From positions 248,001 to 312,000 of the forward strand of contig NZ_CANLWM010000008.1 in assembly GCF_947494875.1 (NCBI RefSeq): a stretch of DNA of 64,000 nucleotides, in the 5' to 3' direction. A program made the position numbers and the translations under genes. Under the pieces are notes generated by a model. It was not told the DNA's origin. It worked only from the letters and a program-made list of their open reading frames with translations, and searched no databases. Of the stretch, positions 1-64,000 are shown piece by piece; the first letter of the stretch is position 1; each line of letters begins with the position of its first letter. This DNA is from an uncultured Williamsia sp. (GTDB taxonomy: Bacteria > Actinomycetota > Actinomycetes > Mycobacteriales > Mycobacteriaceae).

Positions 1-157
1 GCAGGAGCGCGGGCGCCGCGGTGTCGCGGTCGCCCCACACGCGGTAGGCGACGGTGACGCCGTCGAGGCCGGTCACCGACCTGACACTCGTCGCCACCGG
101 ACCCCCGTCGGCCGTCGACACCGGACCGCCCGCGGTCGTGGGCTGCACCCTGGACAT
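1..157 (-). CDS. alpha/beta hydrolase, N-terminal fragment (cut by window edge)
   Basis: An open frame reads leftward from an ATG at 157 and runs off the window. The 52 visible residues have a flexible Thr/Ala/Gly-rich start followed by LDGVTVAYRVWGDRD. That is the typical first-strand pattern of alpha/beta-hydrolase-fold enzymes (substrate-binding strand with YRVWG, just before the oxyanion HG motif, which would lie outside). The catalytic triad is not visible, so substrate and family cannot be assigned. It is transcribed away from the pirin gene, and the two share a 166-bp promoter region that holds a perfect 14-bp palindrome. Confidence 0.6.
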   Translation of the reverse strand, partial: MSRVQPTTAGGPVSTADGGPVATSVRSVTGLDGVTVAYRVWGDRDTAAPALL

Positions 158-225
158 GTCTCCACAGTAGGCACCCGACGCGTGCGGGATCAGACGGTGG
201 CGACCGACGTCACGCGGGAACAATA

Positions 226-239
226 CGGACCGCGGTCCG
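226..239. promoter_or_regulatory. 14-bp perfect palindrome, putative TetR-type operator
   Basis: CGGACCGCGGTCCG is a perfect palindrome in the divergent spacer between the left-edge hydrolase and the pirin gene, flanked by the AT-richer words AATA and GTTA. GGACCGCGGTCC-type palindromes are common TetR-family operators in mycolic-acid actinomycetes. No TetR gene lies next to it in this window, so the regulator is unknown. Confidence 0.5.
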
Positions 240-323
240 GTTACACGGGATGTCCCGCCCACCGGGACGCGATCGGAGACGATCGCCACCGACGCGCCAC
301 ATCGCGCCGCGAGGAGGACCACC

Positions 324-1298
324 ATGCCCGCAGTCACCGCAGACACGTTGACGCTCGACCGCGTCGAGGCCCCCGGCCCCGCCGACACCGAGCGCCCGGT
401 CCGCTCCGTCACCACCGGCCCGCGCGGACACGAGGGCGAGGGCTTCCCCGTCGTCCGCGCCTTCGCCGGCGTCAGCAAGGCCGACCTCGACCCCTTCATC
501 CACATGGACCAGATGGGTGAGGTCGACTACGAGCCGGGCGAGCCCAAGGGCACCAGCTGGCATCCGCACCGTGGCTTCGAGACCGTCACGTACATCATCG
601 ACGGCAAGTTCGCGCACCAGGACTCCCACGGCGGCGGCGGGTTGATCGCCGACGGCGCGACGCAGTGGATGACCGCGGGCTCGGGCATCCTGCACATCGA
701 GACCCCGCCGGCCGAGCTCGTCGAGAGCGGTGGCGTCTTCCACGGCATCCAGCTGTGGGTGAACCTGCCGCGCTCGGAGAAGTTCTCGACCCCCGCCTAC
801 CAGTCGATCGAGGGCGAGCAGGCGCGCCTGATCTCCTCCGCCGACGGCGGGTCGCTGGTGCGCATCATCGCGGGGTCCGTCGGTGCCCACCGGGGCCCCG
901 GGTCGACGCGCACGCCGATCACGCTCGCGCACGCCACCATCGAGCCGGGCGCGCAGTTGAACGTGCCGTGGCAGCGCGACCACAACGCGCTGGTCTACGT
1001 GCTCTCGGGCGAGGGCACGGTCGGACCCGTGGGCCACCCCATCACCGGCGGTCAGCTCGCGGTGCTCGGGCCCGGTGACCGCATCACCGTCTCCGCGGCG
1101 GGGACCCAGGACTCGAACCGTCCCGCCATGGAGGTGCTGCTCCTCGGCGGCCGACCCATCCGCGAGCCGGTGTTCGCCTACGGACCGTTCGTCATGACGA
1201 CCAAGCAGGAGGTCATCGACGCGATCGAGGACTTCAACGCGGGCCGCTTCGGCGTGATCCCCGCCGACGCCCTCATGCCGCATCGCTCGGTGCGGTGA
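324..1298 (+). CDS. pirin family protein
   Basis: The 324-residue protein has the bicupin pirin fold. The N-terminal cupin carries the four metal ligands in their usual setting: His80 and His82 (SWHPHRGFETVTY), and His124 and Glu126 (GSGILHIE). The C-terminal cupin follows from about residue 190. Bacterial pirins bind Fe(II) or another metal; some act as quercetin 2,3-dioxygenases and others as metabolic regulators. The sequence does not say which applies here. The ATG at 324 follows a strong GAGGAGG ribosome binding site. The gene looks monocistronic, with a perfect hairpin terminator just downstream. Confidence 0.9.
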   Translation: MPAVTADTLTLDRVEAPGPADTERPVRSVTTGPRGHEGEGFPVVRAFAGVSKADLDPFIHMDQMGEVDYEPGEPKGTSWHPHRGFETVTYIIDGKFAHQDSHGGGGLIADGATQWMTAGSGILHIETPPAELVESGGVFHGIQLWVNLPRSEKFSTPAYQSIEGEQARLISSADGGSLVRIIAGSVGAHRGPGSTRTPITLAHATIEPGAQLNVPWQRDHNALVYVLSGEGTVGPVGHPITGGQLAVLGPGDRITVSAAGTQDSNRPAMEVLLLGGRPIREPVFAYGPFVMTTKQEVIDAIEDFNAGRFGVIPADALMPHRSVR

Positions 1299-1319
1299 CC
1301 GACGCCATCTGAACGCCCA

Positions 1320-1352
1320 TCACAGGGCCGGGGTCACACCCCGGCCCTGTGA
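1320..1352. terminator. hairpin terminator after the pirin gene
   Basis: A perfect 15-bp inverted repeat (TCACAGGGCCGGGGT and its complement) surrounds a 3-nt loop at 1335-1337 and begins 21 bp past the pirin stop codon. No T-tract follows, which is usual for actinobacterial intrinsic terminators. Confidence 0.75.
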
Positions 1353-1466
1353 CGTCCCACAGCCCGGACGGGGTCCGCATCGGGCCCGCTCCAGACTTGT
1401 CGGTCATTTCTGTCTCTTGGTAACTTATTTAAGATCGCTTTAACATTCCGCCCGTACGTTGCGGAC

Positions 1467-3662
1467 ATGCACCGACCAGCCGCCCTCTCGCCGGCGTCCA
1501 TCCGCGATGTCCTCCGCTACGACGTGCCGTCCTCGCTCGTCGTCTTCCTTGTCGCTCTTCCCCTTTCGCTCGGCATCGCGATCGCCTCCGACGCCCCCGT
1601 GATGGCCGGACTCATCGCCGCCGTCGTCGGCGGGATCGTCGCGGGCGCCCTCGGCGGCGCACCCCTGCAGGTGAGCGGTCCGGCCGCGGGCCTCACCGTC
1701 GTCGTCGCCGAACTCGTCGCGACCTTCGGCTGGAAGGTCACCACCTTCATCACCGTCGGCGCCGGGGTCCTGCAGATCCTGTTCGGGCTCAGCCGCGTCG
1801 CCTCGGCGGCTCTGGCGATCGCACCGGTCGTGGTCCACGCGATGCTCGCCGGCATCGGCGTCACCATCGCGCTGCAGCAGATCCACGTGCTGCTCGGCGG
1901 GACCACCCAGAGTTCGGCGTGGGAGAACGTCGCCGCCCTCCCGGGCGCCGTCGCAGACGTGTCATGGCCCGAGCTCCTCGTCGGCGGCATCGTCGTGGTC
2001 GTCATGCTGGCGTGGCCGTCGCTGCCGGCATCGGTCCGCAAGGTCCCCGGTCCGCTCGTGGCGATCGTGGCCGCCACCGCGGTCTCCCTCGTCGCCGGCC
2101 TCTCGGTCGACCGGATCTCGCTGAACGGCAACTTCTTCGACGCACTCGCCCTCCCCGAGCTGCCGTCGGGCAACTGGGGTGCGGTGGTGCTCGGCATCGT
2201 CACCGTCGCGCTCATCGCGAGCGTCGAGTCGCTGCTGTCGGCGGTCGCGGTCGACAAGATGCACACCGGTCCGCGGACGAACTTCAACCGGGAGATGCTC
2301 GGTCAGGGCACCGGCAACATCGTCGCGGGCATGGCGGGCGGACTGCCCATCACCGGTGTCATCGTCCGCAGCACGGCCAACGTGAACGCCGGTGCACGCA
2401 CCCGCGCATCGGCGATCCTGCACGGCGTGTGGGTGCTGGTGTTCGCCGTCGTGCTCACGGCCGTCGTCGAGCAGATCCCGATGGCCGCCCTGGCCGGCCT
2501 GCTGGTGGTGATCGGTGTGCAGCTGGTGAAACTCGCGCACATGCGCACCGCCCTGCGTACCGGCGACCTCGTCGTCTACCTGGTGACCATCCTCAGCGTC
2601 GTGTTCCTCAACCTGCTCGAGGGCGTCGGGATCGGGCTGGCGCTGGCCGTCGGGATCGTCGTGTGGCGTGTGGTCCGGGCGTCCATCACCTCGCAGCCGT
2701 TCGGCACCCCGGGTTCCCGTCAGTGGGAGGTCGCCATCCGCGGGTCGGTCAGCTTCCTGTCGCTGCCCCGGCTGAACAAGGCGCTCACCGCGGTCCCCGC
2801 CGGTGCGCACGTCACCATCGCCATCGACGCGGACTTCCTCGACCACGCCGCGTCGGAGCTGATCGGCGACTGGTCGTGGGCGCACGAGGCCGGCGGCGGC
2901 ACCGTCGTCGTCGAGGAGACCGGCCTGGCCCTGATCGCCGACGCCTCGACCGCGCCGCCGCGGCGACATCAGGTCCGCCGTCGCGTGCTCGGCATGACGC
3001 CGTGGCGATCCCGGGTGTTCACCCCGGACGGGCAGAGCCCGGCGCTGCGTCCCATCCGCACCGGCGTCGACCGCTACCACCGCGACGACGTCGACGACAT
3101 GCGCGAGCTGATGGCCGGACTCGTCGACCGTCAGGATCCGGACACGCTGTTCCTGACGTGTGCCGACTCGCGACTCGTGCCGAACGTCATCACCTCGAGC
3201 GGTCCCGGTGACCTGTTCACCGTCCGCAACGTCGGCAACCTCGTGCCCGCCGAACCCCACACCGACCCCTCGGTGGAGGCGGCACTGGAGTTCGCCGTCG
3301 AGCACCTCGGTGTGAGCTCGATCGTCGTGTGCGGCCACTCCTCGTGCGGCGCGATGACCGGGTTGCTCGCCGACGACGAACCCGCCGGTGCGGTCGGCGC
3401 ATGGTTGCGGAACGCCCGGGCGAGTCTGGCCGCGTTCCGCAGCGGACACCCGGCCGCGCGCAGCGCCGCCGACGCCGGGTTCGGCGAGGTCGACCAGCTC
3501 GCGATCGTCAACGTCGCCGTGCAGATGCAGACACTGCAACGCCATCCGCTGGTCGGTCGTGCGATCGCCGACGGCCGAGTCCGCGTCGTCGGGATGTTCT
3601 TCGACATCCCCACCGCGCGGGTCATCGACGTCACCGCGACCGGGGTGACCGCCGGGGTGTGA
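1467..3662 (+). CDS. SulP-family anion transporter fused to a beta-carbonic anhydrase
   Basis: This 731-residue protein has two parts. Residues 1 to about 400 form a hydrophobic SulP core with many membrane segments and SulP signatures (GPAAGLTVVVAE, GGLPITGVIVRSTANVNAGARTR). A STAS-like stretch follows at about 410-480. The C-terminal 200 residues are a cytoplasmic beta-carbonic anhydrase with its zinc and catalytic residues in place: Cys565-x-Asp-x-Arg (TCADSR) and the His-x2-Cys pair near 622-625 (GHSSCGAM). M. tuberculosis Rv3273 has the same architecture. A bicarbonate transporter coupled to CO2/HCO3- conversion is the simplest reading, but sulfate transport is not excluded. The ATG at 1467 lies behind an unusually AT-rich leader (1420-1450) with TAAGAT as a possible -10. 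Confidence 0.92.
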   Translation: MHRPAALSPASIRDVLRYDVPSSLVVFLVALPLSLGIAIASDAPVMAGLIAAVVGGIVAGALGGAPLQVSGPAAGLTVVVAELVATFGWKVTTFITVGAGVLQILFGLSRVASAALAIAPVVVHAMLAGIGVTIALQQIHVLLGGTTQSSAWENVAALPGAVADVSWPELLVGGIVVVVMLAWPSLPASVRKVPGPLVAIVAATAVSLVAGLSVDRISLNGNFFDALALPELPSGNWGAVVLGIVTVALIASVESLLSAVAVDKMHTGPRTNFNREMLGQGTGNIVAGMAGGLPITGVIVRSTANVNAGARTRASAILHGVWVLVFAVVLTAVVEQIPMAALAGLLVVIGVQLVKLAHMRTALRTGDLVVYLVTILSVVFLNLLEGVGIGLALAVGIVVWRVVRASITSQPFGTPGSRQWEVAIRGSVSFLSLPRLNKALTAVPAGAHVTIAIDADFLDHAASELIGDWSWAHEAGGGTVVVEETGLALIADASTAPPRRHQVRRRVLGMTPWRSRVFTPDGQSPALRPIRTGVDRYHRDDVDDMRELMAGLVDRQDPDTLFLTCADSRLVPNVITSSGPGDLFTVRNVGNLVPAEPHTDPSVEAALEFAVEHLGVSSIVVCGHSSCGAMTGLLADDEPAGAVGAWLRNARASLAAFRSGHPAARSAADAGFGEVDQLAIVNVAVQMQTLQRHPLVGRAIADGRVRVVGMFFDIPTARVIDVTATGVTAGV

Positions 3663-3674
3663 GACGCCTGCGGG

Positions 3675-3702
3675 ACCCGACGCCGGTGCGCGTGCGTCGG
3701 GT
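3675..3702. terminator. hairpin between the SulP-CA fusion and znuA
   Basis: ACCCGACGC (3675-3683) and its exact complement (3694-3702) can form a 9-bp GC-rich stem with a 10-nt loop, 13 bp past the transporter stop codon. It is probably the terminator of the upstream gene. Confidence 0.55.
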
Positions 3703-3729
3703 GTCGCGGGCCCCGCTCGGCACCGCTTC

Positions 3730-3745
3730 TTGACAACGGTTACCA
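3730..3745 (+). promoter_or_regulatory. Zur-like inverted repeat overlapping a -35 element, upstream of znuA
   Basis: TGACAAC-G-GTTACCA (3731-3745) is a 7-1-7 imperfect inverted repeat, 5 of 7 positions paired. It overlaps the -35-like word TTGACA at 3730-3735. Actinobacterial Zur boxes have this 7-1-7 layout, and the downstream genes encode a metal ABC importer. Zinc-dependent repression is therefore the likely role, though MntR-type control cannot be excluded. Confidence 0.5.
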
Positions 3746-3771
3746 TTTCCGACCGAGAGAAGGAGATCAGG

Positions 3772-4707
3772 ATGATCAGGGTGCGCGGCAGAGGACCACA
3801 GGTGCGCGTGATCGCGGCGACGGCTGCGGCCACCGGCGTCGTGCTCACGGGGGCGGCGTGCGGCCAGAACACGGGGCCGGCGGAGCCGGGCAAGCTGAAC
3901 GTGGTCGCGTCGACCGACGTCTGGGGTGCGGTGGCGAAGGCCGTCGCCGGCGACGCAGCGGGTGTCCGGTCCATCTACTCCTCCCCCGACGGCGACCCCC
4001 ACGAGTTCGAGGCGACCGCGCGAGACAGCGCGACCATCAGTGGCGCCGACGTGATCGTCGAGAACGGTGCCGACTACGACGCCTACATGGAGAAGGCGCA
4101 GAAGAACCCCGACTCCCCGGTGATCGACGCCTTCGACGTCTACAAGAAGGACGATCCCGGCGCGCCCACGGGCGAGGGCGAGGTGAACGAGCACTTCTTC
4201 TACAACCTCCGCGTCGTGCGCGACGTCGCGTCGGACCTGGCCGACGCCATGGCCGAGAAGGACCCGCCGAATCGGCAGACCTACCGCGACAACGCCGATG
4301 CGTTCGCGACGAAGATCGAGGCGCTCGAGACCGAGCTGGCCCGGATCAAGGCCGCGCACAACGGGCAGAAGGTCGCGCAGACCGAGCCGCTCGCGGCGTA
4401 TCTCCTCTCCGAGGCGGGGCTCGTCGACGCCACCCCGACGTCGTTCACCGACGCCGTCGAGGCCGGCAACGATCCGCCCGCGTCGGCTGTCGCGACGACC
4501 GAGGGCCTCATCGACAAGCGTGAGGTCCGGGCGCTGCTCTACAACACCCAGGCGACCGACCCGACCACCCAGCGCCTGCTCGAGCGCTCGAAGTCCGTGG
4601 GACTGCCCGTCGTCGAGCTGACCGAGACACTCCCCGAGGGCGTCACCGACTACGTCGCCTGGCAGACGAAGCAGATCGACGCGATCAGCTCCGCGGTGTC
4701 CCGCTGA
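3772..4707 (+). CDS. znuA: metal (zinc/manganese) ABC transporter substrate-binding lipoprotein
   Basis: The 311-residue protein belongs to the cluster A-I (ZnuA/PsaA) metal-binding family. It has a signal peptide with lipobox LTGAAC near residue 28, so it is an anchored lipoprotein. Likely metal ligands are the His in DGDPHEFE, the His in NEHFFYNL and the Glu in AQTEPLAAYLL. The second ligand motif is atypical: most homologues read DPHxW there. There is no His-rich loop, which does not help separate Zn from Mn. The ATG at 3772 is chosen because AAGGAGA lies just before it; an upstream in-frame TTG at 3730 coincides with the promoter -35. First gene of znuA-znuC-znuB. Confidence 0.85.
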   Translation: MIRVRGRGPQVRVIAATAAATGVVLTGAACGQNTGPAEPGKLNVVASTDVWGAVAKAVAGDAAGVRSIYSSPDGDPHEFEATARDSATISGADVIVENGADYDAYMEKAQKNPDSPVIDAFDVYKKDDPGAPTGEGEVNEHFFYNLRVVRDVASDLADAMAEKDPPNRQTYRDNADAFATKIEALETELARIKAAHNGQKVAQTEPLAAYLLSEAGLVDATPTSFTDAVEAGNDPPASAVATTEGLIDKREVRALLYNTQATDPTTQRLLERSKSVGLPVVELTETLPEGVTDYVAWQTKQIDAISSAVSR

Positions 4708-4724
4708 CCGCGACACTGGCATCC

Positions 4725-5522
4725 GTGGAGTCCCGTCCGGTCGTCTCGATCCGTGGTGCGCGCCTGGCGTTCGGCGCGCGCACGCTGTGGAGTGAGTTCG
4801 ATCTCGACATCGCACCCGGTGAGTTCGTCGCGGTGTTGGGGCCCAACGGATCCGGCAAGACGTCGCTGTTGCGGGTGCTCCTCGGTCAGTACCGCCTCGA
4901 CGCGGGAGCCGCTCACATCGAGGGACGGGTCGGGTACATCCCGCAGCAACGGCCAATCCCGGAGGGGGTGCCGCTCCGGGGACGCGATCTCGTCGGGCTC
5001 GGCGTGGACGGCAGACGCTGGGGTCTCGGGATCCGTGGCCGTCGCTCCCGTGAGGCCGCCGTGGACGCGGCGATCGACCAGGTCGACGCTCGGGCGTTCG
5101 CCGACGGGTCGCTCGGGATGCTGTCCGGCGGCGAGCAGCAGCGACTGCGCGTGGCCCAGGCGCTGGCGTCGGACCCGTCGGTGCTCCTCTGCGACGAGCC
5201 GCTGCTCTCGCTCGACCCGGCCAACCAGGCGCGGGTCGCGCAACTGATCGACCGCCGCCGTCGGTCCGCCGCCACCTCGGTGGTGTTCGTGACGCACGAG
5301 ATCACGCCGATCCTGCCGTTCGTCGACCGCGTGGTGCACCTCGTCGACGGGCGGTTCCGCATCGGGACGGTCGACGAGGTCATGACCTCGGAGACACTCA
5401 GCGAGCTCTACCGCAGCCGGGTCGACGTGATCCGTCTGCGCGACCGGATCGTGGTCGTCGGCGCCGACGAGGCCGCGTGCCACGGCGTCCACACCGAACC
5501 CCCGGCGGAGGTCGAACCGTGA
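4725..5522 (+). CDS. znuC: metal ABC transporter ATP-binding protein
   Basis: This 265-residue ABC ATPase has Walker A GPNGSGKTS (about residues 39-47), the Q-loop in GYIPQQRP, the signature LSGGEQQR, Walker B VLLCDEP and the switch His in FVTHE. It powers uptake of the metal delivered by the upstream binding protein. The GTG at 4725 starts 18 bp after znuA. The stop overlaps the znuB start by 4 bp (GTGA), which indicates translational coupling. Confidence 0.88.
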   Translation: MESRPVVSIRGARLAFGARTLWSEFDLDIAPGEFVAVLGPNGSGKTSLLRVLLGQYRLDAGAAHIEGRVGYIPQQRPIPEGVPLRGRDLVGLGVDGRRWGLGIRGRRSREAAVDAAIDQVDARAFADGSLGMLSGGEQQRLRVAQALASDPSVLLCDEPLLSLDPANQARVAQLIDRRRRSAATSVVFVTHEITPILPFVDRVVHLVDGRFRIGTVDEVMTSETLSELYRSRVDVIRLRDRIVVVGADEAACHGVHTEPPAEVEP

Positions 5523-6412
5523 ACGGCGCGACATGGTCCTCGTTCTTCGACACCGGCGAGACCTGGTTCCTGCTGCAGCAGGAATTCGTCCTGTACGGGC
5601 TCGGCGCGCTCGGCCTCATCGCGCTGCTCGGCGGCCTGCTCGGGCCGACCGTCGTGAGCCGCCAGATGTCGTTCGCGGTGCACGGCACCTCCGAGCTCAC
5701 GTTCACCGGCGCCGCGGCCGCGCTGCTCGCCGGGGTGAGCGTGAACATGGGCGCCCTCGCCGGGGCGGTCGTCGCGGCCCTCGTGTTCGGCTTGCTGGGA
5801 AACCGTGCTCGCGAACGTGATTCGGTGATCGGCGTCGTCCTCGCGTTCGGACTCGGCCTCGGGTTGCTCTTCGTTTTCCTGCACGGGCGGGTCGGGACGG
5901 GTTTCTCCCTGTTGGCCGGGCAGGTCGTCGCCGTCGGGTCCGACGGGCTGCGAGACGTGCTCATCACGACGGTCGTCGTGATCGCGGTGCTCGCGGTGAT
6001 CTACCGGCCCTTGCAGTTCGCCAGCACCGACCCCGACGTCGCCGAGGCCCTCGGTGTCCCGACCCGACTGCTGTCGGTGGTGTTCGCGGTGATCCTCGGT
6101 GCGGCCGTGGCCCAGGCGGTGCAGATCATCGGCGCCCTGCTGGTGATGTCCCTGCTCATCACCCCGGCCGCCGCAGCGGCACGCGTCACGTCGCGGCCGC
6201 TGGTGGTCGTCGGCCTGTCCGTGCTGTTCGCGGAGGTCGCCGCTCTCGGCGGGATGGTGCTGTCGCTGGCGCCGAACCTGCCCGCGTCGGTGCTCGTCAC
6301 GTCGATCTCGTTCGCGATCTACGTCGTCTGCCGGATCGTCGGCCGACGTCGCCTCTCCCGCACCGCTGTCGCCTCCCGACAGCGCGTCGAGCAGGCCGCC
6401 CCCGTCGCCTGA
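5519..6412 (+). CDS. znuB: metal ABC transporter permease (ABC-3 family)
   Basis: This is an integral membrane protein of 297 residues with eight or nine hydrophobic segments and the ABC-3 permease pattern, including QIIGALLVMSLLITPAAAAA near the C-terminal third. It forms the membrane channel of the znuABC importer. The GTG at 5519 overlaps the znuC stop. An ATG-free extension upstream (from about 5477) is open but lies inside znuC. The gene ends at the edge of a convergent repeat array. Confidence 0.88.
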   Translation: MNGATWSSFFDTGETWFLLQQEFVLYGLGALGLIALLGGLLGPTVVSRQMSFAVHGTSELTFTGAAAALLAGVSVNMGALAGAVVAALVFGLLGNRARERDSVIGVVLAFGLGLGLLFVFLHGRVGTGFSLLAGQVVAVGSDGLRDVLITTVVVIAVLAVIYRPLQFASTDPDVAEALGVPTRLLSVVFAVILGAAVAQAVQIIGALLVMSLLITPAAAAARVTSRPLVVVGLSVLFAEVAALGGMVLSLAPNLPASVLVTSISFAIYVVCRIVGRRRLSRTAVASRQRVEQAAPVA

Positions 6413-6423
6413 CGCTCTACATA

Positions 6424-6543
6424 CAGGGTTCGCGCTCCAGTTCCAGGGTTCCCGCTCCACACATTCGAGGACGCTCCGGATACATCCGGAGCGTCCTCGA
6501 ATATGTGGAGCGTCTCGCGGGGTGGCGCCCTGAATGTGGAGCG
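6424..6543. repeat. symmetric flip array 1 in the znuB/CDF convergent spacer
   Basis: The 136-bp spacer is filled with short repeated units. CGCTCC occurs at 6433, 6453 and 6472 (spacing 20 and 19). Its complement GGAGCG then occurs at 6488 and 6507 (spacing 19) and again at 6538. The centre is a perfect 18-bp stem, TTCGAGGACGCTCCGGAT at 6464-6481, pairing with 6484-6501 across a 2-nt loop. The inner unit pairs share one axis at 6482.5. A transcript from either side would fold into a long hairpin, so bidirectional termination is the simplest role. Compare the arrays at 32.3 and 62.5 kb. Confidence 0.8.
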
Positions 6544-6548
6544 CCCGG

Positions 6549-7565
6549 TCAGCGGCGTACGACGTGCTCGCGGTGTCCCGGGTAGGCGTGGACCAGCGCC
6601 GAGGCGACACCCGGGATGTGGTCGACGAGTTCACGTTCGGCGCGGTGGGCGGTGGCGTGCGCGTCCCGCAGCGGCGCGGCCTCGTCGACGTCGACCTCGA
6701 TCTCGGCGTGCATGCGGTGACCGATCCAGCGCATCCGGACACCGGTGACACCGAGCACCCCGGGCACGTCGCCGACCACTCGTTCCGCCTCCCCGACGAC
6801 CGCGGGGTCGACGGCATCCATCAACCGACGCAGCACATCTCGCCCAGTCGTCCACAGCACCCCCGCGATCGCGACGGTGATCAGGAGCCCCACGATCGGG
6901 TCGACGATCGGCACGCCCAGCGCGGCACCGCCGGCTCCGACGAGCACCGCGAGTGAGGTGAACCCGTCGGTGCGGGCGTGCTGCCCGTCGGCGACGAGGG
7001 CGACCGAGCCGATCGACCGCCCCACCCGGATGCGGTACTGCGCGACGATCTCGTTGCCCACGAAGCCGATCGCGCCGGCCGCCGCGACCCACGCCAGGTG
7101 GGTCGGTGGCTGCGGATCGACGAGGCGGCGGATGGCCTCGTATCCGGCGAGCACGGCGCTGGCCGCGATCATCACGATCACCACGAGCCCGGCCAGGTCC
7201 TCGGCCCGCCCGAACCCGTAGGTGTAGCGGCGCGTCGGCGATCGACGTCCGACGAGGAACGCGAGGGCCAGCGGGATCGCGGTGAACGCGTCCGAGAAGT
7301 TGTGGATGGTGTCGGCCAAGAGCGCGACCGACCCCGACAGCAGCGTCACGACGAGCTGCACCAGCGCGGTGACGAGCAGCACCGCGAAGCTGATCCCGAC
7401 GGCTCGGATCCCTCGCGCGCTCCCCTCGATCGTGTCGTCGATGCGATCGGCGGCGTCGTGGCTGTGCGGGGTCACCGCATGCGGCACGAATCGCCACACT
7501 CCGTGACCGTGATGGTGGTCGTGGTCGTGGTGGTCATGGGGATGCGCGTGCGTGTGGTCGTTCAT
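6549..7565 (-). CDS. cation diffusion facilitator with His-rich N-terminus
   Basis: The 338-residue exporter has six membrane segments. Its paired metal-site motifs are HNFSD in the second segment and HARTD in the fifth (the HD-HD pattern of Zn/Co/Ni transporters). Eleven histidines lie within residues 4-21. A cytoplasmic domain follows from about residue 245 with MHAEIEVDVD. The ATG at 7565 overlaps the kmtR stop by 4 bp, so the two are co-transcribed and coupled. In M. tuberculosis the Ni/Co sensor KmtR represses a CDF exporter (Rv2025c); the arrangement here suggests the same Ni/Co efflux role. Confidence 0.9.
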   Translation of the reverse strand: MNDHTHAHPHDHHDHDHHHGHGVWRFVPHAVTPHSHDAADRIDDTIEGSARGIRAVGISFAVLLVTALVQLVVTLLSGSVALLADTIHNFSDAFTAIPLALAFLVGRRSPTRRYTYGFGRAEDLAGLVVIVMIAASAVLAGYEAIRRLVDPQPPTHLAWVAAAGAIGFVGNEIVAQYRIRVGRSIGSVALVADGQHARTDGFTSLAVLVGAGGAALGVPIVDPIVGLLITVAIAGVLWTTGRDVLRRLMDAVDPAVVGEAERVVGDVPGVLGVTGVRMRWIGHRMHAEIEVDVDEAAPLRDAHATAHRAERELVDHIPGVASALVHAYPGHREHVVRR

Positions 7566-7966
7566 CCGCCCGACACGTCCCGGATCGGCTCGACGACCCC
7601 GGGCACCTCGGCGTGCGCGTCGGCGCGGTGGTGTCCGGGGACACCGGGGCCGGCGTGCTCGGCGTTGAACACCGCGTCGACGACCATCTGCCGGACGTGG
7701 TCGTTCTCGATGCGGTAGTGCACGGTGGTGCCCTCCTTGCGGGTGTACACCAGCCGCGCCATCCGCAGCTTCGCGAGGTGTTGGCTCACGGACGCGGGCG
7801 GCTTCCCGACCTTCTCCGCGAGCTCGGTGACCGAGCACTCGCGGTCGACGAGCGCCCACAGCACCTGGACTCGGGTCGGGTCGGAGAGCATCCGGAACAC
7901 CTCGACGATGAGCGCGACCTGGTCGTCGGCGAGCGTGCGGCGGCAGACCTTCTTATCTGCATGCAT
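7562..7966 (-). CDS. kmtR: ArsR-family Ni/Co-sensing repressor KmtR
   Basis: This 134-residue winged-helix ArsR/SmtB repressor closely matches M. tuberculosis KmtR (Rv0827c). The DNA-recognition helix reads KPPASVSQHLAKLRMARLV (about 55-73). The five residues reported as KmtR metal ligands (His88, Glu101, His102, His110, His111) all appear here shifted by two: His90, Glu103, His104, His112 and His113 (NDH, NAEHAGPGVPGHH). Metal binding should release the operator and induce the downstream CDF gene. The proposed ATG lies inside a perfect inverted repeat, so the transcript may be leaderless or the gene autorepressed from this site. Confidence 0.92.
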   Translation of the reverse strand: MHADKKVCRRTLADDQVALIVEVFRMLSDPTRVQVLWALVDRECSVTELAEKVGKPPASVSQHLAKLRMARLVYTRKEGTTVHYRIENDHVRQMVVDAVFNAEHAGPGVPGHHRADAHAEVPGVVEPIRDVSGG

Positions 7967-7974
7967 ACGCAGAT
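7955..7974. promoter_or_regulatory. probable KmtR operator overlapping the kmtR start codon
   Basis: ATCTGC (7955-7960) and GCAGAT (7969-7974) form a perfect 6-8-6 inverted repeat. The kmtR start codon (7964-7966) lies in the 8-nt centre. ArsR repressors usually bind 12-2-12-like palindromes at their own promoter, so autoregulation is expected. Confidence 0.65.
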
Positions 7975-8000
7975 AGTAGCGAAGTCTGATGCCGCGGCGC

Positions 8001-8537
8001 TCAGATCTCGGGTCCCCCGGGATTGCAGCGGGCAGCGATCATCTGCTGGGAGTCGACGACGGGCCGCCACGGCTCCAGGTTCCAACTCGGTTTGTCCGGC
8101 TCGACGAGACGGGCGAAGGTCCAGTGACAGTCGAACTGCGCCTGCATCCCCGGCGTCCCCGCGGTCGGGTCGTCGGCGAGCACCTCGCGCCAGGCCTCCG
8201 CCGCGTCACCGTCGCCCTGGGCTCGCCGCCCCGACGACGTCGGATAGACCTGCAGGCTGCGGCCCGACGGCGTGGTCACCCAGACGACGCGGTCGATGAA
8301 CGGTGGCACCGCGGGCGCCGTCGACGAGGTGATCACCGCGGGCGGCGCAGACGGCGACGACGATGCGGGCGCGTCGGGAGTCGGCGAGCCGCAGGCGGCG
8401 ACCAGCAGCAGGACGGCCCCGACGCCCAGCGCCGATGCCCGTCGGGGCGAAGGTGTCGATCGGATGTCGATCTCGGCCCCTCCCCCCTCGCGTCTGCCAG
8501 CATGTTCGCCATGCCCACTCGGCCTGCCGTCGACCAT
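8001..8537 (-). CDS. DUF2599-type secreted lipoprotein
   Basis: The predicted mature protein ends in a DUF2599-like domain: WREVLAD...GMQAQFDCHWTFARL...PSWNLEPWRPVVD...ARCNPGGPEI, with two conserved cysteines. A hydrophobic stretch and lipobox (LLLVAAC, near residue 48 from this start) indicate membrane anchoring, and a Ser/Pro/Ala-rich linker follows. The start is uncertain. The only in-frame ATG is at 8537, giving an overlong charged n-region and overlapping the start of the divergent hydrolase. A good GGGGGGAGGG ribosome-binding stretch near 8485 precedes ATC codons only. Function is unknown. Confidence 0.7.
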   Translation of the reverse strand: MVDGRPSGHGEHAGRREGGGAEIDIRSTPSPRRASALGVGAVLLLVAACGSPTPDAPASSSPSAPPAVITSSTAPAVPPFIDRVVWVTTPSGRSLQVYPTSSGRRAQGDGDAAEAWREVLADDPTAGTPGMQAQFDCHWTFARLVEPDKPSWNLEPWRPVVDSQQMIAARCNPGGPEI

Positions 8538-9362
8538 ACGCAGCCCGGCGCACCGTCCACCGCGGACGATCGCCACGCTGTCCGGCCGGGTGACCGCGTC
8601 GACGGCGGCTGCTACGTCGACGTCGCGGGGCACCCGATCTGGCACTTCGACTCCGGCGACGGCAGCCCGGTCGTGCTGCTGCACGGGGCGTTCGCGGGGG
8701 CGTCGTCGTTCGGGGCGCAGATCCCCGAACTCCTCAAGTCGGGGTGGCGGGTGCTGGCGCCCGAGCGCGCCGGACACGCGCACTCCCCCGACGACGGCCG
8801 CCCCTTCCACTACTCGCGCATGGCCGACGACACGATCGCCTATCTCGACGTCGTCCTCGGCTCGGCGTCGCGGCTCGTCGGGTGGAGCGACGGCGCCGTC
8901 GTCGCCCTGCTGGTGGCGCAGCGTCGGCCGGATCTCGTCGACCGGATGGTGCTGATCGGTCAGTACTTCAACAGCGACGGCAAGGTGGCCGACGGGATCA
9001 CCGAGTCCCTGCTCGCGGGGTCGGAGACCATCCGGTTCCTCTCCGCCGAGTACGACGCGGTGAGCCCCGACGGTCCCGAGCACTTCGCCGAGATCCACCG
9101 CAAGACGCTCGCGATGATCGGCTCCGAACCGGAGATCGAGCTGGCGACGCTGGGTGAGGTGACCACCCCGACCCTGGTCGTCCAGGGGGACCGCGACGAG
9201 GTCACCGTCGCCCACACACTCGCGGTGGTCGACGCGCTCGACAACGCACGGGCGGCGGTGCTGCCGGGGACGCACCTGCTCCCGCTGGAGTCACCCGACG
9301 TCTTCAACCCCCTGATGCTGTCCTTCCTCGCCGGCGATCCCCCCGCCGAGTGGGACCTCTGA
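8502..9362 (+). CDS. alpha/beta hydrolase
   Basis: The 286-residue hydrolase has the oxyanion motif VVLLHGAFAG, the nucleophile elbow GWSDGA (Asp in the nucleophile position), an acid Asp in VVQGDRDEV and a His in PGTHLLPLE. An Asp nucleophile in the Gly-x-Asp-Gly context recalls haloalkane dehalogenases and epoxide hydrolases, but the substrate is not predictable. The start is ATG 8502 or ATG 8511; no ribosome binding site is obvious. Its last 72 bp overlap the convergent carboxylesterase gene. Confidence 0.8.
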   Translation: MFAMPTRPAVDHTQPGAPSTADDRHAVRPGDRVDGGCYVDVAGHPIWHFDSGDGSPVVLLHGAFAGASSFGAQIPELLKSGWRVLAPERAGHAHSPDDGRPFHYSRMADDTIAYLDVVLGSASRLVGWSDGAVVALLVAQRRPDLVDRMVLIGQYFNSDGKVADGITESLLAGSETIRFLSAEYDAVSPDGPEHFAEIHRKTLAMIGSEPEIELATLGEVTTPTLVVQGDRDEVTVAHTLAVVDALDNARAAVLPGTHLLPLESPDVFNPLMLSFLAGDPPAEWDL

Positions 9363-10856
9363 GTAGGAGCGGTACCCGGCCCAGGCGGCGCGACGCTCGG
9401 CCTTCGGGTCGAACTCGACGCGCATCGGGTCGTCGATGATGCGCACCGCACGCGTCTCGGTGTCGTAGCGCGGCCACCCCGAGCGCGGGGCACCCGTCGC
9501 GGCGAACGATCCCCAGTCGGCCTGGACGGCCTCGGTGACGCGCCGCGCGGCGTTCTTGTCGCCGACCGCGGTCACCACGGATCCCCACCGCGACGTGAAC
9601 AGACCGAACACGGCGAAGAGCTCCATCGCGTGTGTCGGACCGAAACCGGCCCAGTCGAGGATGCGAGTCGAGTAGTCGTACCGGTACACGTACGTGGGCG
9701 CGGTCCGGCTGTGGCCGTCGGCGATCGCGACCGATGGCGCCCAGAAGATCATGTCGCCCATGATCTTCCGACACGCTGCGGGCTCCGGGAAACCGGGATA
9801 GGCCGCGATGATGGCGTCGCGGATCTCGGGTCGCGCACCCTCCAGGGAGCGCTCCACCGCCTCCGGCGTCGTCGGCAACACGGGGAAGATCTTGGCGAAC
9901 AGGTTCGCCTCGACGCGGTTGCTCCCGATGATGAGCGGCACCGGATGGGTGCGGCCGTCCGCGGCGGCGTCGATGGGGTCCTGCGGCAGGATCGACCCGT
10001 CGATCGTGGGACCGAACGGCTGCGCGCCCGGCACCAGTTTCCCGGCCTTGCGCGCGAGACGATCCCCCGCGCGGCCGAGTTCGCCCGGGGTCGCGGTGTG
10101 CAGCGCCGCGACGGGGTCGTCGTGGGTCTCGCCGAGGATGTCGACGAACGTCTCGGCGAACGTCGTCGCCCACTCCTGCGGGAGCGTCAGCGCGGGCGCG
10201 GAGCTCTGGGCGATAGCGCGGGCGAAGAGCCCCTCCGCCGAGGGCGTCGCCAGGAGCGTCGTCACGGCGTTGCCACCGGCGCTCTCACCGAACACGGTGA
10301 CGTTGTCCGGGTCCCCGCCGAATCCGGCGATGTTGCGCTGGACCCACTGCAGGGCGGCCACCTGATCGCGCAGGCCCAGATTGCCGTCGAAGGTCCGTCG
10401 ATCCGACGAGTACCCCGTCAGGTCCAGGTAGCCCAGCGGACCGAGGCGGTAGTTGATCGAGACGTACACGACGCCGGTCGCGCGGACGATCGCGTCGCCG
10501 CGGTACATCTGCGACGAGCCCAGGATGTACGCACCGCCGTGGATGAACACCATCACCGGGAGCGGACCGCTGCGGTCCGCCGGTGCGATCACGTTCAGGG
10601 TCAGGCAGTCCTCGCTGACCGGCTGGTGCTTGTTGATGCCCGTCGTCGTGTACCGACGGGCCTGCGGTGCGGCGTTGCGAAAGCTCACACACCGCCGGAC
10701 ACCCCGCCACCCGACCGGCGGCTCGGGCGCGCGGAAGCGACGTTCGCCCATCGGGGGCGCGGCGTACGGGATCCCCCGCCAGGAGTGCAGTCCCTCGTGC
10801 ACGACGCCGTCGACGACACCGTTCTCCGTGGTCACCAGCGTGTCAGCGTGTCCCAT
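9291..10856 (-). CDS. type-B carboxylesterase
   Basis: This 521-residue carboxylesterase-family enzyme hydrolyses carboxylic esters. Visible motifs are RGIPYAAPP near residue 28, EDCLTLNVIAP, the oxyanion hole FIHGGAYILGS, and the nucleophile motif FGESAGGNAV with the catalytic Ser at about residue 192. The triad Glu and the His in FGPTHAMELF follow. No signal peptide is seen, so it is probably cytoplasmic. The ATG at 10856 leaves a 22-bp divergent spacer to pxpA. The 3' end overlaps the facing hydrolase gene by 72 bp. Confidence 0.9.
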   Translation of the reverse strand: MGHADTLVTTENGVVDGVVHEGLHSWRGIPYAAPPMGERRFRAPEPPVGWRGVRRCVSFRNAAPQARRYTTTGINKHQPVSEDCLTLNVIAPADRSGPLPVMVFIHGGAYILGSSQMYRGDAIVRATGVVYVSINYRLGPLGYLDLTGYSSDRRTFDGNLGLRDQVAALQWVQRNIAGFGGDPDNVTVFGESAGGNAVTTLLATPSAEGLFARAIAQSSAPALTLPQEWATTFAETFVDILGETHDDPVAALHTATPGELGRAGDRLARKAGKLVPGAQPFGPTIDGSILPQDPIDAAADGRTHPVPLIIGSNRVEANLFAKIFPVLPTTPEAVERSLEGARPEIRDAIIAAYPGFPEPAACRKIMGDMIFWAPSVAIADGHSRTAPTYVYRYDYSTRILDWAGFGPTHAMELFAVFGLFTSRWGSVVTAVGDKNAARRVTEAVQADWGSFAATGAPRSGWPRYDTETRAVRIIDDPMRVEFDPKAERRAAWAGYRSYSEVPLGGGIAGEEGQHQGVEDVG

Positions 10857-10878
10857 GATCCGACACTAGCCTGTGGTG

Positions 10879-11646
10879 ATGGCCAGTCCGCGGACCGATC
10901 TGAACGCCGATCTCGGCGAGGGATACGGGGTGTGGCGTCTCGGCGACGACGAGGCGCTGCTGTCGGTGGTGACCTCGGCCAACATCGCCTGCGGCTTCCA
11001 CGCCGGCGATCCCGCGGGGCTCCGGACCACCTGTGCGGCGGCGGTCGACGCCGGCGTGCGGATCGGCGCCCAGGTGTCCTATCCCGACCGCGTCGGATTC
11101 GGCCGCCGCTTCGTCGACGCCGCCCCGGATGACCTCACCGCCGACGTGATCTACCAGATCGGCGCGCTCGACGGCATCGCGCGGTCGGTGGGTGGCCGCG
11201 TGGAGTACGTGAAACCCCATGGTGCGCTGTACAACACGATCGTCCACCACGAGGTTCAGGCCCGGGCGGTGGTCGACGCCCTGCTCGCGGTCGACGTCAC
11301 CCTCCCCCTCGTCACCCTCCCCGGGTCGGCGGCCGCGCGGCTGGCACGCGACGCCGGGATCCGCGTCGTGGCCGAGGGTTTCGCCGACCGCGGCTACCGG
11401 TCCGACGGGTCACTCGCACCGCGCGGCACCGACGGTGCACTGCTCTCCGACACCGCCGAGATCTGTGCGCGCACGGTCCGCATGGTGACCGCGAACGAGG
11501 TCGTCGCGGTCGACGGCAGCATCGTCCCGGTCGAGGTCGACTCGATCTGCCTGCACGGTGACACGCCCGGCGCGGTGGATCACGCCCGCGCCGTCGCCGC
11601 CGCCCTCACCGACGCCGGGGTCACGCTCAGGTCGTTCCTGACCTGA
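10879..11646 (+). CDS. pxpA: LamB/YcsF family protein, 5-oxoprolinase subunit A-like
   Basis: The 255-residue protein has the LamB/YcsF (PxpA) signature: DLNADLGEGYG at the N-terminus, SANIACGFHAGDP, QVSYPDRVGFGRR and VKPHGALYN. In the PxpABC complex PxpA acts with PxpB and PxpC in ATP-dependent cleavage of 5-oxoproline to glutamate. Neither pxpB nor pxpC is nearby, so here PxpA must find partners encoded elsewhere or act alone. ATG 10879 is preferred over two GTG codons just upstream (10873, 10876). Confidence 0.88.
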   Translation: MASPRTDLNADLGEGYGVWRLGDDEALLSVVTSANIACGFHAGDPAGLRTTCAAAVDAGVRIGAQVSYPDRVGFGRRFVDAAPDDLTADVIYQIGALDGIARSVGGRVEYVKPHGALYNTIVHHEVQARAVVDALLAVDVTLPLVTLPGSAAARLARDAGIRVVAEGFADRGYRSDGSLAPRGTDGALLSDTAEICARTVRMVTANEVVAVDGSIVPVEVDSICLHGDTPGAVDHARAVAAALTDAGVTLRSFLT

Positions 11647-11672
11647 GGTCCTCAGACGACAACGGTTGTCCG

Positions 11673-12266
11673 TCAACGGTCGTCGGCGGGACCGACGAAC
11701 AGCGTGGTCGTGTCGTCGATCAGGACGCCTGCCTCCTCGGATGTGATGCGGCCCGTCCCGACCAGCGTCGCGATGCCCTGGAGGGTGGCGATGAGCAGCA
11801 TCTGGGTGCGCTCCGGGTCGGCGAGCGGCCGGACCCCGGCCTCGTGCCCGTCCAGGACCACTCGTCGCGACACCTCGTAGAAGCGGCGCACGGCCTCCGT
11901 CAACGACGGGGGCGGGTCGACCGTCTTCGTGAACATGAGATCCAGCAGCGCCGGCTCGGTCGCCGCGAAGTCGACGAACACCTCGGCCAGAGCGCGGAAT
12001 CGGTCCCGGTGATCAGGATGCGCGGTCGCGGCGTCGGACATCCTCCGCGTCATGAGCTCGAAACCCCTCTCCGCGAGGGCGTTCACGAGCGCGTGGCGAT
12101 CACGGAAGTGTCGACGGGGCGCCGCGTGGCTGACGCCGGCGTCGCGCGCCAGCTCTCGCAGTGACAGCGCGTCCACCCCACCGGAGCGGATGACCTCATG
12201 CGCCCGGTCGAGCAACACCGCGCGCAGATTCCCGTGGTGGAACGGCTTGTCGGCTGCGGAGCCCAT
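11673..12266 (-). CDS. TetR/AcrR family transcriptional regulator
   Basis: The 197-residue regulator has a TetR helix-turn-helix at about residues 28-55 (LSLRELARDAGVSHAAPRRHF) and a mostly helical C-terminal ligand domain. It is divergent from the SDR gene at 12328. A perfect 7-3-7 palindrome sits between the two starts, so it probably represses itself and that SDR. The ligand is unknown. Confidence 0.88.
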   Translation of the reverse strand: MGSAADKPFHHGNLRAVLLDRAHEVIRSGGVDALSLRELARDAGVSHAAPRRHFRDRHALVNALAERGFELMTRRMSDAATAHPDHRDRFRALAEVFVDFAATEPALLDLMFTKTVDPPPSLTEAVRRFYEVSRRVVLDGHEAGVRPLADPERTQMLLIATLQGIATLVGTGRITSEEAGVLIDDTTTLFVGPADDR

Positions 12267-12284
12267 GTGGCGAACCTACCCCGA

Positions 12285-12301
12285 TGTAGTCGTTGACTAC
12301 A
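12285..12301. promoter_or_regulatory. TetR operator between the TetR and SDR genes
   Basis: TGTAGTC-GTT-GACTACA is a perfect 17-bp inverted repeat (7-3-7). It lies 19 bp upstream of the TetR start and 26 bp upstream of the SDR start, in the place expected for an autoregulatory operator covering both promoters. Confidence 0.75.
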
Positions 12302-12327
12302 ATGTTGACACCGGCTACTTTGACGGG

Positions 12328-13203
12328 ATGACCACACCCGAGCCCTCATCGACGCCGCCTCGCGACCTGACCGGGAGGACCGCGGTCATCACCGGCGCCA
12401 ACTCCGGTATCGGATGGTCCACCGCGCAGGCCTTCGTTCAGCGCGGAGCGCACACCGTGCTCGCGGTGCGCGACACCGACAAAGGCCGGGAGGCCGCATC
12501 CCGTCTCGACGGATCCACGGAAGTGGTCTCACTCGACCTCGCCGCCCCGGCGTCCGTCACCCGCTTCACGCAGGAGTGGGGAACGCGCCCGATCGACTGG
12601 CTGATCAACAACGCCGGCATCAGCACCACCGACCTTCACCGGACCGCCGACGGTCGCGAGCTGCAGTTCGCGACCAATCATCTCGGGCCGTTCGCACTGA
12701 CCACCCTGTTGCTGCCCAGGATCACGACGCGCATCGTGACGGTGTCCTCGATGGCGGAGCGTCGGGCCCGCCTCGACCTCGACGACCTCGATTGGGAACG
12801 ACGGTCCTACAACGGGTTCCAGGCCTACGCCAACTCGAAGCAGGCGAACCTGCTGTTCACCGCAGACCTCCAACGTCGCCTCGACGACGCGGGGTCGTCG
12901 GTGCGGGCTCTCGCGGCGCATCCGGGTTTCGTCGCCACGGGCATCTACGACGGGACCACCAACCCGGTCGCGCGACTCGCGGTCCGTCTGGTCGCGCAGC
13001 CACCGGAGGCGGGCGCGCTACCGACCCTCCACGCCGCATTCGCCGATCTCCCCGGCGACACCTTCACCGGGCCGAGACACCTTTTCCACATGCGCGGCGG
13101 AGCGCAGGTCATCACACGCTCGGCGACAGCCGCGGACCCCGAGCTCGCTCGCGGGCTCTGGGAGGCGAGCGAGCGGCTCACCGGCGTCCGTTTCTCTCTC
13201 TGA
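12328..13203 (+). CDS. short-chain dehydrogenase/reductase
   Basis: The 291-residue SDR resembles retinol-dehydrogenase/WW-domain-oxidoreductase-type members. It has the cofactor motif TGANSGIG (about residues 23-30), NNAG near 98, a catalytic Ser in VSSMAE and the active-site YANSK. The Arg after the second strand (AVRDTDKGRE) suggests NADP(H) preference. The substrate is unknown. ATG 12328 is chosen because the frame upstream passes through the operator and the TetR gene. Control by the divergent TetR is likely. Confidence 0.85.
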   Translation: MTTPEPSSTPPRDLTGRTAVITGANSGIGWSTAQAFVQRGAHTVLAVRDTDKGREAASRLDGSTEVVSLDLAAPASVTRFTQEWGTRPIDWLINNAGISTTDLHRTADGRELQFATNHLGPFALTTLLLPRITTRIVTVSSMAERRARLDLDDLDWERRSYNGFQAYANSKQANLLFTADLQRRLDDAGSSVRALAAHPGFVATGIYDGTTNPVARLAVRLVAQPPEAGALPTLHAAFADLPGDTFTGPRHLFHMRGGAQVITRSATAADPELARGLWEASERLTGVRFSL

Positions 13204-13234
13204 CTCCCGGCCGGGCCACGCGACCCGTCGCCGA

Positions 13235-14203
13235 CTACCGGGTGCGACGCTGCCGTGCGAACTCGGCGAGGACGACGCCGGCCGCGACGGAGGCGTTGAG
13301 GCTCTCCACGTCACCGGCCATCGGGATCGACAGGATCGAGTCGCACGACTCGCGCACCAGCCGCGAGAGTCCCTTGCCCTCGGAACCGACCACGACGACG
13401 GTCGGACCGGTGCCGTCGTAGTCGTCGAGCGTGGTGTCGCCGTCCGCGTCGAGGCCGACGAGCTGCGCACCGCCGGCAGCCCAGTCCTTCAGCGTGCGGG
13501 TGAGGTTCGGGGCCTGCGCGACCGGGAGGCGGGCCGCGGCACCGGCACTGGTGCGCCAGGCGACCGCGGTCACGCTCGCGCTGCGCCGCTGCGGGATGAC
13601 GACACCGTGACCACCGAACGCGGCGACGGAACGGATCACGGCACCCAGGTTGCGGGGGTCGGTGATGTTGTCGAGCGCGACGAGCAGCGGCGGTGTCCCG
13701 CTGTCGACGGCGGCACGCATGACGTCGTCGGGGTGGGCGTACTCATAGGCCGGCACCTGCAGCCCGACACCCTGGTGCAATCCGTTGGCGCTGAACCGAT
13801 CCAGCTCGGCCCGGCTGGCCTCGAGGATCGCGATGCCCTTGTCGCCGGCGATCGCGACGGCCTCGGACACCCGCTCGTCGGGGTTGCCACCGACCTGGAC
13901 GTACAGCGCGGTGGCGGGGACGCCCGCACGCAGGCACTCGACGACGGGGTTGCGGCCGACGACGTACTCGGGACCGTCCTCGTCGCGGCGACGCGGCGAC
14001 GAGCGGCCGCCCCGGCCGGCGGGTGCGGACTTGGCCGCGGCCTTCGCCCGCTTGTGCGCGACGTGGTACGGCCGGTCCTCGGCCTTGGGGGTGGCGCCGC
14101 GACCCTCGAGTCCGCGACGGCGGTTGCCGCCGGACCCCGCGACCTGCCCCTTCTTCGACCCGGTCTTGCGGACCGCGCCCTTGCGCTGCGAGTTGCCGGC
14201 CAT
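13235..14203 (-). CDS. rlmB: 23S rRNA (guanosine-2'-O-)-methyltransferase RlmB-like (SpoU/TrmH family)
   Basis: This 322-residue SpoU-family RNA methyltransferase has a long basic N-terminal extension (about residues 1-75, rich in Lys, Arg and Gly). The substrate-binding domain begins [15 protein letters not shown], and the knotted SAM-binding domain carries the SpoU motifs ([52 protein letters not shown]). In E. coli RlmB methylates G2251 of 23S rRNA. The ATG at 14203 overlaps the cysS stop by one base (TGATG), the same pairing as Rv3580c-Rv3579c. Confidence 0.93.
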
Positions 14204-15591
14204 CACTGCCCCTTCAGGTTCCACTGCGGGCCGTCGGCGGTGTCCGTCACCTCGACACCTGCCGCAGCGAGTCGGTCGCGCACGGCATCAGCGGTGGCGT
14301 AGTCCTTCTCGGCGCGCGCCGTGGTGCGACGCTCGAGTTCCGCGCGGACGAGGACGTCGAGCGCCGACATCGCCTGCGAGTCGTCGCCCGCGCTCTCCCA
14401 GCGGGGATCCAGCGGGTCGACGCCGAGCACCGCGGTCATAGCCCGGACCGCCGACGCCGCGTCGAGGGCACCCTGCGCGTCACCCGCCTCGGCGGCGGAG
14501 TTCCCCTGGCGCACAGCGGCATGGACCTCCGCGAGAGCGGCGGGCACCCCGAGGTCGTCGTCGAGGGCGGCCGCGAATCCGTCTGTCACCGAACCGATCT
14601 GCACGTCCCCGAACCGCGAGCGCACCCGGTGGACGAACGACTCGATCCGGCGGTACCCGGCGGCGGCCTCGGTGAGCGCACCGTCGGAGTACTCCAGCAT
14701 CGACCGGTAGTGCGCGCTGCCGAGGTAGTAGCGCAGCTCCACCGGACGCACCCGCTGGATCATCGCGGGGATCGACACGACGTTGCCCAGCGACTTGCTC
14801 ATCTTCTCGCCGCCCATCGTGACCCAGCCGTTGTGCAGCCAGTACTGTGCGAAACCGTCACCGGCACCGTGTGATTGGGCGATCTCGTTCTCGTGGTGCG
14901 GGAAGATCAGGTCCATCCCACCGCAGTGGATGTCGAACTCGGCCCCCAGCAGCGACGTCGCCATCGCCGAGCACTCCAGGTGCCATCCGGGACGTCCCGG
15001 CCCCCACGGCGTCGGCCACGACGGCTCACCGGGTTTCGCGGCCTTCCACAGTGTGAAGTCACGGTCGTCGCGCTTGCCGGTGCCCGCGCTCTCGCCCTGG
15101 TGGACGTCGTCGAGGCGATGTCCCGAGAGCGCCCCGTAGCCCGGGAGGCTGCGGACGTCGAAGTAGACGTTGCCGTCGGCGGCATAGGCGTGCCCGCGGT
15201 CGATCAACCGCTCGATGTAGGTGACCATCTGGGTTATGAACCCCGTCGCCCTCGGCTCGGCCGACGGCGGCAGCACACCGAGCGCGTCGTAGGCCGACGC
15301 GAACTCCCGCTCGTGCGTCGCGGCCCACTCCCACCACGGTCGGCCGGCGTCGGCGGCCTTGGTGAGGATCTTGTCGTCGATGTCGGTGACGTTGCGGACG
15401 AACCGCACGTCGAGACCGGAGTGGGCCAGCCAGCGCCGGAGGATGTCGAAGGCGATGCCGCTGCGGACGTGACCGATGTGCGGGACACCCTGCACCGTGG
15501 CACCGCACAGGTACACCGACGCCTCACCCGCGCGGAGCGGGGTGAAGTCGCGCAGCTCACGCGCGGCGGAGTCGTACAGGCGCAGGGTCAC
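14203..15591 (-). CDS. cysS: cysteinyl-tRNA synthetase
   Basis: This 462-residue class I synthetase charges tRNA-Cys. The HIGH motif reads PHIGHV (about residue 39) and the KMSKS motif reads GEKMSKSLG (about 267). The zinc site is assembled from Cys in YLCGATV, Cys in LECSAMA and the His/Glu of [10 protein letters not shown]. The GTG at 15591 gives a length close to that of M. tuberculosis CysS. The gene begins 28 bp downstream of the RpiB-like gene of the polyol module, so its expression may depend on that operon or on a promoter inside it. In relatives it directly follows ispF. Confidence 0.95.
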
Positions 15592-15619
15592 GTCCGGCGA
15601 TCCTACGGCAGGTCCGCCC

Positions 15620-16093
15620 TCAGCAGTCGCCTCCGGACTCGTATCCCCGGAGCGCATCCACCTTCGCCGCCGACGGGCTCGACCGGTCGAACGTGTAGCC
15701 CAGCCACTCCTTGGCCAGCCGCCGGGCGAGTTCGACGCCGACGACGCGCTGACCGAAGCACAGCACCTGCGCGTCGTTCGAGAGCACCGACCGCTCCACG
15801 GAGAAGCTGTCGTGGGCGCTGACGGCACGGATCCCGGCGACCTTGTTGGCGCTGATCGCCATCCCCAGCCCGGTGCCGCAGACGAGCAGCGCCCGGTCGG
15901 CCTCGCCGTCGGCCACCATCCGCGCCGCGGCCACCGCGACGTGCGGATACGCGGTGTGGTCGCTGTCGCCGGACACCCCGACGTCGGTGACCACCTCGAC
16001 ACGTCCGTCGGCCTCGAGGTCCCGCTTGAGGATCTCCTTGTAGTCCAGGCCGGCCTCGTCGGCGCCGACGACTATCCGGAGCTTGTCGCTCAT
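15620..16093 (-). CDS. RpiB/LacAB-family sugar-phosphate isomerase (tetrulose-phosphate isomerase candidate)
   Basis: The 157-residue RpiB-fold isomerase has the phosphate-binding ADEAG motif near residue 11, HTAYPHVA, the [13 protein letters not shown] catalytic loop (proton-transfer Cys about residue 72), and [23 protein letters not shown]. RpiB interconverts ribulose and ribose 5-phosphate, but homologues next to DhaK-type kinases in tetritol clusters (DerI/EryI) convert D-erythrulose 4-phosphate to D-erythrose 4-phosphate. The context favours the tetrose role. It is the last gene of the adh-to-isomerase operon and overlaps the kinase stop by 4 bp (ATGA), with GGAGGA before the start. Confidence 0.87.
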
Positions 16094-17829
16094 CGCGTTC
16101 CTCCTGTGCTGTGTGTGGCCAGCTCGGTGGCGACGGTGCGCGCGCACATGGCCAGTGACGTGGCGCCGGCGTCGGGGGTGCCCACGCTGCGCGCGGCGAG
16201 CGGGCGGGCTCGACCGACGCGCGGACGCATCTCGGCGGTGTCCGACGCCGCCGTGGTCGCGACCTCGGCGGCACGCGCCCAGGCCCCCTGCCATGCGGTG
16301 CCCGCGGCGACGTCCTCCTCGAGCGCCTCGACGAAGGGTGCGAGGGCGTCGAGCATCGTCTTGTCGCCGGGGGCGGCACCGCCGAGCGCGACGAGCGCGT
16401 CGTAGCCGTCTCGGACGCCGGCGGCGATCGCGGACCCGTCGGGGCGGCCGGTGTCACCGAGGGCGGCACCGATCGCGGTGAGCATCGCGCCCCAGAGGAC
16501 CCCGGAGGTGCCGCCGGCCCGGGAGGCCCACGCCGAGCCCGCGGCGGCGAGCGTCGACGCCGGGCCGGCACCCGCCTCGACGGCGGCGTCGGCCGCCTGT
16601 GATCCAGCCGACGACCCCTTCACCATCCCGCGACCGTGATCGCCGTCGCCGGCGACCGCGTCGATGCGACCGAGCTCGTCCTCCGCGTCGGCCAGCATCG
16701 CGGCCATCGCCGACAGCAGCGCGGCGATCCGCGCCGCGGAGTCCCGACCGTCGTCGTCGGACAGCAGCGACGGATCGACGGTCTGGGCGGCGTCGGTGTC
16801 GTCGTCGGTACGACGCTCGCCGCGCGCGGCCACCGCGGCTCCCTTGCGGTAGGCGGGGGTGTCGGCAGGAGCAGTCCAGAGTCGCTCGAGGTCGTCGTCG
16901 AGCCACATCACCGTCAGCGAGCACCCGGCCATGTCGAGGCTGGTCACCAGTTCACCGACCTCGGGGTCGACGACGGTGTAGCCGCGCTCGCGCAGCAGGC
17001 TCGAGACGGTGCCCCAGACGACGAACAGCTCCTCGTATTTGGTGCGTCCGAGCCCGTTGAGGATGACCGCGATGTGACCGGTGTGGTCGGCGGGTTCCTC
17101 GGCCAGGACGCCCTCGACGAGGGTGCGGGCGAGGTCGGCCGCGGAGGGCAGCGGCTCGTCGGCGACGCCGGGCTCTCCGTGGATCCCCAGACCGACGCCC
17201 ATCTGGCCGGCCGGCACGGTGAACAGGGGATCTTTCGCGCCGGGCATGGTGCAGCCGTCGAAGGCGACACCGAGGGTCCGGGTGGCGTCGTTGGCGGCGT
17301 GGGCGATGCGGACGACCTCGGCGAGGTCGGCGCCCTCCTCGGCTGCGGCCGACGCGCACTTGAAGACGGTGAAGTCGCCTGCGATCCCGCGGCGCCGGGA
17401 CTCCTCGCCGACCGGTGCGCTGGCGACGTCGTCGGTGACGCCGACGTACTCCGCCTCGATGCCCTCCGACCGCAGCTGGGTGACGGCCAGGCCGAAGTTC
17501 ATGACGTCGCCGGCATAATTGCCGGTGGTCAGCAGGACGCCCGCGTCGGAGTGGGCCGCGCGGGCGACCGAGGTCGCGTCGTCGGCGGACGGCGAGGTGA
17601 AGATGTTGCCCACCACGGCACCGTCGGCGAAGCCGGGGCCGACGACCCCGCAGAACGCCGGGTAGTGACCTGAGCCGCCACCGACCACCACGGCGACCTT
17701 GCCGGGCGGGGTGGTCGTGGCCCGGACGACGCCACCGCGGACGCCGGTCACCCGATCGGCGTGGACGTCGAGGAAACCGGTGAGCATGTCCTCGGTGAAG
17801 CGTGCGGGGTCGTCGTGCAGGCGGGTCAT
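16090..17829 (-). CDS. DhaK-DhaL fused ketose kinase (dihydroxyacetone/erythrulose kinase)
   Basis: This 579-residue ATP-dependent kinase joins two domains. The DhaK domain (about 1-330) has the [12 protein letters not shown] loop and the substrate-binding His217 (GIHGEPG), which forms the hemiaminal with the ketose carbonyl. The DhaL domain (about 365-579) has the nucleotide/Mg site GDGDHGRGM and [11 protein letters not shown]. The fused form is used for dihydroxyacetone and, in actinobacterial tetritol pathways, for D- or L-erythrulose (DerK/LerK). It overlaps both neighbours by 4 bp. Confidence 0.9.
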
Positions 17830-18980
17830 CGGAGGCGCTCCCCGGAGCTCCTGTCGAACAGGTAGACCCGCTCGGCGGGTGCGTCGACGACGACACGGTC
17901 CTCGGACGCCCACGTCTGCTCCGGTGGGGTCGCGACGACGATCCCCTCCTCCCGCCCCGGCACCGTCGCGGTCGCGAGGCCGAACTCGAGCAGGTGCTCG
18001 AAGTAGGCGACGGTCGCGGGGATGCCCGGACCGTCGTCCGCTGCGCGGACGGTCGCGTCCTGCGGTCGCACGCCCACGGTGACCTCGGTGCCGTCGGCGA
18101 CCGACTGCGCGGCGGTGGCGAGTGCCCCGCCGCCGCTGCCGATCTCGACGACGACCCTGCCGTCGCGATGCCGGACGACACCGGGCAGGACGGTGATGGC
18201 GGGCTCGCCGACGAACTGCGCGACGAACAGGTTGGCGGGGTCGTCGAACACCTCGTCGGGAGTGCCGAACTGCTGCACCACACCGCCGTCCATCACGGCG
18301 AGGCGGTCCGCCAGTGACAGCGCCTCCACCTGGTCGTGGGTGACGACGATCGTCGTGTAGCCGAATTCCCGCTGCAACACCTTGAGTTCTCGCCGAACCC
18401 GTTGGCGTGCCGAGGCGTCGAGGTGACTGAGCGGCTCGTCGAGCAGCAGCACGGGCGGGTTCCGGACGAGCGCCCGCGCGAGAGCGACCCGCTGCTTCTG
18501 TCCGCTCGACAGGCCTGCGGGACGCAGGGCCATCATGTCGGTCATCTCGAGACGCTCGGCGATGGCGTCGACCTTCGCGGCGGCGTCGGGGACCTTGCGT
18601 GCCTTCAGTCCGTAGAGGAGGTTCTCGCGCACCGACATCGGGGGGTACAGCGCGTAACTCTCGAATCCCACGCCGACGCCACGCCGGGAGGCGGGCATCT
18701 CCGAGATCTCGGTGTCGCCGATGCGGATGGACCCGCTGGTGACCGTCTCGAGCCCGGCGATCATCCGCAGGGTGGTGGTCTTGCCGCATCCGGACGGTCC
18801 GAGCAGGGCGATCAGCTCCCCCGGCTCGATGGCGAGGTCGAGGCCCTTGACGGCGCGGAACTCCTCGCGACCGCGGGCGGAGTAGGTCTTCACCAGGTTC
18901 GAGAGGGTGAGGCTCTGCGCCCCGTCGGTCGTCGACGCGTCGTCGTCGCGCTTGCGACGGGAGTCAGACAGGATGCTCAT
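17826..18980 (-). CDS. sugar/polyol ABC transporter ATP-binding protein (MalK/UgpC type)
   Basis: The 384-residue protein has Walker A GPSGCGKTT (about residue 59), Walker B VLLLDEP, switch-His VVTHD, and a C-terminal OB-fold regulatory region typical of MalK-type importers. The signature reads LSSGQKQR instead of LSGGQ, with Ser at the first Gly. It is one of two adjacent ATPases, so the importer probably uses a heterodimeric nucleotide-binding pair, as in other two-ATPase polyol systems. The ATG at 18980 overlaps the second ATPase stop by 4 bp. Confidence 0.87.
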   Translation of the reverse strand: MSILSDSRRKRDDDASTTDGAQSLTLSNLVKTYSARGREEFRAVKGLDLAIEPGELIALLGPSGCGKTTTLRMIAGLETVTSGSIRIGDTEISEMPASRRGVGVGFESYALYPPMSVRENLLYGLKARKVPDAAAKVDAIAERLEMTDMMALRPAGLSSGQKQRVALARALVRNPPVLLLDEPLSHLDASARQRVRRELKVLQREFGYTTIVVTHDQVEALSLADRLAVMDGGVVQQFGTPDEVFDDPANLFVAQFVGEPAITVLPGVVRHRDGRVVVEIGSGGGALATAAQSVADGTEVTVGVRPQDATVRAADDGPGIPATVAYFEHLLEFGLATATVPGREEGIVVATPPEQTWASEDRVVVDAPAERVYLFDRSSGERLR

Positions 18981-20125
18981 GCGTGTGCCTCCAGGCTGGG
19001 GGCCGTCGCGCCGCCGAGACGCGCGGTGTCGCCGCCGCCGGCGGATCCGGTGGACGTCGCGGCGAACAGGTGGATGTCGTCGGGGGCGACGGTGACCGTC
19101 ACCTCGGAGCCCTCGGTGACGCCGGCCCGGCTGGTGACCAGGACGACGATCTGCTCGCCGCCCGCGGACACGGTGAGTTCGACGTTGCGGCCGAGACGTT
19201 CGGCGAGGAGCACCCGACCCCGGATCCCCGGGGCGGTGCCGTCGGCCGCGACGGACAGGTCGCACGGACGCAGACCGACGCGGACGCGGTCGCCGCGCGA
19301 CACGTCGACCCCGGCGGGCACCGGCAGCTCGACAGTGCCGTCTCCGAGGCGGAACGTTGCCCCGCCGTCACCGGCGTCGACGACACCGTCGAGGAGGTTC
19401 ATCTCCGGCTGGCCGAGCGCCCGCCCGACAAACGTGTCGGCCGGTCGACGCCAGATCTCCTGCGGCGTCCCGATCTGCACCAGTTCTCCCTCGCGCATCA
19501 CCGCGATGCGGTCGCCGAGGGCCAGCGCCTCCTGGTAGTCGTGCGTGACGTAGACGGTGGTGGTGTTCGACATCTGGCCGAGCTGCTTGAGCTCAGCACG
19601 CATCGCCGCCCGCAGTTTGGCGTCGAGGTGACTCAGCGGCTCGTCGAGCAGGTAGACGTCGGCGGGACGCACCAGCACCCGCCCGAGGGCGACGCGCTGA
19701 CGCTGTCCGTTCGACAGTTCCCGCGGGAACCGTTGCAGCAGATGGTTGATGCCGAGTGTGCTGGTGACCTGCTCGATCCGCTCGGTGCGTTGGGCGGCGG
19801 AGTACTTGCCGGTGCGCCCCGACTTCAACGGCGACGCGAGGTTCTCGCTGACCGTCTTCTGCGGGTACAGCGCGTAGCTCTCGAAGGCCATCGCGACGTT
19901 GCGGTGGTACGGCTCGACCTGCGTCATGTCGACGCCGCCGATCCGCACCGACCCTGCGTCGATGTCGACGAGACCGGCGATCGACTTGAGCGTCGTCGTC
20001 TTCCCGGCACCGCTGGGCCCCAGGATGACGAAGAACTCGCCGTCGGCGATGTCGACGGAGATGTCGGACACCGCGGCGGTCTTCCCGTAGGTCTTCGTCA
20101 GACCGTTCAGTTCCAGTGTGGCCAT
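18977..20125 (-). CDS. sugar/polyol ABC transporter ATP-binding protein, second copy
   Basis: The 382-residue paralogue of the next ATPase has Walker A GPSGAGKTT, Walker B VYLLDEP, switch-His YVTHD and a MalK-like regulatory domain. Its signature is LSNGQRQR, with Asn at the first Gly. Both ATPases thus carry non-consensus signatures, which fits a heterodimer. The start ATG at 20125 overlaps the permease stop by one base (TGATG). Confidence 0.87.
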   Translation of the reverse strand: MATLELNGLTKTYGKTAAVSDISVDIADGEFFVILGPSGAGKTTTLKSIAGLVDIDAGSVRIGGVDMTQVEPYHRNVAMAFESYALYPQKTVSENLASPLKSGRTGKYSAAQRTERIEQVTSTLGINHLLQRFPRELSNGQRQRVALGRVLVRPADVYLLDEPLSHLDAKLRAAMRAELKQLGQMSNTTTVYVTHDYQEALALGDRIAVMREGELVQIGTPQEIWRRPADTFVGRALGQPEMNLLDGVVDAGDGGATFRLGDGTVELPVPAGVDVSRGDRVRVGLRPCDLSVAADGTAPGIRGRVLLAERLGRNVELTVSAGGEQIVVLVTSRAGVTEGSEVTVTVAPDDIHLFAATSTGSAGGGDTARLGGATAPSLEAHA

Positions 20126-21027
20126 CAGGATTTCACCGCTCCGAAGGACAGGCCCCGCACGAGGTACCGCTGGATGGTCAGGGCGAGGACCAGCGGGGGC
20201 AGGGCTGCGATCACCGCCGCCGCGGCGGTGAGGTTGTAGTACGCCTGGCCGCCGCCGCCGAGGAACTTGGTGATCGCGACGGTCACCGTGCCGGCGTTGC
20301 TGTCGGCGAGGATCAGCGGGAAGACGTAGTTGTTCCAGGCGAAGATGAACGCCAGCAGGGCCGCCGCGGCGATGCCGGGACGCACCATCGGCAGCGCGAC
20401 CATCACGAACGCGCGGCTGCGGGTGTACCCGTCGAGCAGGGCGGCCTGTTCGAGGTCTTCGGGCAGGTCCTGGAAGTAGGACCGCAGGATCCACACCACC
20501 AGCGGCATCGTCACCAGCTGCAGCACCCAGATCATGCCGACCTTGGTGTCGAACAGACCGACCTGGTTGTAGATGACGAACAGCGGGACGATCACCATCA
20601 GCTCCGGGGCGAACCGGAACGACAGCATCTGGAACATCAGGTCGTCGCTGCCGCGGTACTTCCACCGCCCTGCGGCGTACGCCGCCGGGATGCCGATGAC
20701 CAGCGAGACGATCACCGCGCCACCGCAGTTGAGGACGCTGGTCCACAGCGAGGCGGTGAAGTCGACGCTGGTCATCCGCTCGCCCTTGCTGGAGAGCACG
20801 GTGGCGAAGTTCGACCACGTCGGGCTGAACTGGAAGTAGGTGGTGGTCTGCTCGGCCGAGTTCTTCAGCGCCAGGATCACCATCCAGGCGATCGGGAAGA
20901 GGGAGAACACGAACCACACCAGCAGGGTGAGGTCGGCGGCGACCGAGCCGCCGGTGAACCGCTTGCGCCCGGGGAGCAGCTCCTCCCGGCGCGGGAGATG
21001 CGGTCGGGGAATGCGTACGCCTGCCAT
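20125..21027 (-). CDS. ABC transporter permease (MalG-type)
   Basis: This is a 300-residue membrane protein with six segments and the cytoplasmic EAA loop LEQAALLDGYTRSRAFVMVALPMVRPGI. It corresponds to the MalG-like inner-membrane subunit of carbohydrate ABC importers. The ATG at 21027 overlaps the stop of the partner permease by one base. Confidence 0.88.
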   Translation of the reverse strand: MAGVRIPRPHLPRREELLPGRKRFTGGSVAADLTLLVWFVFSLFPIAWMVILALKNSAEQTTTYFQFSPTWSNFATVLSSKGERMTSVDFTASLWTSVLNCGGAVIVSLVIGIPAAYAAGRWKYRGSDDLMFQMLSFRFAPELMVIVPLFVIYNQVGLFDTKVGMIWVLQLVTMPLVVWILRSYFQDLPEDLEQAALLDGYTRSRAFVMVALPMVRPGIAAAALLAFIFAWNNYVFPLILADSNAGTVTVAITKFLGGGGQAYYNLTAAAAVIAALPPLVLALTIQRYLVRGLSFGAVKS

Positions 21028-21983
21028 CAGGACTCCGCTCCCGCAGCACGACGCTGCGCCTTGCCCAGCACGCCGACGAGGATGCGTGCGGTGATGAACA
21101 CGAGGATCCAGAGCAGCAGCATGTAGGTGCTGCCCCGGGAGTAGTCGAGGTTGATGATCGAGTCCTCGAACGCACCGATCTGCAGGGTGCGGGTCGCGAC
21201 ACCGGGGCCGCCGGCGGTGAGGACGTAGATGTGGTCGAACACCTTGAGGTTGTCCATGAACCGGAAGATGACGGCGACCAGGATGTAGGGCCAGATCATC
21301 GGCAGCATCAGCTTGCGGAACATGTAGAACCATCCGGCGCCGTCGATCTCGGACGCCTCGAACGGTTCCTTCGGCAGCGACCGGATGCCGGCGAGGACGA
21401 GGATCGCGACGAACGGCGTGAAGATCCAGATGTCGACGAGGATCACCGAGAACAGCGCGTTCGACCGTGACAGCCAGTCGAACGTGCTACCCAGGCCGAA
21501 CACGTGGTTGAGGATGCCGAACTGCGGGTTGAACATCAGTTTCCAGATGACGCCCGCGATCACCGGCGCGATCATCAGCGGGAGGATCAGCACCTTCTCG
21601 AAGATCTTGCCGACGATGCTCGAGCGGTTGAGCAGCAGCGCGAGGCCGACGCCGAGGAGCGTCTCGAGCAGCGTGGCGCCGACCGCGAAGATCGCCGTCG
21701 TCCGCACGCTCGACCAGAAGATCTCGTCGCCGAGGACGGACTTGAAGTTGTCGAACCACACGAACACCGGGTCCGGGTTGACCGCCGCGTAGTTGAGGAA
21801 CGCGTAGTACGCGCCGACCACGAACGGGTACAGGATGCCGATGACGATCGCGACCGCCGGCAGCGACAACAGATAGGGCCGGAGCCGTCGGCGCCAGGAC
21901 GGCACCTCCGGCAGCTTCCGCCCGGGCACCGGATCCGGTGCGGCGGAGGACGCCTCGGCGGGCGTGGACGTCTGCGTTGACAT
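21027..21983 (-). CDS. ABC transporter permease (MalF-type)
   Basis: This is a 318-residue membrane protein with six segments and the EAA loop PFEASEIDGAGWFYMFRKLMLPMIWP, typical of MalF-like permeases that pair with the next subunit. It starts 14 bp after the binding-protein gene, without overlap, so the binding protein may be made in excess as is usual. Confidence 0.88.
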   Translation of the reverse strand: MSTQTSTPAEASSAAPDPVPGRKLPEVPSWRRRLRPYLLSLPAVAIVIGILYPFVVGAYYAFLNYAAVNPDPVFVWFDNFKSVLGDEIFWSSVRTTAIFAVGATLLETLLGVGLALLLNRSSIVGKIFEKVLILPLMIAPVIAGVIWKLMFNPQFGILNHVFGLGSTFDWLSRSNALFSVILVDIWIFTPFVAILVLAGIRSLPKEPFEASEIDGAGWFYMFRKLMLPMIWPYILVAVIFRFMDNLKVFDHIYVLTAGGPGVATRTLQIGAFEDSIINLDYSRGSTYMLLLWILVFITARILVGVLGKAQRRAAGAES

Positions 21984-21997
21984 GGGTGGGCCGCCCT

Positions 21998-23428
21998 CTA
22001 CAGGTTGACTTTGGAGGTGTTGGTCTTGGCGAGGCTGTTCAGCCGCGACTGCGCGTTGTCGCCGCCGTAGATGTCCTGCAGCGCCACCGCCCAGTCCTTG
22101 GTCGTGTCGAAGAACTTCTTCTGCGGCGTGAACTGGATCTTCGACGAGCCGATCACCGTCTCGAACGTCTCGAGGTAACCGGGCTGGTCGGCCGCGATGC
22201 GGGTGAAGGTGGTGTCGAACACGGACTTCCGCACGGGATCGGCGTAGATGCCACCCTCGACTGCCTTGTTCATCGACTCCTTGCCGGTGGCCCACTGCAT
22301 GAACAGCCAGGCCGCGGGCTTGCGCGTCGACCGGGCGTTCATGGCCCAGCTCCACGTCCACAGGTTGGTGCGGTAGTTGCCGTCCGGACCGGCGGGACCG
22401 GGGTACCACCCCAGGTTCCCGGCCTCCTTGCTCGCACCCGGCTTGTTCTTCGGGTAGGTCGCGGAGTCGGCGTCGTAGACCATCATCGCGGTCCCGTCAC
22501 CGAGATCGCCTGTGGCCTGCGGGTAGTCGTAGGTCGTCCACGACGTCGGACCGGCCGCCTTCTGCATCTCGATCCACTTCTTCGTGAAGTCGACCGCCTT
22601 GGGGCTGTTCATCTCGGCGACGAGGTCGGACCCGTCGACGCGGTAGTCGACGGCGCCCTCGCGGGTGTACTGGGTCATGAAGCCGGGGTGGATCGTCGCC
22701 CACGACTTCGACCCGCGGGTGGCGATGCCGTACCGGTTCTCCGACCGGTCGGTGAGATCGGTGGCCAGCTGGATGAAGTCGTCGAACGTGGTGGGGAGCT
22801 TGATGCCCCGGCGGTCGAAGTAGGCCTTGTTGTAGGCCACGACGTTGTTCTCGAAGCCCCACGGGATGGCCCACTGACCGCCGGATCCGATCGGGTTGCC
22901 GAGCTCGAAGTCCCAGCGGGTGGACTGCCGGAGACCCTCGAAGATGTCGTCGAAGTCGTACTCGGCGTTGGTCGCCGAGCTGTTGGCGATCCACGGGCCC
23001 AGGTCCTCGAGCCATCCGGGCGGACCGTACTGCCAGATGAAATAGGCGCCGAGCATGAAGCAGTCGTGCTTGCCGGTCCCGCCGGCGAGTTCGGTGTTCA
23101 GCTTGGTGAAGTAGTCGGCCTCGGGCACGAGGTCGACCTTCACCTCGATGCCGGTCAGCTCCGTGAACTCGGCCAGCAGTGGCTGGTAGGACAGCTGGTA
23201 GGGGTGCGGCGTCTGCAGGATCGACAGGGTCGTGCCCTTCTGGCTCTTCCAGTCGAACGCACCGGTCACCGCGGACGCGCCGTTCGGCTCGTCGACACGT
23301 CCGCCGATGCCGCATGCCCCCAGGATCGGGACCGTCGCGGCCGCCGCACCCGCGATACCCATGGCGCGCAACATGTCCCGACGGGAGAACCGGCGGTCCA
23401 TCGGCGATCCCTGTCCGATCGGGGCCAT
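21998..23428 (-). CDS. Tat-exported polyol/sugar-binding lipoprotein
   Basis: This 476-residue family 1 extracellular solute-binding protein has the Tat motif SRRDMLRAMG near residue 15 and a lipobox (ILGAC) near residue 39, so it is exported folded and lipid-anchored. The mature part has the two-lobed binding-protein pattern (LTGIEVKVDLVPEADYF, AAWLFMQWATGKES). Neighbouring dehydrogenases and kinases imply a tetritol or similar polyol ligand. The start is ATG 23428, overlapping the upstream stop by one base. A second ATG nine codons in (23401) has a better AGGGA spacing and may be the real start. Confidence 0.87.
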   Translation of the reverse strand: MAPIGQGSPMDRRFSRRDMLRAMGIAGAAAATVPILGACGIGGRVDEPNGASAVTGAFDWKSQKGTTLSILQTPHPYQLSYQPLLAEFTELTGIEVKVDLVPEADYFTKLNTELAGGTGKHDCFMLGAYFIWQYGPPGWLEDLGPWIANSSATNAEYDFDDIFEGLRQSTRWDFELGNPIGSGGQWAIPWGFENNVVAYNKAYFDRRGIKLPTTFDDFIQLATDLTDRSENRYGIATRGSKSWATIHPGFMTQYTREGAVDYRVDGSDLVAEMNSPKAVDFTKKWIEMQKAAGPTSWTTYDYPQATGDLGDGTAMMVYDADSATYPKNKPGASKEAGNLGWYPGPAGPDGNYRTNLWTWSWAMNARSTRKPAAWLFMQWATGKESMNKAVEGGIYADPVRKSVFDTTFTRIAADQPGYLETFETVIGSSKIQFTPQKKFFDTTKDWAVALQDIYGGDNAQSRLNSLAKTNTSKVNL

Positions 23429-24522
23429 CAGGCGACCGCCTCGGGGATGAGTGAGACCTTGACCGACTCCGAGCCCGAACCCACCATGTCCAGACCCTTC
23501 TGGAACTCGGCGAGCGGGAACTGGTGGGTGCAGATCTCGTCCATCGGGAGGCGACCGGACTCGATCATCGCGATGGCGGCGGGCCAGCAGTGCGGCCCGA
23601 GGTGCGCGCCGAGGACGTCGAGCTCCTTGTCGTCGCTGATGATGCTCCAGTCGACGGAGGCCTCACTGCCGAAGACGCCGTACTCCACGTAGCGACCGAG
23701 CTTGCGCAGGATGTTCAGACCCTGACCGACGGCCGACGGGTGACCGGTGCCCTCGAGGTAGACGTCCGCGCCGTACCCGTCGGTGAGGTCACGGACGATC
23801 GAGATCGCATCCTCCTCGGCGATGTTGATCGTCAGGTCCGCGCCGCATCGGGTCGCGAGATCGAGCTTCTCCGGCGCCATGTCGAGCGCGATCACCCGCA
23901 TCGGGTTCTTCGCCGCCGCGCCGGCGATCATGCCGAGACCGATCGGCCCGCACCCGGCCACCACGACGGTGTCCTCGAACTGGATCCGCGCGCGCTCGAC
24001 GGCGTGCAGCGAGCACGACAGAGGCTCGGCGAACGCGGCGTGCTGCGGCGCGATGTCCGACGAGACCTTGTGCACCAGAGCCTCAGCCGGGAACACCATG
24101 TACGACGCCATCGCGCCCGGCGTGCGGCGCTTGAAGCCGTACAGGTCGTGCGGTGCGCACATGTGGTACTCGCCGCGTCGGCAGAACCGGCACTCCCAGC
24201 ACGGCACGATCTGCTCGGAAACCACGCGGTCGCCGACCGCGACACCCCACCGGCGCGCCGCCTCGTCGTCGAGCGCGACGACGCGACCGGCGAACTCGTG
24301 GCCGGGGATGACCATGGTCTCGGCCCAGGCCGGACGGCTCTCGTCGCCCCAGAACTTCGCCGCACCGTGGTAGCACTTCAGATCGCTCGCACAGATCCCG
24401 ACAGCCTCGACGGCGACGAGCGCCTCGCCGCGGCCGGGCGTGGGCACCACGACCTCCTCGAGCCGGTAGTCCTCCGGCCCGTGGCAGACCACGGCCTGCA
24501 TCTTCTCGGGGATCTCGCTCAT
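23428..24522 (-). CDS. zinc-dependent polyol (threitol-type) dehydrogenase
   Basis: The 364-residue medium-chain dehydrogenase binds catalytic zinc through Cys (GICASD) and His-Glu (GHEFAG), and has a four-Cys structural zinc loop (CWECRFCRRGEYHMC). NAD(P) binds through GCGPIGLGMIAG, with Asp in ALDMAP suggesting NAD. By context it oxidises a tetritol such as L-threitol to the erythrulose. It is the first gene of the eight-gene operon. GAGGAGA precedes the ATG at 24522, and a recognisable promoter lies 57 bp upstream. Confidence 0.88.
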   Translation of the reverse strand: MSEIPEKMQAVVCHGPEDYRLEEVVVPTPGRGEALVAVEAVGICASDLKCYHGAAKFWGDESRPAWAETMVIPGHEFAGRVVALDDEAARRWGVAVGDRVVSEQIVPCWECRFCRRGEYHMCAPHDLYGFKRRTPGAMASYMVFPAEALVHKVSSDIAPQHAAFAEPLSCSLHAVERARIQFEDTVVVAGCGPIGLGMIAGAAAKNPMRVIALDMAPEKLDLATRCGADLTINIAEEDAISIVRDLTDGYGADVYLEGTGHPSAVGQGLNILRKLGRYVEYGVFGSEASVDWSIISDDKELDVLGAHLGPHCWPAAIAMIESGRLPMDEICTHQFPLAEFQKGLDMVGSGSESVKVSLIPEAVA

Positions 24523-24578
24523 GTCTTCTCCTCGCACGGTGAGCCGCGTCATGCGTCACCGGATCTGTGGTGGCAGTC

Positions 24579-24607
24579 ACATTAACGACGACGCATCCCA
24601 CGCGCAA
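24579..24607 (-). promoter_or_regulatory. promoter of the polyol operon
   Basis: On the minus strand TTGCGC (24607-24602) and TAATGT (24584-24579) are separated by exactly 17 bp and match sigma-A -35 and -10 patterns. The -35 abuts the inverted repeat at 24609-24627. Confidence 0.6.
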
Positions 24608-24608
24608 G

Positions 24609-24660
24609 CAAATGCTCAGAACATTTGTTCATCCCGCCGAGTGTCGTGAACACATGCTCA
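24609..24660. promoter_or_regulatory. SorC-type operator cluster between adh and the regulator
   Basis: CAAATG-N7-CATTTG (24609-24627) is a perfect inverted repeat. Related half-sites follow: TGTTCA at 24626-24631 pairs with TGAACA at 24647-24652, and TGCTCA occurs at 24613 and 24655. SorC/DeoR-like regulators bind as tetramers to such spaced half-sites. Position beside the -35 box suggests repression of the catabolic operon. Confidence 0.6.
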
Positions 24661-24691
24661 CGGCGGTCGTGCGGCTGTCATACTGCTCGCC

Positions 24692-25675
24692 ATGTCCCTG
24701 CCCGACGGCGTCTACGACCCGGCGCTGCTCTACGCCGCCGCGCGCCTCTACTACGAGGAGGACGCGACGCAGGCCGAGGTCGCGGCGCGTCTCGGGACCA
24801 GCCGGGCCACCGTGAGTCGTCTGCTGTCGGAGGCTCGTCGACAGGGGATCGTCCGCATCGAGGTGGTCCCCCCGGGGTCCGAACTGCCCGCCGACGAGCT
24901 GGCACATCGTGTCGCCGACGTGCTGGGACTCGAATCGGTCTTCCTGTCCCCCGCACTCCCGCCGGCGTCGGGCCGGTCCACCGTCGACGTGATGGGCGGG
25001 ACGCTGGCACCCGCGGTCGCGCGCGCCCTCGCCTCCGCGGGCCTCGCGCCGGGCGACGTGTTGCTGGTGTCGTCCGGGCGGACGGTCTACGAGGTCTCGC
25101 GGTTCGACCTGACGCCACTGCCGGGCGTGTTGGTCGCGCCCACCGTCGGCGGCAACGACCAGCCCGAGGAGTGGTACCAGACGAACGAGATCACCCGCCG
25201 GGTCGCCAACCGCGTCGGCGGACGCGCCACCTACCTGTTCGCGCCCGCGCTGCCCGGCCCCAACCTGCACCCGTCGCTGCTGCAGGACCCGAGCATCCAG
25301 CGGGTGCTCGATCTGTGGCCGCAGGCGCGGTGCGCGCTGATGGGTGTAGGCGCGCCGCCGCTGAGCCGCTCCGACATCCCCCGGTTCGTGCCCACCGACT
25401 CCACGTCGCTGCGTCGCGCCGTCGGTGACGTCTGCTCACGCTTCTACGACCGCGACGGCGCACCCGTCGACTTCGAGGGGATCGACCGCCTCATCGCAAT
25501 CGATCTCGATGTGCTGCAGCAGATCCCGGTCACGATCGCGGTCGCGGTCGGGTCGGACAAGATCGAGTCCATCATCGCCGGCGCGCGCGGCGGGTACTAC
25601 CGCCGGCTCGTCACGGACCCGGCGACCGCCGGGGCCATCGTCGCCGCACTCCCCCACCAGGAGGTCACCACGTGA
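24692..25675 (+). CDS. SorC-family sugar-binding transcriptional regulator
   Basis: The 327-residue protein has an N-terminal helix-turn-helix (QAEVAARLGTSRATVSRLLSEARRQGIVRIEV, about residues 27-60) and a sugar-phosphate-binding SorC effector domain with GVGAPP and VGSDKIESIIAGARGGY. Members are usually induced by a phosphorylated pathway intermediate. It is divergent from the catabolic operon and its stop overlaps the SDR start by 4 bp (GTGA), so regulator and SDR form a unit. Confidence 0.9.
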   Translation: MSLPDGVYDPALLYAAARLYYEEDATQAEVAARLGTSRATVSRLLSEARRQGIVRIEVVPPGSELPADELAHRVADVLGLESVFLSPALPPASGRSTVDVMGGTLAPAVARALASAGLAPGDVLLVSSGRTVYEVSRFDLTPLPGVLVAPTVGGNDQPEEWYQTNEITRRVANRVGGRATYLFAPALPGPNLHPSLLQDPSIQRVLDLWPQARCALMGVGAPPLSRSDIPRFVPTDSTSLRRAVGDVCSRFYDRDGAPVDFEGIDRLIAIDLDVLQQIPVTIAVAVGSDKIESIIAGARGGYYRRLVTDPATAGAIVAALPHQEVTT

Positions 25676-26436
25676 GCGAGATCCGTCTCGACGGCGCACG
25701 CACGCTCGTCACGGGAGCGACCCGCGGGCTCGGAGCGGACATCGCGCGCGCCTTCGCCGAGGCCGGTGCGCGACTGGTCCTCTCCGGTCGGTCCGTCGAC
25801 GACCTCGAGGCGCAGGCGTCGCCGCTGCGGGACGAGTTCGACGTCGAGATCACCTGCTGCGCCGCCGACCTGGCCGCCTCCGACGGTCCCGATCGGCTCG
25901 TCGCCGACGCCGTCGCCGCGTTCGACGGTCTCGACGTCCTGGTGAACAACGCCGGCGTCTCGCACCCCGCCTCGGTGCTCGATCTCGACGCCGCTGGCTT
26001 CGACGCCACCGTCGCGGTGAACCTGCGTGCACCGGCACTGCTCGCCGCAGGCGTCGGGCGGGACATGGTTGCGCGGGGCATCCGCGGGTCGATCGTCACC
26101 GTCGCGTCCGCGGCGGCACTGACGCCGCTGGCCGAGCACTACGCCTACTCAGCGACCAAGGCCGGCCTCGTCATGGCGACCAAGGTGCTGGCCCTGGAGC
26201 TCGGTCCGCACGGCATCCGCGCGAACTCGGTGTGTCCCACAGTCGTCCTCACCGACATGGGCCGGCGTGTGTGGGGTGACGAGCAGAAGGCCGCACCACT
26301 GAAAGGTCGGATCCCGTTGGCGCGCTTCGCCGAACCACGGGAGGTGTCGGACGCCATCGTGTGGCTCGCCTCCGACGCGGCGTCGATGATCTCCGGCGTC
26401 GACCTCCCGATCGACGGGGGCTACACGGCCGGCTGA
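25672..26436 (+). CDS. SDR dehydrogenase of the polyol module (D-threitol-dehydrogenase-like)
   Basis: The 254-residue classical SDR has the cofactor site TGATRGLG (about residues 14-21), NNAGVSH, a catalytic Ser in ASAAALT, YSATK and a C-terminal GVDLPIDGGYTAG. Similar SDRs in mycobacterial tetritol clusters oxidise D-threitol to D-erythrulose. Together with the zinc dehydrogenase this could allow use of two stereoisomers. The GTG start overlaps the regulator stop. Confidence 0.85.
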   Translation: MSEIRLDGARTLVTGATRGLGADIARAFAEAGARLVLSGRSVDDLEAQASPLRDEFDVEITCCAADLAASDGPDRLVADAVAAFDGLDVLVNNAGVSHPASVLDLDAAGFDATVAVNLRAPALLAAGVGRDMVARGIRGSIVTVASAAALTPLAEHYAYSATKAGLVMATKVLALELGPHGIRANSVCPTVVLTDMGRRVWGDEQKAAPLKGRIPLARFAEPREVSDAIVWLASDAASMISGVDLPIDGGYTAG

Positions 26437-26458
26437 CACCCCGGCTCACCGCCCGAGG

Positions 26459-27949
26459 TCAGCGTCCAGCGATGTCACCCAGGGCGTGCACGTGGGATCG
26501 CGTCGCGGGGTACAGGTCTCGCCACTGGGCGTAGAGCTCGTCGTACAGCTCGCGCACGTCCGGGTTCGGCACGATCTCACGCTCCAGTGTCGTCCAGTCC
26601 GTCTCCGGCGGCACCAGCCCGGTCCCGATCGCGGCCAGCAGAGCGCCGCCGTAGCTCGCGCCGATCCCCTCCGCGGGGACCAGTTGGGTGCGGCCGGTGA
26701 TGTCGGACAGTGTCTGGGCCCAGATCGGGCTGCGCAGCCCCCCGCCGACGGCGATCGTCCGCACCGTGGGACTGGCCGCGTCGAAGCGCTCGAGGATGTG
26801 GCGGATACCGAACGAGATGCCCTCGTAGGCAGCGCGGAAGAGATGACCGCGACCATGGCGCAGCGTCAGGCCCGCGAGGACGCCGCGCGCATCCGGGTCG
26901 AACACAGGCGTGCGCTCACCCGCCAGGTAGGGCAGGAACAGGAGACCGTCGCTGCCGGGTGGTACCTCGAGCGCCTCGGTCATCAACTCGTCGAACGACG
27001 CACCTCCGGTGACGGTCTGCAACCAGGTGGTGAGACTTCCTGCGGTGGACGTTCCCGCCGCGAACGCCAGGCTCCCCGGTTCCACGCCGGCGGTGGTCCA
27101 CAGCGCGGGGTCGGTGTGGTACCCGTCCAGGACCTGGACGCAGAACATGGTGGACCCGTACATCAGCATGAGGTCGCCGGGCGAGCGCGCCCCGACGGAG
27201 AAGGCCTCGGCGTAGGCGTCGACGGTCCCGGCGACCACCGGCGTGCCCGCCGGGATGCCCGTCGCGTCCGCCGCGTCGGCCGTGACCGTCCCGACTACGT
27301 CGCGCGGCCACACCAGCCGTGGCATCTCGAGATGACCGCAGATCCGTTGTGCCCACTCGTCGTTCCAGCGGAACTCCCGAGTCAGGTAGAGCGGATCGCA
27401 CTGGCTCGCGGTGTGGTGGTCCATCACGTACTCGCCGGTGAGCCGGGCGGTGATGTAGCTGTTCGACCCGTACCAGCGGTGGGCGGCGGCGAAGACGTCC
27501 GGTTCCTCGCGGCGTACCCATTCGATCTTCGGGCCGACGGCCTGGCTCGAGAGCGCGGTCCCCGCCTGCTCCACGATCGCCTCGGCGCCGAGTTCGTCGG
27601 TCAGTGCATCGATCTCGCGGTGCGCGCGCGAGTCGATGCCATAGAGGATCGCCGGGCGCAGCGGCGTGCCGTTCGCGTCGCACAGCACCAGACAGGGTCC
27701 GACGCCGCTCACGCACACTCCCGCGAGGCGGGACCCCTCGGGAATCTCGGCAGTCAGTTCCTGTGCAACGGAACGGATCTCGGACCACCACAGCTCGTCC
27801 GCATCCACCTCGGCCCAGCCGGGACGAGGAAGGGAGATCTGGTGGGACACCGTCCGGGAGGCGAGGACGACACCGTCTGGGTCGACGAGGACGCCTTTCG
27901 TGCTCCCGGTGCCCATGTCGATGCCGAGCAACAGATCCACGCCGTCCAC
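26459..27949 (-). CDS. FGGY-family carbohydrate kinase
   Basis: The 496-residue kinase has the ATP/phosphate loop DMGTGSTKG near residue 10 and the FGGY signature regions (GDLMLMYGSTMFCV and GGGLRSPIWAQTLSDITG). The substrate is not readable. In this setting a tetritol, erythrulose or pentulose is plausible. The GTG at 27949 lies only 8 bp after the ispF stop, so the kinase appears to be expressed as a fourth gene behind carD-ispD-ispF rather than with the rest of the module. The 3' end faces the SDR gene across 22 bp. Confidence 0.88.
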   Translation of the reverse strand: MDGVDLLLGIDMGTGSTKGVLVDPDGVVLASRTVSHQISLPRPGWAEVDADELWWSEIRSVAQELTAEIPEGSRLAGVCVSGVGPCLVLCDANGTPLRPAILYGIDSRAHREIDALTDELGAEAIVEQAGTALSSQAVGPKIEWVRREEPDVFAAAHRWYGSNSYITARLTGEYVMDHHTASQCDPLYLTREFRWNDEWAQRICGHLEMPRLVWPRDVVGTVTADAADATGIPAGTPVVAGTVDAYAEAFSVGARSPGDLMLMYGSTMFCVQVLDGYHTDPALWTTAGVEPGSLAFAAGTSTAGSLTTWLQTVTGGASFDELMTEALEVPPGSDGLLFLPYLAGERTPVFDPDARGVLAGLTLRHGRGHLFRAAYEGISFGIRHILERFDAASPTVRTIAVGGGLRSPIWAQTLSDITGRTQLVPAEGIGASYGGALLAAIGTGLVPPETDWTTLEREIVPNPDVRELYDELYAQWRDLYPATRSHVHALGDIAGR

Positions 27950-27957
27950 AGTAGGCG

Positions 27958-28437
27958 TCAGCCGTCGCGGGCGAGGAGCAACGCCGTCGCGACCGCGGCG
28001 ACACCCTCACCGCGGCCGGTCAGCCCGAGTCCGTCGGTGGTGGTCGCCGAGACCGACACCGGTCCGCCGACCAGGTCGGAGAGGAGCTTCTGCGCCTCGT
28101 CACGGCGGGGCCCGATCTTGGGTCGGTTCGCGATGACCTGGACCGCCGCGTTGCCGACGGTCCATCCGGCGTCGGTGACGAGACCGCGGACGTGGGTGAG
28201 CATGGTCGCCCCGTCGACGCCGTCCCACTCGGGCCGACCGGTCCCGAACACCGCACCGAGATCACCGAGTCCGGCCGCCGAGAGCAGCGCGTCGCACAGG
28301 GCGTGGATGCCCACGTCACCGTCGGAGTGGCCCTCGCAGCCCTCGGTGTCGGGGAAATGCAAGCCCACCATCCAGCACGGCTTGCCCGGCTGGAAGGGGT
28401 GGACGTCGGTCCCGATGCCGACACGCATCCCGGTCAC
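27958..28437 (-). CDS. ispF: 2-C-methyl-D-erythritol 2,4-cyclodiphosphate synthase
   Basis: The 159-residue trimeric enzyme catalyses the fifth step of the MEP isoprenoid pathway. Metal ligands are Asp and His in GTDVHPF and the His in EGHSDGDV. The CDP-binding signature [16 protein letters not shown] is intact near the C-terminus. The GTG at 28437 overlaps the ispD stop by 4 bp; ATG 28428 is an alternative. In relatives cysS follows directly, but here the FGGY kinase gene does. Confidence 0.95.
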
Positions 28438-29135
28438 GGTGCCGCCGGTGCGGCGGCCGCACCCTGCTCACACAGCAACCGTGCCAACCGCAGGTCCCAG
28501 TCGGTGGTGATCTTGAAGGCCATCATGTCGCCCGCGACGACGTGGACGTGCATCCCGAGCGCCTCGACGAGACCGGCGTCGTCGGTCGCGTCGGCCGAGG
28601 ACGCGTGGGCCCGCACCAGCGCCTCGGGCCGGAATCCCTGGGGTGTCTGCACCGACCGCAACGGCGTGCGGTCCACCGTGGCGACGACTGTGCCGTCGAC
28701 GTCGACACGTTTGAGCGTGTCCGTGACCGGGACGGCGGGGATGACCGCGTCGTGGCCGGACCGGATGGCGTCGATGACGCGGGCGAAGACCGCGGGTGGG
28801 GTGAGGGCACGAGCGGCGTCGTGAACCAGGACCACCTCGGGGTCGGGAGAGCGTCCGCCGATGACCGTGGCGAGGCAGGCCCGGACGGAGTCACTGCGTG
28901 CTGATCCTCCGACGACGACCTGAGCGTCAGGCACGTCGGACCGTGTCGCGTCGACCAGGTCGGCCGGTACCGCGACGACGACGTGGCCGATGCCGGCGGC
29001 GAGGACGCCGTCGACGGATCGCTGCAGGATCGTGCGTCCGGCGAGGTCGACGAATGCTTTGGGGATCCCTGCGCCGAGTCGGGTGCCCGACCCGGCGGCA
29101 GGGATCAACGCCACCGTCGAGGCGGCGGACGTCAT
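28434..29135 (-). CDS. ispD: 2-C-methyl-D-erythritol 4-phosphate cytidylyltransferase
   Basis: The 233-residue nucleotidyltransferase makes CDP-methylerythritol in the MEP pathway. The N-terminal CTP-binding loop reads [17 protein letters not shown], followed by [17 protein letters not shown] and QTPQGFR, all family signatures. The ATG at 29135 lies 15 bp after carD, the same order as Rv3583c-Rv3582c. Confidence 0.95.
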
Positions 29136-29150
29136 GGTGTCGCCGTCGCC

Positions 29151-29639
29151 TCAGGAGGCGGTGGCGAGGACCTCGTCGAGCATGACCGAGGCCTTGGCCT
29201 CGTCGGTTCCCTGCGCCAGCGACAGCTCGTCGACGAGGACGCGACGGGCGCGGGTCAGCATGCGCTTCTCACCGGCGGACAGGCCGCGATCCTGCTCGCG
29301 ACGCCACAGGTCACGCACGATCTCCGACACCTTGATGATGTCGCCGGAGATGAGCTTCTCCTGGTTGGCCTTGAAGCGGCGTGCCCAGTTGGTGGGCTCC
29401 TCGGTGTGCGGGGCGCGCAGGACGTCGAAGACCTGCCCGAGCCCCTCCTCGCCCACGACGTCGCGGACACCGACGTACTCGAGCTTGGTGGACGGGATCT
29501 GGACGGTCATGTCACCATCGGCGATCTTGAGGACGAGGTACTCCACCTGCTCACCCTTGATGGTGCGGACCACGATGTCTTCGACCTTCGCAGCTCCGTG
29601 GTGGGGGTATACGACGGTGTCACCGACTTTGAAATTCAC
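29151..29639 (-). CDS. carD: RNA polymerase-binding transcription factor CarD
   Basis: The 162-residue essential regulator stabilises the open complex at rRNA and many other promoters. The N-terminal Tudor-like domain ([18 protein letters not shown]) binds the RNA polymerase beta subunit. The helical C-terminal domain, with the conserved Trp in [18 protein letters not shown], contacts DNA at the -10 region. The GTG at 29639 follows AAAGGGG. First gene of the carD-ispD-ispF transcript. Confidence 0.97.
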
Positions 29640-29930
29640 AGTTCACTAGCCCCTTTCGATAGGGCCAGTCTAGCACGGGGGTGTTCCGTGCATCACACAA
29701 CGGTGCAGGTCAGGGGCCTACCAGCGGCTATCCACAGCCGGGGAGCCCTGTGGAGGAGGCGATCTGGGCGCCCGCGACGGGCCCGCAGGGCTCCGCCCGC
29801 ACACCCCACCGCGTCCGGGCCGCGCGGTGTTTGCGCACCCGCGGCACCGGTGACACCCCGGAGCAACTACTCTCCGTAGTGCATCGTCGGTGTGACCCGC
29901 ACGGGTCCTTCAGGCTGAAGAGGAATCCCG
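29640..29930. promoter_or_regulatory. divergent carD/lpqE promoter region
   Basis: This is a 291-bp gap with no credible ORF. On the minus strand TAGACT (29672-29667) is a good carD -10. A short inverted repeat, ACTAC-N5-GTAGT, sits at 29866-29880 about 50 bp upstream of lpqE; no regulator can be assigned to it. Confidence 0.5.
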
Positions 29931-30758
29931 GTGGCAGAGCAGTCCCCCGCCCAGGTCGCCCGCCCGCAGCGGGTCGTGGCCCGTCTGACCTCGTCCCGCG
30001 GCGTCGCGCGCGCGGTGGCCGCCGCAGCCATCGGCTCGGCCGTGGTGTTCGGTGTCGGCGCCTGTAGCAGCGGCCAGATCTCGCAGACCGCGAACCAGGA
30101 AGCCGCGGTCAACGGCGGCAACGCGACGGTCGGCCAGCTCGCCCTGCGTGACGTCCACGTCGTCTACCCGCCGGTGAACGCCGACGACGCCTTCGTCAAC
30201 GGCGGTCCGTTCGAGCTCGCGTTCCTCATCTCCAACAACAGCGCCTACCAGGACGACACGCTGCAGTCGATCACCGTCCCCGGCGGTGGCTCGGCCACCA
30301 TCTCGGGCAGCACCGCACTCCCGGCGACCAAGTCGCTGCGCGCCGGACAGCCGTCGCAGCTGCTGACCTCCGGCGCGGACGCGTCGACGCCCGCATCGGC
30401 CGAGATCCCCTCGTCACAGGTCGCGTCGGAGGAATCGCAGGCGGGATCGGTGGGCAACTCCGCCGACCCCACCGAGACCCGGATCACCGTCACCCTCACG
30501 GGCATGGGCACCAAGGTCCGTCCCGGTCTGACGGTGCCGCTCCAGTTCACGTTCCAGCGCGCCGGCAAGGTCACCGTCAACGTCCCCGTCGACGCGGGCT
30601 CGGTGAACCCTCGTCGTGACTCACAGTTCCTGAACCGTGAGAACGCCGAGGCGGCCGAGCAGAACGAGCGCGCCAACGAGGGCAGCGAGAACGGCTCCGG
30701 CGAGAACCAGTTCGGCTCGAACCTGCCCAACACCGGCTCCGGCGGCTCCGCGGGCTGA
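29931..30758 (+). CDS. lpqE: LpqE-like lipoprotein
   Basis: This 275-residue predicted lipoprotein has its lipobox (FGVGAC) near residue 45, behind an Arg-containing n-region. The mature domain resembles the immunoglobulin-like PCuAC fold seen in copper-handling proteins (LALRDVHVVYPPV...LTVPLQFTFQRAGKVTVNVPV). The canonical His/Met copper ligands are not obvious, so a copper role is only a suggestion. The tail is Glu/Asn/Gly-rich and disordered. The GTG at 29931 follows GAAGAGGA. Position between carD and radA matches Rv3584. Confidence 0.88.
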   Translation: MAEQSPAQVARPQRVVARLTSSRGVARAVAAAAIGSAVVFGVGACSSGQISQTANQEAAVNGGNATVGQLALRDVHVVYPPVNADDAFVNGGPFELAFLISNNSAYQDDTLQSITVPGGGSATISGSTALPATKSLRAGQPSQLLTSGADASTPASAEIPSSQVASEESQAGSVGNSADPTETRITVTLTGMGTKVRPGLTVPLQFTFQRAGKVTVNVPVDAGSVNPRRDSQFLNRENAEAAEQNERANEGSENGSGENQFGSNLPNTGSGGSAG

Positions 30759-30802
30759 TCGGCCTCCCCGGGACTGTCGGCGTCCGCCGATAGGGTCACG
30801 CC

Positions 30803-32182
30803 GTGGCCAAGCCCCGTCCGAGTTATCGCTGCACCGCCTGCGGGCACCTCGCACCCAAGTGGGTGGGTCGCTGCCCCGACTGCGGCGAGTGGGGCACCGT
30901 CGACGAGGCCCCTGCCGTGGCGTCGTCGGGTCGTCCCGGCGCGACGTCCGTGGTCCCGGCGTCACCGGCCAAGCGCATCACCGAGATCGACGCGACCGCG
31001 GCCGACGCCATGCCCACCGGCATCGGCGAACTCGACCGCGTCCTGGGTTCCGGGATCGTCCCGGGGTCGGTGGTCCTGCTCGCCGGTGAACCCGGCGTCG
31101 GCAAGTCGACGCTGCTGCTGGAGACGGTCAAACGGTGGGCCGAGATGGGTCGGCGCGCGCTCTACGTGACGGGCGAGGAGTCGGCCGCCCAGGTGCGCCT
31201 GCGGGCCGAGCGCACGGGCGCGGTGCACAGCGAGGTGTTCCTGGCGGCCGAGACCGATCTCGACACTGTCCTCGCCCACGCCGAACAGGTCGCCCCCACG
31301 CTGATGATCGTCGACTCCGTGCAGACGATGATCGCCGGCGGTGCCGACGGCGTGAACGGCGGCGTCACCCAGATCCGCACCGTCACCACCGCTCTCACCT
31401 CGCTGGCGAAGAACACCGGCATCTCCGTCGTGCTCGTCGGGCACGTCACCAAGGAGGGGGCTGTCGCCGGGCCCCGCACCCTCGAGCACATGGTCGACGT
31501 GGTGCTGGCCTTCGAGGGCGACAAGCATTCGGCGCTGCGCATGGTGCGCGGCATCAAGAACCGCTTCGGCGCCTCCGACGAGGTCGGGTGCTTCGAGCAG
31601 CGCGGCGACGGGATCCACGAGGTCCCCGACCCGACCGGCCTCTTCCTGCACCACCGCGACGACGACGTGCCCGGCACCGCGATCACCGTGACGATGGACG
31701 GTCGACGACCGATGGTCGCCGAGGTGCAGGCGCTGGTGACCCCCACCCAGATGGCGTCGCCCCGTCGCGCGGTGAGCGGCCTCGACTCCCCACGGGTGGC
31801 GATGATCCTCGCCGTGCTCGAGGGACGCATCGCGGTCAAGGTGTCCGACGTGGAGGTCTATGTCGCGACCGTCGGCGGCATGAAGATCACCGAGCCCGCT
31901 GCGGACCTCGCCGTCGCACTCGCCATCGGGTCGATCCGCCGGATGAAGGCCCTCCCCCGTTCGACGGTCGCGATCGGCGAGGTCGGACTCGCCGGTGAGG
32001 TGCGTCGGGTCAGTGCGATCGGCCGTCGGGTCGCGGAGGCGAAGCGCCTCGGTTTCCGCCACGCGATCGTCCCCGCCGGATCCGACGACCTGCCGTCGGG
32101 CATCCGCATCACACAGGTCGCCGACCTCCACGAAGCCGTCCGCGCCGCCCTGGTCACCTCCGTCGACGCCTACTCGTTCTGA
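30803..32182 (+). CDS. radA: DNA repair protein RadA
   Basis: The 459-residue recombination helicase helps process branched DNA during repair. In order: a zinc finger (Cys10, Cys13, Cys24, Cys27), a RecA-like core with Walker A GEPGVGKST (95-103), the RadA-specific KNRFG motif (252-256), and a Lon-protease-like C-terminal domain. In mycobacteria radA and disA are adjacent and the proteins interact; here they are separated by a thioesterase gene and repeat arrays. Confidence 0.96.
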   Translation: MAKPRPSYRCTACGHLAPKWVGRCPDCGEWGTVDEAPAVASSGRPGATSVVPASPAKRITEIDATAADAMPTGIGELDRVLGSGIVPGSVVLLAGEPGVGKSTLLLETVKRWAEMGRRALYVTGEESAAQVRLRAERTGAVHSEVFLAAETDLDTVLAHAEQVAPTLMIVDSVQTMIAGGADGVNGGVTQIRTVTTALTSLAKNTGISVVLVGHVTKEGAVAGPRTLEHMVDVVLAFEGDKHSALRMVRGIKNRFGASDEVGCFEQRGDGIHEVPDPTGLFLHHRDDDVPGTAITVTMDGRRPMVAEVQALVTPTQMASPRRAVSGLDSPRVAMILAVLEGRIAVKVSDVEVYVATVGGMKITEPAADLAVALAIGSIRRMKALPRSTVAIGEVGLAGEVRRVSAIGRRVAEAKRLGFRHAIVPAGSDDLPSGIRITQVADLHEAVRAALVTSVDAYSF

Positions 32183-32203
32183 CCCGCTCCCATCCGGCCC
32201 ACG

Positions 32204-32263
32204 CCGTCTGTCGGGCACCCGGAACCGTCTGCCGGGCACCCGGAACCGTTCATCGGGCAGTTG
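32204..32263 (+). repeat. 21-bp tandem repeat, 2.8 copies (spacer array A)
   Basis: CCGTCTG-type units start at 32204, 32225 and 32246, exactly 21 bp apart, with core CCGTYTGYCGGGCACCCGG. The unit is closely related to the GGAACCGTYCGTTGGGC units at 62.5 kb. There are no inverted copies in this block. Confidence 0.8.
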
Positions 32264-32282
32264 CGACGCCCCGTCCTCTGTC

Positions 32283-32384
32283 TCGCCCGCGCGATCCCAG
32301 CCTCGCCACCGCACGACAGGATCGCCCGGCCGATCCGACGGGCGAATCGCGCCCGCGGTGGCGAATCAGTGACGTCACGGGCGA
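32283..32384. repeat. symmetric flip array B
   Basis: TCGCC occurs at 32283, 32303 and 32322. The complement GGCGA then occurs at 32341, 32360 and 32380, with spacings 20, 19, 19, 19 and 20. All three nested pairs share the axis 32333.5. Longer flanks also pair, for example CGCCACCGC (32304) with GCGGTGGCG (32355). Confidence 0.75.
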
Positions 32385-32469
32385 GTTCGCACGGCCCGGA
32401 GTCGTTCGCACGTCTCAGGGGCCATGCGAACGGCGCCCGGCCGTGCGAACGCACCCCGGGCGTGCAGAC
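32385..32469. repeat. symmetric flip array C, exact 19-bp period
   Basis: GTTCGCACG occurs at 32385 and 32404. The inverted forms CATGCGAAC (32423), CGTGCGAAC (32442) and the variant CGTGCAGAC (32461) follow. All five starts are 19 bp apart and the two best pairs share the axis 32417.5. Arrays A-C fill most of the 334-bp radA/thioesterase convergent spacer; nothing coding is seen in it. Confidence 0.75.
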
Positions 32470-32516
32470 CGCGCCCGCCTTCCTCAGTTCCGCGCCAATC
32501 CGCACGGCCGATCGGG

Positions 32517-33029
32517 TCAGGGACGCGAGGCGGCGAAGTGCGCGCGCGGATCGACGACCACGAAGATGCCGTGCCCGGCGGCGAGCGGTTCGGTGTCCGG
32601 GCCGGCGGCGTCGTCGAACGCCTCGACGGCGCTGTAGACCTTCCGGCGCTGCCGGCCGAGTACCCGGGCGACCAGGCGGAGTGTCGTCCCGACCGGGATG
32701 GGCAGCGCGTAGTCGACATCGAGGACGGCGGTCACCGCGACGACCCCGAGGTGCACGTTCGCCAGGCCCATCATCTCGTCGAACAGCGTCGCGACGACGC
32801 CCCCGTGGATCACCCCGGGACCGCCCTCGAATCGGGGCTCGACCACGAATGTGGCTGTGGCCGTGAGATCCTCACCGAAAACAGCGCGCAGATGCAGTCC
32901 GTTCTCGGCCTCCGGGCCGCAGCCGTGGCACCGACAGTTGTGGGGCGGCACGACCTCCCCGATCGCCGGGGCGGCAGGAGCGCGTCGCGCCTGCTCGAGG
33001 TCGTCGGGCACGACGAAGGTGGTCTTCAC
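32517..33029 (-). CDS. hotdog-fold thioesterase (PaaI-like)
   Basis: The 170-residue hotdog protein has the PaaI/4HBT motif GPGVIHGGVVATLFDEMMG (about residues 71-89), where the Asp/Glu is the likely catalytic acid for acyl-CoA hydrolysis. An unusual Cys cluster (CRCHGCGPE) near residue 32 precedes it. The acyl substrate is unknown. The GTG at 33029 lies 8 nt after the -10-like TAGATT (33043-33038), so the mRNA may be leaderless. The gene separates radA from disA, which are neighbours in other Mycobacteriales. Confidence 0.85.
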   Translation of the reverse strand: MKTTFVVPDDLEQARRAPAAPAIGEVVPPHNCRCHGCGPEAENGLHLRAVFGEDLTATATFVVEPRFEGGPGVIHGGVVATLFDEMMGLANVHLGVVAVTAVLDVDYALPIPVGTTLRLVARVLGRQRRKVYSAVEAFDDAAGPDTEPLAAGHGIFVVVDPRAHFAASRP

Positions 33030-33107
33030 GCAGCGCGAATCTAGTCGTCGTTACGCTTGTCCCCGGTCGCGGCCCCTGCCACGGCCGCAGACGGGAGAGG
33101 GATCTCG

Positions 33108-34190
33108 ATGACGGACGCGGCGCACGGCGACCTGCTGCGGGCGACGATCGCCCGCGTGGCGCCCGGCACCGGCCTGCGCGACGGGCTGGAGCGCATCCTG
33201 CGCGGCCGGACCGGTGCGCTGATCGTCCTCGGGTACGACGAGGCCGTCGAGCGCATCTGCGACGGCGGCTTCCACCTCGACGTCGAGTTCGCCCCGACCC
33301 GCCTGCGCGAGCTGTCGAAGATGGACGGTGCCGTCGTCCTGTCCACCGACGGCAGCAAGATCGTGCGGGCCAACGTGCAGCTCGTCCCCGACCCGTCGAT
33401 CCCCACCGAGGAGTCCGGCACCCGCCACCGCGCCGCCGAACGGACAGCGGTGCAGACCGGCCACCCGGTCATCTCGGTGAGCGCGTCGATGTCGATCGTC
33501 TCGGCGTACGTCGACGGCGTCCGCCACGTCGTCGAGGGTTCGGACCCGATCCTGTCGCGCGCGAACCTCGCCGTCGCCACGCTGCAGCGGTACAAGACCC
33601 GACTCGACGAGGTCAGTGCCGGTCTGTCGCGCGCGGAGATCGAGGACTACGTCTCGCTGCGCGAGGCGATGACCGCGGTGCAGCGCATGGAGATGGTGCG
33701 ACGGGTGTCGGTCGAGATCCGGCAGTACGTCCTCGAACTCGGCAGCAATGGTCGTCAGCTGAGCCTTCAACTCGAGGAACTCGAGGGCGACAACGACACC
33801 ATCCGCGAGCTCGTCGTGCGCGACTACTACTCGAGTCCGGAGCCGGCGTCCGTAGAGGAGGTCCGACAGGCCCTCGAGGCGATCGAGGCGCTCAACGACA
33901 CCGACCTGCTCGACTCGACGCTGCTCGCCGGGGCCTTCGGTTACCCGACGACGCTCGACGCGCAGGACACGACGATGAATCCCCGCGGCTATCGACTGCT
34001 GTCACGGATCCCGGGACTGCAGTTGGCTCACGTCGACCGTCTGGTGCGCAACTACGGCACCCTGCAGGCGCTGCTGGCGACCAGTGCGGCCGACCTGCAG
34101 GCTGTTGACGGCATCGGCGAGATCTGGGCCCGTCACATCCGCGAGGGCCTGTCGCGGCTCGCCGAGACGACGATCGAACGGTTCGACTGA
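33108..34190 (+). CDS. disA: diadenylate cyclase DisA (DNA integrity scanning)
   Basis: The 360-residue enzyme makes c-di-AMP from two ATP. The N-terminal DAC domain carries the catalytic DGA (73-75) and RHR (GTRHR, 106-108) motifs. A helical linker and a C-terminal helix-hairpin-helix domain ([22 protein letters not shown]) that scans branched DNA follow. The ATG at 33108 has GGGAGAGG upstream and matches the M. tuberculosis length. A -10-like TACGCT at 33052-33057 would give it its own promoter, needed because radA is no longer directly upstream. Confidence 0.96.
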
Positions 34191-34209
34191 CCCCGACCGT
34201 CGGATGGGT

Positions 34210-34965
34210 CTAGCGACTCGCCGGGTCCGTCATGTTGAAGGTGATGGGTGCGCTCACCTTCGTGCCCAGGTTGCCGACCGCCTGGTAGGACCCGGCGGGC
34301 GCGACGACGCGTGGCGTCTTGCAGCCCGGCGTGCTGGTGGTCCCCGACCACACGATGGTGTCGCGGAACTGCTGAGCCGGCTTGAGCGTCTGGTTGTTGA
34401 CCGTCGCGATCGGCGAGCAGTCGGTGGCCGACCAGATGTAGCGCGTCCCGTCGAGACTCCGCACGGTCACGTTCTGCATGTCCTTGCCGACGTCGCGGGT
34501 GCAGTCGGCGAGACCGGCGTTGGTGACGACGATCGTGAAGACCGGCTTGTCACCGACGGTGTAGGTCGGCTTGTCGGTGTAGAGCACCACCGAGATGTTC
34601 TGGTCGGGGCACAGGCCCGACGCGGGGACCGCGGTCGGGTTCGCCGACGGGGTGGTCGACCCCGGCACGACGACACCGGAGGCGTTCGTCGACGCCGGGA
34701 CCTGACCGGGCGCACCGCCCGAACCGCCGGATCCCGCGGTCCCGCTGCCGGGGACTGCGCTGTCGGAGGCGTACGGCGACAACGAGGGATACGCCTGTGA
34801 CGACGGGGCGACCGACGCGCTGGTGTTCCGCGGCGAGTCCGAACCGCCGGACGCCCACACGATCAACCCGATGATCACCGCGACCACGACCACCACGACG
34901 GCGATCGCCAGCGCACGACGGCGCCAGTAGATCTCCGGTGGCAACGGGCCTGACGGTTCCAACAC
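34210..34965 (-). CDS. membrane-anchored extracytoplasmic protein, Rv3587c-like
   Basis: The 251-residue protein has one N-terminal membrane helix (ALAIAVVVVVVAVIIGLIVW, about residues 18-37), a long Ser/Gly/Pro linker, then a beta-rich domain (ISVVLYTDKPTYTVGDKPVFTIVVTNAG) with four Cys that may form disulfides. Order and shape match M. tuberculosis Rv3587c, a conserved membrane protein of unknown function next to canB. GTG 34965 is preferred; an in-frame extension to 35025 adds a poorly conserved tail. Confidence 0.83.
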   Translation of the reverse strand: MLEPSGPLPPEIYWRRRALAIAVVVVVVAVIIGLIVWASGGSDSPRNTSASVAPSSQAYPSLSPYASDSAVPGSGTAGSGGSGGAPGQVPASTNASGVVVPGSTTPSANPTAVPASGLCPDQNISVVLYTDKPTYTVGDKPVFTIVVTNAGLADCTRDVGKDMQNVTVRSLDGTRYIWSATDCSPIATVNNQTLKPAQQFRDTIVWSGTTSTPGCKTPRVVAPAGSYQAVGNLGTKVSAPITFNMTDPASR

Positions 34966-35061
34966 AGCACGAACGCTAGAGGTCGGACCGCATCCGCGGT
35001 CCGACCTCTGGCGGCGTGTCGTCACACAGTGACGAGCACTACGGGCGATCCGGTGCCTGGA

Positions 35062-35724
35062 TCAGGACGACGCGGTCATCGCGTGGGCGTCGTCGGGCGC
35101 GTCGTCGACGGCACCGATCGCCTGCCGCAGATACGTCTTGCCCTCGGCGAGGCTGTAGGTGAGGCCGACGATGCCGACCTTCCCCGACTCGACGCCGTCG
35201 GACACGATCGAGCTCCGCTCGAGCAGGCGAGCGGCGGTCTCCGACACGTGCTTGGCCTCGAAATCCGCTGCCTCGGTGAGGCCTTGGCTCTTGCCGAGCA
35301 GGATGCTGGGGGTGACCTTCTCGACGACGTCGCGGATGTGTCCGCCGGGCAGCTCGTTGGTGTCGAGGGCCTTGATGGTCGCGGCGACCGCGCCGCAGCT
35401 GTCGTGGCCGAGCACCACGATGAGGGGCACGCCGAGCACCGCGACGGCGAAGTCGATCGACCCGAGCACCGCGGAGTCGATCGCCTGGCCCGCGGTGCGG
35501 ACGACGAACAGGTCACCGAGGCCCTGGTCGAAGATGATCTCCGCGGCGACGCGGGAGTCCGAGCAGCCGAAGAGGATCGCCTTCGGGTGCTGGCCCTGCG
35601 TCAGCCGGGTCCGGTCCTCGATACCCTGGCTCGGATGAGCGGGTGCGCCCGAGACGAACCGGTCGTTTCCGTCGCGCAGATCGCGCCATGCCTGTGCGGG
35701 GGTGATGTCTGCCATGCATGACAT
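35062..35724 (-). CDS. canB: beta-carbonic anhydrase
   Basis: This 220-residue beta-class anhydrase hydrates CO2 in the cytoplasm. The zinc/catalytic set is intact: Cys54-x-Asp56-x-Arg58 (GCSDSR) and His-x2-Cys (GHDSCGAV). It corresponds to Rv3588c and is distinct from the anhydrase domain fused to the SulP transporter at 1.5 kb. Start is ATG 35724 or ATG 35715. The longer form overlaps the divergent mutY start. Confidence 0.94.
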   Translation of the reverse strand: MSCMADITPAQAWRDLRDGNDRFVSGAPAHPSQGIEDRTRLTQGQHPKAILFGCSDSRVAAEIIFDQGLGDLFVVRTAGQAIDSAVLGSIDFAVAVLGVPLIVVLGHDSCGAVAATIKALDTNELPGGHIRDVVEKVTPSILLGKSQGLTEAADFEAKHVSETAARLLERSSIVSDGVESGKVGIVGLTYSLAEGKTYLRQAIGAVDDAPDDAHAMTASS

Positions 35725-36667
35725 TGTGCCGAAAACCGGACAGGACGCCCCTGTGACTTTGCACGAATCCCTGCTGACCTGGTTCGACGACCACGAACGC
35801 GACCTCCCGTGGCGTCACGACGACGTGTCGGCGTGGCAGATCCTGATCAGCGAGATCATGCTGCAGCAGACCCCTGTCGCGCGCGTGATCCCGAAGTGGC
35901 TGGAGTGGATCGAGCGATGGCCGGTCCCGTCGGCGATGGCCCGGGAGAACGTCGGCGAGGTGGTCCGCGCCTGGGGAAAGCTCGGCTACCCGCGACGCGC
36001 CATGCGACTGCACGAGTGTGCGACCGTCCTCGCCGACCGCTTCGGCGACGAGGTGCCACGCGACGTCGAGACGCTGCTGACCCTGCCCGGCGTCGGCGAC
36101 TACACCGCCCGCGCGGTCGCCTGCTTCGCCTACGACGCACCGGTTCCGGTGGTGGACATCAACGTCCGGCGGGTGATCGCCCGTGCCATCCACGGTCGCG
36201 GGGACGCCGGCAGCCCCGCACGCACCGACCTCGCGGACGCGCAGGCTTTGCTGCCCACACGCGTCGATCTCGCGCCCCGCTTCTCCGCCGCGCTGATGGA
36301 GCTCGGCGCGCTCGTCTGCACTGCGCGGACACCGTCGTGCGCGGCGTGCCCCCTCCCCGACTGCGCCTGGGTGCAGGCGGGTCGTCCGGCGGTGACCACG
36401 CCGAAGAAGGTGCAGAGGTTCGCGGGCACCGATCGCCAGGTCCGCGGATTGATCCTCGACGAGTTCCGTTCGGCGACAGGACCCGTCGAGCGAGGACGAC
36501 TCGACACGGTCTGGCCGAAGGACCCCGGACAGCGGGAACGCGCGCTCGACTCGCTGCTCGCCGACGGTCTCGTCGAGACCTCCGACGGCTCGCTCTTCTG
36601 GCTCGCGGGCGAGGGCGACGGTCAGGGCAGCGTCGCGGACAGGAACGCCTCGACCGCGCCGCGGTAG
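35714..36667 (+). CDS. mutY: A/G-specific adenine glycosylase
   Basis: The roughly 317-residue base-excision enzyme removes adenine opposite 8-oxoguanine. The N-terminal catalytic domain has SEIMLQQTPVARV and the helix-hairpin-helix LPGVGDYTARAVACFAYD followed by the catalytic Asp (VVDINVRR). The 4Fe-4S cluster Cys are in CTARTPSCAACPLPDC. Candidate starts are ATG 35705, ATG 35714, GTG 35726 or GTG 35753; the first two collide with canB. The 3' end overlaps the facing hydrolase by 46 bp. Confidence 0.93.
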   Translation: MHDIVPKTGQDAPVTLHESLLTWFDDHERDLPWRHDDVSAWQILISEIMLQQTPVARVIPKWLEWIERWPVPSAMARENVGEVVRAWGKLGYPRRAMRLHECATVLADRFGDEVPRDVETLLTLPGVGDYTARAVACFAYDAPVPVVDINVRRVIARAIHGRGDAGSPARTDLADAQALLPTRVDLAPRFSAALMELGALVCTARTPSCAACPLPDCAWVQAGRPAVTTPKKVQRFAGTDRQVRGLILDEFRSATGPVERGRLDTVWPKDPGQRERALDSLLADGLVETSDGSLFWLAGEGDGQGSVADRNASTAPR

Positions 36668-37449
36668 GTCTCGGGGCGGTCGTCGTGCACGAGGTGTCCG
36701 GCCCCCTCCACGACGAGATGCGTTGCGTTCTCGTGCATCTCCGCCATCCGCGCCATCTGCCCGGGTGGGGTGACGCCGTTGCCCGCCTCGATCAGCAGGG
36801 ACGGCACCGCGGCAGCGGCCCACTCGTCCCAGAACGACCGCGCGCCCCACTCGTCGGCGATCGCCTGCCACACCGCGAGGTCGCCGTGCATCGCGCCGTC
36901 GTCGAACGCGTCGTGGAAGTAGCGGCCCGCGACGGGTCCGAACACCGTCGCCGCGTGCTCGGCCGACTCGAGGCGAGCGGGCCAGTGCGCGAACACCTCC
37001 GACCACTCGGCGGTGGTGCGGCCGCGGAAGTCCGGGGCCATGTCCTCGACGACGATCGCGGAGACCAGCTCGGGGTAGGCCGAAGCTGTACAGAAGGCGT
37101 GCAGGCCGCCCATCGAGTGCCCGATGAGGACCGCGGGGCCGCTGTCGATCCAGACCAGCGTCTCGGCGATGTCGGCGACGAACCGTTCGGTGGCGATCTC
37201 GTCGGCCGCGAGGTCGTCGAGGTCGACGCCCCCGGTGCCGGTGTGGAACGCGGCGTCGACGGTGAACACCCGTCCGTACCGCCTCAGCCAGGGGATCTGG
37301 CGGCGCCACGTCCGGCCGCGTCCCATCAGCCCGTGCAGCAGGAGGATCGGCGGCACATCGCCCGCTGCACCACCCTCCTCGCGGCGCACCACGGTGCCGT
37401 GATCGCGCAGTCCGGTCTCGGCGGGCACGGCCGATACGATAGCGGGCAT
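36622..37449 (-). CDS. alpha/beta hydrolase, Rv3591c-like
   Basis: The 275-residue hydrolase has the oxyanion motif ILLLHGLMGRG, the nucleophile elbow GHSMGG (catalytic Ser about residue 110) and a C-terminal His in EGAGHLVHDDRP. Substrate unknown. The most upstream ATG (37449) shares the CATG word with the divergent mhuD start. GTG 37428 is a likely alternative because TATCGT lies 7 nt upstream of it, the spacing of a leaderless promoter. Context matches Rv3591c-mhuD. Confidence 0.86.
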   Translation of the reverse strand: MPAIVSAVPAETGLRDHGTVVRREEGGAAGDVPPILLLHGLMGRGRTWRRQIPWLRRYGRVFTVDAAFHTGTGGVDLDDLAADEIATERFVADIAETLVWIDSGPAVLIGHSMGGLHAFCTASAYPELVSAIVVEDMAPDFRGRTTAEWSEVFAHWPARLESAEHAATVFGPVAGRYFHDAFDDGAMHGDLAVWQAIADEWGARSFWDEWAAAAVPSLLIEAGNGVTPPGQMARMAEMHENATHLVVEGAGHLVHDDRPETYRGAVEAFLSATLP

Positions 37450-37450
37450 G
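37426..37450. promoter_or_regulatory. compact bidirectional leaderless promoter, hydrolase/mhuD
   Basis: The word ATACGAT (37434-37440) gives TACGAT on the plus strand, 7 nt before the mhuD ATG. It also gives TATCGT on the minus strand, 7 nt before the hydrolase GTG at 37428. A single symmetric -10 region could thus serve two divergent leaderless transcripts. Confidence 0.5.
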
Positions 37451-37756
37451 GCAGTCGTGAAGATCAACGCGATCTCGGTCCCCGAGGGCGCGGGCCCGGA
37501 ACTGGAGAAGCGGTTCGCGAACCGCGCCCACACCGTCGACGGGACGCCGGGATTTCTCGGATTCCAGCTGCTGCGGCCGGTGAAAGGCGACGATCGCTAC
37601 TTCGTCGTGACGCAGTGGGAGTCGGATGAGGCGTTCGCGGCGTGGGCCGGCGGTCCGGCGCGCGAGGCGCACGCCGGTGAGCGTGCCAACCCTGTGTCCA
37701 GCGGCGCCGATCTGCTCGAGTTCGAGGTCGTGCTGGACGCCCGACCGTCGACCTGA
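37448..37756 (+). CDS. mhuD: heme-degrading monooxygenase MhuD
   Basis: The 102-residue dimeric ABM-fold enzyme opens heme without releasing CO, giving mycobilins and free iron. Residues known to bind heme or shape the site in M. tuberculosis MhuD (Rv3592) are identical in position: Asn7, Arg22, Trp66 and His75 (axial ligand, REAHAGERAN). The start is ATG 37448, probably leaderless from TACGAT at 37435-37440. Together with the divergent hydrolase it ends the Rv3579c-Rv3592-like block. Confidence 0.94.
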   Translation: MAVVKINAISVPEGAGPELEKRFANRAHTVDGTPGFLGFQLLRPVKGDDRYFVVTQWESDEAFAAWAGGPAREAHAGERANPVSSGADLLEFEVVLDARPST

Positions 37757-37815
37757 CGGTCAGGCGCTCACCCGCGCGGACCCGCGCCGCCGCCGAGCGC
37801 GGCTACCGTGGAGTC

Positions 37816-38469
37816 ATGGCCGCTCCCCCGGTGCAGCAGATGGCGATGTTCCCGCTGGGTATGGCGCTGCTCCCCGGGGAATTGTTGCCCCTGCAGATCT
37901 TCGAGCCGCGCTACCGCGAGATGCTGGCGCACTGCCTGGAGTCCGACGACCCGACGTTCGGCGTCGTGCTCATCGCCCGCGGCGCCGAGGTGGGCGGCAG
38001 CGACGAGCGGCACATGATCGCGACCAGCGCGGCCATCGTCGAACACCACGTCAAGGACGACGGGCGTGCCCTCGTGCGCTGCGTCGGGACCGACCGGCTG
38101 CGCGTCGTCGACTGGCTGCCCGACGACCCCTACCCGCGCGCGCTGGTCGAGGAGTACCCCGACGAGCCGATCGTGTCGTTCGGTGCGGAGTCGTTGGAGT
38201 CGCAGTACGCGGCCGTCGCCGGGAAGATCCGTGAGCTGTTCGAGTTGGTGCGTTCGGCAGGACGGACCGAGGTGCAGTTCGACGACACATCCGACACCGA
38301 CGACCTGGACGACATCGACCGCGCATTCCGCTGGGCCGGTCAGCTGCCCATCGGGCAGGCCGACCGGTACGCGATCCTGGCCGCGCCGTCGCCGTTGGAG
38401 CGGATCGAGACGCTCGGCGACGCGGTCGAATCGGTGACGGCAGCGATCCGTTTCCAGTTGATGGAGTGA
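37816..38469 (+). CDS. LON substrate-binding domain protein
   Basis: The 217-residue protein consists of a LON N-terminal (PUA-like) domain: MFPLGMALLPGELLPLQIFEPRYREML, then GTDRLRVVDWLPDDPYPRALVE. The ATPase and protease domains of Lon are absent. Such stand-alone LON domains are widespread in actinobacteria; their role is unknown, possibly substrate or RNA binding. The ATG at 37816 gives the expected domain boundary. Confidence 0.88.
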   Translation: MAAPPVQQMAMFPLGMALLPGELLPLQIFEPRYREMLAHCLESDDPTFGVVLIARGAEVGGSDERHMIATSAAIVEHHVKDDGRALVRCVGTDRLRVVDWLPDDPYPRALVEEYPDEPIVSFGAESLESQYAAVAGKIRELFELVRSAGRTEVQFDDTSDTDDLDDIDRAFRWAGQLPIGQADRYAILAAPSPLERIETLGDAVESVTAAIRFQLME

Positions 38470-38489
38470 GGCGGCCCGTTCCACAGAAC

Positions 38490-38503
38490 TGGAACGTGTT
38501 CTA
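38490..38503 (+). promoter_or_regulatory. KstR operator upstream of the aldehyde dehydrogenase
   Basis: TGGAACGTGTTCTA fits the KstR consensus TNNAACNNGTTNNA exactly. It overlaps the -10-like TAGTAT (38502-38507), 50 bp before the start codon, so KstR would block RNA polymerase until a 3-oxo-cholestenoyl-CoA-type inducer forms. Confidence 0.85.
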
Positions 38504-38552
38504 GTATCGGGTGTCGAGCATCACACCCGAGCACACTGGAGCGCGCACCCTC

Positions 38553-40034
38553 ATGACCGACACCATCGACACCCTGGCTGCGGCCTCCCCCGACTCGCAC
38601 GACCACGACGAGCTCTACATCGGGGGACGCCGGCAGGCGCCGCACTCCACCGCCCGCCTCGAGGTGCGATCGCCGGCCACGGGCGAGCACGTGGGCAGCG
38701 CCCCCGACGGTGACGCGCAGGATGTCGACGCCGCCGTGCAGGCTGCGCGGGCCTCCTTCGAGTCCGGCGTGTGGAGCCGCACCGCGCCCTCCGACCGCGC
38801 CGCGGTGCTGCGCCGGGCGGCCGACCTCATCGAGGAGCGCATCGCCTCGATCGCCGCACTGGTCTCCGGCGAGATGGGTGCCAGCGAAGGCGACATCGCC
38901 ACGCTGCAGCAGCTACCCGGCACCGGCGTGCTGCGCGCCTACGCCGACGCGATCGAGAACGACATCGCCTGGGTCGAGCACCGCACCGGCCTGTTCGGCA
39001 CCACCCGTGTCGAGCGCGAACCCGTCGGTGTCGTCGGCGCGATCACCGCGTGGAACGTCCCGCTGTTCCTGGCGTGCAACAAGCTCGGGCCGTCGCTCGC
39101 CGCGGGGTGCTCCGTGGTGCTGAAGCCCGCGCCCGAGACCCCGCTCAGCGCGTTCGTCGTCGCGGAGATCTTCGCCGAGGCCGGCCTGCCCGAGGGTGTG
39201 CTGTCGGTGGTGACCGGCGGCGTCGAGACCGGAAAGGCCCTCGTCGACCACCCGGGAGTCGACAAGATCACGTTCACCGGCTCCACCCGGGCGGGCAAGC
39301 AGATCGGTGCCGCCTGCGGCGAGCAGCTGAAGAGTTGCCAGCTCGAACTCGGCGGCAAGTCCGCTGCGATCGTCCTCGAGGACGCGAACATCGACGAGAT
39401 CGCCGGGATGCTCGCCTTCTACGGCCTGTTCAACACCGGCCAGGCGTGCGTCGCACAGACCCGCATCCTCATCCCTCGCAGCCGCCACGACGAGATCGTC
39501 GCCGCGGTGTCCGCCGCCGCGGAGGCGATGGCGCCCGGTCTCGTGCTGGGCCCGATCATCACCGAGAAGCAGCGCGACAAGATCGAGGACTACGTCCGCC
39601 TCGGCAAGGAGGCCGGCGCGACGACCGTCGTCGAGGGTGGTCGCCCCGAGGGCATGGACTCCGGCTACTACCTGTCGCCGACTGTCTTCGCCGACGTCAC
39701 CAACGACATGCGCATCGCTCAGGAGGAGATCTTCGGTCCTGTCCTGGCCATCATCGACTACGACACCGTCGACGAGGCCGTCGAGATCGCCAACGACTCC
39801 GAGTACGGGCTCGCCGGCGCGATCTACACCGCCGACGTCGAGCGCGGCATCGAGATCGCAGGGCGGATCCGGACGGGGACGCTCGGGATCAACTGGTACG
39901 CCATCGATCCCGGTTCGCCGTTCGGCGGCTACAAGAACTCCGGTGTCGGCCGTGAGAACGGTCCCGAGGGAGTCATGAGCTACCTCGAGTCGAAGTCGAT
40001 CATCCTGCCGATGGGGTACGAACCCACGGCGTAG
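38553..40034 (+). CDS. NAD-dependent aldehyde dehydrogenase, predicted KstR regulon
   Basis: The 493-residue ALDH has the NAD-binding ITAWNVPLFLACNKLGPSLAAG, the general-base Glu in LELGGKS and the catalytic Cys in NTGQACVAQTRI (about residue 298). It oxidises an aldehyde to the acid. The KstR operator 50 bp upstream ties it to sterol catabolism, where oxidation of a side-chain aldehyde or of propionaldehyde is a possible role. The inferred substrate rests on regulation alone. ATG 38553 is preferred; an upstream in-frame start (38511) lies too near the operator. Confidence 0.9.
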   Translation: MTDTIDTLAAASPDSHDHDELYIGGRRQAPHSTARLEVRSPATGEHVGSAPDGDAQDVDAAVQAARASFESGVWSRTAPSDRAAVLRRAADLIEERIASIAALVSGEMGASEGDIATLQQLPGTGVLRAYADAIENDIAWVEHRTGLFGTTRVEREPVGVVGAITAWNVPLFLACNKLGPSLAAGCSVVLKPAPETPLSAFVVAEIFAEAGLPEGVLSVVTGGVETGKALVDHPGVDKITFTGSTRAGKQIGAACGEQLKSCQLELGGKSAAIVLEDANIDEIAGMLAFYGLFNTGQACVAQTRILIPRSRHDEIVAAVSAAAEAMAPGLVLGPIITEKQRDKIEDYVRLGKEAGATTVVEGGRPEGMDSGYYLSPTVFADVTNDMRIAQEEIFGPVLAIIDYDTVDEAVEIANDSEYGLAGAIYTADVERGIEIAGRIRTGTLGINWYAIDPGSPFGGYKNSGVGRENGPEGVMSYLESKSIILPMGYEPTA

Positions 40035-40067
40035 CGCCGGGTCCGCCGGGGTTGTGCGAGCGCAGGA

Positions 40068-40073
40068 TACGGT
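40068..40073 (+). promoter_or_regulatory. -10 element for a leaderless FKBP transcript
   Basis: TACGGT ends 6 nt before the ATG at 40080, which places transcription initiation at or next to the start codon. No ribosome binding site is visible. Confidence 0.4.
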
Positions 40074-40079
40074 CGGTGC

Positions 40080-40697
40080 ATGCGCCGTGATCTGAAGTCC
40101 GCCACCGCCGCCGTGTCCCTCGCCGTCGCCGTCGCCATCGTCGGTGCGGGCTGCGGGGACTCCGACTCGTCGAGTTCGTCGGCGTCGAGCACCACCACGA
40201 CGACGGACACGGCGTCGGCCGGTACCGACACCACCGACACGACGGCCGCTGCACCCACGAGCGCCGCACCGGTGCAGTCGGGTACGCCCGGCTCCCAGGG
40301 CATCCCGCAGATCACCGCGAACGCGACCGACACCGGCAAGGAGCCGACGATCGCCGCCGGCACGGGTACCCCGCCCAGCGACCTGCGCATCGCCGACCTG
40401 GTCCCCGGCAACGGTCGCACCGCGACCGCGGCCGACACCGTCTCGGTGCGCTATGTCGGCGCGCTCTACTCCGACGGGTCCGTCTTCGACGCGAGCTGGA
40501 AGGCGGGCGACACCCCCGTCGACTTCCCGCTGTCCGGCGTGGTCCCCGGCTTCGCCGACGGCATCGTCGGCATGAAGGTCGGCGGTCGCCGCGAGATCGT
40601 CATCCCCCCGGCCCTCGGTTACCGCGACCAGGCACAGCCGGGACTGCCCGCCAACTCGACTCTCGTCTTCGTCGTCGACCTCGTCGGGATCAGCTGA
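40080..40697 (+). CDS. FKBP-type peptidyl-prolyl isomerase lipoprotein
   Basis: The 205-residue protein has a signal peptide with a lipobox ending at Cys25 (IVGAGC). A long Ser/Thr linker (about 28-80) precedes a C-terminal FKBP domain (DTVSVRYVGALYSDGSVFDASW, FADGIVGMKVGGRREIVIPPALGYRDQ, LVFVVDLVGI). It should act as a proline isomerase or chaperone at the outer face of the membrane. It converges on the mce4 operon with only 3 bp between stop codons. Confidence 0.9.
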   Translation: MRRDLKSATAAVSLAVAVAIVGAGCGDSDSSSSSASSTTTTTDTASAGTDTTDTTAAAPTSAAPVQSGTPGSQGIPQITANATDTGKEPTIAAGTGTPPSDLRIADLVPGNGRTATAADTVSVRYVGALYSDGSVFDASWKAGDTPVDFPLSGVVPGFADGIVGMKVGGRREIVIPPALGYRDQAQPGLPANSTLVFVVDLVGIS

Positions 40698-40700
40698 GCG

Positions 40701-41381
40701 TCAGCCCGCGGGGGCAGGGGTCGACCCGACCGGGGGCGCAGGAATCGACGATCCCGGCGGGGCCACTGCCCCACTGGCCGACGGCGCGCTCGACGGGTCG
40801 AGCTTCAGCTTCTGGCGCAGCGAGTCGTCGGTGATGACGGTGATGTCGTCGATGAGCCACCGGTCGCCCGAGCGCACCATCGAGTACTCGACGCGGCTCG
40901 GTTCGACGCGCACCAGTTGGTTGTCTCCCTTGGACACCGACTGGTTCATGAAGATGAGCACCGTCGCACGGTTCGCCGACGCCGACGAGACGCCCGCCTC
41001 CTGGATGGTCACCGTCGAGGTGACCTTCTGCTGCTTCACCTGGGCCGACAGGTCGCTGGACTTCATGATGTCGTCGTAGGTGGTGCGGGCCTTCCCGACG
41101 AGCCCCGCCGTGGCCTGGGTGACATTGCCGTCGACGGTGGCGGGGTCGAAGCCGAACATGACCACGGCGTAGCGCTTCCCGGCGTCGAGGGCCGCCACGC
41201 GGGCGTCCTCCCGATCGGTCGCCGACGACCACCGCAGACCGAGCACGGTGGCCGCGACGGCGCCGGCGATCACCAGCAGGACGAGGATCGCGGCGACGAT
41301 CCGCACCCGGGTCGACTTCCACGGGTTGTCGGACGCCGGTGATTCCTGGTCGGTCTCGTGGACCGCGGTGTCGGTGCTCAT
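40701..41381 (-). CDS. Mce-associated membrane protein (Mas)
   Basis: This 226-residue protein has one N-terminal membrane helix (VRIVAAILVLLVIAGAVAATVLG, about residues 26-48) and an extracytoplasmic alpha+beta domain typical of Mce-associated proteins (AALDAGKRYAVVMFGFDPATV, then DRWLIDDITVI). It is the last gene of the mce4 operon, matching Rv3492c. Mas proteins are thought to stabilise Mce complexes. The start overlaps the upstream stop by 4 bp. Confidence 0.88.
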   Translation of the reverse strand: MSTDTAVHETDQESPASDNPWKSTRVRIVAAILVLLVIAGAVAATVLGLRWSSATDREDARVAALDAGKRYAVVMFGFDPATVDGNVTQATAGLVGKARTTYDDIMKSSDLSAQVKQQKVTSTVTIQEAGVSSASANRATVLIFMNQSVSKGDNQLVRVEPSRVEYSMVRSGDRWLIDDITVITDDSLRQKLKLDPSSAPSASGAVAPPGSSIPAPPVGSTPAPAG

Positions 41382-42226
41382 GTCACCCACTCGTATCCGG
41401 TCAGCTTCATCTGACCGTCGATCCGTGAGACCGTGACCTTCCACCGGAACGTCTGCACCACCGGCTGCGGGTTGTTCATCGTCCAGCCGGACACGATGAG
41501 CACGGTCGCCTGATCGGCGTCGCTGGAGACGACGGCGTCGGCGAGGATGGTCCCCTTCGTCGTCACGTTCTGGGACTTGATGAGGTCGACGGTCTGCTGC
41601 AGCGTCTGCGACGTGTCCTCGAGCGCCTTGCCGCTCGCGTCCCTGCGGAACTCGTCGAGCGTGGAGTCGACGGTGGACGGGCTCAACGACGTCAGGTTCA
41701 CCACCATCTGACGCGCGAACGCGACATACTCGGCGCGCTGAGCGGCGCGGTCGTCGATGCGCGAGGTGCTGACGGCGAAGAACACCGAGACCGCGGCGAG
41801 TCCGGCGATCACGAGGATCGCGAGTGTCCCGCTCAGGTAGAGACCGAGACGCGACCGGCGCACGGGCGCCTTCTTCGCGACCGACGGTGCGCCGCGGCGG
41901 CGTTCGCGATAGCTCAGCGTCGCACCCGACCGGGCGGGTGCGGCCTCGGTCGACGCCGCCTCGGTGGCCTGGGCCGAAGGCGTGTCGGATTCCGGTGCTG
42001 CAGAGGGCTTGTGAGCGGCGCCGTCGGTGAGGCGGCTCTTCCGGAGCGAGGTGATCGGGGCCGATCGACGGATGGGGCGCGCGGCGGTGGTCGACGTCGA
42101 CGAGGCGGTCGTCGGTGACGCGCCGGCCGACGACGTCTCTCCCGCGGGCGGTCCGGCCGGGCGACGAACCCGCCGTCGCGTGCGGCGTGCGTCGGCATCG
42201 ACGCGAACGTCTGCGTCCGCGCTCAT
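41378..42226 (-). CDS. Mce-associated membrane protein with long disordered N-terminus
   Basis: The 282-residue protein has an unusually long cytoplasmic N-terminus (about 1-130) rich in Arg, Ala, Ser, Thr and Pro. A single membrane helix (GLYLSGTLAILVIAGLAAVSVFF) and a Mas domain (EYVAFARQMVVNLTSLSPSTVDSTLDEF) follow. It matches Rv3493c in position. The Arg-rich tail might contact lipid head groups or cytoplasmic partners. Start ATG 42226 overlaps the mce4F stop by 4 bp. Confidence 0.85.
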   Translation of the reverse strand: MSADADVRVDADARRTRRRVRRPAGPPAGETSSAGASPTTASSTSTTAARPIRRSAPITSLRKSRLTDGAAHKPSAAPESDTPSAQATEAASTEAAPARSGATLSYRERRRGAPSVAKKAPVRRSRLGLYLSGTLAILVIAGLAAVSVFFAVSTSRIDDRAAQRAEYVAFARQMVVNLTSLSPSTVDSTLDEFRRDASGKALEDTSQTLQQTVDLIKSQNVTTKGTILADAVVSSDADQATVLIVSGWTMNNPQPVVQTFRWKVTVSRIDGQMKLTGYEWVT

Positions 42227-43656
42227 CCCGACACCGTCCCGGTGATCAGGCCCTGCCATGTGGTGCTTCCTCCTCGGGCGGCGTCCTGCCCGCCGGTCGC
42301 GTCGCCCGCGGCGACGGCGTAGGTCTTGCCGTCAGGGCCGATCGCCGTGCCCGACCCCGGATCGTACGCGCCGGCGTAGACCGAGGGCTTCCCGTCGTAG
42401 GCGGACGGGGTGGCCGGCGTGAGCTTGCCGTCGGGCAGGCCGCTGATGCCCGGCAGGCCCTGGGGGAACGGCACGTTCTCGGCCAGCGGCTTGTACCCGG
42501 TCCGGCACTCCTCGGGCGTCGGTGCACGCCGGCCCGGGAACTCGACGCACGGGAAGTTGCGGGTGCCGCGTACTGCGACGTTGGAGTCCTGCGGGACGCG
42601 GCACAGCAGACCCGGCGGGATCTCCTGCGGGGTCTGGATGGCCGGGGACCGCCGCTGCGAGGCGGGCAGGAATCCGACGGTGCAGGTACCGGGGTCCTGG
42701 AAGCCGAGCGCGAAGTCGACGTTGGCGCCCTTGCGGGGGTCCTCGTTGTTCACCGCTGACACCAGCGCCTGCAGGACCCGCGGGTAGAGCACCAACACCT
42801 GGCGCAGGTTCGGCAGGTAGACGGCCAGTGTCTTGCCGGCGGTCGCGATGTTGTCGATGAGCAGCGGCAGCGTCTGGTTGAACGAGGTGAAGAGATCCCG
42901 TGCCTGCGAGACGGTTGCGGGGCCCTTTGCGAGGATGTCGCGCACCTCGGGATCGTTCTCGCGGAGCTGGTCGGTGAACGCGGCGACGTTCGCCGTCCAC
43001 TGCCGGATCTCGCCGACGGTCGCGGTCTGCGTCTCCAGCAGCGGCTCGGCCTGCTCGATCAGTGTGCGGGTGACAGTGGAGTTGCGGTTCGCCTCCCCCG
43101 CGAACAGCGTCAGCGAGTCCAGGAGTCGTTGCAGCTCATCGGCGTTGCCGTTGAATGCGTCGAACGTCTCGTCGAGCACCCGCCGCAGCTTGCTGCTCTG
43201 TACCGACTTCAGCAGCGCGTCGGTGCGGTCGACGAGGGTGGAGATCTCGGTCGGCACCGTCCCGTTGCGGATCGTCGACCCGTCGCGCAACATCCCGCCG
43301 CCCGTGGCGTCTTTCGGCGTGAACTGCACGAACTGTTCGCCGACCGCGGAGACGCTCTGGACCGAGACCGCGGAGGACGCGGGGATCTTGTGATCGCTGG
43401 CGATGGACAGGTCGGCGCGGACCCCGGTGGAGGTGAGCGTGACGGATTCGACCCGACCGACGGTCACCCCGCGGTAGGTGACGTTCGCGTTCGGGTACAG
43501 GCCGCCGGTGTTCGGCAGGTCGAGATGCACGGTGTAGCGCCCGATCCCGAGCATCGTCGGCACCTGGACGTAGAAGACGCCGACCACGACGAGTGACACC
43601 ACGGCCACGAGCGAGAAGATGGCCAGCTGGATGCGGACGAACCGGGAGATGGTCAC
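42223..43656 (-). CDS. mce4F: Mce4F, MCE-family sterol importer subunit
   Basis: This 477-residue subunit has an N-terminal membrane helix (about 10-32), an MCE domain (GLYPNANVTYRGVTVGRVESV, about 52-130), a long helical domain that forms the tunnel needle, and an extended C-terminal tail with Cys residues. Mce4 complexes pass cholesterol across the cell envelope to the YrbE permease. The GTG at 43656 overlaps the mce4E stop by 4 bp. Confidence 0.93.
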   Translation of the reverse strand: MTISRFVRIQLAIFSLVAVVSLVVVGVFYVQVPTMLGIGRYTVHLDLPNTGGLYPNANVTYRGVTVGRVESVTLTSTGVRADLSIASDHKIPASSAVSVQSVSAVGEQFVQFTPKDATGGGMLRDGSTIRNGTVPTEISTLVDRTDALLKSVQSSKLRRVLDETFDAFNGNADELQRLLDSLTLFAGEANRNSTVTRTLIEQAEPLLETQTATVGEIRQWTANVAAFTDQLRENDPEVRDILAKGPATVSQARDLFTSFNQTLPLLIDNIATAGKTLAVYLPNLRQVLVLYPRVLQALVSAVNNEDPRKGANVDFALGFQDPGTCTVGFLPASQRRSPAIQTPQEIPPGLLCRVPQDSNVAVRGTRNFPCVEFPGRRAPTPEECRTGYKPLAENVPFPQGLPGISGLPDGKLTPATPSAYDGKPSVYAGAYDPGSGTAIGPDGKTYAVAAGDATGGQDAARGGSTTWQGLITGTVSG

Positions 43657-44933
43657 GGTCGGCCTCCGCTCGGTGCGGGCTTCGGGGTCGACGGGGCGGT
43701 CGACGACCCTGCCGGCGGCGAGCTCGTCGCGCCCGTGTCGTCCTGCAGCGGCGCGAGGAACGGGTTCACGTTGCGCTTCGCCGCGCCCGCGGGGGTTCCC
43801 AGCGCGGCCTCCGGTCCGTAGACGGATGCGGGGTTGTTGAGACCGAGGCTCCGGAAGAGCCCGCGGCCGAGGCGTCCGTTGGTCAGGTCGAGCTGGATCA
43901 CGCCGTTCACGAAGTCGCCCTTGACGATCTTGGGGATCACCGACTCCGCGAACGGGAAGGTGATCAGTACGCCGAGCGACCGCGTCAACGACTGGCCGCT
44001 GTCCTGCAGCTGCGCCAACACGGGACGCAGGTTGCTCACGATGGTCGTGATGTCCTGGCTGTTCGCGTCGAGGATGTCGTCGACGGTCTTGCTCAGCCGC
44101 CCCGTCGAGCCGAGCGTGTCGGTGAGGTTGCTTCGTTGGTCGACGAGGAGCTTCAGCGACGCCGGGAGCTGGGTCAGCGCACGGTCGACGGCGGGCTGCT
44201 GGTCGTCGATGCTCGCCGCCAGCCGATCGATGCCCGAGATGGCGTCGATGATGTCGTCGCGCTGGGCGTCGAGGTCGGAGACGAGGGTGGTGAGGCGCGG
44301 GATGAGGGCACGGATGGTGTCCTCCCGGCCGTTCAGCGCGTTGGACAGTTCGTGGACCACGTCACCGATCTGCGCGAGGCCGCCGCCGTTGAGGACCACC
44401 GACAGCGAGCTGAGCACCTGCTCGACCGTGGGGTAGGTGCACTGCGAGACCTGTTGCGCCTCCGTCACGTCGGCGATGGCGGGGCGGTTGTCGGGGGTGG
44501 GGACCTCCGCCTGGTCGGGGCAGTTCGTCGACGTCAGACGACCTCCCGGCGGGAGGACACCGCCGGACGGCTTCTCCGGCTGCACGATCTGCAGGTTCAG
44601 CGAGCCGAGGACGCTGGTGAGACCGACCACGGCGTACGAGCCGGCGGGCACACGGGTGCCCTTGTTCAGCCGCAGGGTGATCCGGGCCTTCCAGTTCTCG
44701 ACGGTGGTCCGCCCGACGCTGCCGACGGTCGCGTCGTTCATCAGCACGGGGGCGTTCTCGACGAGATTGGCCGCGTTGGGCAGGACCGCCGTCAGCTCGT
44801 AGGACCCGTCGCCGGTGCCCTGCGCGCCCGGGATGGGCAGCGAGTTCAAACCCTGGAAGGAACAGGCGGAGGTCGCGAGGACGGCGGCGACCGTCACGCC
44901 GATCGCCGCGGTCCGGATCCGGCGGGCGCTCAT
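43653..44933 (-). CDS. mce4E: Mce4E, MCE-family lipoprotein subunit (LprN-type)
   Basis: The 426-residue subunit differs from its siblings by a lipoprotein signal (lipobox LATSAC, Cys about residue 24). The MCE domain follows (ANLVENAPVLMNDATVGSVGRTTVENW), then a long helical region and a Pro/Ser-rich tail. One lipidated E subunit per Mce operon is the rule and anchors the assembly. The start overlaps the mce4D stop by 4 bp. Confidence 0.93.
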   Translation of the reverse strand: MSARRIRTAAIGVTVAAVLATSACSFQGLNSLPIPGAQGTGDGSYELTAVLPNAANLVENAPVLMNDATVGSVGRTTVENWKARITLRLNKGTRVPAGSYAVVGLTSVLGSLNLQIVQPEKPSGGVLPPGGRLTSTNCPDQAEVPTPDNRPAIADVTEAQQVSQCTYPTVEQVLSSLSVVLNGGGLAQIGDVVHELSNALNGREDTIRALIPRLTTLVSDLDAQRDDIIDAISGIDRLAASIDDQQPAVDRALTQLPASLKLLVDQRSNLTDTLGSTGRLSKTVDDILDANSQDITTIVSNLRPVLAQLQDSGQSLTRSLGVLITFPFAESVIPKIVKGDFVNGVIQLDLTNGRLGRGLFRSLGLNNPASVYGPEAALGTPAGAAKRNVNPFLAPLQDDTGATSSPPAGSSTAPSTPKPAPSGGRP

Positions 44934-46222
44934 CCCTGGCCCCCGAACGGCACGAGCAGGCCGGCGAGTCCGACGTTGCCACCGAACGCCTTCCGGGTCT
45001 GCGCGTCCTGGTCGATGATGCCCTGCTTCGCCCGCGCCTCCGTCGACGCGTTCTGGTAGGTGACCTGCCCGGGGAGCGCGTTGCGGCCGGTCACCGGATT
45101 CGTCAGGAACGGCGGGTAGTTCACCGAGATCGTCGAGATCAACGGGCCCAGGACGTCGACACACTTCGCCGCGTCCTGCGGTGTACTGCCCGGACGGTCG
45201 TTGCCGGCGATCGTCCCGCACAGCAGGTTGATCAGGTTGCCGAACTGGCCGAGACCGAAGATGCCGCTCAACGACGCCGTCATGGGGTTGTAGATGTTGT
45301 AGAAGTTCGACAGCTGCGTGGGCGCCGAGTGCAGCAGACCCCGGATCTGCTCGTCCTTGCGGGCGAGGATGTCGGTCGTGTCCGCCAGGCGGGCCACCGA
45401 CTCCGTGAGGCGACGCCCGTTGGTGTCGATGAACGTCTTGAGGTCCCCCAACGCGCTGTCGAGGTTGGTGAGCGCGCCGTCGAGGTTGCGCGTGTTGTCG
45501 GCGAGAACCTGGCTGACCGAGGCGATCCGGCCGTTGAACTGGACGATCTCGTCGTGGCTACGGGAGAGCGCGTCGGTGAGCGTCTGGAGGTTGCGGATGG
45601 TGGCGAAGAGGTCACCGCGGTTGTCCGCCAGGGTCTTCGTCAGCGCCGAGAGCTCACGGACCGAGTTGCCGATGGCGGCACCGTTGCCGTCGAGGTTCTT
45701 GTCGGCCGTGTCGACCAGGCGCGCGACCGAACCCGGGTCGGCGCCGTCGGGACCCACCGCCTCGGACAGCTTCGTCAGCTGCGCCTTGATCTGATCCCAC
45801 TCCACCGGGACCGCGGTGCGGTTCATCGGGATCGACGAACCGGCCTTCATCTCCGGACCGGTGTCGAACACCGGGTTCAGCTGGATGAACCGCCCGGACA
45901 CCAGACTCTGCGCGACGATCACCGCGGTGGCGTCCGCGGGGACGCGGACATCACGGTCGACGTGGAACTCGACCTTCACGTCGTCCGACCGCGGTGTGAT
46001 GGAGGCGATCGAACCGACGTCGACACCGATGACCTTCACCGGGTCGCCGGGGTACAGCCCGTTCACCTCGGTGAAGTAGGCGGTGTAGCTCTTGTAGGTC
46101 ACGCGCTCGTAGGCCATGTAGGCCGCGATCACGACGACGATGATGACCAGCGTCGCGACGAGACCGATCCAGAATCGGCGACCGAGGTTGGCGGGGCTGA
46201 GGTTCTGCACGCTGAAGGTCAT
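44930..46222 (-). CDS. mce4D: Mce4D, MCE-family sterol importer subunit
   Basis: The 430-residue protein has a membrane helix (about 18-40), an MCE domain (GLYPGDPVKVIGVDVGSIASITP), a helical stalk with regular Leu/Asn-rich heptads and a C-terminal MCE-specific tail. It is one of six different subunits expected in the hetero-hexameric tube. It overlaps both neighbours by 4 bp, which fixes stoichiometry by coupled translation. Confidence 0.92.
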   Translation of the reverse strand: MTFSVQNLSPANLGRRFWIGLVATLVIIVVVIAAYMAYERVTYKSYTAYFTEVNGLYPGDPVKVIGVDVGSIASITPRSDDVKVEFHVDRDVRVPADATAVIVAQSLVSGRFIQLNPVFDTGPEMKAGSSIPMNRTAVPVEWDQIKAQLTKLSEAVGPDGADPGSVARLVDTADKNLDGNGAAIGNSVRELSALTKTLADNRGDLFATIRNLQTLTDALSRSHDEIVQFNGRIASVSQVLADNTRNLDGALTNLDSALGDLKTFIDTNGRRLTESVARLADTTDILARKDEQIRGLLHSAPTQLSNFYNIYNPMTASLSGIFGLGQFGNLINLLCGTIAGNDRPGSTPQDAAKCVDVLGPLISTISVNYPPFLTNPVTGRNALPGQVTYQNASTEARAKQGIIDQDAQTRKAFGGNVGLAGLLVPFGGQG

Positions 46223-47385
46223 CCCTGCCCCCTGTCGCGGGGGGTGTCGGGGATCGGGATCGACCGGTTCGGGTCGCTCTCCGCGTCGGGCCGGGCGAAG
46301 AAGTTCGACAGGAACAGCGGGTTGCCGCTGTAGGTGAACGCCTTGTACGCCTCCGGGTACTTCTGCTGCAGGAGCAGCAGGAAGGTGTTCGTGTAGTCAC
46401 CGAACGTCGGGATGCCCACGAACGACGAGAAGTACGGTCCGCTCGAGACGGCCTCACCGACGACGTTGGCGTACGGACCGAGCCGGTCGAGGGTGGCGTT
46501 CAGGTTCTGCCGGTTGTCCTCGAGGATGGTCAGCGCCTTGTTCAGGTTGGTCAGCACCGGGTCCAGCTGCGCGTTGTTGTCGGCGATGAACCCGCTGACC
46601 TGCGCAGCCACGTTCTTGACGCCGACGATCAACTCGCCCAGCGCCATCCGGCGCGCCTGGAGCTCCCCCAGCAGCGAGTTCCCGTCGACCAGCAGCTGGT
46701 CGATCTGCTTGCTGCGCTTGGCGACGATGTCGGTCACCGAGTTCGCCCGCGCGAGCAGCGACCGCAGCGCATCGTCTCGGTCGGAGATGGACTTCGACAG
46801 CCGCGCGACGCCGTCGACGGCGCCGCGGACCTGGGGCGGGGTGTCGGAGAACGTGTCGGACAACGTGTTCAGCGCGCGGTTGAGAGTCGCGGTGTCGGTC
46901 TGCTCCAGCGTCGACGTCGTGTCGTCCAGGGCGTCGGTGAGCGAGTAGGGCGCCAGGGTGTTGCGGAAGGGGATGGAGTCACCCGGCCGCAGCCGGCCGC
47001 TGCCGTGCGGCTCGACGGTCAGGTTCCGACGTCCCAGAACGGTCTCGGTCTTGATCGACGCCTGGCTGTCCGCTCCGACGTCCGTGCCGTCGGCCATCGT
47101 GAACGACACCTTCGCCGCGGTACGGCCGCGGGCGGTCCCGTCGTCGGTGTGCGCCAACGAGATCCCGTTCACGGTGCCGACCTGCACACCGGACACCACG
47201 ACGACGTCGCCGGGGCGCAGACCACCGGCGTCGGAGAAGTAGGCGGTGTACACACTGCCGGTGGACAGGTAGGGCAGCTTGTCCATCTGCAGGGCGGTGA
47301 TCACGACGAGCGCGGTGACGACCACGCCGATGATGCCGATGCGCGCGCGACCGTTGCCGCGACGGGGGGTGAAGGAGAACGTCAT
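46219..47385 (-). CDS. mce4C: Mce4C, MCE-family sterol importer subunit
   Basis: The 388-residue protein has a membrane helix near residues 17-35, an MCE domain (GLRPGDVVVVSGVQVGTVNGISL) and a long helical stalk. ATG 47385 overlaps the mce4B stop by 4 bp. The tail after residue 365 is short and polar, with no lipobox. Confidence 0.92.
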   Translation of the reverse strand: MTFSFTPRRGNGRARIGIIGVVVTALVVITALQMDKLPYLSTGSVYTAYFSDAGGLRPGDVVVVSGVQVGTVNGISLAHTDDGTARGRTAAKVSFTMADGTDVGADSQASIKTETVLGRRNLTVEPHGSGRLRPGDSIPFRNTLAPYSLTDALDDTTSTLEQTDTATLNRALNTLSDTFSDTPPQVRGAVDGVARLSKSISDRDDALRSLLARANSVTDIVAKRSKQIDQLLVDGNSLLGELQARRMALGELIVGVKNVAAQVSGFIADNNAQLDPVLTNLNKALTILEDNRQNLNATLDRLGPYANVVGEAVSSGPYFSSFVGIPTFGDYTNTFLLLLQQKYPEAYKAFTYSGNPLFLSNFFARPDAESDPNRSIPIPDTPRDRGQG

Positions 47386-48455
47386 CTCGGGGTCGCACAC
47401 CTCCCGCCCGGGTTCGTCGTCGGGTTCGCGTTGTTGACCGACCTGTACACGATCTCCTCGTGGTTCGGGCCGGTGAAGAACAGATCGACACGGCAGAGCC
47501 AGATCTGCAGCCACGCACCGTAACTGCCGAGGTTCGTCAGCTTCTTGAAGTCCTCGGGCAGACGTCCGAGCAGTCCTCGGAGGTAGGGCGCGTCGGCGTC
47601 GACGGCGCCGGCGACCGCCCCGGTGCTGCTGACGATGCGCTGCAGGTTCGGGCGGTTGGTGTCGAGCAGGTCGGCGAGTCCGTTCGTGGCCTGCGAGATG
47701 TCGGTCACCGCCTGGCCGATGGTCCCGCGGTCGTTCGCCAAGCCGGACACCAACTGCTGCAGGCGGTCCAGCGACGAGTCGAGTCCGGACTTGTCGGCGT
47801 CGAGGGTACCCAGCGCGGTGTTGAGGTTGTCGATGACGCTGCCGATGAGGCGGTCGCGGTCGGCGATCGAGTTCGTGAACGACGCCGTGGTCCGCAGCAG
47901 CTGCGTCAGACCGGCGCCCTGCCCCTGGAAGACCTGGATGAGCGAGTTCGACAGCTTGTTCACCTCGTCGGGGGCGAGGGTGTTGAACAGCGGCTTGAAC
48001 CCGCCGAGGAGCTTGTCGAGGTCGAGCGCGGGCGAGGTCTGCGAGACGGGGATGTGCCCGCCGGCGGGCAGCAGGGCCGCCGGGTCACCGGTTCCCTCGG
48101 TGAGTTCGAGATACCGGTCGCCGGTGAGGTTCTCGTAGCGGACGTTCGCGTGGACCGACCGTGGCAGGCGGTACTGCTCGTCGACCGAGAAGTCGACGGC
48201 CGCGGTGTTGTCCCGGTTCAGCGAGACGCTCGCGACCTTGCCGACCTCGACGCCGGCGATACGCACCTTCGTCCCCGACTTCAGCTGCGACGCGTTCGAG
48301 AAGGTCGCCGAGTAGTCGCTGGTCGAACCGCTGCGGTACTGGCTGAACACGACGACCAGCCCGACGAAGACGAGCACCATCGCGACCGCGAACGCGCCGA
48401 GCTTTATCGCGGTGCGGCGGAACTCGATGTGGCGCTGCTTGAGAGGGTCAACCAC
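47382..48455 (-). CDS. mce4B: Mce4B, MCE-family sterol importer subunit
   Basis: The 357-residue protein has a membrane helix (about 17-40), an MCE domain (QLKSGTKVRIAGVEVGKVASVSL) and a helical stalk ending in a Cys-containing tail. The GTG at 48455 overlaps the mce4A stop by 8 bp, an unusual overlap in an operon that otherwise uses 4-bp junctions. Confidence 0.92.
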   Translation of the reverse strand: MVDPLKQRHIEFRRTAIKLGAFAVAMVLVFVGLVVVFSQYRSGSTSDYSATFSNASQLKSGTKVRIAGVEVGKVASVSLNRDNTAAVDFSVDEQYRLPRSVHANVRYENLTGDRYLELTEGTGDPAALLPAGGHIPVSQTSPALDLDKLLGGFKPLFNTLAPDEVNKLSNSLIQVFQGQGAGLTQLLRTTASFTNSIADRDRLIGSVIDNLNTALGTLDADKSGLDSSLDRLQQLVSGLANDRGTIGQAVTDISQATNGLADLLDTNRPNLQRIVSSTGAVAGAVDADAPYLRGLLGRLPEDFKKLTNLGSYGAWLQIWLCRVDLFFTGPNHEEIVYRSVNNANPTTNPGGRCATPR

Positions 48456-49620
48456 GGGCGGTCGGTCCGAACATGATCTGGAAGAGCTTCTCCGGGTTCA
48501 GCTTCGCCGTGAAGCGGGGCTGGTACGGCTGGGCGGCGTTGTCGGTGACGTAGAACGGCGGATGTGCGGGGTCGTTGAAGTCGGACAGTCCGTACGCACA
48601 CGTCGGCGGACCCTGCGCGTTGACCTTCGGCAGGTCCTCGGGGTAGCGGTAGGGCTCCTTGCCCGGCAGCACTCCCGCGTTGAGCGAGATGTATCCCGTC
48701 TTGTCACCGAAGATCGGCAGCGCCTTCGGCAGGACGCCGGCGGCGGTCTTCAGGAAGCAGGCGAGACCCGGCGCCTGATAGCCCAGCATCTGCGAGACCG
48801 GGTCGAGGTCGGTCAGCGCCCCGATCAACGTCTGCTTCTTCGGCCCGACGATCGAGTTGACGGTGTTCGCCAGACCGGTGGTGTTGACGAGAACAGCGTC
48901 CAGCGACGACGCGTTGTCCAGCAACGTGTTCCCGGTGGTGGTCACGTTGTCGAGGGCTCGCGCGATGTTCGCGAAGGAGTCGGCGTAGACCTCGGTCACC
49001 GTGGCGGTGTCGCGGAAGTCGGCGTTGAGCGCGTCGAGGGCGGGGTTGAGCTTCCCGACCGTTTGTGACAGGTCGTCGAGCCCCTGACCGATCTGCTCCC
49101 CCCGGCCGTGCAGCGCGGTGTCGACGGCACCGAGCGTCGCGTTGAGCTTCTCCGGTTGCAGTTGCGCGAGCACGTCGACGAGTCGACCGAAGACGGTGTT
49201 CAGCTCGACCTGCACCCGGTCGGCGGCGATGGTGTCGCCGGCGCGGAGGTTCGGGCCCGACGAGTTCGGCGGGACGCTGAGGTCGACCGACTTGGCGCCG
49301 AAGATGGTGTTGGAGCGGATCTGTGCGGTGACGTCGGCCGGTACCCGCGACAGCTCGTCGGAGTTCACGTCGAGGTGCAGCGTCACGCGGTCACCGTCGG
49401 GGCTGATCTTCGCGACCCGCCCGATGGTGACGCCCCGCAGGCGCACCTTGGCGTCGGGATTCATCACCAGCCCGGCGCGGTCGGCGGTGAGCGTCACCGG
49501 CACCGTCGAGCGGAACGCGTCGAAGAACTGCATCACCGAGAGCGTGACCGCACCGACGATCGCCGCGACGAGCAGCACCGCGGCGAGACGCCGCGCGAAC
49601 GTGGAGTGACCGGTCGCCAT
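48448..49620 (-). CDS. mce4A: Mce4A, MCE-family sterol importer subunit
   Basis: The 390-residue protein has a membrane helix (about 11-31), an MCE domain (GLVMNPDAKVRLRGVTIGRVAKISP) and a helical region with the MceA-type C-terminal domain (GVLPGKEPYRYPEDLPKVNAQGPPTCAYGLSDF). In M. tuberculosis Mce4A is needed for cholesterol uptake. It begins 3 bp after yrbE4B. Confidence 0.94.
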   Translation of the reverse strand: MATGHSTFARRLAAVLLVAAIVGAVTLSVMQFFDAFRSTVPVTLTADRAGLVMNPDAKVRLRGVTIGRVAKISPDGDRVTLHLDVNSDELSRVPADVTAQIRSNTIFGAKSVDLSVPPNSSGPNLRAGDTIAADRVQVELNTVFGRLVDVLAQLQPEKLNATLGAVDTALHGRGEQIGQGLDDLSQTVGKLNPALDALNADFRDTATVTEVYADSFANIARALDNVTTTGNTLLDNASSLDAVLVNTTGLANTVNSIVGPKKQTLIGALTDLDPVSQMLGYQAPGLACFLKTAAGVLPKALPIFGDKTGYISLNAGVLPGKEPYRYPEDLPKVNAQGPPTCAYGLSDFNDPAHPPFYVTDNAAQPYQPRFTAKLNPEKLFQIMFGPTARG

Positions 49621-49623
49621 GCC

Positions 49624-50472
49624 TCAGCCCGCCAGGTTGAAGTCGCCGTCGGCGCCGTAGATGGCGAGCGAGAGGAGCAGGGTGATGACGACGACCACGA
49701 TGAGCGAGGCCCGCACGGCGTTGCCGACGGCGATGCCGACGCCGACCGGACCGCCGGACGCGTTGTAGCCGTAGTAGGTGTGGATCATCATGACCGCCAC
49801 GGCCATACAGATCGCCTGTACGAACGACCACAGGATGTTCGACGGTATGAGGAAGGTCGAGAAGTAGTGGTCGTAGACGCCGGACGACTGTCCGTAGAAC
49901 AGGACCGTGGCGAACCGTGCGGCCAGGAACGACGCCACCGACGCCAGTGCGTACAGCGGGATGATCGCGATCAGGCCGGCGATGATGCGGGTGCTGACGA
50001 GATACGGGATCGACGAGATGGCCATCGACTCCAGCGCGTCGATCTCCTCGCTGACACGCATGGCACCGAGTTGCGCTGTGGCACCGGCACCGATCGTCGC
50101 GGCGAGTGCGATGCCCGCGATGACGGGCACGGCGATGCGCACGTTGATGAAGGCGGAGAAAAAGCCGGTGAGCACCTCGACGCCGATGTTCGCCAGCGAG
50201 CTGTACCCCTGCACGGCGATGGTTCCGCCGGTGAACAGGGTGAGGAAGCCGACGACGACGACGGTGCCACCGATGAGCGCGAGAGCCCCCGTGCCCATGC
50301 TGATCTCGGCGATCAGCCGGAGCGTCTCCTTCTTGTACAGACGCAGCGCACGCGGGATCGCGACGATGCTGTCGACGTAGAACATCGCCTGGTCACCGAG
50401 TGCGTCCCACTCGCCCGTCGAGCGTTGCGCCAGGCGGGATCCGCGGAAGGTGAGGCTGTGTGGCAGGACCAT
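49624..50472 (-). CDS. yrbE4B: MlaE/YrbE-family permease YrbE4B
   Basis: This 282-residue inner-membrane permease has five or six segments and the MlaE-family coupling helix (GAGATAQLGAMRVSEEIDALESMAI). It pairs with YrbE4A and receives sterol from the Mce tube, with energy from an MceG-type ATPase that is not in this window. ATG 50472 lies 2 bp downstream of the yrbE4A stop. Confidence 0.94.
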   Translation of the reverse strand: MVLPHSLTFRGSRLAQRSTGEWDALGDQAMFYVDSIVAIPRALRLYKKETLRLIAEISMGTGALALIGGTVVVVGFLTLFTGGTIAVQGYSSLANIGVEVLTGFFSAFINVRIAVPVIAGIALAATIGAGATAQLGAMRVSEEIDALESMAISSIPYLVSTRIIAGLIAIIPLYALASVASFLAARFATVLFYGQSSGVYDHYFSTFLIPSNILWSFVQAICMAVAVMMIHTYYGYNASGGPVGVGIAVGNAVRASLIVVVVITLLLSLAIYGADGDFNLAG

Positions 50473-50474
50473 GA

Positions 50475-51239
50475 CTACCCTCCCGTCGCCTTGAGACCGA
50501 CCGCGGTGACGACGACGTTCACCACGAACAGGGCCATGAACGAGTAGACGACGGTCTCGTTGACCGCGTCGCCGACGCCCTTCGCGCCGCCCTTCACCGT
50601 CAGCCCGCGGTAGCACCCGACGAGCCCGGCGAAGAGACCGAACAGAGCTGCCTTGACCATCGAGATGATCAGCTCACCCAGACCGGTCAGCAGCGTGAGG
50701 TTCGCGATGAACGCACCGGGGTTGACGTCCTGCAGGTAGACGGAGAAGACGAAGCCACCGCCGAGGCCGATCGTGCACACGAGGCTGTTGAGCAGCAGTG
50801 CCACGATCGTCGACGCGATGACGCGGGGGACGACGAGACGGTGGATCGGGTCGATGCCGAGCACCCGCAGGGCGTCGATCTCCTCACGGATGGTGCGGGC
50901 CCCGAGGTCGGCGCAGATGGCCGTCGCGCCGGCGCCCGCCACGATGAGCACCGTGACGATCGGGCCGATCTGGGTGATGGTGCCGAGCGCGGCACCGGCG
51001 CCGGACAGGTCCTGCGCGCCGATCTCGCGCAGCAGGATGTTCAGGGTGAAGCTGACGAGCACGGTGAACGGGATGGCGACCAACAGCGTCGGGACCATCG
51101 AGACCCGGGCGATCGCCCACGACTGCTCGACGGTCTCGCGGGCCTGGAACGGGCGGCGCGGCAGCTCACGTGCTGCCGCGACGGCGAGTCCGACGAAGTC
51201 ACCGACTCCTGCGAACGGGGCCGCCAGTCTGGTTCTCAC
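50475..51239 (-). CDS. yrbE4A: MlaE/YrbE-family permease YrbE4A
   Basis: The 254-residue partner permease is strongly similar to M. tuberculosis YrbE4A throughout, including VSFTLNILLREIGAQDLSGAG and ICADLGARTIREEIDALRVLGIDP, and a conserved C-terminal KGVGDAVNETVVYSFMALFVVNVV. GTG 51239 is the first plausible start. It heads the mce4 genes, 221 bp after hsd4A, a longer gap than any other junction in the locus. Confidence 0.94.
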   Translation of the reverse strand: MRTRLAAPFAGVGDFVGLAVAAARELPRRPFQARETVEQSWAIARVSMVPTLLVAIPFTVLVSFTLNILLREIGAQDLSGAGAALGTITQIGPIVTVLIVAGAGATAICADLGARTIREEIDALRVLGIDPIHRLVVPRVIASTIVALLLNSLVCTIGLGGGFVFSVYLQDVNPGAFIANLTLLTGLGELIISMVKAALFGLFAGLVGCYRGLTVKGGAKGVGDAVNETVVYSFMALFVVNVVVTAVGLKATGG

Positions 51240-51460
51240 CGACTCTCCTCACACCCAGCCGCGCCGTGGGGCCCGACCCGTTCGGCCCCGTTCCGGGAGG
51301 CGAACCCACGACGTCCGATCACCGCGACCGACGTCCGACGCCGCTTCTCGGCTCGGCGCGACAACGGCTTTCACGTCGTCGACGGCGCTCGGTCGAAGGG
51401 AACTTAGCATGCGTCCAATTGGTTGCCGTGCGTGTTGGTCGAATACACAGCGAGTCGTCC
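51240..51460 (-). promoter_or_regulatory. hsd4A-yrbE4A spacer, possible second mce4 promoter
   Basis: This is a 221-bp noncoding gap inside an otherwise closed-up locus. On the minus strand an AT-rich patch holds TAAGTT (a -10-like word near 51405) and the palindrome CCAATTGG (51418-51425). No KstR motif is visible here, so the mce4 genes could have extra, KstR-independent transcription. Low certainty. Confidence 0.35.
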
Positions 51461-52351
51461 TCACTGCGCCAGCGCATTCGCCGCGGAGAAGGTCCGCGAC
51501 GGGTCCCGATCGGCGAAATAGCTGCTCAGACGGGTCGACAGCGCGGCGGGGTCCCACGCGTCGCCGTCGGCCGTGAACGTCTCCTCGACCGTCGGCGCCG
51601 CCATGAGCGTCACCTTCGGGCCGTACACGACGAACACCTGACCGCTGACGGCCGCCGAGTCGGGCCCGGCGAGGAACTGCACCAGCGACACGACGTGGTC
51701 GGTGGCGAGCGGGTCGACGCCGTCGGCCGGCGCCTCCCCGAACACCGACGCGGTCATCGCGGTCCGGGCACGGGGGCAGATGGCGTTGGCCGTGACCCCG
51801 TGGCGTGCGAGGACCCGCGAGGCGGAGAGCGTCAGCGCGGTGATCCCGGCCTTGGCGGCGCCGTAGTTCGCCTGCCCCTCGGGCCCGAGGAGGCCCGCCT
51901 CCGACGAAGTGTTGATGATCCTGCCGTACACCGGGCCGCCCGCGGCCTTCGACGCCGCGCGCCAGTGCGCGGCGGCGTTGCGGTTGAGCAGGAAGTGACC
52001 ACGCAGGTGGACACGGACGACGAGATCCCACTCGTCGTCGCTCATGTTGAAGAGCATCCGGTCGCGGACGACGCCGGCGTTGCACATGAGCACGTCGAGC
52101 GATCCGTGGTCCTCGACAGCCGTCCGGACGATCTCGGTGGCGGTCGCGGACTCGCCGATGTCGCCGGGGACCACGACGGCCGTCCCCCCGGCCGCGGAGA
52201 CGGCATCGACGACGTCGCTGCCGTCGAGCGCCCCGGCGAGATCGTTGACGACCACGGTCGCACCGAGTGCGCCCAGTCCGATGGCCTCGGCACGGCCCAG
52301 CCCCGCGGCCGCCCCGGTCACGACGGCGACACGCCCTTCGAGAGATTGCAC
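51461..52351 (-). CDS. hsd4A: steroid/side-chain hydroxyacyl-CoA dehydrogenase Hsd4A
   Basis: The 296-residue SDR has TGAAAGLG (about residues 12-19), CNAGVVRD near 90, a catalytic Ser in NTSSEAGLLG and YGAAK. The C-terminal half continues into a Hsd4A-type tail. In mycobacteria Hsd4A oxidises the 22-hydroxyl CoA intermediate of the sterol side chain and can also act on 17-hydroxysteroids. Position directly before mce4 matches Rv3502c. A KstR operator ends 4 bp upstream of the GTG start, so the mRNA must be leaderless or nearly so. Confidence 0.92.
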   Translation of the reverse strand: MQSLEGRVAVVTGAAAGLGRAEAIGLGALGATVVVNDLAGALDGSDVVDAVSAAGGTAVVVPGDIGESATATEIVRTAVEDHGSLDVLMCNAGVVRDRMLFNMSDDEWDLVVRVHLRGHFLLNRNAAAHWRAASKAAGGPVYGRIINTSSEAGLLGPEGQANYGAAKAGITALTLSASRVLARHGVTANAICPRARTAMTASVFGEAPADGVDPLATDHVVSLVQFLAGPDSAAVSGQVFVVYGPKVTLMAAPTVEETFTADGDAWDPAALSTRLSSYFADRDPSRTFSAANALAQ

Positions 52352-52354
52352 AGC

Positions 52355-52368
52355 TAGAACTTGTTCTA
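52355..52368 (-). promoter_or_regulatory. KstR operator upstream of hsd4A-mce4
   Basis: TAGAACTTGTTCTA fits TNNAACNNGTTNNA and is a palindrome apart from its two central bases. It lies 4-17 nt upstream of the hsd4A start, where KstR would sit on the transcription start region. It probably controls hsd4A and, by read-through, mce4. Confidence 0.88.
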
Positions 52369-52429
52369 ATTCTGCCGTGATGTCAAGGGGCGTGCACCGT
52401 CTCGGGCGCCGGGGCCGGGCGCGCGCGGG

Positions 52430-52618
52430 TCACTCGATGGAGAGTGCCGCCTTCGGGCAGTTGGCGACCACCTGGCGCATCTCCTCGAGGCGGTCGTCGG
52501 GGACCTCCTCCTGCAGGATCACCAGGTAGTCGTTGTCGTCGAGGTCGAACACGTCGGGAGCCATGCCGACGCAGACCGCGTTGGACTCGCAGAGGTCGAA
52601 ATCTGCCTTGATGCGCAT
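52430..52618 (-). CDS. fdxD: 3Fe-4S ferredoxin FdxD
   Basis: The 62-residue ferredoxin has cluster ligands Cys10, Cys16 and Cys54 (CESNAVCVGMAPDVF and NCPKAAL). The second Cys position of a 4Fe-4S motif is Asn13, the usual sign of a 3Fe-4S ferredoxin that serves P450 enzymes. It lies between hsd4A and fadE26 as in Rv3503c. It may supply electrons to a sterol-side-chain P450. The divergent promoter holds a KstR operator. Confidence 0.92.
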   Translation of the reverse strand: MRIKADFDLCESNAVCVGMAPDVFDLDDNDYLVILQEEVPDDRLEEMRQVVANCPKAALSIE

Positions 52619-52673
52619 GCCGTGACCTTCCGTTCCCCGAGTGCGTGCGTTGACGCACTGGATCGATTCGCGT

Positions 52674-52687
52674 TAGAACGTGTTCTA
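52674..52687. promoter_or_regulatory. KstR operator between fdxD and fadE26
   Basis: TAGAACGTGTTCTA is a near-perfect KstR palindrome, 55 bp from fdxD and 65 bp from fadE26. The plus-strand -10-like TAGAAT (52686-52691) overlaps its edge. One site could repress both divergent promoters. Confidence 0.88.
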
Positions 52688-52752
52688 GAATCCCACCACA
52701 GGCCGGACCACCGACCGAACGTTCCGTCACCGATACTCTCACGGAGTCCGCG

Positions 52753-53955
52753 ATGCGCATCGCTTATACCGAGGCCCAGGAGGAGCTCCGTCGCGAGCTC
52801 CGCACCTATTTCGCGCGGCTGATGACGCCCGAACGCCGCGCCGCACTGGCGTCGGACTCGGGTGAGGTCGGGGCGGGCAACGTCTACCGCGAGATCGTCG
52901 CGCAGATGGGTGCCGACGGATGGCTCGCGCTGGGCTGGCCCGAGGAGTACGGCGGCCAGAACCGCCCGATGATGGACCAGCTGATCTTCACCGACGAGGC
53001 GGCCATCGCCGGTGTGCCGGTCCCGTTCCTCACCATCAACTCGGTGGCGCCGACGATCATGCACTACGGCACCGACGAGCAGAAGGCGTTCTTCCTGCCG
53101 AGGATCGCCGCCGGCGAGCTGCACTTCTCCATCGGTTACTCCGAGCCGGGCGCCGGCACCGACCTCGCGTCGCTGCGGACCACGGCCGTGCTCGACGGCG
53201 ACGAGTTCGTGATCAACGGCCAGAAGATGTGGACGAGCCTGATCCAGTACGCCGACTACATCTGGCTCGCCTGCCGCACCGACCCGGCCTCGATGGAGCC
53301 CGGCGGGAAGAAGCACAAGGGCATCTCGATGATCATCGTGCCCACGTCGGCCGAGGGCTTCGGCTACACGCCGGTGCACACGATGGCCGGCGTCGACACC
53401 AGTGCGACCTACTACTCCGACGTTCGTGTCCCGCGGTCGGCGCTCGTCGGTGAGCTCGGCGGCGGGTGGCCGCTGGTCACCAACCAGCTCAACCACGAAC
53501 GCGTCGCGCTGTGTTCGGCCGCACCGATCCAGCAGGCCCTGCGCGAGACGGTGGAGTGGGCGCAGAACACCAAGCGGGCCGACGGCAACCGCGTCATCGA
53601 CGCCGAGTGGGTGCAGCTGAACCTCGCCCGGGTGCACGCCAAGGTGGAGTTTTTGAAGCTGATCAACTGGAACATCGCGTCGACGGCCACGCAGGGTGGG
53701 TCGCCGTCCCCGGCCGACGCCTCCGCGACGAAGGTGTTCGGCACCGAGTTCGCCACCGAGGCCTACCGGTTGCTCATGGAGGTGCTCGGCCCGGCGGCGA
53801 CGCTGCGACGGACCTCCCCGGGAGCCCAGCTCGCCGGACGCATCGAACGGTTCCACCGGTCGTCGCTCATCCTCACCTTCGGCGGCGGCACCAACGAGAT
53901 CCAGCGCGACATCATCGCGATGCTCGCCCTCCGACAGCCCGCCCAGAAGCGCTGA
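52753..53955 (+). CDS. fadE26: acyl-CoA dehydrogenase FadE26 (sterol side chain)
   Basis: The 400-residue ACAD has FAD-binding stretches (GYSEPGAGTDLASL, KMWTSLIQYADYIW) and the C-terminal TFGGGTNEIQRDIIA with the NEIQ motif. In M. tuberculosis FadE26 and FadE27 form an alpha2beta2 enzyme (ChsE4-ChsE5) that desaturates the C8, C5 and C3 sterol side chains. Here too fadE27 follows 10 bp downstream. The catalytic Glu is expected in only one of the two subunits. Confidence 0.93.
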   Translation: MRIAYTEAQEELRRELRTYFARLMTPERRAALASDSGEVGAGNVYREIVAQMGADGWLALGWPEEYGGQNRPMMDQLIFTDEAAIAGVPVPFLTINSVAPTIMHYGTDEQKAFFLPRIAAGELHFSIGYSEPGAGTDLASLRTTAVLDGDEFVINGQKMWTSLIQYADYIWLACRTDPASMEPGGKKHKGISMIIVPTSAEGFGYTPVHTMAGVDTSATYYSDVRVPRSALVGELGGGWPLVTNQLNHERVALCSAAPIQQALRETVEWAQNTKRADGNRVIDAEWVQLNLARVHAKVEFLKLINWNIASTATQGGSPSPADASATKVFGTEFATEAYRLLMEVLGPAATLRRTSPGAQLAGRIERFHRSSLILTFGGGTNEIQRDIIAMLALRQPAQKR

Positions 53956-53965
53956 GAGGCCAGAC

Positions 53966-55075
53966 ATGGACTTCCGTCCCACCGACGAGATGACCGACGT
54001 CGCCGGACTCGCCCGCGACATCGCCGCCACGATCTCCACGCCCGAGGCGATCGCCGCGGCCGAGACAGCCGGGGATCCGATCGACGCCGCGCTGTGGTCG
54101 GCGCTCGCCGACGCCGGGCTGCTCGCGCTCGAGGCCGACGAGGCCGACGGCGGGGCCGGGCTCGGTGTCGTCGAGAACCTCGCCGTCGCGCAGGAACTCG
54201 GCGCGGTGTTGGCGCGGGTGCCCTTCGGGCCGCACGCGATGGTGGCCGTGCCGCTGATCGCGCGACTCGGCGGGCAGCGGTTGCGGGCGACGTGGTTGCC
54301 GCGCGTCACCGACGGGTCGTCCGTGGTGACCGTCGCCGCGGACGGCGAGCTCGCCGAGGATCCGCTCGCCCCCACCATCACCGCCCGTGCAGACGGGGAC
54401 GGATGGGTGCTCGACGGCACGGCGCTGTCGGTGCCTTTCGGCGCCTCCGCGGCGGCGGTCATCGTGACGGCGACCGCGCCCGACGGGACGCTGGCCGCTC
54501 TGGTGCCGACCGACGCCGCTGGGCTGACCCGAGAGGACGCCCACACGACGGGCCTCGTGCCGTCGGCACACATCGACCTCACCGGTGTGAGGGTGGCCGC
54601 CGAGGACGTCCTCGGACGATCCGACGCGGTGACGGCCGTCGTGGACCGACTCACCCTGGCGCAATGCGCCGACCAGGTCGGGGTCGTCACCGGCGCCCTG
54701 GACCGGACCGCCGAGTACGCGCGCGAACGCGAGCAGTTCTCGCGGCCCATCGGGTCGTTCCAGGCCGTGGCGCAGCGACTCGCCGACGGCTACATCGACG
54801 TCCGCGCGGCGACGCTGACCACGCTGCAGGCGGCCTATCTCGTCGGGGCCGGGGAACCGGCGGGGACCGAGTTGGCGACGGCGAAGTTCTGGTCCGCCGA
54901 GGCAGGACACCGGGTGGCGCACACCGCGGTCCACGTGCACGGCGGCGTGGGCATCGACACCAGCCATCCCCTGCACCGGTACTTCCTGCGCGCCAAGCAG
55001 AACGAGTTCGCGACGGGGTCGGCGACCACCGCGCTGCGTCGTATCGGCGCGGCGTTGGCAGCCGAACCCGTGTGA
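53966..55075 (+). CDS. fadE27: acyl-CoA dehydrogenase FadE27 (partner subunit)
   Basis: The 369-residue ACAD is more diverged in its N-terminal half. The C-terminal half holds EYAREREQFSRPIGSFQAVAQRLAD and HVHGGVGIDTSHPLHRYFLRAK. It is expected to pair with FadE26. GTGA at its end overlaps fadD17, so the three genes form a translationally coupled unit downstream of the KstR site. Confidence 0.92.
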   Translation: MDFRPTDEMTDVAGLARDIAATISTPEAIAAAETAGDPIDAALWSALADAGLLALEADEADGGAGLGVVENLAVAQELGAVLARVPFGPHAMVAVPLIARLGGQRLRATWLPRVTDGSSVVTVAADGELAEDPLAPTITARADGDGWVLDGTALSVPFGASAAAVIVTATAPDGTLAALVPTDAAGLTREDAHTTGLVPSAHIDLTGVRVAAEDVLGRSDAVTAVVDRLTLAQCADQVGVVTGALDRTAEYAREREQFSRPIGSFQAVAQRLADGYIDVRAATLTTLQAAYLVGAGEPAGTELATAKFWSAEAGHRVAHTAVHVHGGVGIDTSHPLHRYFLRAKQNEFATGSATTALRRIGAALAAEPV

Positions 55076-56634
55076 CCACCGGGGCGGGCGCCCTCGCGAT
55101 CGCCGATCTGCTCGACCGCCTCGTCGACGTCGACGATCGTGGGATCCGTTGTGGGGACACCACGATCACCTGGCGTGACCACCTCGTGGACGCGCGCCGC
55201 TGGGCCGGCGCGCTGCGCGCGCGTCTCGATCCCGACCGACCGGCGCACGTCGCCGTGCTCCTCGCGAACACCCCGGCGTTCGCGACGGTGCTGTCTGCCG
55301 CCGCGCTCGACGGACTCGTGGTGGTCGGGCTGAACACCACGCGGCGGGGGGCGGCACTCGCGCGCGACATGGCTCTCGCCGACTGTGCACTCGTGCTCGT
55401 CGAACCCTCGACCGCCGCCCTCCTCGACGGCGTCGACACCGCCGGAGTGCCCGTCGTCGACGTGACCGGGCCCGCGTGGCTGTCGGAGGTCGCCGCCCAG
55501 ACGGTCGGGTCCCCGATCAACCGACCGGCCGCGGACGACCTGTTCATGCTGATCTTCACCTCCGGCACCAGTGGCGACCCGAAAGCCGTCCGATGCGATC
55601 ACGCCAAGGTGACCGCCGCCGGCACGATGCTCGCCGACCGGTTCGGACTGGGCGCCCACGACGTCGTCTACCTGTCGATGCCGATGTTCCACTCGAACGC
55701 GATCATCGCCGGGTGGGGTGTCGCGGTCGCCGCGGGTGCGTCGATCGCGCTGCGGCCGCGGTTCTCTGCCTCGGGGTTTTTCGACGACGTCCGTCGCTTC
55801 GGCGCCACCTACGCCAACTACGTGGGCAAGCCACTGAGTTACGTCCTGGCGACGCCGGCCCGCGCCGACGACGCCGACAACCCGCTTCGGATCGTCTACG
55901 GCAACGAGGCCTCCGCGGGGGACATCGTGGCATTCGGCGAGCGCTTCGACGTCCGCGTCGTCGACGGGTTCGGGTCGACCGAGGGCGGTGTCGCGATCGG
56001 CCGGACCCCGGACACCCCACCCGAGGCGCTCGGTCCGCTCGTCCCACCGGTCGCGGTCGTCGACATCACGACCGGACTCCCCTGCCCGCCTGCCGAGTTC
56101 GACGCCGCCGGTCGGCTCCTCAACGCGGACGACGCGGTCGGCGAGGTCGTCAACACCGCGGGTCCCGGCGCGTTCACCGGCTACTACGGCGATCCTGCCG
56201 CCGAGGCCGAGCGGATGCGCGGCGGTGTCTACCACACCGGCGATCTGGCCTATGTCGACGACGACGGCTTCGTGTACTTCGCCGGCCGCATGGGCGACTG
56301 GGTGCGCGTCGACGGCGAGAACGTCGGTACCGGACCCATCGAACGGATCCTCCTGCGGAACAAAGACATCCGCCTGGCGAGCGTCCACGGGGTCGCCGCC
56401 GAGGTGGGCGATCAGATCGTCGCCACACTCGTCGCCGACGGGCTCACCGCCGACATGCTCTCGTCGTTCCTCGCGGCCCAGTCGGATCTCGGCCCCAAGC
56501 AGTGGCCGTCGCAGATCTGCCTCGTCGACACGCTACCGACCACGGCGACCTTCAAGGTGCTGCGGCGCGAGATCGCGGCGTCGGCACCGGAGCCGACGTG
56601 GACCCTCGACCCGGTGACCCGCACCTACCGATGA
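55072..56634 (+). CDS. fadD17: acyl-CoA synthetase FadD17-like
   Basis: The 520-residue ANL-superfamily ligase has the P-loop FTSGTSGDPKAVRCDHAK (about residues 160-177), the AMP motif DGFGSTEGG and the hinge GRMGDWVRVDGENVG. The final catalytic Lys lies in TATFKVLRRE. FadD17 of M. tuberculosis activates C5-type steroid side-chain carboxylates. The GTG at 55072 overlaps the fadE27 stop. Confidence 0.92.
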   Translation: MTTGAGALAIADLLDRLVDVDDRGIRCGDTTITWRDHLVDARRWAGALRARLDPDRPAHVAVLLANTPAFATVLSAAALDGLVVVGLNTTRRGAALARDMALADCALVLVEPSTAALLDGVDTAGVPVVDVTGPAWLSEVAAQTVGSPINRPAADDLFMLIFTSGTSGDPKAVRCDHAKVTAAGTMLADRFGLGAHDVVYLSMPMFHSNAIIAGWGVAVAAGASIALRPRFSASGFFDDVRRFGATYANYVGKPLSYVLATPARADDADNPLRIVYGNEASAGDIVAFGERFDVRVVDGFGSTEGGVAIGRTPDTPPEALGPLVPPVAVVDITTGLPCPPAEFDAAGRLLNADDAVGEVVNTAGPGAFTGYYGDPAAEAERMRGGVYHTGDLAYVDDDGFVYFAGRMGDWVRVDGENVGTGPIERILLRNKDIRLASVHGVAAEVGDQIVATLVADGLTADMLSSFLAAQSDLGPKQWPSQICLVDTLPTTATFKVLRREIAASAPEPTWTLDPVTRTYR

Positions 56635-56644
56635 CGGCCGGCGG

Positions 56645-57790
56645 TCAGGCCGGGGCGGTGTGCGGCAGGGTCGCGGCGAGACGTTCGACGGTGCGGGTGT
56701 ACTCCTCGACGAGCCCGTCGATCAGCTCCGCGACGGGGGTGATGGCGTTCATCCGGCCGACGATCTGTCCGGCCGGCATCGCGACGACCTGCGGGTCGTC
56801 GGCGGCCGAGATGCGCGAGTGGGCATCCGCGACGAGCAGGTTCTGCAGCGGCATCGGCAGTGGCGCAGGCGCATCCGGGGCATCCCAGGCATCGGTCCAC
56901 TTCGTCTTCAACAGCCGAGCGGGCTTGCCGGAGTAGATGCGACGACGCACGGTGTCGTGCGAGGTCGCCGCGAGCAGCGCCTGCTGGATGGTGGTCGGCC
57001 CGTCGCCCTTCGCACCGAGCCGGTACTCGGCGGCGGTCAGCCAGTAGGACCCCATCCACACACCGTCGGCGCCGGAGGCGAGTGCGGCGGCGACCTGGCG
57101 ACCGCTGCCGACACCACCGGCGGCGAGCACGGAGGCGTTGTCCCCCACGGCATCGACGACCTCCGGCCACAGCACGACCGACGTGATCTCCCCGGTGTGG
57201 CCACCGGCCTCGTAGCCCTGCGCGATGACGATGTCGACGCCGGCGTCGACGTGGTGCAGAGCATGGGAACGGGCGCCGGCCAGTGCCGCGACCTGCACGC
57301 CGTGGGCGTGGGACGCGGCGATCACGTCCTCCGGCGGCGAGCCGAGAGCGTTCGCGATCAGCTTGATCTGACCGTGTCGGTCGGCGTGCTCCATCGCGAT
57401 GTCGACGTGGGAGCGGGCGACGGAGTGCAGCCAGCCGAGCACGCCCGCGTTCACGCGCTCCTCGCCCTCGAGGGTCGGCACACCGAGCTCGTCGAGCGTG
57501 CGCTCCACGAACGCCCGGTGCTCCGGCGGGATCATCGCGTCGAGGTCGACCTTCGTGCCCTCGGTCGGGATCTTCGCCGGCATGACGATGTCGACGCCGA
57601 ACGGCTTGCCGTCGGTGTTCTCGTGCATCCAGGTGAGCACGCGGTCGAGCTCGTCGGCCTCGTTGAAGCGGACGCACCCGAGCACACCGAGACCGCCGGC
57701 CCGGCTGATCGCGGCGGCGACGTGTTCCGACGGGGTGAAACCGAAGATCGGGTACTCGATGCCGAAACGGTCGGCGAGTGCGGTGCGCAT
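56645..57790 (-). CDS. nitronate monooxygenase-like flavoprotein
   Basis: The 381-residue TIM-barrel flavoprotein belongs to the 2-nitropropane dioxygenase group, with the N-terminal RFGIEYPIFGFTPSEHVAAAISRAGGLGVLG and the FMN-binding VIAQGYEAGGHTGEI...VLAAGGVGSGRQVAAALASGADGVWMGS. The reaction is not evident. It lies 26 bp downstream of fadD19, so it is co-expressed with the sterol genes; related flavoproteins of steroid regulons act as oxidases or reductases of CoA esters. Confidence 0.85.
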   Translation of the reverse strand: MRTALADRFGIEYPIFGFTPSEHVAAAISRAGGLGVLGCVRFNEADELDRVLTWMHENTDGKPFGVDIVMPAKIPTEGTKVDLDAMIPPEHRAFVERTLDELGVPTLEGEERVNAGVLGWLHSVARSHVDIAMEHADRHGQIKLIANALGSPPEDVIAASHAHGVQVAALAGARSHALHHVDAGVDIVIAQGYEAGGHTGEITSVVLWPEVVDAVGDNASVLAAGGVGSGRQVAAALASGADGVWMGSYWLTAAEYRLGAKGDGPTTIQQALLAATSHDTVRRRIYSGKPARLLKTKWTDAWDAPDAPAPLPMPLQNLLVADAHSRISAADDPQVVAMPAGQIVGRMNAITPVAELIDGLVEEYTRTVERLAATLPHTAPA

Positions 57791-57816
57791 GGTGAGCCTG
57801 TCTGTGTCGATGACCG

Positions 57817-59475
57817 TCAGGTACGGGTGGAGGTGACCTCGAGGGTCTCGTCGGCGGGACGGGATTCCGTGACCTCGTGCCCCCAGCGGTAGTTCGGCTT
57901 CCCCGCGGGCGAGCGCTTGATCTCGTCGACGAACCAGACGCTGCGCGGACACTTGTAGCCGGCGATCTGCTCGCGGGCGACGGCGTTGATGTCCTCCAGG
58001 CCCGGCCGATGGCCGTCGCGGGCGGCGATCACGGCCGCGACGCGGTTGCCGTACCGCTCGTCGGGGACGCCGACGACGACGGTGTCGAACACGTCGGGGT
58101 GTGCCTTCAGCGCCTGCTCCACCTCTTCCGGGAAGATCTTCTCGCCGCCGGAGTTGATCGACACCGATCCGCGGCCGAGCATCGTGATGGTGCCGTCGGA
58201 CTCGTAGCGGGCGAAGTCGCCGGGCATCGAGTACCGCACGCCGTCGAAGGTCGTGAAGGTCTTCTCCGACTTCTCCGGGTCGTTGTGGTAGCGCAACGGG
58301 ATGTTGCCGGTGCGGGCCATCAGACCGACCTCGTCGGAACCGACGGGGATGACGGTGCCGTCCTCGCGCAGCAGGACCGTGTTGGGATCGGCCTTCACAC
58401 GCGGCCCGCCCGCGTGCGCCTGCCCCTTCTCGACGGCGGTCATGCCGCCGAAGCCGGTCTCGGACGACCCGATCGCGTCGACGATCACCGCGTTCGGGAA
58501 GCGGTCGACGTACTGGTCCTTGACGCTCTGGGAGAAGATCGCCGCCGACGAGGCGATGGACAGGACCGACGAGGTGTCGTAGTCCTTCTCCAGCAGCGCC
58601 TCGATCATGGGGCGTCCCATGGCATCCCCGGTGATGAACACGACGTTCGCCTTGTGCCGCTCGACGATCTCCCACGTCTGGTGCGCGCCGAACTCGGGGT
58701 AGATGATCGCCTTCTGGCCGCCGAAGAGCGCCTGGAACACCGCCCACTGCGACCCGCCGTGGATGAACGGCGGGATCGGGAACCGCACCAGCTGGCCACC
58801 GGCCGCACCCTCGTTCGCGAACTTCCACTCGTCGGTGACGGGTTCGCCGGTGTACCAGTCGGTTCCACCGCCGAGGACGCGGAACACGTCGTACTGACGC
58901 CACACCACGCCCTTGGGCTTCCCCGTCGTCCCGCCGGTGTAGAGGATGTAGAGATCGTCGTCGGAGCGCTCCTCGAAATCGCGCTCGGTGGGGTTGTTCG
59001 CGACGGCGTCGTCGAACTCGATCGCGTCGGCGGTGAGGTGCCCGTGGTTGAGCGCGTCGGCGATGTCCTTGCCCGTACCGTCCTCGATGACGATCAGGTG
59101 CTTGAGGTCGGGCGCCTTCGGCAGCACCTTCGCGACCTTCTGCGTGTACTGCCGTTCGTAGATCAGCACCGACATCTGCGAGTCGGTGAAGATGTGCTCG
59201 AGCTCGGCCTCGACGTAGCGGAAGTTGACGTTCACCATCACCGCACGTGCCTTGAAGATCGCCACCATCGCCTCGACGCACTCGAGGGTGTTGCGGCTGT
59301 AGAGCCCGACCGTGTCCCCGGGTTGCACGCCGAGGGTGCGGAGCTGATGGGCGAGCGCGTTGCTGCGCGCCTCGAGTTCGGCGTACGTCCGCGACGCGCC
59401 GTCGGTCTCCAGCGCGACGCGATCGGGCATCAGATCGACGGCGTGCTCGACGAGATCGGCGATGGTGAAGGCCAT
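57817..59475 (-). CDS. fadD19: sterol C26-carboxylate CoA ligase FadD19
   Basis: This 552-residue acyl-CoA synthetase has [15 protein letters not shown] (P-loop, about residues 180-194), [10 protein letters not shown] (AMP) and the hinge [20 protein letters not shown]. The C-terminal catalytic Lys is in GKPNYRW. FadD19 activates the C8 side chain of cholesterol for beta-oxidation. A KstR-like site sits 10-24 bp upstream, and TAGTTT lies 6 nt before the ATG, so the transcript is probably leaderless. Confidence 0.94.
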
Positions 59476-59485
59476 GGGACAAAAC

Positions 59486-59499
59486 TAGAACGTGTTACC
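59486..59499. promoter_or_regulatory. KstR operator between fadD19 and echA19
   Basis: TAGAACGTGTTACC matches TNNAACNNGTTNNA except for the last base (C instead of A). It sits in the 75-bp divergent spacer between fadD19 and echA19, overlapping the presumed -10 of fadD19. Confidence 0.75.
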
Positions 59500-59550
59500 G
59501 TTTTGGGCAAGGACACCGCAGAACACCTGCCTGATCGAGAGGGAGTCGTC

Positions 59551-60348
59551 GTGCCCGACACCCCGGAGCCCGAATGCCTCGTCGAGAAGCGCGGACACAC
59601 GCTGATCGTGACCCTGAACCGTCCGCAGGCGCGCAACGCGCTGTCGACGGAGATGATGCGCATCATGGTCGAGGCCTGGGACCGCATCGACTCCGACGAC
59701 GACATCCGCGTCGCGATCCTGACCGGGGCGGGCGGGTACTTCTGCGCGGGCGCGGATCTGAAGAACATGGACAGGAACGCGCCGGGTGACAGCTTCGACT
59801 CCGGCGAATTCGACCCCACCCACCTTCCCGCGCTCCTCAAAGGTCGACGCCTGACCAAGCCGTTGATCGCCGCGGTCGAGGGACCGGCGATCGCCGGCGG
59901 GACCGAGATCCTGCAGGGCACCGACATCCGCGTCGCCGGCGAGAGCGCGCGGTTCGGCGTCGCCGAGGCGCGCTGGGGCCTGTTCCCTCTCGGCGGCAGC
60001 GCTGTCCGGCTCGTCCGCCAGATCCCGTACACGATCGCCGCCGACATCCTGCTGACCGGCCGCCAGGTCACCGCCGCCGAGGCGTTGTCCTACGGGCTGA
60101 TCGGGTACGTCGTCCCCGACGGCACCGCACTGGAGAAGGCACTCGAGATCGCCGACCGCATCGCCGCGAACGGTCCCGTCGCGGTGCAGAACATCCTCCG
60201 CACGATCCGCGACACCGAGGGCATGCACGAGATGGACGCGTTCCCCATCGAGGCCGCGCTCGGCAAGAAGGTGTTCTCCAGCGACGACGCGAAGATCGGC
60301 CCGAAGGCGTTCGCGAACAAGGAGAAGCCGGTCTTCACCGGCCGGTGA
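59551..60348 (+). CDS. echA19: enoyl-CoA hydratase EchA19
   Basis: The 265-residue crotonase-fold hydratase adds water to the 2,3-double bond of acyl-CoA esters. Oxyanion-hole regions are AGADLKNM and [14 protein letters not shown]. The catalytic Glu is expected in [12 protein letters not shown]. The M. tuberculosis homologue acts on cholesterol side-chain enoyl-CoAs. GTG 59551 follows GAGAGGGAG. The 3' end overlaps the facing TetR gene by 14 bp. Confidence 0.93.
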
Positions 60349-60985
60349 GCGAACCCGTCGCCGTGGTCTCGTCGCCGAGGATCTCGACGACGAGCGGGGG
60401 CAGCACCGACGGCGGCAGGCCCGCGAGCGTCCCGAAGAACGACGAGCGACACATGGCGACGACGTCGTCGGGGTCGATCCGCTTGTCGGTCAGCATCTCG
60501 TAGCAGGCCGCACGCAGCTGGCCGATCCAGCTCCGCAACGCGAGCACGAGGATCGGCGCGGGGTCGTCGGCGCCGGTGACGGACAGGATGCGGGATATCT
60601 GCTCGTCGCTCGAGACCGAGACCAGCGACACGACCTCCGGATCCGAGCTGACGCCACTGCGGAACACCGCGCGCACGCCGTGTTCGTGCTGCAGGCAGTG
60701 GTCGACGAAGGCACGGATGCCGTTCACCAGCTGCTCCACGGGCGACAGCGTGGGATCCGGTGCCGTCTCGTCCATGAGGCGTTCGTTCTCGCGGGTGAGC
60801 ATCGCGACGAAGAACTCCCGCTTCCCCGGGAAGTAGTGGTAGAGCAGGCCGCGGGAGACACCCGCGAGCTCTGCGACGCGTTCGATGTGCACCTCGTCGT
60901 ACGGGTGGGTCGCGAAGAGCTCGACGCCGAGGTCCAGCAACGCCTCACGCCGACGTTCGGGACTCATCCGCGTTCGTCCGGCCAC
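60335..60985 (-). CDS. TetR family regulator, divergent from the P450
   Basis: This 216-residue TetR protein has a helix-turn-helix at about residues 33-52 ([24 protein letters not shown]) and a helical ligand domain with several Trp/Phe that could bind a hydrophobic ligand. It is unlikely to be KstR, which is usually encoded elsewhere. Adjacent position suggests control of the P450, as the TetR repressor BM3R1 controls CYP102A1 in Bacillus megaterium. GTG start at 60985. Confidence 0.87.
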
Positions 60986-61014
60986 GCGCTCACGCTACCC
61001 GGCCGGGTCGCTAC

Positions 61015-61029
61015 TTGACGCTGGTTCAA
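61015..61029. promoter_or_regulatory. candidate TetR operator between the TetR and P450 genes
   Basis: TTGACGCTGGTTCAA contains TTGA and TCAA as an inverted repeat (5 of 7 positions paired in 7-1-7 register) in the 64-bp divergent spacer. Weaker than the other operators in the window. Confidence 0.4.
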
Positions 61030-61049
61030 TAGCGCGGGAGAGTCAGGGC

Positions 61050-62465
61050 GTGGCACGCAACGACTGGCACGGCCGACAGTTCCCCCACCCGGGTCGCCGC
61101 CGACCGGTGATCGGTGACCTCCTGACCGTGGACCGCTCGAGTCCGATCCAGAGCATGCTCGAGGCGTCGCGCGGCCTGGGTCCGATCTGGGAACTCCGTG
61201 TCCTGCGCGAGCGACTGGTGTTCGTCGGGACCGCCGAGCTCACCGCGGAGTTGTGCGACGAGACCCGCTTCTGCAAGGCGCTGCCGCCCGCGGTCGACGC
61301 CCTGCGCGACTACGCCGGCGACGGGCTGTTCACCGCCTACAACCACGAGCCGAACTGGCAACTGGCGCACGAGCTCCTGGTCCCCGCCTTCACCAAGTCG
61401 GCGATGCGCTCCTACCACCCCGTCATGGTCGAGACGGCGTCGGAACTGTTCGACTACTGGGAGCGTCGACTGGCCGACGGTCCCGTCGACGTCTCGCGCG
61501 ACATGACCAAGCTGACCATGGAGACCCTCACGCGCTCCGCGTTCAGCCGGGACTTCGGGTCGTTCCGGACAGCGGAGGCACACCCCTTCGTCGCCGCTAT
61601 GGTCACTGCGCTGGAGACCGGCCGCCGCAAGGGCACGGTGCGCACGCTGCCGGGCGGCTCGGCGCTCGCGTGGCTGCTCGACCGCCGCTACGCACGCCAC
61701 ACGGACTACCTCGACTCGATGCTCGACGAGCTCATCGCCACCCGGAGCGGTTCCGACGAGCAGCACGACCTCCTCGGCATCATGCTGAACGTCGCCCACC
61801 CCGAGACCGGCGAGAAGCTGGAGCCGGTCAACATCCGGTATCAGATCCTCACCTTCCTGGTCGCCGGACACGAGACGACCTCGGGCGCACTGTCGTTCGC
61901 GCTGCACTATCTGGCCCGCAACCCCGACTGCCTCGCTCGGGCACGGTCCGAGGCCGACGAGATCCTCGGCGACGACCCCACCGCGATGCCCGAGTTCGAG
62001 CAGGTGGCCAAGTTCCGGTACATCCGTCGGGTGCTCGACGAGTCGCTGCGCATCTGGCCGACCGTCCCGGGATTCGCCCGGGCTCCGCGGGAGTCGACGG
62101 TGCTCGCCGACGAGTACCGCATGGATCCCGACGACTACGCGATCGTGAGCCTCGGCGCGGTGCACAAGGATCCAGCCGTCTGGGACGACCCCGACCGCTT
62201 CGACCCGGACCGGTTCCTCCCCGGGAACGTCAAGAAGCGACCACCCCACAGCTACAAGCCGTTCGGGGCGGGGTTGCGGTCCTGCATCGGGCGCCAGTTC
62301 GCGATCCACGAGGCCGTCCTGGTCCTCGCGACCCTGATCCACCGATTCGACTTCGAGGGCGACCCCGGCTACGACCTCCGCGTCACCGAACGCCTCACCA
62401 TGCTCCCCGAGGGCTTCGAGCTGACCTTGCGTCCTCGCGCACGGTCGGAGGTCGCGGCCTCCTGA
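61050..62465 (+). CDS. stand-alone cytochrome P450 resembling the CYP102 (P450 BM3) heme domain
   Basis: The 471-residue P450 has the I-helix AGHETTSG (about residue 273), ExxR in DESLRIWP and the heme-ligand loop FGAGLRSCIGRQFA (Cys about 412). Stretches such as GLFTAYNHEPNWQLAHELLVPAF, SRDMTKLTMETL and FAIHEAVLVLATLIHRFDFE are strongly BM3-like, and the length equals the BM3 heme domain alone. The diflavin reductase half is absent; the protein stops after the heme domain. Electrons must come in trans, possibly from a ferredoxin. Fatty-acid hydroxylation is the known reaction of the family; a sterol-related substrate is possible by location. GTG 61050 is the proposed start. Confidence 0.9.
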   Translation: MARNDWHGRQFPHPGRRRPVIGDLLTVDRSSPIQSMLEASRGLGPIWELRVLRERLVFVGTAELTAELCDETRFCKALPPAVDALRDYAGDGLFTAYNHEPNWQLAHELLVPAFTKSAMRSYHPVMVETASELFDYWERRLADGPVDVSRDMTKLTMETLTRSAFSRDFGSFRTAEAHPFVAAMVTALETGRRKGTVRTLPGGSALAWLLDRRYARHTDYLDSMLDELIATRSGSDEQHDLLGIMLNVAHPETGEKLEPVNIRYQILTFLVAGHETTSGALSFALHYLARNPDCLARARSEADEILGDDPTAMPEFEQVAKFRYIRRVLDESLRIWPTVPGFARAPRESTVLADEYRMDPDDYAIVSLGAVHKDPAVWDDPDRFDPDRFLPGNVKKRPPHSYKPFGAGLRSCIGRQFAIHEAVLVLATLIHRFDFEGDPGYDLRVTERLTMLPEGFELTLRPRARSEVAAS

Positions 62466-62471
62466 CCCCCA

Positions 62472-62631
62472 CTCGTCCGTTGGGCATCAGGAACCATCGG
62501 TTGGGCGTTTGGAACCGTTCGTTGGGCGCTTGGAACGCGCCGTCGGACACGGCTGCCCACTCGAGAGCTCCTGCTGCCCAACAGACGGTCCCGACCGCCC
62601 AACGGACGGTTCCAGCAGCGCAACAGACGGT
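62472..62631. repeat. symmetric flip array 3, 21-bp period, P450/fadD convergent spacer
   Basis: GTTGGGC cores occur at 62479, 62500 and 62521, with a degenerate copy (GTCGGAC) at 62542. The complement GCCCAAC occurs at 62576 and 62597, with GCGCAAC at 62618. Every step is 21 bp and the three nested pairs share one axis at 62551.5. The forward unit reads roughly GGAACCGTYCGTTGGGCGYY, closely related to array A at 32.2 kb. No coding potential is evident. Confidence 0.85.
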
Positions 62632-62634
62632 GGG

Positions 62635-64000
62635 TCAGATGGCGCGGTCGGCCTTCTCCCAGTAGGGGTCGCGCAGACGCCGCTTGTAGAGCTTCCCGTT
62701 GTCGGCGCGGGGCATCTCGTCGATGTAGTCGATCGACCGTGGAAGCTTGAACTTGGCGAGCCGCTCCCGGGCGTAGGCCATCAGTTCCTCGGTGAGCGCG
62801 TCGTCGCCGACGACACCCTGCGCGGGCTGCACGACGGCCTTGATCTCCTCGCCCCAATCCGCATGCGGCACACCGAAGACGGCGACGTCGCCGACCTTGG
62901 GATGCACGGCCAGCTCGCCCTCGATCTCGGCGGGGTAGATGTTCACGCCGCCGGAGATGATCATGTCGTTCTTGCGGTCGAGGAGGTACAGGTAACCCTC
63001 GTCGTCCATGTACCCGATGTCGCCGGTGGTGAACATGTTCCCCACGCGAGCCTTCTGGGTCTTCTCCTTGTCCTTGTAGTACTCGAAGGAGGAGCCCTTC
63101 ATCTCCATGTAGACCTGGCCGCTCTCGCCGCGCGGAACCTCGTCGCCGTTGTCGTCGAGGACCTTCACCACCGAGTACGACCACGCCTTGCCGACCGATC
63201 CCGGGTGCGTGAGCCATTCGTCGCCGAAGATGGTGGTGCCACCGCCCTCGGTGGCGGCGTAGTACTCGGTGACAACCGGACCCCACCACTCGAGCATCTG
63301 CTGTTTGATCTCACGGGGACACGGTGCGGCGCCGTGGATCATGTTGCGCAGCGACGACACGTCGTACTTCGCGCGCACCTCCTCCGGCAGCGCGAGCAGG
63401 CGGTGGAACTGCGTGGGCACCATGTGACTCTGGGTCACCTTGTGCTTCTCGATGAGGGCCAGCATGCCCTCGGGGTCCCACTTGTCCATGAGGACGACCT
63501 TGTGGCCCAGCTGCATCGAGATCATCACGAAGTTCACGACGGCCGTGTGATAGAGCGGTGATCCGCAGATGTGCACGTGATCGTCGTACGGGACGAGGCC
63601 CATGACGCCGAAGAACCCGATGCCTCCCATGGCCGCCTGCTCCGGCGCGACGCCCGTCAGAGGACGACGGACGCCCTTGGGCTTCCCGGTGGTCCCCGAC
63701 GTGTAGAGCATCGGCGCACCGGTCGTGCGATCGGCCGGCAGGCTGTCGTCGACGCCGTCGATGAGCTCGTCGAGCGGACGGAACCCGTCGACGGTCCCGA
63801 CGGCGAAGAGGTCCTCGGGCGGAAGGCCCGCCTCGCGGGCGGCGATCCGGGCGGTCTCGGCGAACCGCTCGTGCGCGACGAAGATCTTTGCCTCGGAATC
63901 ACCCAGGATGTAGGCGATCTCGGGTCCCGTGAGGTGCCAGTTCACCGGTGCGAGGTAGAGGCCGATCTGCAGTGCGGCGAACTGGAGCACCACCGTCTCG
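62635..64000 (-). CDS. acyl-CoA synthetase (FadD family), cut by window edge
   Basis: The C-terminal 455 or so residues of an ANL acyl-CoA ligase are visible; the frame is open to the window end. Motifs include the P-loop [16 protein letters not shown], the AMP motif YYAATEGGG, the hinge DRKNDMIISGGVNIYPAEIE and a catalytic Lys in NGKLYKRRLRDPYW. It differs from FadD19 and FadD17 and its substrate is not evident. It converges on the P450 gene across flip array 3. Its start and any regulator site lie outside the window. Confidence 0.88.
   Translation of the reverse strand, partial: ETVVLQFAALQIGLYLAPVNWHLTGPEIAYILGDSEAKIFVAHERFAETARIAAREAGLPPEDLFAVGTVDGFRPLDELIDGVDDSLPADRTTGAPMLYTSGTTGKPKGVRRPLTGVAPEQAAMGGIGFFGVMGLVPYDDHVHICGSPLYHTAVVNFVMISMQLGHKVVLMDKWDPEGMLALIEKHKVTQSHMVPTQFHRLLALPEEVRAKYDVSSLRNMIHGAAPCPREIKQQMLEWWGPVVTEYYAATEGGGTTIFGDEWLTHPGSVGKAWSYSVVKVLDDNGDEVPRGESGQVYMEMKGSSFEYYKDKEKTQKARVGNMFTTGDIGYMDDEGYLYLLDRKNDMIISGGVNIYPAEIEGELAVHPKVGDVAVFGVPHADWGEEIKAVVQPAQGVVGDDALTEELMAYARERLAKFKLPRSIDYIDEMPRADNGKLYKRRLRDPYWEKADRAI

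Follow-up and report, generated by a model that had tools for sequence, protein, structure and literature searches.

Cytochrome P450 BM3 (CYP102A1) from Bacillus megaterium carries a heme domain fused to a diflavin reductase, and a TetR-type regulator, BM3R1, is encoded beside it. The residues R47 and Y51 are the carboxylate anchors of BM3. Among the CYP102 enzymes, CYP102B1 from Streptomyces coelicolor and CYP102H1 from Nocardia farcinica are named as lacking a fused reductase (PMC9728198). CYP102B1 is called a fatty acid hydroxylase in the title of Lamb et al., 2010 (AEM 76:1975), as cited in PMC9728198 and PMC9405906. According to PMC9405906, the endogenous function has been determined for no CYP102.

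The window analysed here is a 64,000 nucleotide stretch (C8:248001-312000) from a Williamsia-type genome (G000, 4.77 Mb). It encodes a heme-only CYP102-type P450 at positions 61050-62465 of the forward strand. The open reading frame is intact, begins with GTG, and translates into 471 amino acids without an internal stop; its start region is kept in W. serinedens and W. deligens, which carry the nearest named orthologs (89% and 88% identity). The Pfam domain p450 spans the whole protein, which is one of 21 P450 matches in the genome. When the PDB was searched with phmmer, all of the 60 best sequences listed were CYP102 heme domains, with 8hkj as top match (E 1.6e-115), BM3 at about 1e-113, and residues 24-460 of the query covered. 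Sequence identity over aligned columns is 42% to each of these two proteins. Of the BM3 residues (BM3 numbering), F87, T88, W96, H100, A264, E267, T268, F393, R398, and C400 are retained. The description of the protein as a BM3-like heme domain, made in the initial sequence-only reading, is thus well founded. The aligned stretch ends at BM3 residue 448, and the Williamsia protein extends about 11 residues further. The carboxylate anchors are replaced (R47 by E, Y51 by F), and the substrate could therefore be something other than a free fatty acid held in the manner of BM3; both positions also vary among fused members. Orthologs with 51-89% identity have about 470-550 residues and closed reading frames.

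For phylogenetic analysis, a tree with 66 rows was computed, including six outgroups, all of them unfused. It replaced an earlier tree which suffered from long branches due to very distant outgroups. The query, BM3, and the fused homologs form a CYP102-like clade which is separated from the outgroups with a support of 100/100. By the usual P450 naming rule, members of a family share at least about 40% identity; the 42% identity to BM3 together with this placement assigns the query to CYP102. Within the CYP102-like clade, the heme-only proteins group together (32 rows, support 99/98) in a clade which includes sequences from Streptomyces, Rhodococcus, Gordonia, and Williamsia. The fused proteins and BM3 form the other clade (28 rows, support 80/70), which contains a single unfused pair (L180 and L181). 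The query is outside of the fused clade in the best rooted tree. Having a heme domain alone and belonging to the 99/98 actinobacterial clade, it is a heme-only, CYP102B-like protein. It shares with CYP102B1 the absence of an encoded reductase but comes from another genus and has another gene neighborhood. The heme-only orthologs from Streptomyces are 51-55% identical to the Williamsia P450, and its likeness to CYP102B1 rests on clade and genus; membership in the CYP102B subfamily calls for about 55% identity or more to CYP102B1 itself. A heme-only protein from an N. farcinica plasmid (L172) shares about 43% identity with the query and is found in the same clade; its equation with the unfused CYP102H1 is uncertain. 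CYP102A1 shares the heme domain family, the signature residues, and the adjacent TetR-type gene, but differs by its fused reductase and its position in the other clade.

Heme-only proteins of this type are common. In a class-wide actinobacterial sample (297 genomes, E<=1e-60, heme-only and fused proteins distinguished by open-frame length), 28 of the 52 matches listed were heme-only and 24 were fused. The notion of near-universal fusion in CYP102 enzymes therefore fails in actinobacteria. In a sample at the family level, 158 of 301 genomes had a match, and by frame length nearly all matches listed were heme-only. A close ortholog (at least 75% identity) occurs in seven of eight Williamsia genomes, that of the query included; the eighth has one heme-only homolog with 51% identity and one fused homolog. 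Heme-only homologs are up to 89% identical to the query, fused homologs at most 47%. In many Streptomyces (L049, L078, L083, L086, L197, and others), the heme-only gene and a gene for a fused CYP102 paralog are separated by about 7-14 kb. Heme-only CYP102 genes were also encountered on plasmids from Nocardia, Rhodococcus, and Gordonia (L172, L173, L175, L177), and in three of the four that were fetched (L172, L175, L177) the gene directly follows one that is annotated as MAB_1171c-type transporter or DUF6545. The literature searched contained no paper on a heme-only CYP102 from Williamsia or Gordonia. Since the heme-only CYP102B1 was published in 2010, the Williamsia P450 belongs to an already known kind: rather than an isolated oddity, it is a further member of a large, described group of actinobacterial heme-only CYP102 proteins, and it is ordinary apart from the conserved TetR gene and operator-like site beside it.

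The absence of an adjacent reductase gene was confirmed: the flanks of the P450 gene contain no diflavin reductase, and the open reading frame stops after 471 residues, without the C-terminal reductase that characterizes self-sufficient CYP102A-type enzymes. A domain search of the whole genome for a stand-alone enzyme also retrieved no diflavin reductase of the P450 reductase kind. Two Flavodoxin_1 matches were obtained. The stronger one resides, together with the single FAD_binding_1 domain of the genome, in an open reading frame of 1381 residues, which starts with molybdopterin oxidoreductase domains and is thus organized like a fused assimilatory nitrate reductase; the second, weaker Flavodoxin_1 match is in a separate open frame of 222 residues. 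On the proximal face of the P450, no clear FMN-docking signature was found, and positions 78, 151, 155, and 316 alone separate heme-only from fused proteins. The genome encodes six ferredoxins of the Fer4_15 type and three ferredoxin reductases with a Reductase_C domain, which makes electron supply by a ferredoxin plausible. The P450 loci were searched with probes derived from four of the ferredoxins and from all three reductases. Nothing was found within 8 kb of the P450 in any genus, so a dedicated ferredoxin or ferredoxin reductase gene next to it was rejected. Nearest is the gene for an FdxD-like ferredoxin of the Fer4_15 type (62 residues, positions 52430-52618, reverse strand; PF13459 match at C8:300436-300612). 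It is located 8.4-8.6 kb from the P450 gene in Williamsia and in one Gordonia and is not near the P450 in most other loci. We consider this ferredoxin a candidate, not a dedicated, electron donor.

A TetR family regulator of 216 residues (PF00440, E 1.8e-14) is encoded divergently to the P450 at positions 60335-60985 of the reverse strand, as had been recognized in the sequence-only reading. Of 138 loci with P450 identities of at least 47%, 109 have a homolog of this regulator in the divergent position. Within Williamsia, these homologs share 64-84% identity with the regulator; for those from Rhodococcus and Streptomyces, the identity is about 40%. They occur in other genera as well, while none was found in the Gordonia loci examined. 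Between the two genes, at positions 61012-61032 (forward strand), is the operator-like site TACTTGACGCTGGTTCAATAG, which overlaps a −35-like TTGAC. The intergenic regions share the motif ACTTGAC-N5-TTC, and its core is present in 98 of 139 regions upstream of P450 homologs with at least 47% identity. In the 4.67 Mb of all loci compared (both strands), the core motif occurs 102 times in total, and most of the four copies which are not upstream of P450 homologs are duplicate copies of the query locus. In a pairwise tabulation, the TetR gene is present at all of the 97 motif-bearing loci, and the motif is found at none of the 29 loci devoid of TetR; 12 loci have TetR but no exact core motif. These loci are mutually related, and some represent the same genome twice, so that the counts are not independent events. 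Regulator and motif are conserved together beside P450 genes of the heme-only clade.

The sequence-only reading had also suggested that an old, BM3R1-type regulation might have been preserved. Among 31 sampled loci with less than 47% identity, both fused and unfused, no TetR homolog (E<=1e-3) was encoded divergently. Such regulation is thus not supported, no homolog having been found beside the sampled fused genes. As far as compared, the likeness to BM3R1-CYP102A1 is one of gene arrangement only. When the longer site pattern was used to look for other operator targets in the genome, 61012-61032 was the only exact copy. Two further sites had two mismatches each, and a reversed control pattern gave as many. 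One of them (L201:2322-2342, corresponding to G000:C9:225321-225341) precedes a class I-type P450 gene (L201:2409-3743) by about 70 bp. With equally many matches for the control, this copy may be due to chance.

We consider it likely that the Williamsia P450 is a heme-only, CYP102B1-like fatty-acyl monooxygenase which receives its electrons from a separate ferredoxin and reductase and is repressed by the TetR regulator at ACTTGAC-N5-TTC. The soluble P450 would hydroxylate a fatty-acyl substrate, a substrate class adopted by analogy to CYP102B1. Electrons would be delivered by a ferredoxin and a ferredoxin reductase encoded elsewhere in the genome. The regulator presumably binds to the operator-like site over the promoter and represses the P450 gene, and a lipid-like ligand would cause its release.

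That the query might be an ordinary class I P450 outside of CYP102, resembling BM3 in looks only, could be considered for an unfused protein from a genome with that many P450 matches. Such an assignment is extremely improbable, since identity to non-CYP102 outgroups is only about 20-29%, compared to 42% for BM3, and the 100/100 placement with the CYP102 heme domains refutes it. The tree thus did not give the outcome that would have spoken against the sequence-only reading, a class I family outside of the CYP102 relatives. How the unfused state arose is a separate question. The best tree leans toward a separate, never-fused line for the heme-only clade, which is beside the fused clade with all outgroups being unfused, but the root is weak (80/70). 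The reductase may instead have been lost from a once-fused CYP102 ancestral to the heme-only clade. In AU tests, nesting of the heme-only clade among the fused proteins was not rejected (p 0.36 in two tree versions). In addition, the separate pair L180 and L181 (genomes G826 and G687) is unfused, has no reductase match in about 7 kb, and yet is inside the fused clade. This pair likely represents an independent reductase loss, which suggests that secondary loss does seem to happen. For the heme-only clade as a whole, we regard a loss as the less probable course, though one that deserves consideration; it is compatible with the function proposed above.

The neighborhood raises the question of whether the P450 was recruited to sterol side-chain catabolism, where it would oxidize a sterol intermediate with FdxD from the same cluster as donor. 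Positions 59545-60348 of the forward strand (start approximate) encode an EchA19-type enoyl-CoA hydratase of a sterol side-chain cluster (NF051848, 432.7 bits, cut-off 400). The upstream sterol side-chain genes further encode two acyl-CoA dehydrogenases and two synthetases. One of the latter is an acyl-CoA synthetase closest to FadD17, the other is FadD19-like; both names follow from the best-matching model and the order of the genes, and the match to FadD17 is below the curated cut-off. In Williamsia and several Gordonia, the P450 gene adjoins echA19, fadD19-like, and fadD17-like genes, with the FdxD-like ferredoxin 8.5 kb away, and in some Gordonia it is directly behind echA19, without TetR. 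Among the loci examined, however, this linkage is confined to Williamsia and part of Gordonia. The neighbors in Rhodococcus (DNA polymerase IV type, flavohemoglobin) and Streptomyces (lactonase, pentapeptide protein) are unrelated to the sterol cluster. The conserved unit thus consists of TetR and P450 only, and the echA19 gene is a neighbor outside of it. Furthermore, no steroid-specific family model matches the BM3-like P450, and a P450 with a divergent thiolase, presumably a CYP125-FadA5-like arrangement as judged from gene order, is already present about 8 kb further on. This pair (L093:10234-11565 and 11636-12802) is located just past the window; no specific family model confirmed it as CYP125 or FadA5. 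We consider recruitment to sterol catabolism unlikely; a sterol role may exist, but is probably not the original one.

The protein is thus best viewed as a CYP102B1-like monooxygenase with its own conserved regulator. Unfused CYP102 proteins are common in actinobacteria, accounting for about half of the strong homologs listed in the class-wide sample. This amends the picture of CYP102 as a fused family and provides material for studying the origin of the BM3 fusion. The conserved TetR gene and motif offer a route to the natural inducer. It is doubtful that a heme-only clade having its own TetR and operator, unlike BM3R1, has had its enzyme drawn into sterol side-chain catabolism in Williamsia and Gordonia; if true, such recruitment would represent the first physiological role for a CYP102.
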